This document shows, one piece after another, positions 1 to 49,631 of a DNA stretch of 49,631 nucleotides. Position numbers and translations under genes: made by a program. Under the pieces are notes generated by a model. It was not told the DNA's origin, made no database searches, and saw nothing but the letters and a program-made list of their open reading frames with translations. Numbering within the stretch: the stretch's first letter is position 1; the number at the start of each line of letters is the position of its first letter. Origin of the DNA: Patescibacteria group bacterium. Lineage in GTDB: Bacteria; Patescibacteriota; Minisyncoccia; JAHIHE01; JAGLIN01. The DNA lies in assembly GCA_019428855.1 (NCBI GenBank), contig JAHYJV010000007.1:1-49631 (forward strand). The letters run 5' to 3'.

Positions 1-377
1 TAAACTATGTCTTTTGCCCTGACAATTGCTGCACTAAGATTAGCAAGTCAGAACAAACTTATTTTCTTTTTTAAATTATAGCATTTTTTTTAAATTATCA
101 CAAATAAGTGAGGGATAAGAAAAAAAAAGTAGTAGCACTACTTCAGGGCCTCGAAAAAATGAAGATGGTTGCACTTGTATTTATACTTTGTTCTGCAGTC
201 GAAATGACAACTAAAAATTACTTTTTTTAAATAAAACTAGATAAATCAAGTCATATTAGCCCTTGATTTACTTCTATACTTAACTACCACACATTTTGAC
301 AAAGAGCCTCTTTAATTTGTCAAAGATACTAAAAAGTATTATAATAAATCTATAAATCAAAAATTTATTCAAAAAAA
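1..377. other. Intergenic region left of the phosphatase-like gene
   Basis: No gene is supported here. A TAA at 1-3 could be the stop of a plus-strand gene entering from the left, but nothing can be said about it. A hairpin at 122-143 (arms AAGTAGT/ACTACTT) has a U-run only when read on the minus strand, so it would terminate a minus-strand transcript, yet no minus-strand gene lies to its right. The promoter of the next gene is at 317-345. Confidence 0.5.
317..345 (+). promoter_or_regulatory. Sigma70-type promoter of the 793-aa gene
   Basis: TTGTCA at 317-322 and TATAAT at 340-345 are separated by exactly 17 bases. The start codon follows 32 bases downstream. No clear Shine-Dalgarno sequence is visible in the A-rich leader. 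Confidence 0.7.
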
Positions 378-2759
378 ATGTTAGACTCAAATAAAAAAAT
401 CAAAGTTACTCTTCGCGAAGTTATTGTTTCCTCAGAAGAAGGGAAATCTTTCTGTGATACATTCATTTATATCCCAGAAAATGTTGATGAGCAGAAACTT
501 GGTAATCTCTACATAATCGGAGAAATTGTGAATTTTTCTAACAGTTCATCCTATCTGGTAAACACCTTGGCATCCAAAATTAAAACTGAGTTTTATTCCA
601 ATCCCAAGAGATCTACCATGGAAAGCTTGGAATCCGGACTCCACAAAGCGAATACTGCCCTTTCTGATTTAGCAGAGCAAGATAGCACAGATTGGATTGG
701 AAATTTAAATATGACCTGCAGTACCTATAAAAATGGAGAACTTTATATTTCTCAAGCTGGAAAAATAAGAACGATACTTATTAGAGACAATAAACTTTCT
801 GACATTGGGAAAAACATTGCCAGTCAAAGTGATTCTCATCCATTTAAAACATTTGCGAATATTGCCAGTGGTGAGCTTGAAGTGGGAGACTTAGTTTTGT
901 TTGCTACTCCTGGTCTTTTCAAGGTTTTTTCTGAAGAAGAATTGATAGGAATCGTGTCATCACAAAATATCGATGATTTTGCTCAAACAATAAGTGATAC
1001 GGCTGATCAAAACACTGCTATAAAAACCATGGGTGTCCTGATTATGAAAATTGAAGATGATGCACCTGAAACACTTCCACATACACATATTGAAATTGAA
1101 ACTTATAATAATTTTTTAAAAAAGCAAAGGGAAACTGTCGCCTTTATTCCAGAAGAGGATGAAGTAATTGAAATTGAAGAAAAAACAAAAGCAAAAGAAG
1201 AAATCACACCACCAGTAAACGAAACTTACGAAAATAATGTTTCTGAAAATATAGAAGAAAAATTAAGTCTGGAAGACATCATTTTTAAATATGAAAATTC
1301 AGAAAAAGATAGTGCACCTGAAAACAACGAAAATATTGAAGAAGCTGACATTAAATCAGATTTACGAATGAAAAGAAGCTCTGCAGAAGAGCAAGCTTCT
1401 GATGATTTTCTTTCATCTTTAGATGAAGATGAAAAGAGTAAGCTACTAATTCAATTTATCAAGAAATTGGGTAGCAGTCTTAATAAATTATTTTTCTCAA
1501 TTATATCCCCTTTATCATTACTTTTTCAAAAATTAGTCAATTTTAAAAACAAAGAAAAAACTGATGAAGAGCTCTATCAAAAAATAAATTTAGCATCGGG
1601 AAGAAAAAAGATGATAATTACTTCTTTTTTGCTTGTTGCTTTTCTTTTGGCTGGTGGTTTAATATTCAAAAGCTATAAACGCATTGAAGATGAGAGGATG
1701 ACGACATACTCCAACATAATTTTGCAAGCAAAGGAAAAAATTAATCAAGCAGAAATTGATTTAATTACGGATAAAGATGAAGCAAGAAAAACATTATTAG
1801 AAGCAATAATCTTAATAAATCAAAGAGATTTGTCTTTAAACGAAAATAACAAATACACAGAACTAAACAATGAATCTATCACCCTCTTGAGCGATATCCG
1901 ACAGAAATTAGATCTTATTGACCTAGTAATAAGAATTGATAATCCCAAGTTGGCCATTGACTTTGGTGTTGTCGAACATATTAATAATCCAAACCGATTG
2001 TTTAGATATAATGATGAATATTATGTTTTCGATTTGAATAATAAAGTTATCAGCGATTTAGATTTCTCAAAAAAAAGTAGCGGCGATTTGAAAATTAATG
2101 CCTCAAACGAGGCTGAACTCAGTGCTATTTCAACACTAATCAGTAAGACTGGTGAGATTGTATTTTTGTCTGAAAACGACAACTCTGTCATATATAATAT
2201 CAAAAATAAAAGATTTTCAGACACAACTATGAAATTATCTGGCTTTGAAAAAGAAATCAAAGACATAGCGTCGTATAGTAACTTTGTCTATACTTTGAAT
2301 CCAGCGGCAAAACAAATTTACAAATTTACAAAAACGCAAAGTGGTTTTAATGAAGCGACCAAATGGCTTGATGAAAATAATGCACTTGCTTATACGAATG
2401 AAAAAGATAATGATAACGCAATTTCCATGGCTATTGATGGTTCAATTTATATCTTAAAAGCTAACGGAACTATTGATAAATACAGAACTGGGAGCAAGCA
2501 ACAATTCAAAAATGAAATTCCGAGTGAACCAATTTCTAATATTTCAACAATATATACAAAGCCTGATATGAAGTATTTATACATCACAGATATACAAAAC
2601 AAGAGAATCGTGCTATTTGATAAAAGCGACGGAAAATTAGTGAAACAATTTATCAGCGATAGTTTTAATAATCTACAAAACATCGAAGTCAATCAAGAAG
2701 AAGAAACTATTTATGTCTTAAATGCAAACAGTATTTTTGAAATTGAGATTGAAGATTAA
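378..2759 (+). CDS. PP2C-like domain / transmembrane / beta-propeller protein
   Basis: A 793-aa protein with three parts. Residues 1-240 resemble a PPM/PP2C phosphatase fold (segments such as GNLYIIGEIVN, SLESGLHKANTAL and LEVGDLVLFATPGLFK). The acidic metal-binding aspartates of active enzymes are not obvious, so it may be a pseudophosphatase. Residues 250-350 are acidic and probably disordered. One membrane helix lies near 412-434, followed by a helical, probably coiled-coil stretch to about 500. Residues 510-793 show repeated beta-strand units (for example YLYITDIQNKRIVLFDKSDG) like an NHL/SMP-30-type propeller, which would lie outside the cell. The gene stands alone with its own promoter. 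The architecture suggests linking an external ligand to an internal phosphatase-like domain, but this is inference. Confidence 0.7.
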   Translation: MLDSNKKIKVTLREVIVSSEEGKSFCDTFIYIPENVDEQKLGNLYIIGEIVNFSNSSSYLVNTLASKIKTEFYSNPKRSTMESLESGLHKANTALSDLAEQDSTDWIGNLNMTCSTYKNGELYISQAGKIRTILIRDNKLSDIGKNIASQSDSHPFKTFANIASGELEVGDLVLFATPGLFKVFSEEELIGIVSSQNIDDFAQTISDTADQNTAIKTMGVLIMKIEDDAPETLPHTHIEIETYNNFLKKQRETVAFIPEEDEVIEIEEKTKAKEEITPPVNETYENNVSENIEEKLSLEDIIFKYENSEKDSAPENNENIEEADIKSDLRMKRSSAEEQASDDFLSSLDEDEKSKLLIQFIKKLGSSLNKLFFSIISPLSLLFQKLVNFKNKEKTDEELYQKINLASGRKKMIITSFLLVAFLLAGGLIFKSYKRIEDERMTTYSNIILQAKEKINQAEIDLITDKDEARKTLLEAIILINQRDLSLNENNKYTELNNESITLLSDIRQKLDLIDLVIRIDNPKLAIDFGVVEHINNPNRLFRYNDEYYVFDLNNKVISDLDFSKKSSGDLKINASNEAELSAISTLISKTGEIVFLSENDNSVIYNIKNKRFSDTTMKLSGFEKEIKDIASYSNFVYTLNPAAKQIYKFTKTQSGFNEATKWLDENNALAYTNEKDNDNAISMAIDGSIYILKANGTIDKYRTGSKQQFKNEIPSEPISNISTIYTKPDMKYLYITDIQNKRIVLFDKSDGKLVKQFISDSFNNLQNIEVNQEEETIYVLNANSIFEIEIED

Positions 2760-2954
2760 TTTTCTGATAGCAAAGATAATTGAAGTAATTTATTGGAATA
2801 TATTAAATTAGTTTTGAGGGAAAGTGAAAAGTAGAAAAATATTTTTGGTTAGCCTGGTAATAATAATTTGAATTGGCATTTCCTGTTTTAATTTTAGAAC
2901 TCTGACTTTTTCGTCTTCTTTGCACAGCTTCACAAAATTAGTTATACATTTTAT

Positions 2955-2993
2955 TTTTAAAAAAACAGGAGTTAAGAAACTCCTGTTTTTTAT
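2955..2993. terminator. Bidirectional rho-independent terminator (rplJL)
   Basis: The perfect arms ACAGGAGTT/AACTCCTGT have T-runs on both sides, so the hairpin can end the rplJ-rplL transcript on the minus strand and the 793-aa gene on the plus strand. Confidence 0.85.
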
Positions 2994-3013
2994 ATGTCCA
3001 ATTGAATGTAAAA

Positions 3014-3454
3014 TTATTTCAAATTCACAGTTGCACCGGCATCTTCTAGTTGCTTCTTCAAAGCTTCTGCCTCTGCCTTGGGTGCTTTTTCTTTGATAAT
3101 TGCAGGAGCTGAATCAACGATATCTTTTGCCTCTTTTAATCCTTTTCCTGAAACTTCTCTCACGATTTTAATAACAGCAATCTTAGCATCTCCACCCGCT
3201 ACAAGCTCTACATCAAACTCTGATTTTTCTTCTGCTTCCTCACTAGCTACTGCTCCAGCTTGTGGCATAGCCATCATCGCTGCAGGCGCTGAAGCTGAAA
3301 CACCAAATTTTTCTTCTAAAACTTTCACAAGTTCTGAAAGATCAAGAACACTAAGTTCTTCAATTTTCTTTACTAAATCCTGAAATTTTGCAGGAACTTC
3401 TACTTCTTTTTTTTCTTCTGTTGCCTCTGTTGAGACTGTTTTATCTTCTGACAT
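3014..3454 (-). CDS. rplL: 50S ribosomal protein L7/L12
   Basis: A 146-aa L7/L12 stalk protein, which binds translation factors on the 50S subunit as dimers attached to L10. The N-terminal dimerisation region is about residues 20-55 ([20 protein letters not shown]). An Ala/Met-rich hinge follows near 57-75. The C-terminal factor-binding domain carries the hallmark segments [17 protein letters not shown] and [10 protein letters not shown]. It is about 25 residues longer than typical bacterial L7/L12 because of an acidic N-terminal extension ([20 protein letters not shown]). It sits 43 bases after rplJ in a two-gene operon under the L10 leader and ends at a strong terminator. Confidence 0.96.
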
Positions 3455-3497
3455 AATTTTTTCCTTTCTTAAGAATTATTATTAAATTAATTGATTA

Positions 3498-4025
3498 TTA
3501 TTTTTCGCTAATTGCTTTTAGAGCCGTAACTAAACCTCTCATATTTCCACTCAAAACATTTACAAAGCCAGCTGCAGGTGCATTAATTGTTCCAATTAAT
3601 TGAGCTCTCATTTGATCTTTTCCTGGCAATAATGCAAGAGCCTTGATTTGAGATTCATCTAAATATTTATTTGATATATAGCCGCCAAGCAAATTTACCT
3701 TTTTATTTGTTTTGGCATAATCATTAGTTAATCTTGCGGGTGCAACTTCATCATCATAACCAATCACAGCTCCTACTGGTCCTTCCAATATTAAATCTTC
3801 TGCTCCTTCAATGTTAACCTCCTGAAGACTTTTTCTAATTAATGTTTTTCTAGCTACTTTATAATCGACATTTTCGCTTCTGAGTTTCGTTCTTAATTCC
3901 GCATCTTCAAAAACAGTTAAGCCCTTGAATCCAACGAAAACAATAGATTTTGCTTTAAAAAATTTCTCAGAAAGATTTTTAACTATATCTTCTTTCTTTT
4001 GCTTTGTTATAGTCATAAAATACAT
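3498..4025 (-). CDS. rplJ: 50S ribosomal protein L10
   Basis: A 175-aa L10 protein, the base of the ribosomal stalk that holds L7/L12 dimers. Family features are IVFVGFKGLTV near the N-terminus, the LRSENVDYKVARKTLIRKSL region that contacts 23S rRNA, GPVGAVIGYDD, and the C-terminal helix that carries L7/L12. The start at 4025 reads MYFMTITKQKK; the internal Met at MTITKQ (4016) is an equally good start and better matches the family. The gene is preceded by an L10-type autoregulatory leader, so excess L10(L12) complex is expected to repress it. Confidence 0.95.
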   Translation of the reverse strand: MYFMTITKQKKEDIVKNLSEKFFKAKSIVFVGFKGLTVFEDAELRTKLRSENVDYKVARKTLIRKSLQEVNIEGAEDLILEGPVGAVIGYDDEVAPARLTNDYAKTNKKVNLLGGYISNKYLDESQIKALALLPGKDQMRAQLIGTINAPAAGFVNVLSGNMRGLVTALKAISEK

Positions 4026-4042
4026 CTTAAATAATAAAAAAA

Positions 4043-4131
4043 CTGCAATCGCACAGACAACAGTAAAACAATGACAGATATTGTTTTATCCTCGGCAGGA
4101 CTTATGATTGCCTACTGTCTATGGACTAATA
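4043..4131 (-). promoter_or_regulatory. L10 ribosomal-protein leader (autoregulatory RNA)
   Basis: The 5' UTR of rplJ on the minus strand contains AGACAGTAGG followed by GTCCTGCCGAGG, the hallmark segments of the Rfam-type L10 leader that mimics the L10 site in 23S rRNA. GCAATC near the 5' end can pair with GATTGC near the 3' end. That closing helix is directly followed by a run of seven U residues, so it could also act as an attenuator. It lies between the promoter at 4137-4164 and the rplJ start. Confidence 0.85.
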
Positions 4132-4136
4132 TAACT

Positions 4137-4164
4137 ATTATACATAACTTAATTTATATGTCAA
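4137..4164 (-). promoter_or_regulatory. rplJL promoter
   Basis: On the minus strand TTGACA (4159-4164) and TATAAT (4137-4142) are both perfect consensus with a 16-base spacer. Transcription would start near 4130, exactly at the beginning of the L10 leader. Confidence 0.8.
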
Positions 4165-4289
4165 CAATATTAAAAAAATGATGATTTTTTTGTTTTGGAA
4201 TTACTACCAAAAACATAAATATCATTTCCCGACAGAAGAAAAATGTATGTCACTGACATGAGATAGTTAAATATTTTGAAATTGGCATT

Positions 4290-4461
4290 CCGCGTGACGA
4301 GAGGAGTCAAGGGATCCCTCTTTATCTCACAAAAATTTATCAAACATTAATTCTCAGTCAAGAGAAATTAAATTTCTGGGAGTGTCAAATGTCGCGAGAA
4401 CGAAATTTGACCGCATTTTCACAACACAAATCCTTCCAGTAGAACTCCACTTCGTTTCCCT
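4290..4461. repeat. Dispersed repeat, copy 1
   Basis: This stretch shares an ordered series of blocks with 48603-48781: GGGATCCCT, ATTAAATTTCTGG, TTTCAAATGT, a GCGAG block, TTTGACCG and CCACTTCGTTTC. The copies are diverged, with no coding potential I can defend. It lies in the 600-base gap between rplJ and the DJ-1-like gene. Confidence 0.6.
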
Positions 4462-4522
4462 GCGGTCGGAATAACAATGATTCATTCCTGTTCCGTTTTG
4501 TTTCGACTAAATAATATTTTAC

Positions 4523-4556
4523 AAAAAACACTTTTATAATTTATCAAAAAGTGTTT
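4523..4556. terminator. Terminator after the DJ-1-like gene
   Basis: The arms AAAAACACTTT/AAAGTGTTTTT surround a short AT-rich loop, giving T-runs in both directions. It lies 77 bases beyond the stop of the minus-strand DJ-1/PfpI gene. Confidence 0.65.
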
Positions 4557-4632
4557 TTGAAATTGAATCTTCAAAGGATTGTCTTTTTTAGAGAATATTG
4601 AAATTTGTCCCGATATATTCATCAACCTCTTA

Positions 4633-5187
4633 TTACTTAACCACGCTTGTCATCGCCTCTATAATTGCATTTGCGAATTCTGCTGCCACAGATGGGCCAT
4701 CCGCTGTAACAATTTTTCCATCTGTCACGATTCTTTCTGCGGAAATATTACAACCAGCTTCTTTAAGTTCTTTTTTACCAATTTTATCAGAAATACTTGA
4801 CCAGACTGTTGCATTTTTTCCTTTTAGAACTCCTGCTTTTGCTAAAATTATTGGTGCAATACATATTGCTGCCACAACCTTGTTTGTGTTAAACGCTGTT
4901 TGAATAACTCGATGAGCTTGATTATTATCAAAATATTCACTAGCACCACTGCCACCAATAAAAACTACTGCATCAAATTTATTAACCTCTATTTCACTTA
5001 ATGTCATTTTCGAGCGTGCCTCGCCTCCTTCAACACCCACAATCTCACCTTTTACAGAACTGGCCGTGCTAATATTGGCTCCCTCATTTTGCAAAATTTC
5101 ATATGGTATAAAATATTCTTCATCTCGAAAATTCTTACTCGCAATGATAAATAATATTTTTTTGTTAATAAGTTTTTTTTCTTTCAT
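4633..5187 (-). CDS. DJ-1/PfpI family protein
   Basis: A 184-aa single-domain protein of the class I glutamine amidotransferase-like superfamily. FRDEEYFIPYEILQNEGA is the conserved N-terminal acidic motif, FDAVVFIGGSGASEY the central glycine-rich turn, and AAICIAPIILAKAGVL the nucleophile elbow with Cys109. The residue after the cysteine is Ile, not the His of PfpI-type proteases (CHGP). Glyoxalase/deglycase or chaperone-like activity is therefore more plausible than proteolysis. GKIVTADGPSVAAEFANAIIEAM is the usual C-terminal block. It is a single gene with its own terminator. Confidence 0.9.
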   Translation of the reverse strand: MKEKKLINKKILFIIASKNFRDEEYFIPYEILQNEGANISTASSVKGEIVGVEGGEARSKMTLSEIEVNKFDAVVFIGGSGASEYFDNNQAHRVIQTAFNTNKVVAAICIAPIILAKAGVLKGKNATVWSSISDKIGKKELKEAGCNISAERIVTDGKIVTADGPSVAAEFANAIIEAMTSVVK

Positions 5188-5308
5188 AGCTTAGGTTTAG
5201 ACAAATTAAAAAATATGAGAGCCTTACTTAAAAATATTTTAGCAAAATAACTTGAATATAAACGAAAAAACCAAATAATAATTAGTAAAAATCAGCAGAC
5301 CCCATCAA

Positions 5309-6352
5309 TTAATCTAGATATTTATTTTTGTTCCTTAGATGTTCTTCGTATGTTTTGGAAAAGATTGCCCGACCATTTTCTCTTTCCGTCAGAAAATAAT
5401 AATAGTCTGTATCTTCAGGATATATTACCGCTTTGATTGCCTCAAGACCAGGATTGGCAATTGGACCAGGAACTAGGCCCTTGTACTTATAGGTATTGTA
5501 TGGCGAGTCAATTTTTAAGTCCTCGTATGTTGCTTGAGCTCTATGCGAACCTATAATAAAATTTACAGTTGCATCAGATTCAAGAGCTTTATCGATATCC
5601 AGCCTATTTTGAAAAACACTAGCAACTTTGCTCATATCCTCGATATTACCAGCTTCTTTTTCAACAATACTTGCCAAAGTTATAGCTTCAAAAATTGTTT
5701 TATGATTTTTTTCAATCTCCGCTCTTAAACCGCTTGTTAATTTTATATCAAAGTTAACAAGCATCTTTAATGCTATAGCTGCTACGGAAGAATCTTTATA
5801 ATATAGATAGGTGTCAGGAAAATAAAAACCTTGCAGACCCGCCTCTTGTGGCTTATCCTTCAAAAATTCAAATCTTGAAACCAAAGATGAGCTGATATTA
5901 TTATCAAATTCAATAAATTGACCTTCATTTATTAATCCTTCTTGAGCCAGTCTTTGATCGATTTCTTTAACTGAATAACCTTCGGGGATGGTTATCGAAA
6001 TTTCATTGCCAACTATTTTTCCTCCGACAAACAAATCAACCATATCTTCTATCTTCATAGAAGGAGATAATTCATATTTCCCCGCTTGAAGTTTGCTTGC
6101 CATTTTTTTTTGCCAAACATAAATTTCAAAATAATCTGCACCTGATATTAAATTTTCACTTTCTAAATTGGCTGCAATTTGTTTCACTCCTTCACCGCTT
6201 TCGATTACAAATTCCTTCCTGTTATTATCCATGACATTCCAAGGTTTAATTATTTTATTTTGAATTGAGAGATAGGAAACAAAGCCAATGAACAAGAGGA
6301 TGAGAATTAAGCCAATGAACGATAAGACAATTTTCTTTTTATTAATCTTCAT
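5309..6352 (-). CDS. mltG: Endolytic murein transglycosylase MltG
   Basis: A 347-aa inner-membrane enzyme that cuts nascent peptidoglycan strands inside the glycan chain and so sets chain length. One N-terminal membrane helix spans residues 8-29. A LysM-like subdomain follows (SGEGVKQIAANLESENLI, ISITIPEGYSVKEIDQRLA). The YceG catalytic domain contains LASIVEKEAG with the expected catalytic Glu231, ALESDATVNFIIG, and the PYNTYKYKGLVPGPIANPG block. The length matches the family. It is followed closely by pcm and uppS on the same strand, a run of envelope and maintenance genes. Confidence 0.95.
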   Translation of the reverse strand: MKINKKKIVLSFIGLILILLFIGFVSYLSIQNKIIKPWNVMDNNRKEFVIESGEGVKQIAANLESENLISGADYFEIYVWQKKMASKLQAGKYELSPSMKIEDMVDLFVGGKIVGNEISITIPEGYSVKEIDQRLAQEGLINEGQFIEFDNNISSSLVSRFEFLKDKPQEAGLQGFYFPDTYLYYKDSSVAAIALKMLVNFDIKLTSGLRAEIEKNHKTIFEAITLASIVEKEAGNIEDMSKVASVFQNRLDIDKALESDATVNFIIGSHRAQATYEDLKIDSPYNTYKYKGLVPGPIANPGLEAIKAVIYPEDTDYYYFLTERENGRAIFSKTYEEHLRNKNKYLD

Positions 6353-6377
6353 GAATATAAATAAATTTTTTAGTTAA

Positions 6378-6992
6378 TTAACCATTTTCTATCAGAGGAA
6401 CGAAAGCGAATCCTGGAAATTCCCTTCTTATAAACTTATCCTTTCCCTTTTTTTCAATAAGCCAGATGCTATTGTCTACAGGAATCACCAATCTACCTCC
6501 CTTTGCCAGTTGCTGTTCTAATTTTGTTGGTACTTCCCTGAAAGCTGCCGCAGCTACAATGATTTTATCATAAGGAGCTTCTTTTTCATAGCCCCTCGAT
6601 CCATTTCCCAGAATTAACTTTATATTTTGATAAATATATTTTTCACAATTTTGTTGTCCAAATTTATATATTTCAGGGATTCTTTCAATTGCAAAAACTT
6701 GACCCCTTCCCCCTACTATTTTTGCCAACAAACAACTTTGCCAGCCCGATCCAAAACCAATATCTAATATTTTTTCACCTTCTTGGGGCTGTAGTAACTC
6801 TATCATAAAAGCCACGACAAGCGGCTGAGAAATTGTTTGACCAAAACCAATTGGCAATGGTCTGTCAAAATAGGCTTTTCGTCTTGCTTCTTGTAAAACA
6901 AAATCTATTCGATCAACCTCATAAAAGGCATCTATTATTTTAGGCGTCTTTAAGATACCCGTTCTTATTAAATTTTCGACGAGCTGCTTCAT
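6378..6992 (-). CDS. pcm: Protein-L-isoaspartate O-methyltransferase
   Basis: A class I SAM-dependent methyltransferase that repairs isoaspartyl residues in aged proteins. Family blocks are the N-terminal MKQLVENLIRTGILKTPKI, the active-site loop PLPIGFGQTISQPLVVAFM, SAM motif I ILDIGFGSGWQS, and the post-I acidic residue in VFAIERIPEI. I start at the ATG at 6992 (204 aa); an in-frame TTG at 7019 would add nine residues. Neither has a convincing ribosome-binding site. It lies between mltG and uppS. Its product SAH could feed the SAH/MTA deaminase encoded at 8167-9492. Confidence 0.93.
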   Translation of the reverse strand: MKQLVENLIRTGILKTPKIIDAFYEVDRIDFVLQEARRKAYFDRPLPIGFGQTISQPLVVAFMIELLQPQEGEKILDIGFGSGWQSCLLAKIVGGRGQVFAIERIPEIYKFGQQNCEKYIYQNIKLILGNGSRGYEKEAPYDKIIVAAAAFREVPTKLEQQLAKGGRLVIPVDNSIWLIEKKGKDKFIRREFPGFAFVPLIENG

Positions 6993-7031
6993 TACTATTG
7001 TTGAAGAATTAATTAGCAAAAACCATGCTGA

Positions 7032-7754
7032 TTATTTGCCATATCTGCGACACCTTTTTGAATAGTCTTCAATCGCACTTCTCAGATCCTTGTCATTAAA
7101 ATCCGGCCAATATTTTTTTGAAAAATATAGCTGTGAATTTGCAGTTTCCCACATCATAAAACCATCAGACAAATGCGGCTCCCCTCCTGATCTCACCATT
7201 AAATCAACAGCTGGCAAATCCTTGGTCAAAAGACAATTCTTTAAAAGATTTTCATCTATAATCAAGGATTTATCATTTCTGGCCTTTTGGGCAATACATT
7301 TGATTGTATCTAGAATTTCACTTTTGCCACTATATGCTATAAAAAAATTGAAAAAAAAATTATTATATTCCTTTGTGCAATCAATAGCTTTTTCCATTGG
7401 CAGATAAACCTCTTCTGGAAACTGATTTCTCCAATCACCGATTATATTTATTTTGATTTCATTTTTGTGTATCTTTTCATCTTTAACTAATTGAGAAAAC
7501 TTGTCTTTAAATATATTTAATAAAAATTTTACTTCAATTTTTGGCCGCTTTTCTAAATTATCTTTTGAAGAGCCCCAAAAAGATAGATGTGGAATATTTA
7601 ATTCAATGATGACATCTAGTAATTGGTCGAACTTCTTTTTTTCCGCCCCTTTTTGATGACCCAGCCAAGCATCTAATTTATGTTCTTTTGCCCATCTGCG
7701 ATTCCCATCAGGAATAATCGCAATATGTTTTGGTAATTTATGATTTTCTGACAT
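7032..7754 (-). CDS. uppS: Isoprenyl (undecaprenyl) diphosphate synthase
   Basis: A 240-aa cis-prenyltransferase that builds the undecaprenyl carrier for cell-wall synthesis. IAIIPDGNRRWAK supplies the catalytic Asp16 and the phosphate-binding loop. LMVRSGGEPHLSDGFMMWETANSQLYF is the C-terminal substrate-binding block. The usual FSTENWKRP segment reads FWGSSKDNLEKRP, with Leu in place of Trp. The family's ALNYGGR segment reads FIAYSGKSEI. These changes suggest a diverged paralogue or lineage variant, perhaps with a different chain length, but the catalytic residues are present. Confidence 0.93.
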   Translation of the reverse strand: MSENHKLPKHIAIIPDGNRRWAKEHKLDAWLGHQKGAEKKKFDQLLDVIIELNIPHLSFWGSSKDNLEKRPKIEVKFLLNIFKDKFSQLVKDEKIHKNEIKINIIGDWRNQFPEEVYLPMEKAIDCTKEYNNFFFNFFIAYSGKSEILDTIKCIAQKARNDKSLIIDENLLKNCLLTKDLPAVDLMVRSGGEPHLSDGFMMWETANSQLYFSKKYWPDFNDKDLRSAIEDYSKRCRRYGK

Positions 7755-7993
7755 TATTTGTTAGTTCAAATTAATCAATTATTTTTAAATTATACAATAT
7801 TTTTTCATATTCTACAAGACGAATAAGCACCCTATTAAAAACAACCAGAAGATGCTTAACTATAGTAGATATACCTTATAAACACTAAAATTATTACATT
7901 TCATCCGTCACAATATTTTCTATATACAGTATACTACAAATAATAAAAAAATAAAACTGTATTAACTTAATATTACAGTTATATTTTGGATTG

Positions 7994-8075
7994 TGGGTAG
8001 GGAGGGAATCGAACCCCCGAAGGCAGAGCCAACTGGTTTACAGCCAGTCCCATTTGACCGCTTTGGTACCTACCC
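7994..8075 (-). tRNA. tRNA-Tyr (anticodon GUA)
   Basis: Minus-strand cloverleaf with acceptor stem GGGTAGG/CCTACCC. The anticodon loop CTGTAAA gives GUA. There is a long class II variable arm, as expected for bacterial tRNA-Tyr, and a T-arm with GGTTCGATTCC. The discriminator is A and CCA is not encoded. Confidence 0.95.
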
Positions 8076-8166
8076 AATTAAATAATATCTCAAATTATTT
8101 TCACTTAGACATCCTACTACAAATTATACCTTTTGTAAAGAACCGGAAATCATTTATCTTCAAAAA

Positions 8167-9492
8167 TTATGCAGTCTTTATTTTCTCGGCTATAGAATTA
8201 GATTTTTCAATTGTTTCCTCAAGATTAAAAGTTTTTATTTTTCTATTTTCCAAAATTACTTTGCCATTAATTATGGAAGTTTCGACATCGGACCCCGAAG
8301 CACAATAAACCAAATGGGAATAATAATCATAGACAGGCACCAAATGTGGCTTATTGAAATCTAAAATAATTAAATCTGCTTTTTTGCCAAGCTCTAAGCT
8401 CCCAATTTCATTTTCCATACCAAGAGCTTTAGCGCCATTTATCGTCGCCATTCGCACTACTTCTTTTGCCTTTGCTACTTCCGGATTTAAAGTTGTTACT
8501 TTCGCAAGCTTGGCGGCATAATCCATCTCAGAAAACATATCCAGATTATTATTACTCGCCGAACCGTCTGTTCCGAGACTAACCACCACTCCTTTTTCAA
8601 ATAATTTTCCAATGGGTGCTGCTCCCGAAGCAAGTTTCATATTGCTCTTGGGACAATGAGATACTTTTACATTTCTCTGTCGCAAAATTTCTATATCATT
8701 ATCATTGAGCCAAACACAATGTGCAGCCAGTGTTTTTTCATCAAGTACTTTTATTTTATCTAGATATTCAACTGGCGAAACTCCAAACTTTTTTTTAACA
8801 TCATCGAACTCTTTTTTCGTTTCAGCCAGATGAATTATATAAAGAAGATTGTTTTCTTTTGCATATTCCTTTAACTTAATTAATATTTTTTTACTACAAG
8901 TATAACAACTGTGAGGTTCAACTACAATTGAGATTAGAGTGTTTTTTTTATATTTCTCAAGAAGTTCTGCGGTTAGTTTGATTTTATTATAAAAAATTTC
9001 ATCCTCGTCTCCAAATTCAGAAACCACTCCTTCTCCAATGAACCCTCGCATGCCAGCTTCCTTAGTTGCTTGACCAGCTTCTTTTTCAAAAAAATACATG
9101 TCGCAAAAGGTTGTAGTTCCTGAAAGCATCATCTCAGATAGAGCAAGCTTTGACCCCCAATAGGAAAACTCTTCATCTACAAATTTCTTTTCTGCTGGAA
9201 AAAGATGTTCACTTAACCACTTATCTAGTGGTAAATCATCAGCCATGCCTCGAAAAAGACTCATGGCAAGGTGTGTGTGCGTGTTTACAAGCCCAGGCAT
9301 GACCACCCCACCTCTTGCATTGATTTTTCTCTTGGCCTGATATTTCTCGTTTATATCAATATTTTTTCCAATATCTAAAATTCTATCCGCTTGTATAACA
9401 ACAGAACCATCTTTGATGATATCATCACTCTCGTTAATAGTTAAAACTACGGCATTATTTACAATAATATCGACCAATTTTTTCTTATTCAT
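8167..9492 (-). CDS. mtaD: 5-methylthioadenosine / S-adenosylhomocysteine deaminase
   Basis: A 441-aa amidohydrolase. The metal-binding HTHLAMSLFRG (His72, His74) and the downstream HLAET, AAHCVWL, SHCPKSNMKLASG and LGTDGSASNNNLDMF blocks match the MtaD/SAH-deaminase family. Members of this family deaminate MTA or SAH, by-products of SAM use, to inosyl compounds. The family also includes guanine- and chlorohydrolase-like members, so the substrate is inferred from these motifs. It stands alone between tRNA-Tyr and a non-coding gap. SAM chemistry recurs in this window: pcm, a SAM riboswitch and a broken metK. Confidence 0.88.
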   Translation of the reverse strand: MNKKKLVDIIVNNAVVLTINESDDIIKDGSVVIQADRILDIGKNIDINEKYQAKRKINARGGVVMPGLVNTHTHLAMSLFRGMADDLPLDKWLSEHLFPAEKKFVDEEFSYWGSKLALSEMMLSGTTTFCDMYFFEKEAGQATKEAGMRGFIGEGVVSEFGDEDEIFYNKIKLTAELLEKYKKNTLISIVVEPHSCYTCSKKILIKLKEYAKENNLLYIIHLAETKKEFDDVKKKFGVSPVEYLDKIKVLDEKTLAAHCVWLNDNDIEILRQRNVKVSHCPKSNMKLASGAAPIGKLFEKGVVVSLGTDGSASNNNLDMFSEMDYAAKLAKVTTLNPEVAKAKEVVRMATINGAKALGMENEIGSLELGKKADLIILDFNKPHLVPVYDYYSHLVYCASGSDVETSIINGKVILENRKIKTFNLEETIEKSNSIAEKIKTA

Positions 9493-9787
9493 TGTTTCAT
9501 ATTAATTTACTAAACCCATCATATCACTGAATTTAAAAAGTAACAATTTCGACAATAAAATTATTCCAGAGCAATCCTTTATATCACCGAAAAACAATAT
9601 AGAGTTTTTTTCTAATCATTTTCAAAAACTCGTGAAGCGAGCTCTATACCTTAGCTAAAAATAACGACTTGGGTATGCGGTTATTTTACTTGCGGGAGCT
9701 TATGTAAAAAGTAATGATTGAAGAAGAGAAGAAAGAACGAAATAATCCATGATATCAATAAATTTGCAAAATCAAATCTTTTTCAAG
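9493..9787. other. Non-coding gap with two hairpins
   Basis: No gene is seen. A hairpin with arms AAAATAAC/GTTATTTT (about 9657-9688) carries T-runs and probably ends the glycosyltransferase transcript coming from the right. A second hairpin, CTCG/CGAG near 9633-9650, is followed by five T on the minus strand. The rest is AT-rich without recognisable features. Confidence 0.5.
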
Positions 9788-10888
9788 CTAGCCAGCCCAA
9801 TAATTATTTACGAATAGAGTAATATTCATGCTAAGTAGAAGAATTGAAATCAAAATCCAGGTTTGAATGACATACTTGTTTTTGATAGAAGCACCAAGAA
9901 TATAGATTGGGAAAAGAACAAGGATATACCGGCCAATACTCATGAAAGTTCCAGTGCCCAATGCAAGAATAATCGTCGCCAGCATATACAAACCATATGA
10001 GAAACGAACTCTTCTGAAGACAAAATATGTTATGAGCAAAATGAATAAAACAAAAAATGTATCAATGGTAAAATTTATTATTGCAGGGTTAGTGAACAAT
10101 AAAAAATGATCACCATTAAATGTAAAGTTTCTTCCAAACCATTCTTGAACTTTCCAGAAAATAAAAAAATTACCAAAAACAAAATAGTGATATAAGAAGA
10201 AAAGAAAGGCTCCTAAAGGAATTAAAAATAAATAAAAAACCTTATAATTAAACTGTCTCATGGATTTATAAAACACAAAATACTCCCAAAAAATAGGGAC
10301 AAAGAGCAGTATTCCCGTTACTCTAGTTAGCGACGCAAAAAAACCAAAAATACAGGCAAGCAGAAAATTTTTACGAAACGCATAATAAAAAGTTGCAATT
10401 GAAAGAAAAAGAAAAAAAGATTCAGTATAAATTGCATTTAAAAAAAAGGCGGTTGGAAAGATTAAAAGCAGAAAAACTGCAAGTTGAGAATCAGACTTTC
10501 TATGAAATTCTTTAATTAGCTTCTGTAAATAAATTACAGCTAAAAATAAAAATATTATACTAATTATCCAGCCCGCCAATGCATAATTACCAAAAGTTAT
10601 AATTGTAAAAAAGTATATCAATATTGGATAAAGAGGGAAAAATACAATATTAGAAAAATTTCCTTCCCCGTTAAAATGATAACCATTTTGAGCAATATCT
10701 AGATACCAAACAGAATCCCACCTATTATGTAAAGATATCAAATCCCAGGTTTGATTTTGTGAAAATTCATTAGCATTAATCCAACTATACGCTGTGTCGG
10801 CTTGAAGATTATATCGATTTAAAGACATAACCGCAAAAATATTCACTATTACCAGCCATGATAATAAAATAAGTATAACTTTTTTCAT
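9788..10888 (-). CDS. PIG-V-like membrane mannosyltransferase
   Basis: A 366-aa polytopic membrane protein with about nine hydrophobic helices. The first periplasmic loop has HNRWDSVWYLDIAQNGY, the WDS/WYLxIAxxGY pattern of the PIG-V / COG5542 glycosyltransferase family. FFPLYPILIYFF and FPTAFFLNAIYTESFFLFLSIATFYY are the two other family blocks. It likely transfers a sugar from a polyprenyl-phosphate donor to a surface glycan or protein outside the membrane; the acceptor cannot be told. It is a single-gene unit with terminator hairpins downstream. Confidence 0.82.
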   Translation of the reverse strand: MKKVILILLSWLVIVNIFAVMSLNRYNLQADTAYSWINANEFSQNQTWDLISLHNRWDSVWYLDIAQNGYHFNGEGNFSNIVFFPLYPILIYFFTIITFGNYALAGWIISIIFLFLAVIYLQKLIKEFHRKSDSQLAVFLLLIFPTAFFLNAIYTESFFLFLSIATFYYAFRKNFLLACIFGFFASLTRVTGILLFVPIFWEYFVFYKSMRQFNYKVFYLFLIPLGAFLFFLYHYFVFGNFFIFWKVQEWFGRNFTFNGDHFLLFTNPAIINFTIDTFFVLFILLITYFVFRRVRFSYGLYMLATIILALGTGTFMSIGRYILVLFPIYILGASIKNKYVIQTWILISILLLSMNITLFVNNYWAG

Positions 10889-10997
10889 TCTAATTTTATA
10901 TCATTTATTAAAATATGTGCCACTAACTATATTCTAACACAGGATAAAAAATAATTCGATACCCCGCTACCAAAGTTAAGCTTCCTAATTTCATAAA

Positions 10998-11257
10998 AAA
11001 TAAAGAACAAGTTTGAAACCTGTTCTTTATTTTCTTTGCACAAATTTACCACAAAGCTCGAACCTTTTTCCAAGAAAACTTTTGAAGAAAGTTTTCAGTT
11101 TTCGCTCCGCTCCTCTTTCCGCCCGCAAACTTTAAAGAAGTTTGCGTCCAAAAAAGAAAAATTTTCTCTACATTTTTTTGTTGTCGTGCGCCAAATTTTT
11201 TCAAAAAGGAAAAAAAATTTGTTTTGGAGTTCCGATAATTCGAAACGGCGGAAAGCA
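10998..11257 (+). repeat. Inverted 260-bp repeat, copy A
   Basis: This stretch is about 90% identical by eye to the reverse complement of 13931-14196. It begins with a terminator-like hairpin (AAGAACA/TGTTCTT) and contains further hairpins: GAAAACTTT/AAAGTTTTC, and GCAAACTT/AAGTTTGC. It ends near CGAAACGGCGGAAAG. An open reading frame of similar sequence runs through both copies, but nearly every base difference changes the amino acid, so I treat it as non-coding. The two copies bracket thrS. Confidence 0.85.
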
Positions 11258-11325
11258 GGTCTACACCCATACAGAACTCTTCTGGTAATGCAATCCGCAA
11301 TTTAACACTCGAAAAATCTATCTAA

Positions 11326-13143
11326 TTATTGTTTTTCGCTTTTCTTTTGTTCAATTTCATTTTTTATTTTTTGTACAAATTCATCCACCTTCATCACATC
11401 CTGATTTTTTGTTCCACGACCTCGCACGGCGACGGAGGCGGATTCCATTTCTTTTTCACCGACGACCAGCATATAGGGAATTTTTTGTTTTTCTGCTTCG
11501 CGAATTCTTTTTCCTAAACTTTCTGCTGCAGCATCAATCTTTGTGCGTACTCCAATGGATACCAGTTTCTTTCGCACTTCCTCGGCATAAGTTCCAAATT
11601 TTTCTTCAGAAATAGGAATAACTATTACTTGCACGGGCGAAAGCCAAAGAGGGAAAGCGCCAGCGTAGTGTTCAATAAGAAGAGCTAAAAATCTTTCAAA
11701 AGAACCAAAAAGCGCTCTATGCAAAACATATGGTTTTTCATCCTCACCTCTATTGTTCGTGAAATTCATATCAAATCTTTCTGGAAGATTAAAATCAAAC
11801 TGAAGTGTTGAGCATTGCCATTCTCTCCCGAGCGCGTCTTTTAATTTAAAATCTAATTTTGGTCCGTAAAAAGCGGCTTCACCTTTTTCTTCTGTAAAAT
11901 TTAGATTTTTTTCAGTGGCTACTTTTCGTAATATATTTTCAGTAAATTCCCAACCTTCGTCATTTCCTGCATACTTTTCTTTGTTATTTGGATCACGAAG
12001 AGAAAGGTAAATATTAATCAAACTTGTATCAAATCCAAAAGATTTAAATATGGATAATATAAAATCGATTACTTTTTTTAATTCCTCTTCAACTTGTTCA
12101 GCACGACAGAAAATATGGGCATCATCTTGAGTAAAACCACGAACGCGAGCAAGTCCGGAAAGTTCACCTTTTTTTTCATAGCGATAGACAGTGCCACACT
12201 CAGCCCATCTAAATGGAAAATCGCGATATGATCTTAAATTATTTTTATAAATCTGAACATGAAAAGGACAGTTCATTGGCTTCAACAAATACTCTTCTGA
12301 TTCTTTAACATTTTCGTTTTTTTGTTTTTCTTCAAGTGTTTGCCCGATTTCTATCGGCGGATACATGCTACTATTGTAAAATCCCCAATGTCCAGAAGTT
12401 TCCCATAGAATTCTATTTCCAATATGCGGAGATCTGACAAGATCGTAACCATTTTTCAGATGCTCACTGTACCAAAAATCTTCAACTATTCTCCAAAGTA
12501 GTGCTCCTTTTGGATGGAAGAGTGGAAGCCCTAATCCAACTTTTTGATCAATATGAAATAGATCCAGCTCTTTTCCAAGTTTTCGATGATCTCTTTTTTT
12601 AGCTTCTTCCAACATTTTGAGATATTCTTTCAAATCATTTTTATTGGCAAAGGCTACGCCATAAATTCTTTGCAGCATTTTGTTTTTTTCATCCCCTCGC
12701 CAGTAGGCACCGGAAATTTTTGTGAGTGTAAATGCGTCCACTGAAATTTCTCCAGTTGAATCAATATGTGGCCCAGAACAGAGATCGACAAAATGTCCGG
12801 ATTTATAAATAGAAACTTTTGTTTCACCTTTTTCAGATAGTTCATTAATTAATTCAATTTTATAATTTTGCCCTAGTTTCTCAAAATCTTTTAAAGCTTC
12901 GGCTATTGAAATTTCTGCTTTTTCAAAAGGAAAGTTAGCTTTAATGATAGCTTTCATTTTTTCTTCTAAAATTTTCAAATCTTCCGGAATGAGAGTTCGC
13001 GGAAGATCAAAATCATAATAGAATCCATTTTCAATCGATGGACCAATGGCAAATTTCGCTTCTGGAAACATTTCAATAACAGCACCAGCTAGAATATGAG
13101 CTATTGAATGACGAGTTATTTCAATATTATTTTTTATAGTCAT
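11326..13143 (-). CDS. thrS: Threonyl-tRNA synthetase
   Basis: A 605-aa class II synthetase that charges tRNA-Thr. It lacks the N-terminal TGS domain of the 640-aa E. coli enzyme and starts directly at the editing domain (RHSIAHILA, then DLCSGPHID, giving the HxxxH and CxxxH zinc/editing residues). The catalytic core has MNCPFHVQIYKNN (zinc Cys), motif 2 YRYEKKGELSGLARVRGFTQDDAHIF, and motif 3 RALFGSFERFLALLIEHYAGAFPLWL. The C-terminal anticodon-binding domain is about 500-605 (VIVIPISEEKFGTYAEEV). It is preceded by a T-box element, so uncharged tRNA-Thr is expected to raise its expression. Confidence 0.97.
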   Translation of the reverse strand: MTIKNNIEITRHSIAHILAGAVIEMFPEAKFAIGPSIENGFYYDFDLPRTLIPEDLKILEEKMKAIIKANFPFEKAEISIAEALKDFEKLGQNYKIELINELSEKGETKVSIYKSGHFVDLCSGPHIDSTGEISVDAFTLTKISGAYWRGDEKNKMLQRIYGVAFANKNDLKEYLKMLEEAKKRDHRKLGKELDLFHIDQKVGLGLPLFHPKGALLWRIVEDFWYSEHLKNGYDLVRSPHIGNRILWETSGHWGFYNSSMYPPIEIGQTLEEKQKNENVKESEEYLLKPMNCPFHVQIYKNNLRSYRDFPFRWAECGTVYRYEKKGELSGLARVRGFTQDDAHIFCRAEQVEEELKKVIDFILSIFKSFGFDTSLINIYLSLRDPNNKEKYAGNDEGWEFTENILRKVATEKNLNFTEEKGEAAFYGPKLDFKLKDALGREWQCSTLQFDFNLPERFDMNFTNNRGEDEKPYVLHRALFGSFERFLALLIEHYAGAFPLWLSPVQVIVIPISEEKFGTYAEEVRKKLVSIGVRTKIDAAAESLGKRIREAEKQKIPYMLVVGEKEMESASVAVRGRGTKNQDVMKVDEFVQKIKNEIEQKKSEKQ

Positions 13144-13180
13144 ATATTTAAAATAGTTATTTATTAATAAAAAAACACCA

Positions 13181-13312
13181 AAAAATCACTTACACCAAGA
13201 CCCAAATTGGGTGGTTCCACTCGGTTTCCTAAATGATTTTTAGGCACTCTTTAAGCTGAAATCGCCAGCTTATCACGGAAGCTAAATAGTTGGTTAGTCT
13301 ATATCACTGCCT
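13181..13312 (-). promoter_or_regulatory. T-box riboswitch upstream of thrS (atypical)
   Basis: On the minus strand the antiterminator fits the T-box fold. Helix A1 is CCGAG (13220-13224) with CUUGG (13195-13199), the seven-base bulge is UGGAACC (13213-13219), and helix A2 is ACCC/GGGU closing AAUUU. The bulge base A is complementary to U73 of both tRNA-Thr genes in this window. Upstream, AGGCA/UGCCT closes a 70-base domain. Inside it a small hairpin (13286-13302) displays ACU and ACC threonine codons in its loop. A canonical long stem I with an AGUA loop-E motif is not evident. A 12-bp helix (13230-13241 with 13181-13192) before U-tracts may be the terminator form. Confidence 0.75.
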
Positions 13313-13320
13313 CATTCAAT

Positions 13321-13350
13321 TTTATATTTTTATCACAATATGCAAATCAA
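13321..13350 (-). promoter_or_regulatory. Candidate promoter of the T-box/thrS transcript
   Basis: On the minus strand TTGATT (13345-13350) and TATAAA (13321-13326) are 18 bases apart, just upstream of the T-box domain. Confidence 0.45.
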
Positions 13351-13373
13351 GATTAGCAAAACAAGAATACTCT

Positions 13374-13812
13374 TTACTTATTATTTTTTCCCATCCAGCA
13401 TGTTGGATCTTCAGCTAAATATTTTCTGGATATTCCTTCAGCAGCAGCTCTACATCCTCCACATAATCTTTTAATCTCACATGTTTTGCACTTACCGCCA
13501 ACATTTCTTTCTACAAGATTTTTTATAACATCAGAAGAAATATATTCTTTACGAATTTGGCTTGAGGATTTTCCAATAATATTTACAATTGGTTCTTGCA
13601 ACATAGAACATGGAGTAATAATCGCATTTAAAAAAACATTCATATTGGTAACGCCTGCCGAGCAACCACTAATAAAATCAGATTTTGAACAATTAAATTC
13701 TCCCTTTTGTCTGACTTTTTTCGGATTTGGCTTTTTTCATCTTCATACTTTTTTAATTGATAATCAAACGCACTATTAACCCAACTATTTATTATAATAG
13801 CTCACCTTATAA
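13374..13812 (-). pseudogene. Radical-SAM SPASM-domain protein, C-terminal remnant
   Basis: The last about 130 codons resemble the C-terminus of a radical SAM/SPASM peptide-modifying enzyme: NCSKSDFISGCSAGVTNMNV, ITPCSMLQEPIVNIIG, and GGKCKTCEIKRLCGGCRAAAEG with the cluster-binding cysteines. The upstream part (IIINSWVNSAFDYQLKKYED) continues in another frame, with the shift near 13730, and the CxxxCxxC radical-SAM core is absent. The ATG at 13643 opens an 89-codon frame, but that protein would be only a fragment. It lies next to repeat copy B, which may have caused the loss of the 5' part. Confidence 0.75.
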
Positions 13813-13930
13813 AAATGTCAATAGCAAGTCTCCTATAGCACAAAGGGAGTTACTCGTTTCCGTCCGTGCAAGGGTGGGTTTCGGGGCAAGGACGGCGTAA
13901 ATATAAAAAGAGAGAAACTGCAAAATGCCC

Positions 13931-14196
13931 TACTTTCCGCCGTTTCGAATTCTCGGAACTCCAAAACAAAATTTTTTTCCTTTTTGAAAAAATTGGGCGT
14001 GCAACATCAAAAAAATGTAGAGAAAATTTTTCTGTTTTGGACGCAAACTTCTTTAAAGTTTGCGGGCGGAAAGCGGAGCGGAACGAAAACTGAAAACTTT
14101 CTTCAAAAGTTTTCTTGGAAAAAGGTTCGAGTTTTGTGGTAAATTTGTGCAAAGAAAATAAAGAACAAGTTTGGAACCTGTTCTTTATTTTCTTTG
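13931..14196 (-). repeat. Inverted 260-bp repeat, copy B, abutting tRNA-Trp
   Basis: This is the reverse-complement partner of 10998-11257. One end coincides exactly with the 3' end of tRNA-Trp. The terminator-like hairpin (arms AAAGAACA/TGTTCTTT) therefore lies immediately downstream of the tRNA and probably ends its transcript. The internal hairpins match copy A. The segment 13813-13930 to its left has no recognisable feature. Confidence 0.85.
14155..14195 (-). terminator. Terminator of the rpmG/tRNA-Trp unit
   Basis: Read on the minus strand, AAAGAACAGGTT pairs with AACTTGTTCTTT (one mismatch) and is followed by ATTTTCTTT, directly after the tRNA-Trp 3' end. The same hairpin is part of the inverted repeat. 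Confidence 0.75.
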
Positions 14197-14267
14197 CAGG
14201 AGCTGAGGGAATCGAACCCCCGCCATCGGTTTTGGAGACCGATGTTCTACCACTAAACTAAGCTCCC
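14197..14267 (-). tRNA. tRNA-Trp (anticodon CCA)
   Basis: Acceptor stem GGGAGCT/AGCTCCT, with one G-U pair. The anticodon loop CTCCAAA gives CCA, and the T-loop has GGTTCGATTCC. The discriminator is G, as expected for Trp, and CCA is not encoded. It follows rpmG on the same strand, an arrangement common beside secE/nusG in bacteria, although those two genes are not here. Confidence 0.95.
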
Positions 14268-14315
14268 AGAGATTTATATTATAAAGCAATTTATATTTTA
14301 TAGATATACTTATAA

Positions 14316-14342
14316 ATAGAGCGGCAGCTTGCCGCTCTATAA
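14316..14342. other. GC-rich hairpin between rpmG and tRNA-Trp
   Basis: The near-perfect palindrome AGAGCGGCA/TGCCGCTCT with a 3-base loop is GC-rich in an AT-rich setting and lacks a T-run. It could be an RNA-processing site separating the rpmG mRNA from the tRNA; this is inference. Confidence 0.4.
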
Positions 14343-14378
14343 TAATATTTTCTAAAGACAAAGAGCAATTAACAAAAA

Positions 14379-14540
14379 TTATTTACCTTTCATTTCTGCA
14401 TGATCTGTATGTTTTCTACAAAACTTACAATGCTTTTTCACTTCAATCTTTTCTTTGATTGTTTTTTTATTCTTGGTAGTGTTATAGTTAATTTGTGCGC
14501 ATTCCTTGCACTTCATTTTAATAAGATTATCTTGTGACAT
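14379..14540 (-). CDS. rpmG: 50S ribosomal protein L33
   Basis: A 53-aa ribosomal protein. Its sequence begins MSQDNLIKMKCKECAQINY. It has KCKEC near residue 10 and HCKFCRKH near 38, the four-cysteine zinc-ribbon form of L33. The conserved central segment NTTKNKKTIKEKIEVKK is present. The gene precedes tRNA-Trp on the same strand and probably shares its transcript. Confidence 0.93.
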   Translation of the reverse strand: MSQDNLIKMKCKECAQINYNTTKNKKTIKEKIEVKKHCKFCRKHTDHAEMKGK

Positions 14541-14760
14541 ATTTACTAAATTAGAATTAATTTATTGATAAAAATCCAACGAAACCTTTTTTCCGATAAT
14601 CACTTAAAAAATCCTTCATTGCCAATAAGGACATGATTATAGCAAATCTTTCTCCGATTTATTTATACTTCACTCTAACATATAAAAAATAATTTATCAA
14701 GCCCCGTTTCAAATTTCTACAAAAATGGCTCATATATATTTTTGCTCGTTAAAAATGGAA

Positions 14761-15057
14761 CTATTTTAATTTTACATTAATCGCCCCACCTCCTCCTTCG
14801 CAAATTTTCGCATCACAATATTCTAAACATTTTTCATCTAAAATAGACTGCACATATTCCTTCAGAATTCCCTTGTTATTCTCAGAGTGCAGACCTTTCC
14901 CCGTAATAATTCTCACTTTTTTATCTCCATTATTATTTGCCTCATCTAAAAAATCCAAAACTTCTTCTCTTGCTTCCTCCTTAGTTAAGCCATGAAGATC
15001 AAGTTCGACATCAATGTTACGAAGATATTTGTTATGCTTTATTTTCTTTTTTTTCAT
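14761..15057 (-). CDS. Smr-domain protein
   Basis: A 98-aa protein consisting almost entirely of an Smr domain. DVELDLHGLTKEEAREEVLDFL is the LDLHG motif and RIITGKGLHSENNKGILK the TGxGxHS motif; AINVKLK ends the fold. Stand-alone Smr proteins are small nucleases that cut or nick nucleic acid. The MutS2 core is absent, so a mismatch-repair or recombination role cannot be assumed. It is probably a single gene; between it and rpmG there is a 220-base gap with no features. Confidence 0.88.
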   Translation of the reverse strand: MKKKKIKHNKYLRNIDVELDLHGLTKEEAREEVLDFLDEANNNGDKKVRIITGKGLHSENNKGILKEYVQSILDEKCLEYCDAKICEGGGGAINVKLK

Positions 15058-15182
15058 AAGATACTATATTAACTTATTTTCAATAGATGCGATAAAATTT
15101 CGCTTTTACCATTTATAAAACAATCCTTTTGCTTTTATATTAATTTTTTCAAATTAACCTGATTATAATTTTATACTAATTA

Positions 15183-15574
15183 TCATCGCTTGTCCAATGT
15201 TTTAAGTCCCTTTGGCAAATATTCATCTGTTTTATAGCCATACATAATTACCTGCTCACCTGCACCACCCGTATCTACTTTTTGCGCAATATTAAATGAC
15301 TGACAAGTAATATTTAAGATAATCTCCAAATCCTCTTCAATACCAATATTGCGATAAACCTGTCTGGCAATCTCTTTAAAATCAACCTCAGATTTCGTGG
15401 TTATTTCTCCCCCAATATTCGAAACTCCATGACCTTCGAAATTTTCTACGGCTACACGAGTTTTGAATCACCTCTCAAACATTCATCAAGAATGACATCT
15501 GAAATTTATTCGCAAACCTTATCAGGATGCCCTGATGTCACACTTTCCGCTGTGTAATTTTTTTTTCCAAACAT
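15183..15574 (-). pseudogene. metK: metK remnant (S-adenosylmethionine synthetase, N-terminal third)
   Basis: Starting at the ATG at 15574 the sequence reads MFGKKNYTAESVTSGHPDKVCE and then a TAA stop where the family has Gln, followed by ISDVILDECLRGDSK. A frameshift then leads into RVAVENFEGHG, SEVDFKEIARQVYRNIG, and VDTGGAGEQVIMYGYKTDE, which corresponds to the GAGDQG catalytic loop. It ends at LKTLDKR and two stops, about 130 residues into a normally 380-400-residue enzyme. The conserved HPDK and GAGEQ motifs are intact, so decay looks recent. A SAM-I riboswitch lies 1.1 kb upstream on the same strand. Confidence 0.9.
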
Positions 15575-15678
15575 AATAATTATAATTTGAAATTAAATAT
15601 TTTCTTTGAAAAATGATTTGAAAAAAATAGACCTTTGCCTTTTTTTTGATTAGCTGGTTAATTTAATAAACTAATCTT

Positions 15679-16170
15679 CTATTTCTCGGGTTGAATTTCC
15701 TTATCTTCGATGACATATAAAATGTGTGATTTATCTTTTTTCTTTGAAATTTTAATTTCTAAATTTATTGTTCCTTTTTCAAAAATCAATATTCCATCCT
15801 CGGTTCTACTTTTTATCACCCACTCCTCGTAATTTTTTTTTCTGAGATAAAACTCCTTGATATCTTCTGATGAATCTGTGCTTACAAAGGTCCATTTTTT
15901 TAAATTTTTATTCCCTAAAGACAAGGAAGATAAAACCGATGGACTTGCATTTTGATAAGAAACTATATGTTCAGCCAAGGTTATTGACATTTTTTGCTCA
16001 AACCAAAATAAATAGCTGGACATAAAAAATATAACAAGAAAGAAGAAAAACAAAGCTTGTGAACCTCTTTTTGAAAAAAATAAATATTCATGCTTTGTTG
16101 CAAAACCAAAATAATGAGTTATTATCACACATAACAAGGTTAATACTACTGTTACTAATATAATTGTCAT
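15679..16170 (-). CDS. Small membrane protein of unknown function
   Basis: I do not recognise the family. The ATG start at 16170 gives 163 aa; a TTG at 16188 would add six residues. Two hydrophobic helices are visible (about residues 2-19 and 36-58), followed by a soluble region of about 105 residues containing SLGNKNLKKWTFVSTD, RKKNYEEWVIKSRTEDGILIFEKGTINLEI and KSHILYVIEDKEIQ. The C-terminal part looks like a compact beta-rich domain, probably outside the membrane. It sits between the broken metK and the riboswitch-controlled ORF, separated from the latter by a weak terminator. Confidence 0.55.
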   Translation of the reverse strand: MTIILVTVVLTLLCVIITHYFGFATKHEYLFFSKRGSQALFFFFLVIFFMSSYLFWFEQKMSITLAEHIVSYQNASPSVLSSLSLGNKNLKKWTFVSTDSSEDIKEFYLRKKNYEEWVIKSRTEDGILIFEKGTINLEIKISKKKDKSHILYVIEDKEIQPEK

Positions 16171-16228
16171 AAATAGATAGTTAATCAACGATTATATTCT
16201 ATCTTAATTAAGGCTTCGTGTCTAAAAT

Positions 16229-16256
16229 GAAAGAGCTTTTATTAAGCTCTTTTCTT
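16229..16256 (-). terminator. Weak terminator after the riboswitch-controlled ORF
   Basis: On the minus strand AAGAGCTT/AAGCTCTT with a short loop is followed by TCATTTT. It would separate the 79-aa gene from the membrane-protein gene. Confidence 0.5.
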
Positions 16257-16257
16257 A

Positions 16258-16497
16258 TTACACCAGAAAACCTCTATAATAGCTCCCCTCTATTCTTTTC
16301 CCTAATTCAACACCAAATTTTGACAAATCTATTGTAAAAGCAACTCCTCCTTCTTCTTTGACAAGGGTAACTGTATTTTCCCCAATAAACTTCATGCAGG
16401 AACCTGGATACTTAATTAAAAAACAATTGCAAACGCTCTTCAACTCGAATCCAAAAGATATAAGACCAACTATATCAACTTTATTTATCTTACTCAT
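16258..16497 (-). CDS. Orphan 79-aa protein controlled by a SAM riboswitch
   Basis: I do not recognise this protein. The ATG at 16497 (MSKINKVDIVGLISFGFELK) is preceded by GGTGATC, a plausible ribosome-binding site; upstream GTG and TTG codons are less likely starts. The sequence is mostly short hydrophobic beta-strand-like segments (KSVCNCFLIKYPGSCMKFI, VAFTIDLSKFGVELG) with three cysteines near the middle and no membrane helix or signal. It is the first gene after the SAM-I aptamer and its terminator, so its expression should rise when SAM is low. It could be a genuine small SAM-responsive protein or a remnant left when a met gene was lost. Confidence 0.55.
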   Translation of the reverse strand: MSKINKVDIVGLISFGFELKSVCNCFLIKYPGSCMKFIGENTVTLVKEEGGVAFTIDLSKFGVELGKRIEGSYYRGFLV

Positions 16498-16642
16498 TTT
16501 GATCACCAATTATTTCCTATTTAATTTATTTTATTCTTTATTTTTATTTGTATTTTATTTTTATAATTAATAATAGACTAGCTGATTGCCATTTTAAAAT
16601 TTATATGATAATTTAAAAATTATTAAACAAGTTTAAAACATC

Positions 16643-16674
16643 AAAAAACTCTCATCCAAGAAAGAAAAGAGTTT
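16643..16674 (-). terminator. SAM-riboswitch-controlled terminator
   Basis: On the minus strand AACTCT pairs with AGAGTT and is followed by six T. Its 5' strand contains CTTTTC, complementary to GAAAAG at the 3' edge of the aptamer, which provides the competing antiterminator expected for an ON-when-low-SAM switch. Confidence 0.7.
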
Positions 16675-16691
16675 CGTCATTATAATAGACT

Positions 16692-16805
16692 TTTTATCTT
16701 TTCCACTTGGGTCAGCTAGTTTAGCACCTTCCTTTGATTTTTACATCGCAGGAGGTTGCCGACGGACTTAACGAGCTAGCACTCTATCCGTTCTCTTGAT
16801 AAAAT
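16692..16805 (-). promoter_or_regulatory. SAM-I (S-box) riboswitch aptamer
   Basis: The minus-strand sequence has the SAM-I hallmarks in order: TTATCAAGAGA at the 5' P1/P2 junction, TCGGCAACC before P3, and AAGGTGCTAAACTAGC at J3/4-P4. The 3' P1 strand is GATAAAA, pairing with TTTTATC. CTAGC in J3/4 can pair with GCTAG in the P2 loop, the conserved pseudoknot. The P2 kink-turn region is diverged from the usual AGGGA. A terminator follows at once and an orphan 79-aa gene lies 195 bases downstream. Confidence 0.9.
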
Positions 16806-16825
16806 TATATTCAATTGTTAAATGA

Positions 16826-16854
16826 AACTTATCAAACAATTATAATTATGTCAA
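16826..16854 (-). promoter_or_regulatory. Promoter of the SAM-riboswitch transcript
   Basis: TTGACA (16849-16854) and TAAGTT (16826-16831) on the minus strand are 17 bases apart, about 20 bases upstream of the aptamer. The rest of the gap 16855-17060 holds nothing I recognise. Confidence 0.6.
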
Positions 16855-17062
16855 ATCTAAAAATATGCAAACTAAACAAGACACATAAATAACTTATATT
16901 TAGCGAATGTTTTAATAAACATTTTTGCAATATGCAAGTTTTATTTAATGTTAAATAACTACAGATCTATCTATACAAGTGGAGTAAAAATATAAAAATT
17001 AAAAGGTTTATTAGTGCCTTAAAGTCCTCCCAAATTGCCCGCCCGTCTTGCTTTTACAATTA

Positions 17063-17092
17063 TAAAAAAGACTGCCTTGAGCAGTTTTTTTA
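17063..17092. terminator. Bidirectional terminator after the thermonuclease gene
   Basis: ACTGC/GCAGT arms with loop CTTGA and flanking A- and T-runs. The thermonuclease gene ends 37 bases away on the minus strand. Confidence 0.7.
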
Positions 17093-17128
17093 TTCAAGAA
17101 AGGCATTAAATATTAGAAAATATAAAAA

Positions 17129-17695
17129 TCACTCTTTGCACACACCATCTGCCCATAATCCTCTCTTGTTTTTTCTGGCACTATCCTCGGCTTGTTGAAA
17201 TTCTTCTTGATATTTATAGATTTTATTTTCATAAGAATATTCATAAGCATAACCTTCTTGAATTATTATTTTTCCAAAATTAGTGCCATCTTCAAAAAAT
17301 ACATAACGCAACGACCGTCCATATTTATCCTTGTCATCAACCAAGCTATCTTTTTCCAGTCTAATAAATTTTCCGCTTAACATCTCTTTTGCCTTGTTTG
17401 AAGCTTCCATACCAAAGCATTCCACTGGCCTACGAGGATCCACTATTTCTGGCGTATTAATGCCAATCAACCGTATAGTTTCATCTTCACCACTTACTCG
17501 AACAATTATAGTATCACCATCAATCACTTTCACAATTTTAAAAAAATCATTCTGCGATGGATTAAAATCCAAATTATCAGGTTCTCTATTATCAACGAAT
17601 AAGAAAGAACTGAAAAGATATATAAAAACTACTATAAAAAAACTAACAATAAAAACAATACTATAGTTTTTATTCCCTCGAAAATTTTTATTCAT
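17129..17695 (-). CDS. Membrane-anchored thermonuclease (SNase family)
   Basis: A 188-aa protein with an N-terminal membrane anchor (about residues 11-32) and a staphylococcal-nuclease fold. KVIDGDTIIVRV carries the first metal-binding aspartate, TIRLIGINTPEIVDP the catalytic Arg and Asp region, and DKYGRSLRYVFFEDG the later block. The C-terminal helices QAEDSARKNKRGLWADGVC are typical. It probably degrades DNA or RNA outside the cell membrane, which fits a nucleotide-scavenging lifestyle. The signal could also be a cleaved leader. Confidence 0.92.
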   Translation of the reverse strand: MNKNFRGNKNYSIVFIVSFFIVVFIYLFSSFLFVDNREPDNLDFNPSQNDFFKIVKVIDGDTIIVRVSGEDETIRLIGINTPEIVDPRRPVECFGMEASNKAKEMLSGKFIRLEKDSLVDDKDKYGRSLRYVFFEDGTNFGKIIIQEGYAYEYSYENKIYKYQEEFQQAEDSARKNKRGLWADGVCKE

Positions 17696-17708
17696 AAAAT
17701 ATTATTAA

Positions 17709-17804
17709 TGATTGTAATAACCCTCTTTATCTTCTTCAACTTCCACCAAATCCCCATCTTTAAGGACTCTTGTTGCAAGTTTTAGCACCGACAATGTGTA
17801 CATA
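17709..17804 (-). CDS. Possible 31-aa ORF or gene scrap
   Basis: A reading frame from the ATG at 17804 encodes LATRVLKDGDLVEVEEDKEG near its middle. This resembles the very end of the swivelling phosphohistidine domain of PEP-utilising enzymes (VLKDGDLVEVD). Nothing of the rest of such an enzyme is present, because the PIF1-like gene ends just upstream. It is most likely a remnant rather than a functional peptide. Confidence 0.3.
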
Positions 17805-17806
17805 AT

Positions 17807-19372
17807 CTATTTTAAAACTTTTTCCATTTCTAAAATCCTTTCCACTTTGAAAGTCCTATCTATACCCCTTATCAGACAATACGCCTTCAGACCCAAAAAA
17901 GTTTTTCCGTTATATTCCATATCTCCGATATAATTCGGCTCAATTATTCTTTCCGATTTTTCGTCACTTGCTTTGAGGTATACAATCGATAATTTCTGAT
18001 TACTTTTAATTGCCTCTTTAATCATTTCAATTTTCTTTTCTAAGGGCATATTTTTTTCAGAAATCTGATATTGGTATTTTGTCACAAACTCAACCACCTT
18101 CCAATCAATGAAAATATGTCTTTTTTCAATCGGTTTTTTTAGTACCAATCCCTCCAAGGAAACACAACGAGAAAGAGCCACATACATCTGTCCAAAAGCG
18201 AATGTCCCCCTGCCAACATCAATAATCGCCTTATCAAAAGTTTTTCCCTGACTTTTATGAATTGTCAAAGACCAAGCTAATTTCAAGGGATATTGAATAA
18301 AAGAACCAGACTCTTCTGTTTCTAAGGCATTGGTCTTTTCATTATAAATATATTTAAAAATCGTCCAATTATAAGTTCCAACTTCCACCACCTTCCCACC
18401 TTCCAGTTCCACAAAAATAACATCATCTTCATATTTTCCCTCTCCTATCCCTACCACTTTCCCAATGCTCCCGTTAATCCATCGTCCTTTGGAGTCATTA
18501 TTCAAAAGCATCACTTGCGCCCCTTCTTTAATCGTCAAATTAATATCAGTCGGATAATGCTTTTCTTCAAATCGGCCTTTCATTTTTCCTTGAAAACTAT
18601 ATTCTTCGCCCTTAACCTTTTTCAGATGCTCTTCGTTAATCTTACGAGAAAGCTCATTAGTGGTTGTCAGATAAACATAGAAATCATCTTCTTTCGGCTC
18701 AAAGTCCAAATCAAGCCTTTTGTTAATTTCAGCCAAATCCTGATTTGTCACACTATTATTTCTAATATTATTCAATTTGCTGATAAATTTCTCGTCTTTT
18801 TGACGATATATTTTTTCAAGTTCAATAAATTCCATCTCAAAATTTTCAAAAACAAAACTAGAAAAGAAATAACCGCTCTTGTAGTGCTCTTTAAAAATCT
18901 TTTTTTCATCTCGCGAAATAATTGGTGGCAATTGATAAAGGTCACCGATAAAAATCATTTGCACTCCGCCGAAAGGAAGATTTTTTTTCTTTCCATTTAC
19001 TCGCAAGAACTTATCAACGCAATCAAGTAAATCGGCACGCACCATTGAAATCTCATCAATCACGATAGCATCGATTTTTTTATAAATTTTATTATACGAA
19101 GCCGAAACTTTTTTCACTTTTGACAAAGTCACATTTGGTTTGAATCCAAAAAAAGAATGGATTGTTTGTCCTTTGATATTTACTGCCGCCACGCCAGTTG
19201 GAGCCAAAACCACCACCTTCTTATCCGTATTTTTACGAAAATAATTAAGTAAAGTTGATTTTCCAGTCCCTGCTTTTCCTGTCACAAAAATATGATGATC
19301 CGTATTTTCCATCAAATCCAAGGCCTTCTTAAACTGCCCGTTTAATTCAATTTTCTTTGTCTTCTTTTTCAT
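17807..19372 (-). CDS. PIF1-like DNA helicase with C-terminal WYL-like domain
   Basis: A 521-aa superfamily 1B 5'-3' helicase. Walker A GKAGTGKST lies at about 32-40, the DEAD-like Walker B is DAIVIDEISM, and GDLYQLPPI is motif III. The C-terminal RecA fold ends in HKSQGKTFDKAIIDVG and GQMYVALSRCVSLEGL. The last about 70 residues (LSIVYLKASDEKSERIIEPNYIG, KTFLGLKAYCLIRGIDRTFKVERI) resemble a WYL domain, a ligand- or nucleic-acid-binding sensor. I start at the ATG at 19372, preferring it to the upstream TTG. It neighbours a Y-family polymerase and LexA, suggesting a repair cluster, but I see no LexA site at its own promoter. Confidence 0.92.
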   Translation of the reverse strand: MKKKTKKIELNGQFKKALDLMENTDHHIFVTGKAGTGKSTLLNYFRKNTDKKVVVLAPTGVAAVNIKGQTIHSFFGFKPNVTLSKVKKVSASYNKIYKKIDAIVIDEISMVRADLLDCVDKFLRVNGKKKNLPFGGVQMIFIGDLYQLPPIISRDEKKIFKEHYKSGYFFSSFVFENFEMEFIELEKIYRQKDEKFISKLNNIRNNSVTNQDLAEINKRLDLDFEPKEDDFYVYLTTTNELSRKINEEHLKKVKGEEYSFQGKMKGRFEEKHYPTDINLTIKEGAQVMLLNNDSKGRWINGSIGKVVGIGEGKYEDDVIFVELEGGKVVEVGTYNWTIFKYIYNEKTNALETEESGSFIQYPLKLAWSLTIHKSQGKTFDKAIIDVGRGTFAFGQMYVALSRCVSLEGLVLKKPIEKRHIFIDWKVVEFVTKYQYQISEKNMPLEKKIEMIKEAIKSNQKLSIVYLKASDEKSERIIEPNYIGDMEYNGKTFLGLKAYCLIRGIDRTFKVERILEMEKVLK

Positions 19373-19416
19373 TGTATATATTTTCAAAAAATTAAAGTAG
19401 CTTTAAATCTTCTTCT

Positions 19417-19445
19417 ATTATAATTGAGTTGTGAAAATCTAACAA
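19417..19445 (-). promoter_or_regulatory. Promoter of the PIF1-like gene
   Basis: TTGTTA (19440-19445) and a perfect TATAAT (19417-19422) on the minus strand have a 17-base spacer. Confidence 0.65.
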
Positions 19446-19582
19446 CAATAAATTAATTCAGATGCTTCAGACAACGATAAAACAATCAATTCCCTAAATG
19501 ACAAAAAATATTTTAATTGGCATCATGAGGAGCAAAAAATAAGGCTTGGATAAAATCAGTATTCTCTATTTAACCGTTCTTT

Positions 19583-20890
19583 CTATTTCACTTCTCCTAA
19601 CATTGGCAGATAAAGTCTTTTTCTGGCTGTTTCACCGTTAAATAAATTCAATTTTCTTTCAGATTGAGCTCCTCTTTTGTTTTGATGCTGAGCATTATTC
19701 ATGGCCAAAAAACTTGTCCCTAAGAACACAGAATGTTTTCCATACTTTTTGGCAATTTCATCAATCCCTTTAAAAATTTTGGAGAATTTTTCCTCTTGCT
19801 CAATTTTTCCGAAAAGATCAAGCTGTTTTATTTCGCCAGATTCTAAATCACTAAGGATTATACCAGTTGCTCTGAATGATTTCCGCTCCTCAAACATTTT
19901 TTCAAAATGACTTCTGATTATGTTTAATATGCAATTTGGAGAAACAGTCGCATCGCTCAACTTAATTTCTGCCCCACAATATTGAAAATCTTGTGTCTTT
20001 AAAAAGAAAAAGATTTTTTTTGTGAAAAGTTTATGTCTTCGAAGTTTGATACAAGCATTTTCAACATTTTTCGAAAGCTGAGAAAAAACAAATTCCCTCT
20101 CAACCGAGGCAGGAGTAAAAGTCTTTGTCTTGCTAATTGATTTATAATTATTTTTCTTGCCAACCTCTATTTCATAAACAGCTTTGCCTCTCAATTCTTG
20201 CCAAATCTCATAATGGGGTTTTGTTAATTTATTCCTAATCCATTCCTCATCCTTTTGTACAAATTGCAAGGCCGTTCTAATGCCAAATTTATGTAAGAAT
20301 GAACTTGTCTGAGGACCAATACCCCAAACCTCATCAACAGCCGTTTTAGCAAGATATAAATGAAAATCTCGTCCTTTGATAATTGTTAGCCCCGATGGCT
20401 TTTGATATTTTGAACCGATTTTTGCCAGAACTTTCGTGGGAGCCAGACCAATAGAAAAAGTTATGCCAAGCTCCGAATCCAACTCTTTTTTTATTTTTAT
20501 AGCCATCTCTTCGTATGACATTCGAAGTGGTCTACGAAGTCCCGTCAAATCAGCAAAACATTCATCAATACTATATTCTTCCACCTCGGGAGTATACCTG
20601 CGAACAATATTATACATCCTTAAAGAAAACAAACTATAGGTTTCATAATCAGAAGGAAGAAAAATTACATCTGGACAAATTTTTTTCACTTCACCCATCC
20701 TCATCGCTCGTTTCACGCCCCTTGCTTTTGCTTCATACGACAGAGCAGAAACAATCCCTCTTTCAGAACCAGTGACAACTGGTTTCCCCTTTAATTTCGG
20801 ATTTTTGGCAACTTCGCAAGAAACAAAAAAACTATCACCGTCTATATGTAATATCGCCTTGGGAAAATCAAGCAAACTAATCGGTTGCAT
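19583..20890 (-). CDS. dinB: Y-family DNA polymerase (DinB/UmuC-like)
   Basis: A 435-aa translesion polymerase that copies past damaged bases. The palm has ILHIDGDSFFVSCE (first metal aspartate) and YSIDECFADLTG (catalytic Asp-Glu). The fingers contain SYEAKARGVKRAMRMGEV. The helix-hairpin-helix region is DEVWGIGPQTSSFLHKFGIRTA, and the little-finger domain is about 235-350. QLDLFGK near residue 385 is a classic sliding-clamp-binding motif. The roughly 45-residue tail after it is unusual. The segment FSIGLAPTKVLAKIGSKYQKPSGL is characteristic of the family. A half-conserved LexA-type site lies at its promoter. Confidence 0.93.
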   Translation of the reverse strand: MQPISLLDFPKAILHIDGDSFFVSCEVAKNPKLKGKPVVTGSERGIVSALSYEAKARGVKRAMRMGEVKKICPDVIFLPSDYETYSLFSLRMYNIVRRYTPEVEEYSIDECFADLTGLRRPLRMSYEEMAIKIKKELDSELGITFSIGLAPTKVLAKIGSKYQKPSGLTIIKGRDFHLYLAKTAVDEVWGIGPQTSSFLHKFGIRTALQFVQKDEEWIRNKLTKPHYEIWQELRGKAVYEIEVGKKNNYKSISKTKTFTPASVEREFVFSQLSKNVENACIKLRRHKLFTKKIFFFLKTQDFQYCGAEIKLSDATVSPNCILNIIRSHFEKMFEERKSFRATGIILSDLESGEIKQLDLFGKIEQEEKFSKIFKGIDEIAKKYGKHSVFLGTSFLAMNNAQHQNKRGAQSERKLNLFNGETARKRLYLPMLGEVK

Positions 20891-20946
20891 TGTTTTTAAT
20901 TTAAAATATTAATCTGTCATTCTGAACTTGATTCAGAATCTTTCAA

Positions 20947-20987
20947 ATATTACACCTTTAGTTAATTAATTTGCAACAATTGTTCAC
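20947..20987 (-). promoter_or_regulatory. dinB promoter with candidate LexA half-site
   Basis: On the minus strand TTGCAA (20971-20976) and TAATAT (20947-20952) are 18 bases apart. Overlapping the -35 is GTGAACAATTGTTGC (20973-20987). Its left arm is identical to the lexA operator GTGAAC, while its right arm keeps only GTT. Confidence 0.5.
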
Positions 20988-20990
20988 CTG

Positions 20991-21252
20991 CGATGCAAAC
21001 ACAATTGCTCTTTCTCTCTTATCTAATTATTGTCTTTTCGATTTGTGTAAACATGCAATGATTTATAGAATTAATTTCTTGTTATACGCCACAAGCGGAC
21101 GGGGTATCTCCACTAGAATAACTTAAATTGATAATCACAAAAAAAAGATTACGCCCCCAAGGGACGGGAAATTATACCTTAAAGGGATTAAACTAATCCC
21201 CTCCCTAAAAAGGGAAGAGGTCGGAGTGATTGTATTTTAAATTTAAGCTAAC
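20991..21252. other. Gap between lexA and the dinB promoter
   Basis: No gene is seen. The stretch 21140-21235 contains palindromic, slightly GC-richer sequence (AAAGGGATTA.../TAATCCC and CCCTCCCTAAAAAGGGA) typical of dispersed intergenic repeats. A TGTCATTCTGAACTTGATTC repeat lies at 20911-20935 in the dinB leader. Confidence 0.4.
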
Positions 21253-21819
21253 TCAATATTTCCTCACAACGGCTTTTACCACAGCGGTTATTTTCAACTC
21301 TTCTTTAGGATAAATTGGCTGATATTTTTTATTAGCTGGCTCAAGAAATATTTTTCCACCAATTTTTCTGAAATATTTGATTGTCCACTCACCATCAACC
21401 TCGGCAATGACAATATCCCCATTTTTGGCAGTATTGTTTCTTTCCACGATTACCATATCCCCCTGAACGATACCAGCATCTTTCATAGAGTCGCCACTCA
21501 CTTTCAAAATAAATGTCGCCTCCTTATTGCCAATTAGATATTCGTCCAGCGTTATCGTATCAGAAAGTTCCTCCTCAGCTGCGCTAGGAAACCCCGCTTC
21601 AACCGAACCGAGAACTTTAAACTGACTCAACATCTTTTGAGGAATCAATCTCCCCTTTTTGTCTTTGGAAAGAAATCCGTCTTTTTCTAGTTTTTTGACA
21701 AGTTTAAAAACCGAATTTTTAGACTTAAAACCCAATAGCTTCATTATCTCACTATAAGAAGGCATCCTTTTCTTTGTCTTATAAAATTGATTGATTTTTT
21801 CTTTATATTCTGTCGTCAT
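21253..21819 (-). CDS. lexA: LexA-type SOS repressor
   Basis: A 188-aa repressor. Residues 1-60 form a winged helix-turn-helix (MPSYSEIMKLLGFKSKNSVFKLVKKLEKDGFL). The self-cleavage site is Ala75-Gly76 in GSVEAGFPS. The peptidase S24 catalytic pair is Ser111 (VSGDSMKDAGI) and Lys148 (EWTIKYFRKI). It should repress DNA-damage genes until RecA filaments trigger cleavage. A longer frame begins at 21912, but its first 31 codons run through the promoter and operator at 21826-21854, so I choose the ATG at 21819. That start coincides with the predicted transcription start. Confidence 0.93.
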   Translation of the reverse strand: MTTEYKEKINQFYKTKKRMPSYSEIMKLLGFKSKNSVFKLVKKLEKDGFLSKDKKGRLIPQKMLSQFKVLGSVEAGFPSAAEEELSDTITLDEYLIGNKEATFILKVSGDSMKDAGIVQGDMVIVERNNTAKNGDIVIAEVDGEWTIKYFRKIGGKIFLEPANKKYQPIYPKEELKITAVVKAVVRKY

Positions 21820-21825
21820 AGATAC

Positions 21826-21854
21826 AGTATAAGTGAACAATCGTTCACTGTCAA
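21826..21854 (-). promoter_or_regulatory. lexA promoter with embedded palindromic operator
   Basis: Consensus TTGACA (21849-21854) and TATACT (21826-21831) are 17 bases apart on the minus strand. The spacer is the palindrome AGTGAAC-N4-GTTCACT (21832-21849), a plausible LexA box for autoregulation. Transcription would begin about seven bases after the -10, at the A of the lexA ATG, predicting a leaderless mRNA. Confidence 0.85.
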
Positions 21855-22004
21855 GAAATAAAGCTAAAATAAAACAGTAGGTCTGTCCACCCACTGTCTT
21901 TGTCTCTTTCATAAAATAATATTGCTGGCTTTATTTCCTAATCTTCTTTTTTCAACTACCTAAAATAAGAATAATAAAAATAAATACATAATATCAATTA
22001 AAAA

Positions 22005-22850
22005 TTAATTTCTCGTCAAAACAAAAACATCTAAATTAATCTCCTCTTCTGTGTTTTTTACCTTAATAATATCTTGCCATTCGCTAATAAAAACATCAAA
22101 ACCAAAAGCTTTTGCTAGCTTTTTGATTTTCTCAGCGGAATGATAATATTCTGTCGCTTCTGCACCTTCAAGATATCCAGAATATTTTTCTCCCGACACT
22201 TTGTAAAACTTAATCACAAAGCTATCACCATCTTTTAGTTCTCTTTTTTTATTATCAGGAAATTGCTGGCCATTATATAAATATCGAGCATTGGTTGAAT
22301 AACTTCTCAACTCAGAATTTAAACTTCCAATTGTAGAAATGAATTTCCCACCTGATTTCATTTTCACTGACAATAATTCAAATAAAGATTCAATATCTTT
22401 CATATAGTTAAAAGTGTATTTCATAATTTCCAAATCAAGTTACCCATCTTTCAGACCACCCAAATATTCACATATTTCACTTGTCACAAAATCAATAACT
22501 TCTCTTCTGCCTTGATACTCGTTATTATCAAGATATTTTTAGCTAAGTCCAACATAAAAGGAGAGATATCAACTCAATCAAGATAACCCTTCGGTTCTTG
22601 CATAATTTTTCTAAAAAAATTATGATACCGATCGGGATGAACTCCTCCACCCAATTCAGTGACATAGATTTGATTTTCAAAATTCGCCATTCTTAAATTA
22701 AAATTCAATCAACAATTTCAGCCACCTGAAAATTTCTTTCATTCTGTTCCAGCTTAGCAAATTTTTCCGCAACCTCTTTTGAAAAATACATTTTTAATCC
22801 AGAATTTTTTTTCGAAGCTATTTTGACTAATTTCTTTTTTATTCATAAAT
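22005..22850 (-). pseudogene. Decayed class I SAM-dependent methyltransferase
   Basis: Three overlapping frames reconstruct one protein. The N-terminal part is MYFSKEVAEKFAKLEQNERN; then comes IYVTELGGGVHPDRYHNFF (SAM motif I), VDISPFMLDLAK (post-I acidic) and NNEYQGRREVIDFVTSEICEYL. The C-terminal half is open at 22005-22433 (KYTFNYMKDIESLFELLSVKMKSGGKFISTIG, FVIKFYKVSGEKYSGYLEG). An in-frame TGA (KGYLD-stop-VDISP), further stops and frameshifts break it. The C-terminal layout resembles mRNA cap guanine-N7 methyltransferase-like folds, a loose structural likeness only. The open C-terminal half lacks the SAM-binding site and cannot be active alone. Confidence 0.72.
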
Positions 22851-22875
22851 ATTTAAATAATTATTCAATAAGAAC

Positions 22876-22985
22876 TGACAACAACAAATCCTTAAGAATA
22901 ATGTCTAAATCATATTTTAAATAATCATTACCCGACAACCTCAAGACCTTGAGATTCTTCAAATTGGCCAGTTCATATTTTTAAT
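22876..22985 (-). pseudogene. Leucine-rich-repeat scrap
   Basis: A short open stretch encodes ELANLKNLKVLRLSGNDYLK, one textbook LxxLxxLxxLxLSGN leucine-rich repeat, followed by LDIILKDLLLSVLIE and a stop. There is no start codon and an in-frame stop lies just upstream. It lies between the broken methyltransferase and the GIY-YIG gene. Confidence 0.55.
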
Positions 22986-22993
22986 GTTAATTA

Positions 22994-23293
22994 TTATTTA
23001 CACAACTTCTTTTTATCACTTTTTATCGACTTCCTAAAACGATTTCTTGTAGTGTTTTCTGCTATAATTAATTTTTCCTCCCTTGACAATGCCTTGATTC
23101 GAAATTCTTCCTTGGTTGCGGTGGAGCGGTCACAAAATTTTTTAGAGTACACCAATCGAACTGGCCTGCGATATTTGGTATATTTTGCACCCAAATTCGA
23201 ACTATTGTGTTCATCGACCCTCTTTTTTAAATCAACAGCAATGCCAGTATACAAAGTCCCGTCAGCACATTTTAGGATATAGACATAATACAT
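22994..23293 (-). CDS. GIY-YIG nuclease superfamily protein
   Basis: A 99-aa UvrC N-terminal-like domain. It has MYYVYILKCADGTLYTGIAV (the GIY-YIG strands, here YVY and YTG), DLKKRVDEHN with the catalytic Arg, RPVRLVY, and the KEEFRIKALSREEKL block with the metal-binding Glu. Small stand-alone proteins of this type (YhbQ/COG2827) are common and their substrates are mostly unknown. The lysine-rich tail KSIKSDKKKLCK may add DNA affinity. It is a single gene beside decayed genes. Confidence 0.9.
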   Translation of the reverse strand: MYYVYILKCADGTLYTGIAVDLKKRVDEHNSSNLGAKYTKYRRPVRLVYSKKFCDRSTATKEEFRIKALSREEKLIIAENTTRNRFRKSIKSDKKKLCK

Positions 23294-23402
23294 ATTTTTT
23301 TATATTTTAATTTTTACTAAAAATAGTTTCTTATTATCCTTTCCCCTTCTCCAGAGGACACGATGCGTAAATTAGAGAATACTAAGTTCAAGAAAATAAA
23401 AA

Positions 23403-25955
23403 CTAAGCCGCTTTAACCCTTCTATTTTTGAAATATTTTATTCCTTCAAACCAAAAAATAATTATAAGCGAAAGAAAAGTTCCAATCAATAAATCAGTAG
23501 GGTGCAAGTAGGAAAAATGAAAAAGGTTCTGAAAAAAGGGGATATACAAGACAATTCCGAGGGCAGACAGTGTGCCAGCAATTGTCCAATATAGCATTTG
23601 ATTATGACTTTGTAAAACCTTTATAAAGTTTTTCGTCTTAGAAAGATTTGCCGTAATCAATGCCAGACTTCCGATAACGGTGGCAAAAAACACCAAGGTG
23701 CGAATATCGTCCTCGCTAAAACCACTTCCTTTGGAAATAAGGAACAGCGTCATCACAACTGCCAAAATTCCCAAGCCTTGCAACAAACTGTTCACAATTA
23801 CATCTTTATTCAAAAGAGATTTCTGCAAGTTCCGAGGCGGTCGAAGCATAATATCTTTTTCTTCTTTTTCTGACTCAAAAACAACTGAACAGGCTGGATC
23901 AATAATCAGTTCCAAAAAAGCAATATGTGCTGGCAGAAAAATAATTGGCAAATTGAAAAGAACTGGAAACAACGACATTCCGGCAATGGGAATATGTACC
24001 GCAACAATGAAAGCCATTGCCTTTTGGATATTATCAAAAATTCTGCGACCAAGACTTATTGATTGCACAATGGAATTAAAATCATCATTTAAAAGTACAA
24101 GGTCAGAAGTTTCGCGTGCGACATCTGTACCACGCTTACCCATAGCAATTCCAATATGTGCAGACTTGAGAGCTGGAGCATCATTCACACCGTCTCCAGT
24201 CATCGCCACAATTTCACCATTTGCTTTCAAGGCATCCATAATTGCCAATTTTTGTTCAGGCACCATGCGTGCAAAAACATTTACCTCGCGAATTTTTTCT
24301 CGCAATACACCAATCTCCATTTCCTTTAGCTCAGGACCAGTTATACAGAGTAATGGGTTTTTCAATCCAATTTTCTGGGCAATCGCTTGAGCTGTACCAG
24401 GATAATCACCTGTAATCATAATCACTCTCACTCCTGCGCTGTAACATTCTTGAATTGACTTGAGCACATTTGGTCGTATCGGATCACTAAAACCTAAAAT
24501 TCCCACAAACTCAAAATTAAAATCATGCTGAATACTAGGAAGATTGTCAGCTGAAAAAATCGCTTTGGCCACCCCAATCAAGCGCAAACCTTTTTTTGAC
24601 ATAATCTCAATTTTTTCCTGAAATTTTTTCTGTTCTTCTTTGGAAAGATGGCAAAGATCTGCAATTGCCTCTGGCGCGCCTTTGGCTGCAATTACAAAGT
24701 GAGATTTATCAGACGATGACCATACATGTGAAAGTGCCAGTAAGTCTTTAGACAAAGCATATTCTTTTACGAGCTTCCAATTTGTATGAATATGTTTCAA
24801 GCCTGATAAATAGACTTCACTCTTCGCTTTGATTTCTTTTTCGATTGGGTCAAATGGATCCCACTGACTCGCCAAATTAGCATACTCCATCAAGTCATGA
24901 AAAGATTCCGGCATTTTTTTATTTTTAATCGACGCAATATCCAAAAATTCATCTTGTACTGAGAAATGTTCAAGTTGCATTCTATTAAAAGTCAGTGTTC
25001 CAGTCTTATCTGTGCAAAGCACAGTAGCTGCTCCGAGAGTTTCAATGGCTGTCGTCTTTCTGGTCAAAACTTTTTTCTTGGACATTCGCCAAGCACCGAG
25101 AGTTAAAAAAATCAGCATCACCAACGGAAATTCTTCTGGCAAGATTGCCATCGCTAGTGTCAATCCGCTGAGAACTCCCTTCAACCAGTCGCCACGCATT
25201 AAACCATAGATAGCAACAATAATCGAGCAGAGTGCAAATCCCCAAATTGTAAAAGTCTTTACAATTTTTCGCATTTCCTTCTTCAAAAGCGTTTCCTCAT
25301 CACGAATTGCCTGAAGAGATTTTCCAATTTTTCCCATTTCTGTTGAAATGCCAATTGAAGTAACTTTGGCAATACCACTTCCCCCAACAATCAATGTTCC
25401 CGAAAAGACGAAAGACAAATCTTCGCCACCTGGAGAAGTTTGCTGATCTTTTTGATTCCAGGCTGATTTTCGCACCGCCAGTGACTCCCCTGTCAAAAGC
25501 GATTCATCAATCAGCAAATTAGAGGAGTTCAACACCACCGCATCCGCCGGCACTCTATCCCCTTCATGAAGCACAATGATATCGTCACAAACCACTTCCC
25601 GACCCGCAATTCGAATTTGTTTTCCGTTACGGATAACCAAAGCTCGAGGGCTGGCGAGATTTTTCAAGGCTTCAAGTGCCCGTTCTGTTTTCCGTTCTTG
25701 ATAAAGAGTAATACCAACAACTACAAAAACAAAAAACATCAACATCGCTGCATCTTGCGGTTCTCCTAAAATAAAATATATTGTACCACTTGCCAAAAGC
25801 AAAAGAATCATTGGTTCGCAAAGCACCTTGAATAACATCACCAGAACACTGACTGGCTTTTGCGATTGAATTTCATTAAAGCCATCGCACTTGATTTTTT
25901 TCTCAACTTCCGCACTGGTTAATCCCTTGATATTTTTACTCAGATGCTTTCTCAT
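23403..25955 (-). CDS. Cation-transporting P-type ATPase
   Basis: An 850-aa P2-type pump. The actuator domain has LLTGES. Membrane helix 4 has LPEEFP where Ca2+ pumps have PEGLP. The phosphorylation motif is CTDKTGTLT (Asp near residue 315). The nucleotide-binding loop includes AAKGAPEAI, and the hinge is MTGDGVNDAPALKSAHIGIAMG. Ten membrane helices are expected, with the last six in the C-terminal 220 residues. The architecture matches calcium/H+-type ATPases, and the PEEFP variant occurs in a bacterial subfamily whose ion is not certain. IIDPACSVVFESEKEE in the C-terminal helices is the family block. It is probably a single-gene unit. Confidence 0.93.
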   Translation of the reverse strand: MRKHLSKNIKGLTSAEVEKKIKCDGFNEIQSQKPVSVLVMLFKVLCEPMILLLLASGTIYFILGEPQDAAMLMFFVFVVVGITLYQERKTERALEALKNLASPRALVIRNGKQIRIAGREVVCDDIIVLHEGDRVPADAVVLNSSNLLIDESLLTGESLAVRKSAWNQKDQQTSPGGEDLSFVFSGTLIVGGSGIAKVTSIGISTEMGKIGKSLQAIRDEETLLKKEMRKIVKTFTIWGFALCSIIVAIYGLMRGDWLKGVLSGLTLAMAILPEEFPLVMLIFLTLGAWRMSKKKVLTRKTTAIETLGAATVLCTDKTGTLTFNRMQLEHFSVQDEFLDIASIKNKKMPESFHDLMEYANLASQWDPFDPIEKEIKAKSEVYLSGLKHIHTNWKLVKEYALSKDLLALSHVWSSSDKSHFVIAAKGAPEAIADLCHLSKEEQKKFQEKIEIMSKKGLRLIGVAKAIFSADNLPSIQHDFNFEFVGILGFSDPIRPNVLKSIQECYSAGVRVIMITGDYPGTAQAIAQKIGLKNPLLCITGPELKEMEIGVLREKIREVNVFARMVPEQKLAIMDALKANGEIVAMTGDGVNDAPALKSAHIGIAMGKRGTDVARETSDLVLLNDDFNSIVQSISLGRRIFDNIQKAMAFIVAVHIPIAGMSLFPVLFNLPIIFLPAHIAFLELIIDPACSVVFESEKEEKDIMLRPPRNLQKSLLNKDVIVNSLLQGLGILAVVMTLFLISKGSGFSEDDIRTLVFFATVIGSLALITANLSKTKNFIKVLQSHNQMLYWTIAGTLSALGIVLYIPFFQNLFHFSYLHPTDLLIGTFLSLIIIFWFEGIKYFKNRRVKAA

Positions 25956-26110
25956 ATATATTTAATTTTAATTTTATTTTTATTATTTTGTTACTATTCT
26001 CCCGATAATTAATTATATAATTATTAAAAGAGTCTCTTGCCTTTATGTTATTATATTTTTCAGTATAAAAAAACTCGTAAATAAAAATATAGCTATTCCG
26101 AACTTACTTT

Positions 26111-26256
26111 TAATTACGAAATGCCTCCTTTTGTCATTTCGAAATGAGCGATAGCGATTGAGAAATCCCTTCAACAATGTAAATAGCGATCATAATATTG
26201 AAGGGATTTCTCGCTTAAGGCTCAAAATGACACAAAAATTTGCATTTCGTAATTCA
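26111..26256. repeat. Palindromic MITE-like element, copy 1
   Basis: The element has terminal inverted repeats AATTACGAAATG/CATTTCGTAATT. Its body is itself palindromic (AAATCCCTTCAA.../TTGAAGGGATTT). It is nearly identical to 42042-42194. No transposase is encoded. The rest of the 25956-26311 gap is AT-rich without features. Confidence 0.85.
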
Positions 26257-26311
26257 AAGGAACTTATGTTTATGCGAATGTTTCGCAGAACATCTATATT
26301 AAAAAATAAAT

Positions 26312-27328
26312 TTATAGCTCAACTTCCTTTGCACTATGTTTTCCTGCTAATTGTCCGCAGGCTGCTTCGATATTATCTCCAAATCTATATCTTTGTGTAA
26401 CTTCTATACCTTGCTTTTGTAGAATTTCTTTAAATCTCTTAATTTTCATTCCTGAGGATGGCTTGAATACTCCTGTTGCATTATATGAAATTAAATTCAC
26501 CAAATAGAATTCGTCTTTCATAATTTCGGCCAAAGCAATGGCATCGTCCGCTCTGTCATTTATTCCTTCAATCATCACATATTCAAACATCACTCTTCTT
26601 CTGGTTTTGTTTGTATAATCTTTTACTGCCTCAATAATTTTTTGCAGTGGATATTTCAAATTTATGGGCATTAATTTGGAACGCACATTATTTTTTGCAG
26701 AATGTAGCGAAATGGCAAGATTAATTTGCAATTTTTCCTTGACCAATTTTTCAATTCCTTCAATGATTCCAGCCGTGGAAATTGAAATTTTTCTAGCACC
26801 AATCTTCAGGCCATCTTCGTCGTTCAATGTACGAACCGCCTCTAAAACATTATCATAATTCAAGAAAGGTTCTCCCATCCCCATAAAAACCACATTTGAA
26901 ACTCTCTCTCCTTCCTTATTTAACAAGCGTGCAAAAAATAAAAGTTGTGTCACAATTTCGGATGAAGTTAGATTTCTTTTAAATCCAAATTTTCCGGTCG
27001 CACAAAACTCACAAGCTAGAGCACATCCAACTTGAGAAGAAAGACAAACCGTGTTTCTTTTGTCTTTATGTTTTAAAAGCACAGTTTCAACCTTTTGGCC
27101 GTCTTCCAAAGTGATAAGTGCTTTGATGGTTTTCTTGTCATTTGAAACAAAAGATTCTGCCTTAATAGAAAGTGGTAAATTTTGAGTGAGTTTTTCACGC
27201 AATTCTTTTGATAAAGTTGTGGCTTGTTGCCAATTATCAATCAACTCAATAAACAAAGAACGCTTAATCTGTTTTAAGCGGTAAGGCGGTTCCCTACCGA
27301 GAATTTCATTAAATTTCTCAAGATTCAT
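26312..27328 (-). CDS. rlmN: 23S rRNA (adenine-2503-C2)-methyltransferase RlmN
   Basis: A 338-aa radical-SAM enzyme that methylates A2503 of 23S rRNA (and A37 of some tRNAs). QVGCALACEFCATGKFGFKRNL carries the CxxxCxxC cluster motif. VVFMGMGEPFLNYDNV, KISISTAGI and LAISLHSAKNNVRSKLMPIN are signature blocks. The second catalytic cysteine is in IEAACGQLAGKH near the C-terminus. The length is slightly short of the 370-380 of E. coli because of a trimmed N-terminal domain. It is a single gene, and repeat copy 1 lies 56 bases beyond its stop. Confidence 0.96.
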   Translation of the reverse strand: MNLEKFNEILGREPPYRLKQIKRSLFIELIDNWQQATTLSKELREKLTQNLPLSIKAESFVSNDKKTIKALITLEDGQKVETVLLKHKDKRNTVCLSSQVGCALACEFCATGKFGFKRNLTSSEIVTQLLFFARLLNKEGERVSNVVFMGMGEPFLNYDNVLEAVRTLNDEDGLKIGARKISISTAGIIEGIEKLVKEKLQINLAISLHSAKNNVRSKLMPINLKYPLQKIIEAVKDYTNKTRRRVMFEYVMIEGINDRADDAIALAEIMKDEFYLVNLISYNATGVFKPSSGMKIKRFKEILQKQGIEVTQRYRFGDNIEAACGQLAGKHSAKEVEL

Positions 27329-27412
27329 ATAGTTTCACAAATAATAATTAAAATTTAGCCAATCTTGAATAATTAAGAAAATCAACCGCAAGCAATGCTC
27401 AAACGGGAATCT

Positions 27413-27569
27413 CTAACCGATAATCTTTCGAACCTCTCGAACAATCTCTGGAAAACTATTTTGTGCAAAGTGTTTTCTATTCTTCAGTTCTTCGAAACTG
27501 GCTTCAGGCAGTAATTTTATAATTTTCAAAAACACCACCTCCATGAATTACGAGAACTTGTTTTTTCAT
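27413..27569 (-). pseudogene. Alpha/beta hydrolase with internal deletion
   Basis: From the ATG at 27569 the sequence encodes MKKQVLVIHGGGVFENYK, the start of small RBBP9/YdeN-type serine hydrolases common in these bacteria. A frame change then leads directly into LLPEASFEELKNRKHFAQNS and FPEIVREVRKIIG, which match the C-terminal end with the catalytic His (KHFAQ). The middle, including the nucleophile serine, is missing. Confidence 0.7.
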
Positions 27570-27582
27570 ATTAGATTTGTTA

Positions 27583-27981
27583 TTAACTTAATCCTATCAT
27601 CTCTTCAATCTCATGGGCAACCTGATCTGCAAAATCTTCAATCTGCGAATGATTTTTATGAACAATTCTTTGCACTCCTCTTGCCCGAGCCTCTTCGTTT
27701 AATATGGGCACAGAAGATATGGAAATAATTTTTTCCACCCCAAACTTTTCAAAATCCAAAACATGAAATGAACCATTTGTTTTGCAATATCGATCCAAGA
27801 GGATAATATCAAAATCCATTTCAGTATTATTAATATATTCTTTAACCTGTGAAGATTCCGAAAGAATAGTTAGAGCAATATAAGCCCCACTTAATTTTTC
27901 TTCGAGCCTGCTAATGCGATCAGTCAAAAAAGACAGCACGCGAATATTATCTTCTAAAATTAGGATGCGATTATTTTTCAT
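27583..27981 (-). CDS. Stand-alone response-regulator receiver domain
   Basis: A 132-aa CheY-like protein. The acidic pair is Glu10-Asp11 in ILILEDN, and the phosphorylation site is Asp63 in FDIILLDRYC. The switch residue is Ser89 or Ser90 in IISISSV, and the conserved lysine is Lys109 in RIVHKNH. There is no output domain. No histidine kinase lies in the window, so the partner is unknown. The loop after Asp63 (RYCKTNGSFHVLDF) differs from typical regulators, which have LPG or MPG there. It lies directly upstream of the hydrolase remnant. Confidence 0.75.
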   Translation of the reverse strand: MKNNRILILEDNIRVLSFLTDRISRLEEKLSGAYIALTILSESSQVKEYINNTEMDFDIILLDRYCKTNGSFHVLDFEKFGVEKIISISSVPILNEEARARGVQRIVHKNHSQIEDFADQVAHEIEEMIGLS

Positions 27982-28116
27982 TTAATGTTAAAAGCTATTT
28001 AATATTATCCAAAACTTAGTACATTATATGCAAACATCAATACATTATATTATACTCTAATTTATCATTTTTCGGAACTTTTCATTAATCCATTATTAAG
28101 AACTAAATATTTATTA

Positions 28117-28252
28117 TTCAAAATTACGAAAAATCGTGAAACTGTCACCCTGAACTTGTCAAAGTGTTGAGGTCTCAAGAAATATTACTAATCAATATGG
28201 ATTAATTTCGACAAGCTCACCATCACAAATTTAGCTATTTAGTAATTCTAAA
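28117..28252. repeat. Degenerate palindromic repeat
   Basis: The ends AAATTACGAA and TAGTAATTCTAAATT are degraded versions of the MITE-like termini. Inside are CACCCTGAACTTGTC and TTCGACAAGCTCACC, the widely dispersed TCGACAAGCTCAGGGTGA family. The rest of 27982-28341 has no recognisable gene. Confidence 0.6.
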
Positions 28253-28341
28253 TTATCATTAAAAGACAATTTAATAATATAAACAGTCTATAACGAAAAC
28301 AATGAGAGCTGACCTATTTTAAAAAATATATTCATCAATAT

Positions 28342-28378
28342 AAAACAAAACCTCGAGCATAAATCTCGAGGTTTTTAT
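28342..28378. terminator. Terminator of the surface-protein gene
   Basis: CCTCGAG/CTCGAGG arms with a seven-base loop and flanking A- and T-runs; the 545-aa minus-strand gene ends 21 bases away. Confidence 0.85.
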
Positions 28379-28398
28379 AATGCGATATTTAATTTGAA

Positions 28399-30036
28399 TT
28401 ATTTTTCTTTTGCATAAAATCCAGAAATCCAACCAGTTTTTCCTGATTTCATTTTAATTTTATACCATCCGTTTTTCTTATCCAAAATTTGATAAGTTTC
28501 TAAATTCTTCACACTACCTAAAATCTCACTTGCTGTGGAATCAGCACTTCTCACTCTTAGTGCTGGAGTGTTTATAATTTGAATTATGGCGTCTTTTAAT
28601 TCTGAGTCTGGATAACTTTCCAATGTCTGAGAAAGTACTTCTTTGATGTCGTTCCAATCATAGCCAGCAGCAATGAATTCTTCAGCAGTCCTTATCCATT
28701 GTTTTTTGCCATTACTAATATGATAAACTCTGGTGTCACCTTTTACCCTTAAAAGATTTGAGGTAGTTTCATCTTGATAAGTAGCCAGCGTTTCAGCAGG
28801 AACATCTTTAATTTTATCCCAATTATATCCAGCAGCAATGAATTCTTCAGCAGTCCTTATCCATTGTTTTTTGCCATTACTAATATGATAAACTCTGGTG
28901 TCACCTATCGCTCGCAATAATTCGGTTATTGCTTCTTCTGCATCTGGATATTTTGCCAAAATTGAAGCTGATACCTCTTGAATTTTTTGCCAATTATAAC
29001 CATTGTCTTCGAACTCTTTGGCAGTTTTTATCCAATGTTTTTTCTTATTTTTGATCGCATAAACTCTGTAATCACCTAACATTCTGTAAAGAGTTACACC
29101 AGAATTACAATTTGGTGTTGATGGTCCAGCAACTGCCTCGTCTGGTGGTGTTATATCGTCAGCATCTTTATCACATTCGTCATTGTCTCCATCATTGTCT
29201 TCATCTTCATCTTCATCATTATCAGTTTCTCCAATTATCGTAAAAGTAAAAGGATTAGCAACTGCAGTGGCAATCGGGGCATTATTAAGCACTTTATCAG
29301 CATCAGTGGCTCCAGAGACTGCCAAAGGCTCGGCAAGAGTTACTGTCTCAATGTCACCCTTGGCAAATGAATTTGTGTGAGAAAGTGTCAATATCTTTTT
29401 CGAATCATCCCATTCCATTAACCAATTTTCTGAATTAGAAGAAATCGTCCATTTTGTAACATTGTCCAAAGAATCTGTGTTCATCGGTTCAGAAAAAGTA
29501 ATTAGAATATTCGCATCAATAGGAATATCTTTTCCGTCATCCAATGAAGTTCCACTTTGATCTTTGGCTGTCAGAATTATTGGCTGAGCACCATCAGCTG
29601 AAATTGCACTTGTATCATCAGCCATTTGAAGATTATCTGCTCCACAAATAGCACCAGCTGTTGTGCAGTCGGCTACTGCTTTATAAGTTACGGTTGGCGT
29701 GAGAGCTGTGTCCCCAGCAGGACAACCAGTAAGACCAGACAAGACTAAAGTTGTTGTGCTAGCAGATGCATAATCAGCATTTGCAATTACACAATTACTA
29801 TCCAAGGCAATACTTGCCAATCCTTCTTCTGAAACACCATCAACAATTTTTACAGCCTTACTAAAAGTAATTGTAATTTGATCAACTGTGCCATCGGCAT
29901 CAGTGTCGGCAGAAACTGCAGTCATGGTCAGAGTAGTAGCACGAGCACCTTGTATTCCAAACATAAAAACAACTGCTAATATTAATGTTGTTAACATTAA
30001 TAACCCCTTTTTACTTTGATCTTTTTTTTTGTCCAT
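28399..30036 (-). CDS. Secreted Ig-like / GDTRVY-repeat / SH3b surface protein
   Basis: A 545-aa exported protein. A signal peptide occupies about residues 12-33 (LLMLTTLILAVVFMFGIQGARA). Two Ig-like domains of the SbsA type follow (TITFSKAVKIVDG, ILITFSEPMNTDSLDNVTKW). An Asp/Glu-rich linker near 275-300 (NDEDEDEDNDGDNDECDKD) could bind Ca2+. Three tandem repeats of about 45 residues come next; two contain the identical core GDTRVYHISNGKKQWIRTAE followed by EFIAAGY, and the first is diverged. A C-terminal SH3b domain (ALRVRSADSTASEILGSV...GKTGWISGFYA) suggests cell-wall binding. The role is probably structural or adhesive at the surface; no enzyme motif is seen. Confidence 0.82.
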   Translation of the reverse strand: MDKKKDQSKKGLLMLTTLILAVVFMFGIQGARATTLTMTAVSADTDADGTVDQITITFSKAVKIVDGVSEEGLASIALDSNCVIANADYASASTTTLVLSGLTGCPAGDTALTPTVTYKAVADCTTAGAICGADNLQMADDTSAISADGAQPIILTAKDQSGTSLDDGKDIPIDANILITFSEPMNTDSLDNVTKWTISSNSENWLMEWDDSKKILTLSHTNSFAKGDIETVTLAEPLAVSGATDADKVLNNAPIATAVANPFTFTIIGETDNDEDEDEDNDGDNDECDKDADDITPPDEAVAGPSTPNCNSGVTLYRMLGDYRVYAIKNKKKHWIKTAKEFEDNGYNWQKIQEVSASILAKYPDAEEAITELLRAIGDTRVYHISNGKKQWIRTAEEFIAAGYNWDKIKDVPAETLATYQDETTSNLLRVKGDTRVYHISNGKKQWIRTAEEFIAAGYDWNDIKEVLSQTLESYPDSELKDAIIQIINTPALRVRSADSTASEILGSVKNLETYQILDKKNGWYKIKMKSGKTGWISGFYAKEK

Positions 30037-30102
30037 TTCTTTTAAATTAATTTAATTAAATATAAAACACCTCAAAATATACTTTTCCCCTAACTTAAAT
30101 CT

Positions 30103-30131
30103 AATATACCATTTTAAATAAATATTGACAA
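30103..30131 (-). promoter_or_regulatory. Promoter of the surface-protein gene
   Basis: TTGTCA (30126-30131) and TATATT (30103-30108) on the minus strand, with a 17-base spacer. Confidence 0.6.
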
Positions 30132-30193
30132 GACGCCGTAGACGCTATTTAGATAAAAATCACTAGACCTTATAAAATTCTCATCTCTGCAAC

Positions 30194-30540
30194 TTAACTC
30201 CCAATCATTACTATCTTCAAATTCCCCTTCATTTTCTCATCATTTACTATACCGAAAATAATCTTCTCCTCCACTCCTGATTTTTTATGTATTTTTTCAC
30301 CAATCTGCTTGACTTCATTAGTTAATAAATCCTTGCCTGAATAAATTACATACAGGACCTTTTTAAAACTATCCTGATGATTAATCAAATTTGTTATGGA
30401 AAATAGATTATTGACGATTCTGACTATTTCCTTTTTTGAGCCGCTGAATTATTGAAAAATGTTTCGCCTGAATTTTGAACGATGGCTTTCAAATCAGCAA
30501 AATCAATATTAATAAGACCTTAGGAAGCTCTGATAAACTA
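30194..30540 (-). pseudogene. ftsZ: ftsZ remnant (C-terminal half of the core)
   Basis: The reading begins with GLINIDFADLKAIVQNSGET, the FtsZ block GLINLDFADV. After frame breaks it continues VLYVIYSGKDLLTNEVKQIG and EKIIFGIVNDEKMKGNLKIVMIG, which match the FtsZ IAGGKDLTLxE and IIFGAVIDExLxGEIKITVIA blocks. The GTP-binding N-terminal half, including GGGTGTG, is absent. The ATG at 30388 gives a 64-codon frame that alone cannot polymerise. Confidence 0.85.
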
Positions 30541-30917
30541 ATAAATTTATACCTTACAATCTATTTATTGTCTTAAATAATGGATCCCCGTATTAACGAG
30601 GATGATAAAAACTGCGTTTTTCAGAGGTTTCTAAATAGTATATCTATTACATATATCACTGTCAAAAATATATATGCACATATTATCCACCTTTGTAATT
30701 ATGCATTTTCAATAAAAAAGAATGAAAAAATATTAATTAAATAACCCTATTTGAATATAAAAAACTCTCCTAAAATCACAAAACCACACTCTTAGAATTT
30801 TTTTGAGTTAAATCTTGAATTTCCATTTTAATGGAAAAGATAATAATTGTGTCTTGCAGAGTTTCTTATAAAGTATCATAAGTCTATTCAGCGTCTTTCT
30901 ATTTCTCTGTAATTTAA
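30541..30917. other. Non-coding gap
   Basis: I see no gene, RNA or strong signal in this AT-rich stretch between the ftsZ remnant and the tRNA-Thr terminator. Confidence 0.4.
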
Positions 30918-30950
30918 AAAAACACCGCCTAATCAAGGCGATGTTTTTTC
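30918..30950 (-). terminator. Terminator of the tRNA-Thr pair
   Basis: On the minus strand CATCGCC/GGCGGTG (one G-U) with loop TTGATTA is followed by seven T, just after tRNA-Thr(GGU). Confidence 0.85.
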
Positions 30951-30954
30951 TTTG

Positions 30955-31026
30955 AGCCGTTGTGCGGAGTCGGACCGCAGACCTATTCCCTACCAAGGAA
31001 TTGCTCTACCACTGAGCTACAACGGC
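30955..31026 (-). tRNA. tRNA-Thr (anticodon GGU)
   Basis: Acceptor GCCGTTG/CAACGGC; the anticodon loop TTGGTAG gives GGU. The T-arm is GCGGTCCGACTCCGC, with GGTCCGACTCC in place of the usual GGTTCGANTCC. The discriminator is U73 and CCA is not encoded. U73 is what the thrS T-box bulge (UGGA) should recognise. Confidence 0.94.
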
Positions 31027-31113
31027 AAGTTTTCTAGCAAAAAAACATATAACTTATAACGTAACTACTTTCGAATATACATTACATGTTACACGTTTTT
31101 TATATTATATGCT

Positions 31114-31188
31114 TGGAGCCGACTGTCAGATTCGAACTGACGACCTGCTGTTTACAAAACAGCTGCTCTACCACTGAGCTAAGTCGGC
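31114..31188 (-). tRNA. tRNA-Thr (anticodon UGU)
   Basis: Acceptor GCCGACT/AGTCGGC; the anticodon loop TTTGTAA gives UGU. The discriminator is U73 and a CCA tail is encoded (31114-31116), unlike the other tRNAs in this window. It lies 87 bases from tRNA-Thr(GGU) on the same strand. Confidence 0.95.
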
Positions 31189-31209
31189 ATGTGTCACGCA
31201 GGACATTTT

Positions 31210-32184
31210 CTATCCATTCTTCTTTTTTTTATCTAATCTTGAATCAATATTTCTTTGTGAATCTTCATTTGACTCTGAATTAATTTCTATTCCTTCACTT
31301 TCTTCTTTCCTTTTCACTTTTTCAATCAAATCAGAAATTTTTTTCTTTGCCTTTATATATGTTGGATCAATCTTTGTAATTTGCCGAAAGCAAGAAATTG
31401 CATCTTTATAGTTTCTTCTTCTTGAATAAATAATACCCAGTTTCCAATATAATTTAATATCAATTGGATTTTTCATGATTGCTTCAATATATTCTTTCTC
31501 TTTTCCAGTGGAACCTTTAACAGCGACGATATTTCCATGCTCAACCTTTTTCTTTTGAGAATCAGATTCAGCTTTCTTGGTCAATTGCGGTTCAGCTTTA
31601 TTCTCTCGAGGTAAAATTGAAATTTGATTTTCAATTGGATTTTGATCCGCAGAATCATTAACATTTTTTTCTTGATCTTCTTCTTTCTGTACTTGAGTGA
31701 CAGAATCGTTCAAATCCTGGCGGACGATGCTTTCCTCTTTCTCCTGTCTCTTAATTTTCTGACCATCAAAATTAACATCTTCTCTTTCGATTTTATTTTC
31801 TTCAAATTCTGCGTACCTATCTATACTATCAATTTTATTTTTTTTGTCAATATTTATCTCGGATTTCTTCTCTCTTAGTTTATCTAAAATTGAAATAATC
31901 TTATTATCAATCTTCAAAAAATTAATTCTAATTTTTCGCAATGTTTTTTCGAGCCATATCCACCAAGAATTTACTATGTTATGATATTCTTCTTTGCTAA
32001 TTCTTTTTTTCAGACGACCGTATAAATAGAAAAATTTTTTTCTCTCTTTACTGTCCTTCTTTTTTTCCACAAACAATTCTTCGTTTTCTAAATCTTTTAA
32101 CTTCGAGATATTCTTGCTTAAAATCACAACGATAATTCCTATTGAAAAAATAATTATAATTTGAGGAAGCATATAAAAAGTCAT
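31210..32184 (-). CDS. Membrane-anchored TPR protein
   Basis: A 324-aa protein with one N-terminal membrane helix (about residues 5-23), then a long, highly charged region (Lys/Glu/Asp-rich, residues 30-220) likely to be helical or disordered. The C-terminal pair of TPR-like units (KEYIEAIMKNPIDIKLYWKLGIIY, NYKDAISCFRQITKIDPTYIKAKKKI) lies at about 230-295. TPRs bind other proteins, so a scaffold role is likely; the partner is unknown. It is the last protein gene of the rpsB-tsf-ricT run and stops 22 bases before tRNA-Thr(UGU), so it may share their transcript. Confidence 0.75.
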   Translation of the reverse strand: MTFYMLPQIIIIFSIGIIVVILSKNISKLKDLENEELFVEKKKDSKERKKFFYLYGRLKKRISKEEYHNIVNSWWIWLEKTLRKIRINFLKIDNKIISILDKLREKKSEINIDKKNKIDSIDRYAEFEENKIEREDVNFDGQKIKRQEKEESIVRQDLNDSVTQVQKEEDQEKNVNDSADQNPIENQISILPRENKAEPQLTKKAESDSQKKKVEHGNIVAVKGSTGKEKEYIEAIMKNPIDIKLYWKLGIIYSRRRNYKDAISCFRQITKIDPTYIKAKKKISDLIEKVKRKEESEGIEINSESNEDSQRNIDSRLDKKKKNG

Positions 32185-32237
32185 AATTTTTATTTTTGTT
32201 ATATTAAATAGTCACAAAGAGAAAGTCACCAGATATT

Positions 32238-33011
32238 TTATTTTAAATCCTTTATATTAATTTTCTTTCTGCTTCTATCTTCAAATTCAATAGAAACATC
32301 TAAGGCCATTATATCACGGTCAACCACTTTACCAATCCTTTTTTCAACCGTAAATTGCTTTCCGATTTCTGGCATTTTTTTTAAATTTTCACGATATTGA
32401 TCTGCTTCGAAACCGAGACAACATTTCAGTCTTCCACATAATCCAGAAAGTCTTTCACTTCCTCTTTGACCCATTTGTTGTGCTTTTGCATCTTCAGTTG
32501 TGACACTTTTCAAACTGCCAGAGAATTTTATACAACACATCTCTCTGCCACATACACCAAAACCACCTCTGCCCCTTGCTTCATCTCGTGAACCAATTTG
32601 TTGTAATCTAATTGATCTCTGAAACTTTTTGGAAAGATTTCGAACCAAGTCTCGAAAATCAACTCTTTTTTCAGCAATAAAAGAAAAAATAATTTTACCG
32701 CCATCAAAACTAAAATGAGCACCCACAATTTTCATTTGGAGCTGTTTTTCTGAGGCTAACTTCCGGCAATTTTCAACTGCTTCATGACATTTTTCCTTGT
32801 TTCTCTCAATTGTTTCCATGTCAGTAGAAGTTGCTTTTCTAATTATCGAAGGAACATCCTTGTCAGATTGTATATTAATTCCTTGGACAACAGCACCCTC
32901 GTTTCCAGTTTCTGTATTGACAATAACCGTGTCTCCAATATTTAAAGTACAATTTTCAGCATTAAACTCACAAGGAATATCCCAAGGAAATATTTTTACA
33001 CTTATTTTCAT
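32238..33011 (-). CDS. ricT: PSP1-domain protein (RicT/YaaT-like)
   Basis: A 257-aa PSP1 protein. VGDTVIVNTETGNEGAVV-type N-terminal strands (here IGDTVIV) precede the core AHFSFDGGKIIFSFIAEKRVDFRDLVRNL. Two conserved cysteine clusters follow, FGVCGREMCC and GLCGRLKCCLGFE. In Bacillus the RicT protein of the Ric complex binds iron-sulfur clusters and works with RNase Y in mRNA and tRNA processing. RicA and RicF are not in this window. It follows tsf by 47 bases. Confidence 0.9.
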   Translation of the reverse strand: MKISVKIFPWDIPCEFNAENCTLNIGDTVIVNTETGNEGAVVQGINIQSDKDVPSIIRKATSTDMETIERNKEKCHEAVENCRKLASEKQLQMKIVGAHFSFDGGKIIFSFIAEKRVDFRDLVRNLSKKFQRSIRLQQIGSRDEARGRGGFGVCGREMCCIKFSGSLKSVTTEDAKAQQMGQRGSERLSGLCGRLKCCLGFEADQYRENLKKMPEIGKQFTVEKRIGKVVDRDIMALDVSIEFEDRSRKKINIKDLK

Positions 33012-33058
33012 AAAGAATATATCTTATTTATTTTTCGCCACAAACAGTCATTAAAATT

Positions 33059-33643
33059 CTATATTTCAAATCTGACAAATTTATTAATCTTAATGTTCTC
33101 ACCTAACTTTGCAATTTTTTCCACGATAATTTGCTCAACTGTTTTATCTGTATTTTTTACAAATTGTTGTGTCATTAAACATACTTCATCAAAATGTTTT
33201 TTTACTTTTCCTTCAACAATTTTCACTGCAATATCTGCCGGTTTATTTTCTTTTTGCACCTCTGCGGTCAATTCCTCTTTTTTCTTTTTTATCTCTTCAG
33301 TATCAATTTGATCGTAATTAATATAGCTTGGATTTGTAGCCGCGATATGCATTGCAAGGTCATGAGATAATTCTCGAAAATCCTCGTTTTTGGCAACAAA
33401 ATCAGTTTCACAATTCAGTTCAACTAAAACGCCAACCTTACCGTTACTATGAATATAAGAACCGATATATCCCTCGGAAACCGATCTACCACATTTCTTA
33501 TCAGCAACTTTTGAACCACTTTTTTGCATAATTGCTATAGCCTTTTTGAAATCCCCAGAGCTCTCTTCAAGTGCTTTTTTGCATTGCATCATACTGGCTC
33601 CGGTACGATCTCTAAGACTTTTTACCTCTTGAGCTGAAACCAT
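33059..33643 (-). CDS. tsf: Elongation factor Ts
   Basis: A 194-aa nucleotide-exchange factor for EF-Tu. The UBA-like N-terminus has VKSLRDRTGASMMQCKKAL with the signature LRxxTGAxxxxCKxAL. The core has GVLVELNCETDFVAKNEDF, which contacts EF-Tu, and the C-terminus VEQIIVEKIAKLGENIKINKF. It is about 90 residues shorter than E. coli EF-Ts, in the size class of Thermus and CPR homologues with a single core subdomain. It follows rpsB by 32 bases, the universal rpsB-tsf pair. Confidence 0.96.
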   Translation of the reverse strand: MVSAQEVKSLRDRTGASMMQCKKALEESSGDFKKAIAIMQKSGSKVADKKCGRSVSEGYIGSYIHSNGKVGVLVELNCETDFVAKNEDFRELSHDLAMHIAATNPSYINYDQIDTEEIKKKKEELTAEVQKENKPADIAVKIVEGKVKKHFDEVCLMTQQFVKNTDKTVEQIIVEKIAKLGENIKINKFVRFEI

Positions 33644-33675
33644 ATTTTTATATTAAATTGATTTAAAACTACTTT

Positions 33676-34374
33676 CTATTTTTTTGACGCGTTAATAGCA
33701 TTTGAAATTGCATTAGCTATCAAACTTATCGATCCCACAGCATCATCATTTGCTGGAATTGGGTAATTAACCAAACTTGGGTCATTATTTGTATCAACTA
33801 ATGCTACTATCGGAATTTTTTTCATATTTGATTCGATTACTGCTATGTCGTCTTCTTTAATATCCACGACAAAAACGGCATCAGGAATTTTTCTCATATT
33901 TTTTATTCCGCCAAACTTTTTTTCTAGTCTGGTTATTTCTCGATCAATCTCCAATCTTTCTTTTTTATTATATTTATTTTCCAGCTCACCGCTTTCTTTT
34001 TGAGCAACAATATTTTCCAATCTTTTTATACTAGCAATGATCTTGTCAAAATTAGTAAAAGTTCCACCCAACCATCTTTCTGTTACATACGGCATATCAC
34101 ATTTCTCAGCTGCGGCTTGGGCAATTGTTTTTGCTTGTTTTTTTGTTCCAACAAAAAGAATTGTCCCGCCCTTTGACGAAATTTCCTGCACGAAACTAAT
34201 CGCTTCATTTAATTTTGACTTTGTCTGAGAAAGATCGATGATACTAATTTCATTTCTGATTGAAAATATATACTCATCCATCTTCGGGTGTTTTTTGGCC
34301 TTCTTGTGTCCAAAATGTACACCTGCCTTAAGCATATTCATCATACTTAATTCCTCTGTTTTTTCACTATCCAT
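33676..34374 (-). CDS. rpsB: 30S ribosomal protein S2
   Basis: A 232-aa S2 protein. LKAGVHFGHKKAKKHPKMDEYIF is the N-terminal signature, and GTILFVGTKKQAKTIAQAAAEKCDMPYVTERWLGGTFTNF the central block. VFVVDIKEDDIAVIESNMKKIPIVALVDTNNDPSLVNYPIPANDDA is the C-terminal signature. An ATG at 34401 opens the frame, but AAGGAAG lies just upstream of the ATG at 34374, which I prefer. It heads the rpsB-tsf-ricT-TPR operon. Confidence 0.96.
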   Translation of the reverse strand: MDSEKTEELSMMNMLKAGVHFGHKKAKKHPKMDEYIFSIRNEISIIDLSQTKSKLNEAISFVQEISSKGGTILFVGTKKQAKTIAQAAAEKCDMPYVTERWLGGTFTNFDKIIASIKRLENIVAQKESGELENKYNKKERLEIDREITRLEKKFGGIKNMRKIPDAVFVVDIKEDDIAVIESNMKKIPIVALVDTNNDPSLVNYPIPANDDAVGSISLIANAISNAINASKK

Positions 34375-34494
34375 GTTACTTCCTTTTCTAGTAAATGACA
34401 TTAAATTGATTTAGAATATTAATATCTAAACAAAGCTATTCGCTTTTCCAATTTTTATGTCAATTTTGTTAATTTAATAACAAAATTAATTAAT

Positions 34495-34562
34495 AAAAAA
34501 TGCAAAGGTTGTTCAAACCTAATTGCTGTAAGTCAGTATAACACAGAAATAAAATAATGCAA
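34495..34562 (-). promoter_or_regulatory. rpsB promoter followed by terminator-like hairpin
   Basis: On the minus strand TTGCAT (34557-34562) and TATACT (34535-34540) have a 16-base spacer. Almost immediately downstream the RNA would form GCAA-AGGTT/AACCT-TTGC (34502-34526), followed by six U (34495-34500). This looks like an attenuator at the very 5' end of the rpsB transcript, or the end of a tiny RNA. The rest of the 120-base leader is AT-rich. Confidence 0.5.
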
Positions 34563-34608
34563 TACTAACGCATATCTATAAAGCAATATTAAAATTAGTA
34601 TTAGACGC

Positions 34609-34637
34609 TTGCCAAATTTGAATAATACTGTTATTAT
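34609..34637 (+). promoter_or_regulatory. rpmE-prfA promoter
   Basis: TTGCCA (34609-34614) and TATTAT (34632-34637) have a 17-base spacer, 52 bases before rpmE and divergent from the rpsB promoter. Confidence 0.55.
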
Positions 34638-34688
34638 CAATTTGCACTAGTTTAGTGTGAATTTTTTAATTTTATCTTTTCGAAAAAT

Positions 34689-34991
34689 ATGAAAAAAGAC
34701 CTACATCCAAAATATGACGAATGCTCTGTTACCTGTGTCTGTGGCAGTACCTTTATGACAAGATCAACAATCAAAACCATTAATGTAGAGGTTTGTGGTG
34801 CGTGTCACCCAATATATACTGGAACACAAAAAATAGTTGATTCTACTGGAAGAGTTGAAAGATTTGAAAAATTAGTCAACAGAAAGGAAGCTGGCACGGT
34901 ACGAACTAAAGCACAGAAACGAGCGGAAAAATCAAGAAAGAAAATTGATGCGAAAAATGTTATGGAATCTAACGCAACTGAAACAAAATAG
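34689..34991 (+). CDS. rpmE: 50S ribosomal protein L31
   Basis: A 100-aa protein. The first about 70 residues are L31: [42 protein letters not shown] and [12 protein letters not shown]. The cysteines CxC and CxxC make it the zinc-binding form. A 30-residue basic tail ([20 protein letters not shown]) extends beyond the usual length. It is upstream of prfA in the common rpmE-prfA order. Confidence 0.95.
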
Positions 34992-35002
34992 CTTCGCTTT
35001 TT

Positions 35003-35062
35003 AATTACCCCATTTATGGCCTGTTTATATGTTGATATTTATATGCCCTCAGTGGGGTAATT
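35003..35062 (+). other. Long inverted repeat between rpmE and prfA
   Basis: AATTACCCCA (about 35015-35024) and TGGGGTAATT (about 35053-35062) are perfect 10-base arms around an AT-rich loop with further self-pairing (GGC/GCC). There is no T-run, so termination is unlikely. The structure ends 16 bases before the prfA start and could affect its translation or mRNA stability. Confidence 0.4.
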
Positions 35063-35078
35063 TATAGTATTTTGATTT

Positions 35079-36128
35079 ATGGAAAATAAATTAATAGGAA
35101 TTAAAAAAGAATTCGATGAAATTACACAAGAACTTAGTAAACCTGAGGCTATTTTAGATATTTCACAATACACAAAACTTGGCAAAAAACAAAGTAAATT
35201 GAAGAATATTGTTGATAAGTATGAAAGTCTTTCGGTTATTAAAAAAAATTTGTCAGAAAATAACCAAATCATCAAGGATGAAACTGATACAGAACTTATC
35301 TTGCTTGCCACAGAAGAAAATGTAATCCTGCAAAAATCAAAAGAAGAAATTGAAAAGGAAATTAGAATTTTAATAACACCAAAAGATCCCAAAGACGAAA
35401 AAGATGTTATTGTTGAAATCAGAGCGGGTTCCGGTGGAGATGAAGCGGGTTTATTTGCTGGTGAACTGTTTCGTATGTATGCAAAATTTGTAGAAAAACA
35501 AGATGGCTGGAAAATGGTTATTTTAAACTCAAATCGAAGCTCCATTGGCGGATTCAAAGAAATTATTTTCGAGATTAACGGCCTGGATGTTTATTCAAAA
35601 ATGAAGTTTGAAAGTGGCGTACACCGTGTGCAAAGAATTCCCGAAACCGAAAAACAAGGACGAGTTCATACTTCTACAGTAACAGTTGTTGTACTTCCTC
35701 AAGCTGAAGAAACGGATTTAATAATCAAAAATGAAGATTTAAAGATTGATGTCTTTCGTTCTTCTGGTCCTGGAGGTCAAAGTGTCAACACGACTGATTC
35801 TGCCATCAGAATTACACACGCTCCAAGTGGATTGGTGATTTCTTGCCAAGACGAAAAGTCACAGCTGAAAAACAAAGCCAAAGCGATGCAAATCTTGCGT
35901 TCCAGGCTCCTAGCGATTGAAGATGAAAAAAGAGAACAAGCCGAATCAGGTGCCAGAAAAAGTCAAATTGGGACTGGAGACCGAAGTGAAAAAATTAGAA
36001 CCTACAATTTTCCACAAGACCGAATCACCGACCACAGAATCAAAAAAAGTTGGCACGAAATTGAAAATATTCTGGAAGGAAATATTGAAAATATTATTGA
36101 AACGCTTTCTCAGACTGAGGAAAAATAA
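35079..36128 (+). CDS. prfA: Peptide chain release factor 1
   Basis: A 349-aa factor that reads UAA and UAG. The catalytic loop is [20 protein letters not shown] with GGQ. The decoding-region segment [22 protein letters not shown] has PET where E. coli RF1 has the PAT (PxT) motif. [22 protein letters not shown] is the N-terminal signature, and C-terminal [22 protein letters not shown] is typical. The SPF motif of RF2 is absent. It lies 87 bases after rpmE. Confidence 0.95.
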
Positions 36129-36187
36129 AAGAAAAATAATTTAAAATAGGACATTTCTATTTCACCTTTACATTTGATGCGTAGCTA

Positions 36188-36216
36188 TTGACAAGATTTT
36201 AAATGTATGCTAAATT
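36188..36216 (+). promoter_or_regulatory. Promoter of the candidate small RNA
   Basis: TTGACA (36188-36193) and TAAATT (36211-36216) with a 17-base spacer. The predicted start, near 36222-36224, coincides with the first helix of the RNA. Confidence 0.65.
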
Positions 36217-36221
36217 TAAGT

Positions 36222-36389
36222 GTTGACTTAAGTACCTACAAAATTCGAAAAACGAATGAAAAAAATAGAAAAAAGTAGGAAACTCGGTCAACAGAGATAG
36301 AGAGAGAGAAAGCCCTTAACACTCCAAAACTCCCTTCTCTCTCTATCTCACTTCTTTTCAAGCTTAAGCAGCGACTGCGCTGTTTTTTT
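36222..36389 (+). ncRNA. Candidate structured small RNA of unknown family
   Basis: This is a stand-alone transcript of about 165 nt between prfA and uvrA, with its own promoter and a terminator. Three structural units are visible. First, GUUGAC/GUCAAC closes an internal loop (UUAAGUA opposite AAACUCG) and an inner helix CCUAC/GUAGG that contains the hairpin AUUCG/CGAAU. Second, a long purine/pyrimidine helix pairs GAGAUAGAGAGAGA with UCUCUCUCUAUCUC around a loop of about 27 bases with AAGCCCUUAACACUCC. Third, the terminator CAGCG/CGCUG is followed by seven U. I found no 6S, SRP, tmRNA or RNase P hallmark and no ORF with a start. Confidence 0.7.
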
Positions 36390-36521
36390 ATTTACAAGCC
36401 AGTAATCAAGTGGTAATATTTTAAGGATGCCTCGCAAGATGTGGAGTATCCTCGCTAAGATTTATAAACACTCTGCAAGTCATCTCTAGATAAAATTCCA
36501 ATATTCTAATAATCTATGCTC
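36390..36521. other. Gap between the small RNA and uvrA, similar to the atpB upstream region
   Basis: The segment 36420-36515 (GGAGTATCCTCGCTAAGATT, then CAATATTCTAATAA) resembles 48838-48905 (GGAGCATCCTCGTTCAGATT, then CAATATTCTAATAA). In addition 36146-36172 (ATAGGACATTTCTATTTCAC) matches 48935-48958. The order of the two blocks is swapped between the loci. No gene is seen. Confidence 0.5.
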
Positions 36522-39335
36522 CTATTTTCCGAATAGTTCCTTCAAAGCCACACCTGTAAAGGATTCTTTGTATTTGGACACTTCTTCAGGAGTTCCACAG
36601 GCAATTACTTTTCCACCTTCGTCCCCTCCTTCAGGACCAAGATCAATAATATAATCAGCAGATTTAATAACATCTAAATTATGTTCAATCACAATAACAC
36701 TGTTTCCAGAATCCACTAGACGATTCAAAACATCCAATAGCTTTTTAATATCATCAAAATGAAGTCCCGTGGTTGGCTCATCAAGTATATATAATGTTCT
36801 GCCAGTTGCTCTTCGGGAGAGTTCAGTAGCAAGCTTGATTCTTTGTGCCTCTCCTCCTGAAAGAGTTGTAGCCGATTGTCCAAGATGAATATAACCCAAA
36901 CCGACCTCACTTAAGACTTTCAAAGTATCAGAAACATGAGGAATATTCTGAAAAAAAACCTCTCCTTCTTCCACCGTCATTTCCAAAACTTCGGCAATAT
37001 TTTTTCCTTTATATTTTATTTTTAGAGTCTCTTTATTATATCTTTTCCCATTACAAACTTCACAAGGAAGATAGACATCTGGTAAAAATTGCATCTCCAC
37101 TTTGATTAAACCATCTCCTCGACAAACATCACATCTTCCACCAGAAACATTAAAACTAAAACGTCCTAGCTGGTAGCCTTTAATTCTAGCAGCTTTTGTC
37201 AAGGAAAATATCTGCCTAATGTGCGTAAAAATTCCAGTGTATGTTGCTGGGTTACTTCGTGGCGTTCTGCCGATTGGAGATTGATCAATCTGAATTATTT
37301 TATCAACCTTCTCTATCCCCTCAATCTTCTGATGTTTACCAGGCTTTTGCATTGCATGGTGTAATTTTCTTGCTAACGATTTATAGAGAATTTCGTTTAC
37401 CAGGCTTGATTTTCCAGATCCAGAGACACCCGTAACACAAACGAACGCCCTTAATGGGAAACTAACATTGATACTTTTTAGATTATTTTCTCTAGCTTTA
37501 TAAACTGTAAGGAAATTTTTTCCTATTTTTCTTCTCTGGGTTGGTATTAAAATATTATTTTTACCCGACAGATATTGACCAGTGATTGATTTTCTTTCCT
37601 TGATAATTCCTGCATAATCTCCAGAATAAACTACCTCACCGCCATGCTTTCCGGCACCGGGACCAATATCCACCAGAAAATCAGCCTCTCTCATGGTTTC
37701 TTCGTCATGTTCAATAACAATTAAAGTATTTCCAATATTCCGCAGATGTTTCAAAGTTTCCAGAAGCTTATGATTATCTCGATGATGAAGACCAATTGAG
37801 GGTTCATCCAAAACATAAAGAACCCCTACTAAGGCGCTTCCAATTTGAGAAGCAAGTCTAATTCTCTGAGCTTCACCTCCCGCAAGAGTAGTTCCTGTTC
37901 GATTAAGCGTCAAATAATTTAGACCGACATCAACCAAAAATCCCAGTCTATTTCTGATTTCAGCAACCACTCTCCCAACAGTAAGTTCTTCCCTCTTGTT
38001 CAGCTTCAAATGATGAAAATATTCAAAACAACCAGCAATAGATAAGGCAGATAGTTCAGCGATATTCATATTGTGAACTTTTACAGCTAGAGTCTCTTTT
38101 TTTAATCGTAATCCAGCACATAATTTGCATGAACTTGTGCTCATATATTTTTCGACTTCTTTTCTAACTGCTGGAGATTCTGTCTTAAAATACCTACTTT
38201 CCAAATTATCAAGGATTCCGCTAAAATTTAAATTAAACACATTTGATCCGTGTTTTGTATAATATCTTATTTCTAATTTTTCTTCATTACCAGAACCATA
38301 AAGAATTAAATCGACTTTTTCTTTTGGAATATCCTTTAATCTTGTATTCAGAGGTATTCTATATTGTTGAGCGATTGAATCTAAAAGCGATCCATAATAA
38401 TTGTTTGGTTTGTAACTCCAAGGTAAAATTCCTCCTTCGCTAATTGTTTTATTATAATCTGGAATAACGAGTTTCGAATCGACAACCATTCTATTTCCAA
38501 GTCCGTTACAAGCTGGACATGCTCCATAAGGGCTATTAAAGGAAAAAAGTCTGGGCTCAATTTCAGGAAAACCAACAGAACAATCAAAGCAAGACAAATT
38601 TTTATTCATGATAATCTCATTTTTTTTAAAAATTATAGATACCAGCCCTGCTGATAATTTTACAGCCTGTTCTACATCTTCAAAAATTCTACTTAAATTA
38701 CGATCATGAATTTCGACTTCATCAACAAGAATGTCAATGTCATGCATTTTATATCTGGAAAGATTTACCTTTTCCTCAAGACTAATTATTTTTCCGTCAA
38801 TCTTTGCTTTTGTATATCCTTTTTTATATATGTCATTGAGGAGCTGAAGGTATTCACCTTTTTTTCCTCTGATAATCGGAGAAAATATTTTGATTTTATT
38901 ACCCTCTCCGAGCTCTAATATTTTTTCAACCATCTGCTCCACACTCAAAACTGTAATCTTTTTACCACAATTTGTGCAGTGCGGAATTCCAATTTTAGCA
39001 AAAAATAAACGCATGTAATCATATATTTCCGTAATCGTTCCAACGGTTGACCTTGGATTATGAGAAGCACTCTTTTGACTGATTGATATTGTTGGAGAAA
39101 GACCTTCAATATGATCAACATCTGGTTTTTCCATTTGACCAAGAAATTGCCGCGCATAGCTTGAAAGGCTTTCCAGATATCTCCTCTGTCCTTCGGCAAA
39201 AATCGTATCAAAAGCCAGCGTGGATTTTCCGGACCCCGATATCCCCGTAAAAACAATAAATTTATCTCTCGGAAGCTCGAGATTAATGTTTTTGAGATTA
39301 TGCTCTCGAGCCCCCTTGATTATAATTTTATTCAT
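36522..39335 (-). CDS. uvrA: Excinuclease ABC subunit A
   Basis: A 937-aa damage-recognition ATPase of nucleotide excision repair. It has two ABC ATPase modules: Walker [14 protein letters not shown] near residue 30 and [13 protein letters not shown] near 640, with signatures [14 protein letters not shown] and [15 protein letters not shown]. Three zinc modules have CxxC pairs ([26 protein letters not shown]...CEVCNGKRY). The DNA-binding UvrA insertion QMVEKILEL is present. Length is full. I start at the ATG at 39335; a TTG three codons upstream is less likely. It is a single gene; uvrB and uvrC are not in the window. Confidence 0.97.
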
Positions 39336-39497
39336 ATATTTCAATAATCTTATAATATTCCATTTAATAATTCTAGTCTATTATTATCGTTTTGTCTAAA
39401 AAAGCAGAGCGAAAATCACCCTACCTAATAAAAAAAATTATGCTATTTTTTTAATACATATTCATCCTAATAAATTTTCTTTTTGTAACTAACTTTT

Positions 39498-39932
39498 TTA
39501 TGAATTAATTATTATAATTAAGAATCCAGCAAATAACAAAAAGATTTGAACAACAAAGGCACTAAAGACAAGCAGATATGTCGCTAGTTTTTCTTTTTGA
39601 TAAAGATAATATCCTAAAATTAAATTGAATAATAAGATTATCAATCCCATGGCAGAAATATTATATATTTTTTGATACTGATCTAAATAGTCTACACCAA
39701 AAATCATATTATAATGAAGAATTACAGGATAATTACCTTCTTTTTTGTTTTGTAAAAATATAATCCACAAAAATATATTTAAAATAGAACTCAAGGCAAT
39801 CAGATTATATATAATTTTATTTTTCAGAAACGGACTTGAGACAAATAATTTTAATCCACTAAATAAGAATTTAATCAGAATAAACACTCTTCGCACAGCA
39901 ACTTTTAAAAAATTTTCCTTTTTATTCGACAT
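39498..39932 (-). CDS. Small polytopic membrane protein, unknown
   Basis: A 144-aa protein with four predicted membrane helices (about residues 12-28, 40-60, 92-110 and 118-141) and a short loop with YPVILHYNMIFGVDYLDQYQ between helices 2 and 3. I do not recognise a named family, though the pattern of a conserved lumenal loop between helix pairs is common in CPR membrane proteins. It follows the presenilin-type protease gene with a 3-base gap on the same strand, so they are probably co-translated and possibly functionally linked. Confidence 0.6.
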   Translation of the reverse strand: MSNKKENFLKVAVRRVFILIKFLFSGLKLFVSSPFLKNKIIYNLIALSSILNIFLWIIFLQNKKEGNYPVILHYNMIFGVDYLDQYQKIYNISAMGLIILLFNLILGYYLYQKEKLATYLLVFSAFVVQIFLLFAGFLIIIINS

Positions 39933-39935
39933 AAA

Positions 39936-40859
39936 TTATTTTATAAATAAGAAACTAACCAGATAGAAAAATATTGAAAAAAAGGCAATAGCCGGAAGGG
40001 CGGGAAGGGCTTTTTTTTGTTTTTGAGATACAAAAATCAGATGATCTGTGATCAGCCCTATGCTAGCACCAAAAACTACGGCAATGGAAAAGCTAAGTCC
40101 TTGTGCGAAGACAGAAGTAGCAAAAAATAAAGGCAAGGCAATATCCCCAGTTCCCAAGAAAATAAATTCATTCTTATTTTCTAGTTTTATAATACTAAAT
40201 TTTTTTTTCCAAAAAAGAAAATTTTTAGGAATTACAAGTGCCAAAACCGCCCCTTTTTCTGCCATACCCTTGAAAAGAGTAACCATATGTTTAGTTTTGT
40301 ACACAGCAATGATATCATATACAGAAAGAATTATCAAGATTATTATCGCAAATAACGGATCTTTTATTCCAGTTCCCAAGGCTGCCGAAATTCCAGCTAT
40401 TCCGATAATTATAATGATATTTTGGGTCCATATTCTCGGATATACAAATCGAAAAATCACAAGGACAATGGAAAACATTAAGGCATAGGGCCAGGAAAAA
40501 AATATTCCAAAAGGTCCTTGTGCGCCAAAAATAATCGCGGCCGAAAAAAAGAATTCAAAAAGATATTTCCCTTTTGATTTATTTATAAATAAAAGCATCA
40601 GAGCAGTAGCAATTAAAAAAGACACTAAAAATTGAAACACATCAATTTGGGCAAGTTTAAATTCTGGTTTCATTTCTGAAGAAATAACTTGGGGTTGTTC
40701 CTGAGGTGGAACATAAACAGACCGCACTGGCTCGGGTGTATAGGCAACCCTTCCTGAAATCATGCTATTTGCAACTGCAATTGAGAGAATTGAAGTTATC
40801 AAAAAAACAATTATTATTTGAGACAGAAAAGAAAATTTGAAATCTTTTTTACTTTTCAT
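39936..40859 (-). CDS. Presenilin/signal-peptide-peptidase-type intramembrane aspartyl protease
   Basis: A 307-aa membrane protein. It has an N-terminal helix and a Pro-rich external loop (YTPEPVRSVYVPPQEQPQ), then at least seven helices. All three hallmarks of GxGD proteases are present: YD in LSVYDIIAVYKTKHMV, GxGD in FLGTGDIALPLFF, and PAL in KKALPALPAIAFFS. Such enzymes cut membrane helices; archaeal homologues (COG3389) are the closest type I know. The ATG at 40859 is preferred over the TTG at 40871. The adjacent 144-aa membrane gene may be a partner or substrate. Confidence 0.88.
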   Translation of the reverse strand: MKSKKDFKFSFLSQIIIVFLITSILSIAVANSMISGRVAYTPEPVRSVYVPPQEQPQVISSEMKPEFKLAQIDVFQFLVSFLIATALMLLFINKSKGKYLFEFFFSAAIIFGAQGPFGIFFSWPYALMFSIVLVIFRFVYPRIWTQNIIIIIGIAGISAALGTGIKDPLFAIIILIILSVYDIIAVYKTKHMVTLFKGMAEKGAVLALVIPKNFLFWKKKFSIIKLENKNEFIFLGTGDIALPLFFATSVFAQGLSFSIAVVFGASIGLITDHLIFVSQKQKKALPALPAIAFFSIFFYLVSFLFIK

Positions 40860-41047
40860 TAATATAAACAAGATTAGTTAATTTTTGATTTTTTTTTGAA
40901 TTATTTCTACAAATACTAGAAATCCTGTAGGCTGTTTTTCTTTTGGTACATTTTTTTGATGAATATTTTTTCATAATGATAATCTTAGTTATGATTTGAA
41001 ATCACTAAAAACAGCAGCAGAAATCCTCAAAAGATAAAAGATAAATT

Positions 41048-42019
41048 TTAATCAGCAAAATTTTGTACAAATATTTTTCCATGTTCACCACCATCGATAA
41101 CTCCAATGCCCACTCGATGATAAAACTGTTGCAGAATATTCTTCTTATGTCCCTTGCTATTCATTAGACCTTGATGAGCTGATAAGAGGTCCTTGGAAAG
41201 AGCAAGATTTTCACCAGAAAAACTAAATTCTACGCCTCCTGCTTTCATGCGATCTGAGGAAGCCTGGTTCTCAAGATTAATATGGGAAAAAAATCCTTTT
41301 TGAAACATATCCATCCCATGTTTTCTTGCTACTTGCCTTGCCGTCTCATCGGCAATCAGAGGTTCTATGCCCCTTAATTCTCGTTCTTTGTTGATGAGCA
41401 ATAACATCTCATATTCATCTATTTCATCTATTTTAACAGCACTTGTGGTATAGCCTAGCTGAATCATTTCTTCATCTCCACTTCCTATGGTCAAGAAATT
41501 AAGTTTATCCATCGTCACACTTATCACATCTCCAAAAATATTTTTCAAACCACTGTTTATTCTGATCGGATCATTTACCACAATTTTTCCACTTGATGAT
41601 GAAGCAATCTGATTTTTAATTACATAAGGCAAGGAAAATGAAAGCGTAATAGATAATATTAGAAATATAACCAAACTACTATACAAAAGTGCCGTAAAGC
41701 CGCTCAAAACCCTTCTTTTAAAGCATTTATCAAAAACAAAAAGAGAATCTGGTAGCTTTCTGCGAATTAGAATTAAAAGAATTAATTTTACAAAGAACAT
41801 ATTCAAAAAAAATCCGGCTATATTTGAATAAACCCTATCTAAAGCAAAATTGGACATAAAAAGATATGCCGTATATGAATATGTAAAATAAGCAATAAAA
41901 ATCGAAATCATAAAGCTTACCATATTAACAATAATAGAATAGAATCCTCGTTTTACTCCATCAATGAAATGAATAATGAGGTAAAAAATAATTATAAGAT
42001 CTAGCCAATTTCCTATCAT
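41048..42019 (-). CDS. CvpA-like membrane domain fused to a CAP/SCP domain
   Basis: A 323-aa protein. Residues 1-140 form four membrane helices with the CvpA pattern (NWLDLIIIFYLIIHFIDGVKRGF, RRVLSGFTALLYSSLVIFLIL). Residues 200-323 are a CAP (SCP/PR-1) domain: LLINKERELRGIEPLIAD, ARKHGMDMFQKGFFSHINL, FSGENLALSKDLLSAHQGLMNSKGHKKNIL, and HRVGIGVI with the conserved His and Glu pockets. The CAP domain would sit outside the membrane. The fusion suggests an envelope role; the enzymatic activity of CAP domains is not settled. Confidence 0.85.
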   Translation of the reverse strand: MIGNWLDLIIIFYLIIHFIDGVKRGFYSIIVNMVSFMISIFIAYFTYSYTAYLFMSNFALDRVYSNIAGFFLNMFFVKLILLILIRRKLPDSLFVFDKCFKRRVLSGFTALLYSSLVIFLILSITLSFSLPYVIKNQIASSSSGKIVVNDPIRINSGLKNIFGDVISVTMDKLNFLTIGSGDEEMIQLGYTTSAVKIDEIDEYEMLLLINKERELRGIEPLIADETARQVARKHGMDMFQKGFFSHINLENQASSDRMKAGGVEFSFSGENLALSKDLLSAHQGLMNSKGHKKNILQQFYHRVGIGVIDGGEHGKIFVQNFAD

Positions 42020-42041
42020 ATATATAACTAATTATTATATC

Positions 42042-42194
42042 CTTTGAATTACGAAATGCCTCCTTTTGTCATTTCGAAATGAGCGATAACGATTGAGAAA
42101 TCCCTTCAACAATGTTAATAGCGATAATAATATTGAAGGGATTTCTCGCTTAAGGGTCAAAATGAAACAAAAATTTGCATTTCGTAATTCAAAG
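42042..42194. repeat. Palindromic MITE-like element, copy 2
   Basis: This has perfect 17-bp terminal inverted repeats, CTTTGAATTACGAAATG and its complement. The body is nearly identical to 26111-26256. It lies between the CvpA-CAP gene and the Na/Pi transporter gene. Confidence 0.88.
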
Positions 42195-42254
42195 TATATC
42201 TATATTTTATCACAAAAAAAAGAAAAGCATAAGTGTCATTCTTTTTATAAATTT

Positions 42255-42376
42255 CTTTGAATTACGAAATAGCTAAATTTGTCATAGTGAGCTTGTCGAA
42301 CTATGATAAATTTGACGCATTTCCCACCCTTCGACAAGCTCAGGGTGACAAATATATTGAATTTCGTAATTCAAGG
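42255..42376. repeat. Related palindromic repeat with different body
   Basis: The termini CTTTGAATTACGAAAT/ATTTCGTAATTCAAGG match the MITE-like family. The body instead contains GAGCTTGTCGAACTATG and CCCTTCGACAAGCTCAGGG, a common dispersed bacterial repeat. It lies 60 bases from the previous element. Confidence 0.8.
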
Positions 42377-42396
42377 AAATTAATTTTATATTCAGT

Positions 42397-44013
42397 TTAT
42401 TTATAACGAAATCTATCAACTATAGCATAAGCAATGTTATCAGAATGATCGCCTATTCTTTCCAAATTCATTAAAATATCTGAAAAATATTTTCCATACT
42501 GAAACGAACATATCCCCTCGCTCATTCTTTCCAGGTGGTTAGCTTGTGATTTTTTGACAATTTCATCTACTTTATTCTCATGCTTGATAATCTCATGTGC
42601 CAAATGCAAATTATCCTCACTTAAGGATTTTATCACTAAATTCTGCATCATTTTCAGCTTACCAAAGATGGCAGTTAATTCATGATTAGCTTTTTCAGAA
42701 AATTTAATGTCCTCCTCCTTTAACTCTACGAATAATTCCGACACCGCCAAAATATGATCAGATAAATGCTCAAGATCTGTCACTGAATGCATTAAACTAT
42801 AAAGCTTCATAAGATCCTTTTTACTTAATCTTTGTTGTGAAATCTGAGACATGTATTCTGAAATTTTTCCTGTCATTACATCCATATTGCTTTCAAGAAT
42901 TTCAACTTCTTCAAGTAGTTCTATTTTGTCTTGAAAAAATATTGATCTAGAAATTTCAAGCATATCCGCAACCTCCTTTGCCATCTCAACTACAGCGCGA
43001 TTAGCTTGCCTAAGAGCAACTGAAGGAGTATAAAGAAGTTTTCTGCTTAAGTAAGAAAACTTTGATTCACCTATTTCATACTTGGGAATATATTTATTAA
43101 TAAATTTCACTACTAAAGGCACAAAAGGTAACACAATCAAAGCGGTAATTATATTATAAAAAGTATGAGCATTGGCGATTTGCCTTCCTGCATCAAGCGA
43201 AGTGATGCTCGCTAGATAAGAAAAATATTTGAAAAATATAACAAAAACAATGATGCCCACCGTATTCAGTAATATATGAGTTACCGCAATGTCGCTCAAA
43301 AAACCTCTTGTTTTTGTACTAATATATATAACTTTCAAACTAGAACCGAGATTAACTCCTAGAATCATAAAAAGTGCAGTTTGAAGATCAATTATTTGTG
43401 TTGCACCGAGAGCAACCACAACTACGGAAGTGGCACTGCTGCTTTGAATAATCAATGTCAAAATTGCCAAAATAAAGATATAAATAAAGGGGGATGATGA
43501 GGAATAATAATTTATAAAATTTACAGCCCCTACATCTTGAGCTAATAAATGAACACTCTGAAAAATATAATGCATTCCGAGGAATAAAAAACTGAAACCA
43601 ACAATGGCTTCACCAAAATTTTTTCTTATTTTAGCAGTTGAAAAAACATGAATTATAACTCCAATAGTTAGGATTAGTAGAGCATAAACACCTATATTCA
43701 AGGATGCAATTTGGGTTGTTATTGTACTGCCAATATTTGCTCCCAACATAACTGGTATAGCAGAACCAAATGTCAAAAGACCAGCACTGATAAAACCAAC
43801 CAGCATTGTGATAGTTGTACCACTACTTTGAATTAATGCAGTAATCCCTGTACCTATTGTTAAACCTTTAATCGGATTGTTATTTGTTTTTGTGAGTATC
43901 TCTTCTAATTTAAATCCCAAAATTTTCTGCAAACTAACCCCAGAAATATGAATTCCATACAGCAATATTGCTATACCTCCCATCAACTCAAAAATTGCTT
44001 CTATCTCAATCAT
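42397..44013 (-). CDS. Na+/phosphate cotransporter (NptA/PhoU type)
   Basis: A 538-aa protein. Residues 1-310 contain two inverted Na/Pi repeats, each with the QSSxxT signature: TALIQSSGTTITMLVGFISAGL and LIIQSSSATSVVVVALGA. About eight membrane helices are expected. Residues 330-538 are a PhoU-like helical domain (VVEMAKEVADMLEIS, ESNMDVMTGKISEYMSQ, RIGDHSDNIAYAIVDR), which probably regulates uptake from the cytoplasm. This is the YjbB/PhoU-fused type of bacterial transporter. No pho regulon genes are nearby. Confidence 0.93.
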   Translation of the reverse strand: MIEIEAIFELMGGIAILLYGIHISGVSLQKILGFKLEEILTKTNNNPIKGLTIGTGITALIQSSGTTITMLVGFISAGLLTFGSAIPVMLGANIGSTITTQIASLNIGVYALLILTIGVIIHVFSTAKIRKNFGEAIVGFSFLFLGMHYIFQSVHLLAQDVGAVNFINYYSSSSPFIYIFILAILTLIIQSSSATSVVVVALGATQIIDLQTALFMILGVNLGSSLKVIYISTKTRGFLSDIAVTHILLNTVGIIVFVIFFKYFSYLASITSLDAGRQIANAHTFYNIITALIVLPFVPLVVKFINKYIPKYEIGESKFSYLSRKLLYTPSVALRQANRAVVEMAKEVADMLEISRSIFFQDKIELLEEVEILESNMDVMTGKISEYMSQISQQRLSKKDLMKLYSLMHSVTDLEHLSDHILAVSELFVELKEEDIKFSEKANHELTAIFGKLKMMQNLVIKSLSEDNLHLAHEIIKHENKVDEIVKKSQANHLERMSEGICSFQYGKYFSDILMNLERIGDHSDNIAYAIVDRFRYK

Positions 44014-44209
44014 ATTTTTTTAAATTTAGAAATATATAATTTATTCTAATACTTTTATTTATTATGTAAAGTAGCAAGCGTGTATAAGTTTCAATTAAAG
44101 TATTAAAAAAATTAGGTAATATACTTCACTTTATAAAACGGCATCAAAGACAGTTTTTTATTATGAAGTCAGTAGCAATCCAATCTTAATAATAGCGTTC
44201 AGAATTTAT

Positions 44210-45334
44210 TTAACGAACTGAATTTCTAATCTTCTTCATCAATTCTAGATAAAAATTTATATTATGAATACTTGCCAACCGCAGAGCAAGCAGTTCCTTG
44301 GCACTAAATAGATGTCTAAGGTAAGCTCTTGAATAATTTCGACAAGTGAAACATCCACAATTCTTGTCTATAGGATTCTTATCAGACTTAAATTTCTCAT
44401 TTGTAATGTGCATAAGTTCATAAAACTTTCCTGTATTTTTGCTTATTTTTATGGTGTCTGATTTACTGAGAAATCTATACAAAGTTCCGTGTCTCGCGTT
44501 TCTGGTTGGAATAACGCAATCAAACATATCAATTCCTCGGGCAACTGCTCCGACAACTTCCTCAGGCTTGCCAACACCCATTAAATACCGCGGTTTTTCT
44601 TTTGGTAGAAGTGGGGCGACCCAGTCAACAGCCTGCAACATTTTTTCGCTTGGTTCCCCCACTGAAACACCTCCAATCGCAAATCCATCAAAAGCAATGG
44701 TTAATAATTGTTTGGCAGATTTTTCCCGTAAATCCTTATATGTTCCGCCTTGCACAATTCCAAAAAGAAGTGCTCTCTCGTTTTTTTTTAACCTTAAATT
44801 CTTTTTATCAAAATGTTCTTTGCACCTTTGTGCCCATCTTGTAGTCAATTCCAGAGATTCGTCAATATATTTTTTTTCAGCTGGATAGGGCGCGCATTCA
44901 TCCAAGACCATTATAATGTCGCTGCCTAAATTTTGTTGAATTTCAATTGATTTTTCTGGTGTCAGCATTTGACTTGACCCATCAATATGAGATTTAAATT
45001 GTGCCCCTTCTTCAGTGATTTTTCTCATTTTCGCCAAAGAAAAAACCTGATATCCCCCACTGTCAGTTAAAATTGGACCATTCCAATTCATAAACTTATG
45101 CAACCCACCAAATTTTTTAATTAATTTATCTGTCGGTCTAAGATAAAGATGATAAGTGTTTCCAAGCACGATTTGTGCCTTCATTTTTTTTATTTCAACA
45201 CTGTCCAATGATTTTACACTACCACAAGTCGCAATCGTCATAAAACAAGGAGTCTTAATTGTCCCGTGCTTTGTCTTAATTTTTCCCAATCGTGCCTCAG
45301 ATTTCTTATCTTCTTTGATTAATTTAAAACTCAT
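44210..45334 (-). CDS. tgt: tRNA-guanine (queuine) transglycosylase
   Basis: A 374-aa enzyme that swaps guanine 34 for preQ1 or queuine in tRNAs with GUN anticodons, which would include tRNA-Tyr(GUA) of this window. Catalytic blocks are ILTDSGGYQVFSLAKMRKI (proton-transfer Asp) and FDCVIPTRNARHGTLY (nucleophile Asp). The zinc site is CGCFTCRNYSRAYLRHLF. ALLFGIVQGGTYKDLREKSA and FAIGGVSVGEP are signature segments. No other queuosine genes are in the window, so preQ1 is made elsewhere or salvaged. Confidence 0.96.
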   Translation of the reverse strand: MSFKLIKEDKKSEARLGKIKTKHGTIKTPCFMTIATCGSVKSLDSVEIKKMKAQIVLGNTYHLYLRPTDKLIKKFGGLHKFMNWNGPILTDSGGYQVFSLAKMRKITEEGAQFKSHIDGSSQMLTPEKSIEIQQNLGSDIIMVLDECAPYPAEKKYIDESLELTTRWAQRCKEHFDKKNLRLKKNERALLFGIVQGGTYKDLREKSAKQLLTIAFDGFAIGGVSVGEPSEKMLQAVDWVAPLLPKEKPRYLMGVGKPEEVVGAVARGIDMFDCVIPTRNARHGTLYRFLSKSDTIKISKNTGKFYELMHITNEKFKSDKNPIDKNCGCFTCRNYSRAYLRHLFSAKELLALRLASIHNINFYLELMKKIRNSVR

Positions 45335-45695
45335 TTAATTTTAAATAATTACTTAACTGTTTTGTGCTATGCGGTGTTCCATGGAGGATTACCTGCAATA
45401 ATCATTGTCATCTCCCCCTCTCAATAATATTTTTTCTCCTTGATCAATTAAAACCAAATCACCACCGTCAAATTTTATCCCCTTACCCCTTGATTTCAAT
45501 TCCACTAGAACTTTTTATAATTTAAATCATTTCCTTATATTCTAAATTTACAAATTAATCTTGTCTAGACAGCTAGTTGTTAGTTTTAAAACGACATCGT
45601 TTATATCCTTGTCATTAGTCCAATAATCAATTATATGTTATGAGTCGCCATTCTTAAATAGCTTTGTTTAATTTTTTATGGTCACATTAAAATTA
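45335..45695. other. Gap with a possible gene scrap
   Basis: On the minus strand 45389-45514 a 41-codon open stretch encodes KFDGGDLVLIDQGEKILLRG without a start codon. I cannot assign it; it looks like a coding remnant. The rest is AT-rich with no clear feature. Confidence 0.3.
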
Positions 45696-47756
45696 TTAAT
45701 TCTCTTCCTTCTCAGAATTAGCCACCACTGCCCCCTCGTCAATACCAATGCTATAATCATCTGGGAGTTCAGTGGTAAGCTCACTTTCTATTGTTATAAT
45801 TTCTTTTTGGGTAAATTTATCAAAACCAACTGCCTTAACATCACTCATTAATACAATTACATTTCCAATATCCGACTCTTGAGGACTAATCCTTATCTGA
45901 AAAACAACTTCTTTAGCGGGAGAAACAATTCCAGTATTTGCTCCCAAAACTGGAATTTCCCAAATTATTTCTCTAGTTTTCGTATTATAATAAAAATCTT
46001 CAACTATTATCTCTTCTTCATCTACATCTTCAGAATTAACATCTGCTATCAATAAATCACTTTCAACTTGTGTGTCTATACTCTCGATTAGTATTTCTTC
46101 CTCGTCAAGAGGCGTGATCGTACCATTAGCTTCGTTGCCTAGTGAAACTTTACCATCTGATTTAATATAGTTCCCTGTCCAATTTACACCTTCTGGTAAT
46201 ATTGTCGATATTTTCAAATTTTTCATATCATTTAACAAACTACTCAGATACCAATGAATTAAATAGGTCGTTTCTTTATCTACTTCAGGCGGTATAGCCC
46301 CTGCATTTTTTATCCGACCATCATCGTTAAAATAACCCTTTGATCTTATAAACAGCAAAGCACTCAGCTTTACACTGTTATCACTGTTCACAATCGTTTT
46401 TTCCACATTCACCGACTCTGAACTAAAATTAAAATTACTAATTTTTACATTATTATTAATTACATAATTTTTATTATCAGACTTTTTAACCTCAATAGAA
46501 TCCTTAATTTTGATTTTAAAAGCTACTTCTCCTTCATCCGAAGGTTTAAATGAAGCAAGCTTTGGAACATTAAATGCACTCCAAGTAATTATATTTGAAC
46601 TCTTATCGTATGAACCATTGCTAACTTCAAGAGACTCCAAATCAACCTCACCTTCTATCTTACTTTTTACAACTAATCCTTTAATTTCAGAGCTACCTTT
46701 GTTCTTGAATTTGATGATATATTCAAGTTGTTCGCCTTGAAATGCAATATATTCCTCTGAACCGTTTATAAACTGCTTAACCTCAATTGGAATCTCGTTA
46801 ACTTGTATTATTTTACTACTATCAATATAATCAAAAGTCTCTTGCCCTTCCATGGCAGCATTTAATCTTATTCTGATTTCCTTTTTCTCGCTTTGTTCAT
46901 TTTCGTAACTTCCTTGAATTACAATTTTATTCTTATATTTTGATTTTACATTTTCAAATTGAAAAACTATCAAATTTTCTTCTTTCTTTTTTGGTTCTGG
47001 ATCCGAGGCATTCAGATTAAAGTCTTGATTAAACTGTAATTCAAGCCCAACAGTTTTGAAGTCTAACTCACTCTTGTTTTCAAATTCCAATACCAACTCA
47101 ATCTGCTCGCCACTCATTGTTTCTTCTGGCAAATTGACAGAAAGTTCAAATGGCACAGAAAATATTTTTACTTTTGTTCTACTTAAACTGTCAGATGATT
47201 CAAATTCGTAATTAAAGTTATCCGGATAATAAACAATTTTTGAATTAAAGTCGAATTCTTTCCCCACTGTTCCGTAAACTTTTCCAAATATCTTAATGCT
47301 TCCAGATGCACCCGCTGGAATATCATCTATATTCCATGTTATTACAGTCTCTTCAACTTTCGCCTCTTTGTCAGATGAGATAAAAACAAATTCTTTTGGA
47401 ACGAAAAAACTGATTTTCGCTTTTTGCAGATTAACATTTGTTTCATTTTTATATCTCAATTCAAAAATCGCATCATTCCCGCTAGATATTATACCAGGAG
47501 CTTCTAAAACAATACTTACCCGAGATTCATCAAAGGATTGCTTGCCTTTATTCCGCAATTCAGAAAACGAAAAAATTACAGCTAAAATCACAAAAAACAA
47601 AACTAGGAAAAGTATTTTCTTGTTTTTTGTTTTTACTGCATTCTTCTCAACCCCAAAATTATCAGAAACCGCAGAGTGAGATTCTTTAACTTTTTCTTCA
47701 GATAAATAATCTTTAATTTTTTCTTCTGTGTGTTCATCAATTATTTTATTTGACAT
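45696..47756 (-). CDS. Large single-pass surface protein with DUF11/CARDB-like domains
   Basis: A 686-aa protein. A short cytoplasmic N-terminus (residues 1-46) is followed by one membrane helix (about 47-66, KILFLVLFFVILAVIFSF) and a long external part. That part has at least four beta-sandwich units with the pattern ELRYKNETNVNLQKAKISFFVP...ITWNIDDIPAGASGSIKIFG, YIIKFKNKGSSEIKGLVVKSKI...NIITWSAFNVPKL, and REIIWEIPVLGANTG, typical of DUF11/CARDB extracellular repeats. It is strongly acidic. No catalytic motif is visible, so a structural, adhesive or scaffold role at the envelope is likely. It is a single gene. Confidence 0.75.
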   Translation of the reverse strand: MSNKIIDEHTEEKIKDYLSEEKVKESHSAVSDNFGVEKNAVKTKNKKILFLVLFFVILAVIFSFSELRNKGKQSFDESRVSIVLEAPGIISSGNDAIFELRYKNETNVNLQKAKISFFVPKEFVFISSDKEAKVEETVITWNIDDIPAGASGSIKIFGKVYGTVGKEFDFNSKIVYYPDNFNYEFESSDSLSRTKVKIFSVPFELSVNLPEETMSGEQIELVLEFENKSELDFKTVGLELQFNQDFNLNASDPEPKKKEENLIVFQFENVKSKYKNKIVIQGSYENEQSEKKEIRIRLNAAMEGQETFDYIDSSKIIQVNEIPIEVKQFINGSEEYIAFQGEQLEYIIKFKNKGSSEIKGLVVKSKIEGEVDLESLEVSNGSYDKSSNIITWSAFNVPKLASFKPSDEGEVAFKIKIKDSIEVKKSDNKNYVINNNVKISNFNFSSESVNVEKTIVNSDNSVKLSALLFIRSKGYFNDDGRIKNAGAIPPEVDKETTYLIHWYLSSLLNDMKNLKISTILPEGVNWTGNYIKSDGKVSLGNEANGTITPLDEEEILIESIDTQVESDLLIADVNSEDVDEEEIIVEDFYYNTKTREIIWEIPVLGANTGIVSPAKEVVFQIRISPQESDIGNVIVLMSDVKAVGFDKFTQKEIITIESELTTELPDDYSIGIDEGAVVANSEKEEN

Positions 47757-47896
47757 ACTTTTATAGCTTATTTTTTATAGCAATATGTATATATTATACA
47801 ATAATTATAACAAATTAGTCAAAAAAAAGGGCTCGACACTAATAACTGTGGTGAAAAGCTAAAGAAGTGTGAGAATTATATTGATAAATTATTTTT

Positions 47897-48544
47897 AAAT
47901 TACGAAATTCAACATACTTGTCACCCTGAGCCTCCCACCATGTCAACCTGAGCTTGTCGAAGGGTTGAAGTTACAAAAAACAACCTTTAACACAAAAACC
48001 TAAAATTTGTCATTCTGAATTTAATTCAGAATCTATTGGACATTACATCAAATAAATTTATCAAGCACCTCAACTCAGCATACATTAAATCAAATATAAA
48101 AGAGCCGTAATAGTCAAAAGATACTGAATTAAGTTCAGCATGACAAGATGGATTTACTGCGACCAGCTCAGCACAAACTTAAGCTCAAAATGACAAATTT
48201 AGCTATTTCCCTTGAATTACAAAATGCTGTTTTCTTGTCATCTCGAACAATATGAGAGATCTTAGAATACGGGAAATGAAACTGACTTTATTTTTAGATC
48301 CCTCCGTCGCTATCGCTCTTTTCGGGATGACAGTGTATGGTGAGTTTTGGTGTCAGAGGTTGTTTTTTGAGACTTCAACCCTTCGACAGGCTCAGGGTGA
48401 CAAAAAGGTGTTCTAATCTGTCATCTCGAACGGAGTGAGAGATCTTAGAATACGGGAAATGAAACTGACTTTATTTTTAGATCCCTCCGTCGCTATCGCT
48501 CTTTTCGGGATGACAAAAAAAGAAATGCTCATTTCGTAATTCAA
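47897..48544. repeat. Nested cluster of palindromic repeats
   Basis: The cluster is bounded by AAATTACGAAATTC and ATTTCGTAATTCAAAA, termini of the MITE-like family, with another terminus (CTTGAATTACAAAATG) inside at 48210-48226. It contains several TCGACAAGCTCAGGGTGACA-type units and two 97-bp direct copies at 48236-48332 and 48419-48515 that differ at only a few bases near their left end. No coding sequence is supported. Confidence 0.8.
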
Positions 48545-48602
48545 AATAATAAACAATTCACACCACTCCTTTGAAAAATGATATCAAAAAAATGTTTTGA
48601 GA

Positions 48603-48781
48603 TGTCATCCCAAGCGACGATAAGGAGCCGAGGGATCCCTGTCAAACACACTAAACCTAATCAAAAATCAATACCGAATCAAGTGCGATTAAATTTCTGG
48701 AACTTTCAAATGTAGCGCGAGCGGAGTTTGACCGTAGTTACAAAACGCAGCCCATTTTGCTAGAATGCCACTTCGTTTCGC
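48603..48781. repeat. Dispersed repeat, copy 2
   Basis: The same ordered blocks as 4290-4461: GGGATCCCT, ATTAAATTTCTGG, TTTCAAATGT, TTTGACCG and CCACTTCGTTTC. It lies upstream of atpB. Beyond it, 48838-48960 matches blocks near 36140-36515. Confidence 0.6.
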
Positions 48782-48965
48782 TTTACACTTCAAAGCCGTA
48801 AACCCTAAAAAAATTTTATTCGTTTTTGAAGATGCGGAGCATCCTCGTTCAGATTAATAAACCGCCTGCAAACCATCCTTGGAAAAAGTTTCAATATTCT
48901 AATAAGTTAATCAAAATGTCCAAATAGGACATTTCCATTTCACCTTTACAAAAAAATTTGTACTA

Positions 48966-48994
48966 TTGACATTTCTAAAAAAATAGGATAAGAT
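48966..48994 (+). promoter_or_regulatory. atpB (ATP synthase operon) promoter
   Basis: TTGACA (48966-48971) and TAAGAT (48989-48994) with a 17-base spacer, 53 bases before the atpB ATG. Confidence 0.75.
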
Positions 48995-49047
48995 TGCCCT
49001 GTTATAGAAGAATTCATGAAATAAACTTAATTTTAAGAAGACAAGGA

Positions 49048-49631
49048 ATGCATGTCTCAATTACCCCAGAAATCGTAACTCATATCTTTGGAATTCCAGT
49101 TACTAATACTCTCATAGCCTCTCTACTGACTTCAGTAGTGTTAGTTGTTATTGTGTATTTTTCCACAAAAAAGATAGATGAAGTCCCAAGGGGATTGCAA
49201 AATCTATTTGAGATGATTATTGAATCCCTTTTCAATATGGTCGATAATGTAACAGGAGACCGAAAACAAACTTATCAATTCTTTCCACTTGTCGCAACTA
49301 TCTTTATTTTTATTATCGTATCTAACTGGCTCGGACTTTTTCCTGGCTTTGGATCAATTGGTTTTAATGAAACAGTGAGCAGTGTGCACGGAGAAGAGCA
49401 TACTGTTTTTGTTTCATTTTTTCGGTCCGCAAATAGCGACCTCAACACAACTTTGTCACTGGCTATGATTTCCGTTATGGCAACCCAAATTTTTGGAATT
49501 TTGGCTCTAGGAGTTTTAAAATATGGTAAGAAGTTTATTAATTTCAGTTCTCCAATAAGTTTTTTTGTTGGAATATTAGAGCTTATCGGTGAACTTGCCA
49601 AGATGATTTCTTTTTCATTCAGGCTTTTTGG
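49048..49631 (+). CDS. atpB: F0F1 ATP synthase subunit a (5' part; runs off the window)
   Basis: The first 194 codons of subunit a, the membrane subunit that forms the proton half-channels beside the c-ring. The N-terminus reads MHVSITPEIVTHIFGIPVTN. Following segments are VPRGLQNLFEMIIESLFNMV, FFPLVATIFIFIIVSNWLGLFPGFG, and GILELIGELAKMISFSFRLFG, the last being the start of the helix that carries the essential Arg (SFRLFGN in the family). The start at 49048 has AAGGA immediately before it, tight for a ribosome-binding site. Being the first gene after a strong promoter, it likely heads the atp operon to the right. Confidence 0.95.
   Translation, partial: MHVSITPEIVTHIFGIPVTNTLIASLLTSVVLVVIVYFSTKKIDEVPRGLQNLFEMIIESLFNMVDNVTGDRKQTYQFFPLVATIFIFIIVSNWLGLFPGFGSIGFNETVSSVHGEEHTVFVSFFRSANSDLNTTLSLAMISVMATQIFGILALGVLKYGKKFINFSSPISFFVGILELIGELAKMISFSFRLF

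Follow-up and report, generated by a model that had tools for sequence, protein, structure and literature searches.

A SAM-I riboswitch before a small orphan gene in a Patescibacteria genome that retains only a metK pseudogene

The window analyzed in this study is a stretch of 49,631 nt from a Patescibacteria group bacterium (contig JAHYJV010000007.1, assembly GCA_019428855.1), and all coordinates are positions in this window in forward-strand numbering. The features of the locus lie on the minus strand and are given here in the direction of transcription.

16826-16854, minus: promoter-like site, TTGACA - 17 nt - TAAGTT (weak -10), read from the sequence
16691-16805, minus: SAM-I riboswitch aptamer (P1-P4, kink-turn side loop, pseudoknot), from the RF00162 match and covariation
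16776-16780, minus: pseudoknot strand 1 (GCTAG, P2 loop), pairs with 16715-16719
16715-16719, minus: pseudoknot strand 2 (CTAGC, J3/4), pairs with 16776-16780
16656-16710, minus: antiterminator, 16697-16710 (CCAAGUGGAAAAGA) pairing with 16656-16670 (UCUUUUCUUUCUUGG), from folds
16643-16674, minus: intrinsic terminator (attenuator), AAACTCTTTTC...GATGAGAGTTTTTT, from the fold and relatives
16258-16497, minus: 79-aa orphan gene (coding 16261-16497, stop to 16258)
16230-16252, minus: terminator-like hairpin 3' of the orphan, weak T tract, read from the sequence
15679-16188, minus: 169-aa protein of unknown family, hydrophobic N-terminus
15192-15574, minus: metK pseudogene, residues 1-132 of about 350, from tblastn
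14761-15057, minus: Smr-domain gene, which follows intact metK in the relatives G003 and G011

The initial annotation had recognized SAM-I hallmarks, a closing P1 and a pseudoknot here, and every one of these parts was found, on the minus strand. The Rfam model RF00162 matched the aptamer over its full length (model positions 1-108) with 36.0 bits, at E = 1.1e-6 when 351 bases were compared with all 4227 Rfam families, and the aptamer is the sole RF00162 hit in the 0.98-Mb genome (E = 7.1e-7). As this score lies under the curated gathering cut-off of 44.4 bits, a scan of the window at the gathering threshold did not list it. The covariance-model check thus returned a full-length match with a score below threshold, but that threshold is not the right yardstick for this element, given the homologues and their covariation: an RF00162 search of 18 genomes of the order revealed ten SAM-I elements, scoring 36-47 bits and spread over nine genomes, with five of the nine homologous elements passing the cut-off. 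Because the sister elements score in this range, the low score appears to be a trait of the lineage, in whose SAM-I elements P4 is short and P1 is rich in A+T.

Degradation of the aptamer, which the initial annotation had named as grounds against its proposal, was not seen; the ten homologues covary. In their alignment, 90.6% of the cells of the SAM-I structure were paired, compared with 32-50% when the partners were slid by 1-3 columns, and the covariation score was matched by none of 500 shuffles. The pseudoknot was 100% paired in all ten elements, and in three of its five pairs both partners had changed. The AAGAG, GGCAACC and GGUGC segments and the GAUAA strand of P1, which we take to be the SAM-pocket segments of SAM-I structures, are kept in this aptamer and are invariant or nearly so in the alignment. 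Three changes are private to this genome at columns constant in the other nine sequences (G29A, C88U and A39G), and G29A and C88U form a mutually compensating pseudoknot pair found here only. Since the private changes are mostly compensated and the terminator is intact, the element does not seem to have been left to decay. Judged by its aptamer, pseudoknot and expression platform, the element is a SAM-I riboswitch, with SAM as the predicted ligand.

Upstream of the aptamer, the -35 hexamer of the promoter-like site occupies the identical place in most relatives, and the site was not listed by a consensus promoter scan. Downstream, the stretch 3' of the aptamer folds to -13.4 kcal/mol, and the attenuator, which a simple terminator scan did not catch, has a sequence common to this genome, G014, G009 and one of the two G011 elements (G011-C95). 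The proposal that the 5' strand of the terminator competes for the 3' edge of the aptamer was borne out by mutually exclusive folds, as the antiterminator pairing excludes both P1 and the terminator. With the 5' strand of P1 free, the minimum-energy fold carries the antiterminator at -42.8 kcal/mol (ON), and with P1 forced, the fold carries the terminator at -40.6 kcal/mol (OFF). The two states differ by 2.2 kcal/mol, so that ligand binding could decide between them. The layout is that of a transcription-attenuating OFF switch, with the direction of control predicted from these folds. On binding of SAM, P1 and the pseudoknot would close and sequester the antiterminator strand, after which the terminator at 16643-16674 would halt transcription; when SAM is scarce, the 3' edge of the aptamer (CCAAGUGGAAAAGA) would pair with UCUUUUCUUUCUUGG, the terminator would be blocked and the orphan would be made.

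The first gene behind the switch is, as initially described, an unrecognized small protein, having no Pfam or NCBIfam match, and it is preceded by a Shine-Dalgarno-like GGTGAT at 16502-16507. The further claim that it has a terminator of its own stands in part: the hairpin at 16230-16252 is present, but its T tract is weak and a simple terminator scan did not list it. When the orphan was searched across relatives for co-occurrence with SAM-I, the protein search of the order gave one homologue, 44% identical, in G014, and a search of the genome contigs likewise gave the G014 locus only. This homologue sits behind the SAM-I element of G014, with a 38-aa ORF between them, in a genome without metK. 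The pair shows a dN of 0.56 and a dS of 1.14 (dN/dS about 0.5), and its identity of 44% exceeds that obtained by placing an equal number of changes at random (mean 27.5%, maximum 40%, in 2000 trials). Because dN is below dS and the identity is above random placement, the orphan frame appears to be under purifying selection. The start of the G014 gene (L022, G014:C10, about 5451-5461) reads ATG-TAA-ATT behind a good Shine-Dalgarno sequence and is followed by 81 open codons; this copy may be damaged, may begin at a later ATG within the frame (giving 60 aa), or may reflect an assembly error.

From the two sequences, AlphaFold2 predicted a compact orphan protein with one helix and five strands (mean pLDDT 84.6, pTM 0.68). 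The predicted fold had no match under E 0.001 in the PDB or viral structure libraries, the sequence had no match in the PDB, and no homologues were found in viral contigs. Three matches in the class at E 0.005-0.007 were set aside as chance level for 384 genomes, and no significant similarity was detected to the short reading frames that SAM-I precedes in G011 (of 85 and 131 aa) or G017 (of 98 aa). In what was searched, the relatives of the orphan are therefore confined to two CPR genera. The 169-aa gene also lies 3' of the orphan in G014, where it is shortened, and a relative of it adjoins the metK-type SAM-I element in G011.

About 0.7 kb beyond the orphan lies the metK pseudogene, which matched by tblastn at 77-82% identity in two frames, with residues 1-39 carrying an in-frame TAA and residues 39-132 in another frame. 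It has a frameshift near 15462 and small deletions, and the remaining two thirds, including the C-terminal domain, are absent, as is PF02773. The pseudogene is the only trace of metK in a genome rated 100% complete, in which no second SAM synthetase of bacterial or archaeal type was found. As the Smr gene lies 3' of intact metK in G003 and G011, it marks an ancestral SAM-I - metK - smr order, and SAM-I precedes metK in G003, G005, G008, G009, G010 and G011. Users of SAM remain in the window, namely RlmN (26312-27328) and protein-isoaspartate methyltransferase (6378-7019). With metK dead, no second copy and SAM users retained, we infer that SAM must be imported.

Several other elements were observed in the window and its counterparts. 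A radical-SAM protein survives as an 89-aa SPASM-domain fragment (13374-13643, minus), another SAM-related gene in decay, and in the G014 neighbourhood a 469-aa ORF appears to be a radical-SAM/SPASM protein of full length. An amidohydrolase of the MTA/SAH/5'-deoxyadenosine deaminase group (8167-9492, minus), which may handle SAM by-products, is near the switch both here and in G014. A 268-nt inverted repeat (10992-11259 and 13929-14196, 93% complementary) flanks thrS and a broken gene; its outer ends carry a 49-nt hairpin, ATAAAGAACAAGTTTG...CCTGTTCTTTAT, and it is possibly a mobile or MITE-like unit. The L10 leader, a known ribosomal autoregulation element, was found at 4027-4142 (minus; RF00557, 50.7 bits) before rplJ/rplL.

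The class sample comprised 384 genomes, with metK called by a match at E <= 0.001. SAM-I was found in 64 of these genomes and metK in 102. The initial annotation had considered such riboswitches unexpected in a CPR-type genome; this did not hold, since SAM-I is present in one sixth of the sample and mostly stands before metK, an intact copy of which lies behind 45 of the 66 listed SAM-I elements. SAM-I occurs in 46 of the 102 metK genomes, against 18 of the 282 without a metK match (Fisher p 4e-17), an enrichment that is expected of a metK switch. The 18 genomes with SAM-I and no metK, this genome included (17 if G101 is dropped), are at least 90% complete in 16 cases, and an archaeal-type SAM synthetase as a substitute was absent from all 18. 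The G101 match (23.8 bits) lies inside an apparent coding gene and is probably false, and the G066 match (25.6 bits) is uncertain.

The switches of the metK-less genomes nearly all precede genes of unknown function. A terminator-like hairpin stands right behind the aptamer in 15 of the 20 elements not followed by metK, compared with 0.9 expected from shuffles, which suggests that most of these are working switches. Three target groups recur: the 79-aa protein in two genera, a pair resembling cobalamin adenosyltransferase, and a family of about 135 aa. The pair is a two-gene unit behind SAM-I in metK-less G049 (C6 near 86150, L038) and G135 (C4 near 6000, L080), and the first of the two genes has a Cob_adeno_trans match (PF01923; E 3e-24 for G049). 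The family of about 135 aa, previously undescribed (L092-L095), occurs at four loci.

G306:C7:17536-17946
G097:C3:25776-26174
G262:C1:370152-370553
G024:C20:10622-11023

Its members share the motif SFIPxxLEI..PE..FPxNVLFA ... HFTMxGLxNGExCEF, have no Pfam match and are unrelated to the 79-aa orphan. A profile of this HFTMxGLxNGE family against the 384 genomes gave four hits only, all directly behind SAM-I and from four taxonomic families; G024 has metK elsewhere, and G306, G097 and G262 have none.

Concerning the origin of the locus, the metK-type terminator of G003, G008 and G010 differs from the ATGACGAAACTCTTTTC... form (or a close variant) of this genome, G014, G009 and G011-C95, and G011 carries two SAM-I units. 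These two terminator types, together with the two G011 units, point to an ancestor with two SAM-I units, one for metK and one for the orphan, and tentatively suggest that the ancestral metK unit died here and the orphan unit stayed. The closest element by sequence, that of G009 (91% identical), nevertheless drives metK, which suggests that the units also recombined. Before the metK pseudogene, nhmmer gave a possible trace of a SAM-I leader at E 7.6, and its local alignment exceeded all shuffles for two of five references; a similar putative remnant in G009 had E 0.17. These faint matches weakly suggest that a second SAM-I leader, since decayed, once preceded the metK pseudogene, as would fit the two-unit ancestor. 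In addition, a repeat, TATATATTGAAAGTTTTTTCAA..CCAAGATGG.GTGAAG, lies inside the metK leader L025 (G011:C17) and upstream of the aptamer in L023 (G011:C95), and perhaps it moved or split the two units of G011.

Based on this evidence, we consider it probable that the bacterium is a SAM auxotroph and that SAM-I works here as an OFF switch, with the orphan made when imported SAM runs low. This reading builds on the aptamer, its platform, the loss of metK, the conservation of the orphan and its association with SAM-I in another genus, all legible in the DNA itself, and it would take SAM as the ligand, shortage as the ON signal and import as the source. Since SAM must be imported, the orphan would most likely be a SAM-shortage protein acting in uptake, sparing or host interaction. 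The reading is limited by the poor -10 hexamer, by a score under the Rfam cut-off and by an orphan known from two genomes only, with an ATG-TAA start in the G014 copy; the closest element, that of G009, also speaks against it by driving metK.

The initial annotation had offered two options, either a SAM-responsive protein not described before or a switch left stranded when a met gene was lost, and both are partly right: metK was indeed lost, but the switch is undecayed, and the protein is also conserved downstream of SAM-I in another genus. That the element was once that of metK, now happens to precede an ORF of no importance and will decay in its turn is unlikely in our judgment. The nearby pseudogene, the G009 element driving metK and the ATG-TAA start of the G014 copy would fit such a course, but the aptamer carries no private damage beyond its compensated pair and one substitution, its terminator is intact, and the orphan, apparently under purifying selection, also follows SAM-I in G014. 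Many other metK-less genomes also retain such switches, and the faint leader matches hint, weakly, that metK had a separate leader. We regard it as quite improbable that the 79-aa ORF is no gene and that the true target of the switch is the 169-aa gene or a small RNA. The ORF is small, A+T-rich and without a family match, and it is followed by a hairpin and, in G014 too, by the 169-aa gene; against this, its frame is conserved with dN below dS, it has a good Shine-Dalgarno sequence and a five-strand fold predicted from just two sequences (mean pLDDT 84.6), and the hairpin separates it from the 169-aa gene. We give very little credence to a change of ligand after the loss of metK, by which the aptamer would sense another metabolite such as SAH or a methylthio or decarboxylated derivative. 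The missing metK, the score under the cut-off and the differences in P3 and P4 between the G008/G010 type and this one could be cited in its favour, but the presumed SAM-pocket segments are kept, and sister elements with the same core drive metK.

CPR bacteria lack most biosynthesis. Within the limits stated above, the real surprise is a SAM sensor that has apparently outlived SAM synthesis, rather than SAM-I in CPR. What seems new is that an intact SAM-I switch is kept after SAM synthetase loss, that it has a specific orphan as its target and that such cases recur across the class. In the searched literature, whose coverage leaves most subscription journals outside, no report of SAM riboswitches in CPR/Patescibacteria was found; in one paper containing both 'riboswitch' and 'candidate phyla radiation', riboswitches figure only as synthetic tools. 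A SAM-I element that outlives SAM synthetase would mark genes responding to imported SAM and could thereby single out candidate proteins for scavenging among small ORFs that otherwise defy interpretation. The proteins behind SAM-I in metK-less genomes are therefore a testable question, with one family already seen only behind SAM-I. More tentatively, and perhaps with less than even chances, SAM-auxotrophic CPR bacteria may repeatedly have kept SAM-I after metK loss and may now use it to sense SAM taken up from outside. Small proteins specific to each lineage, namely the 79-aa protein, the pair resembling cobalamin adenosyltransferase and the HFTMxGLxNGE family, would then be switched on in a SAM-starvation response for scavenging from the host or surroundings.

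Compared with known systems, the element shares with the terminating form of SAM-I (S-box, RF00162) the full-length aptamer, the pseudoknot and the exchange between P1, antiterminator and terminator, and its sisters precede metK; it differs in scoring 36.0 bits under a cut-off of 44.4, in controlling an orphan gene and in lying in a genome with a metK pseudogene only. The SAM-I regulon consists of methionine and SAM genes, whereas the first gene here is the orphan. With the SAM-I - metK units of the class (for example those of G003, G005, G008 and G010) it shares the aptamer family at 74-81% identity, but here the 79-aa orphan is the target and metK is a pseudogene. SAM-I before uncharacterized genes was previously reported in Bacillales and Clostridiaceae (Firmicutes) and in Chloroflexi, where those genes were placed in sulphur amino-acid metabolism or its transport (PMC3766115). 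The present case has such an arrangement in common with them and differs in that its genome lacks SAM synthetase and its gene has no relatives outside the two CPR genera among the genomes searched.
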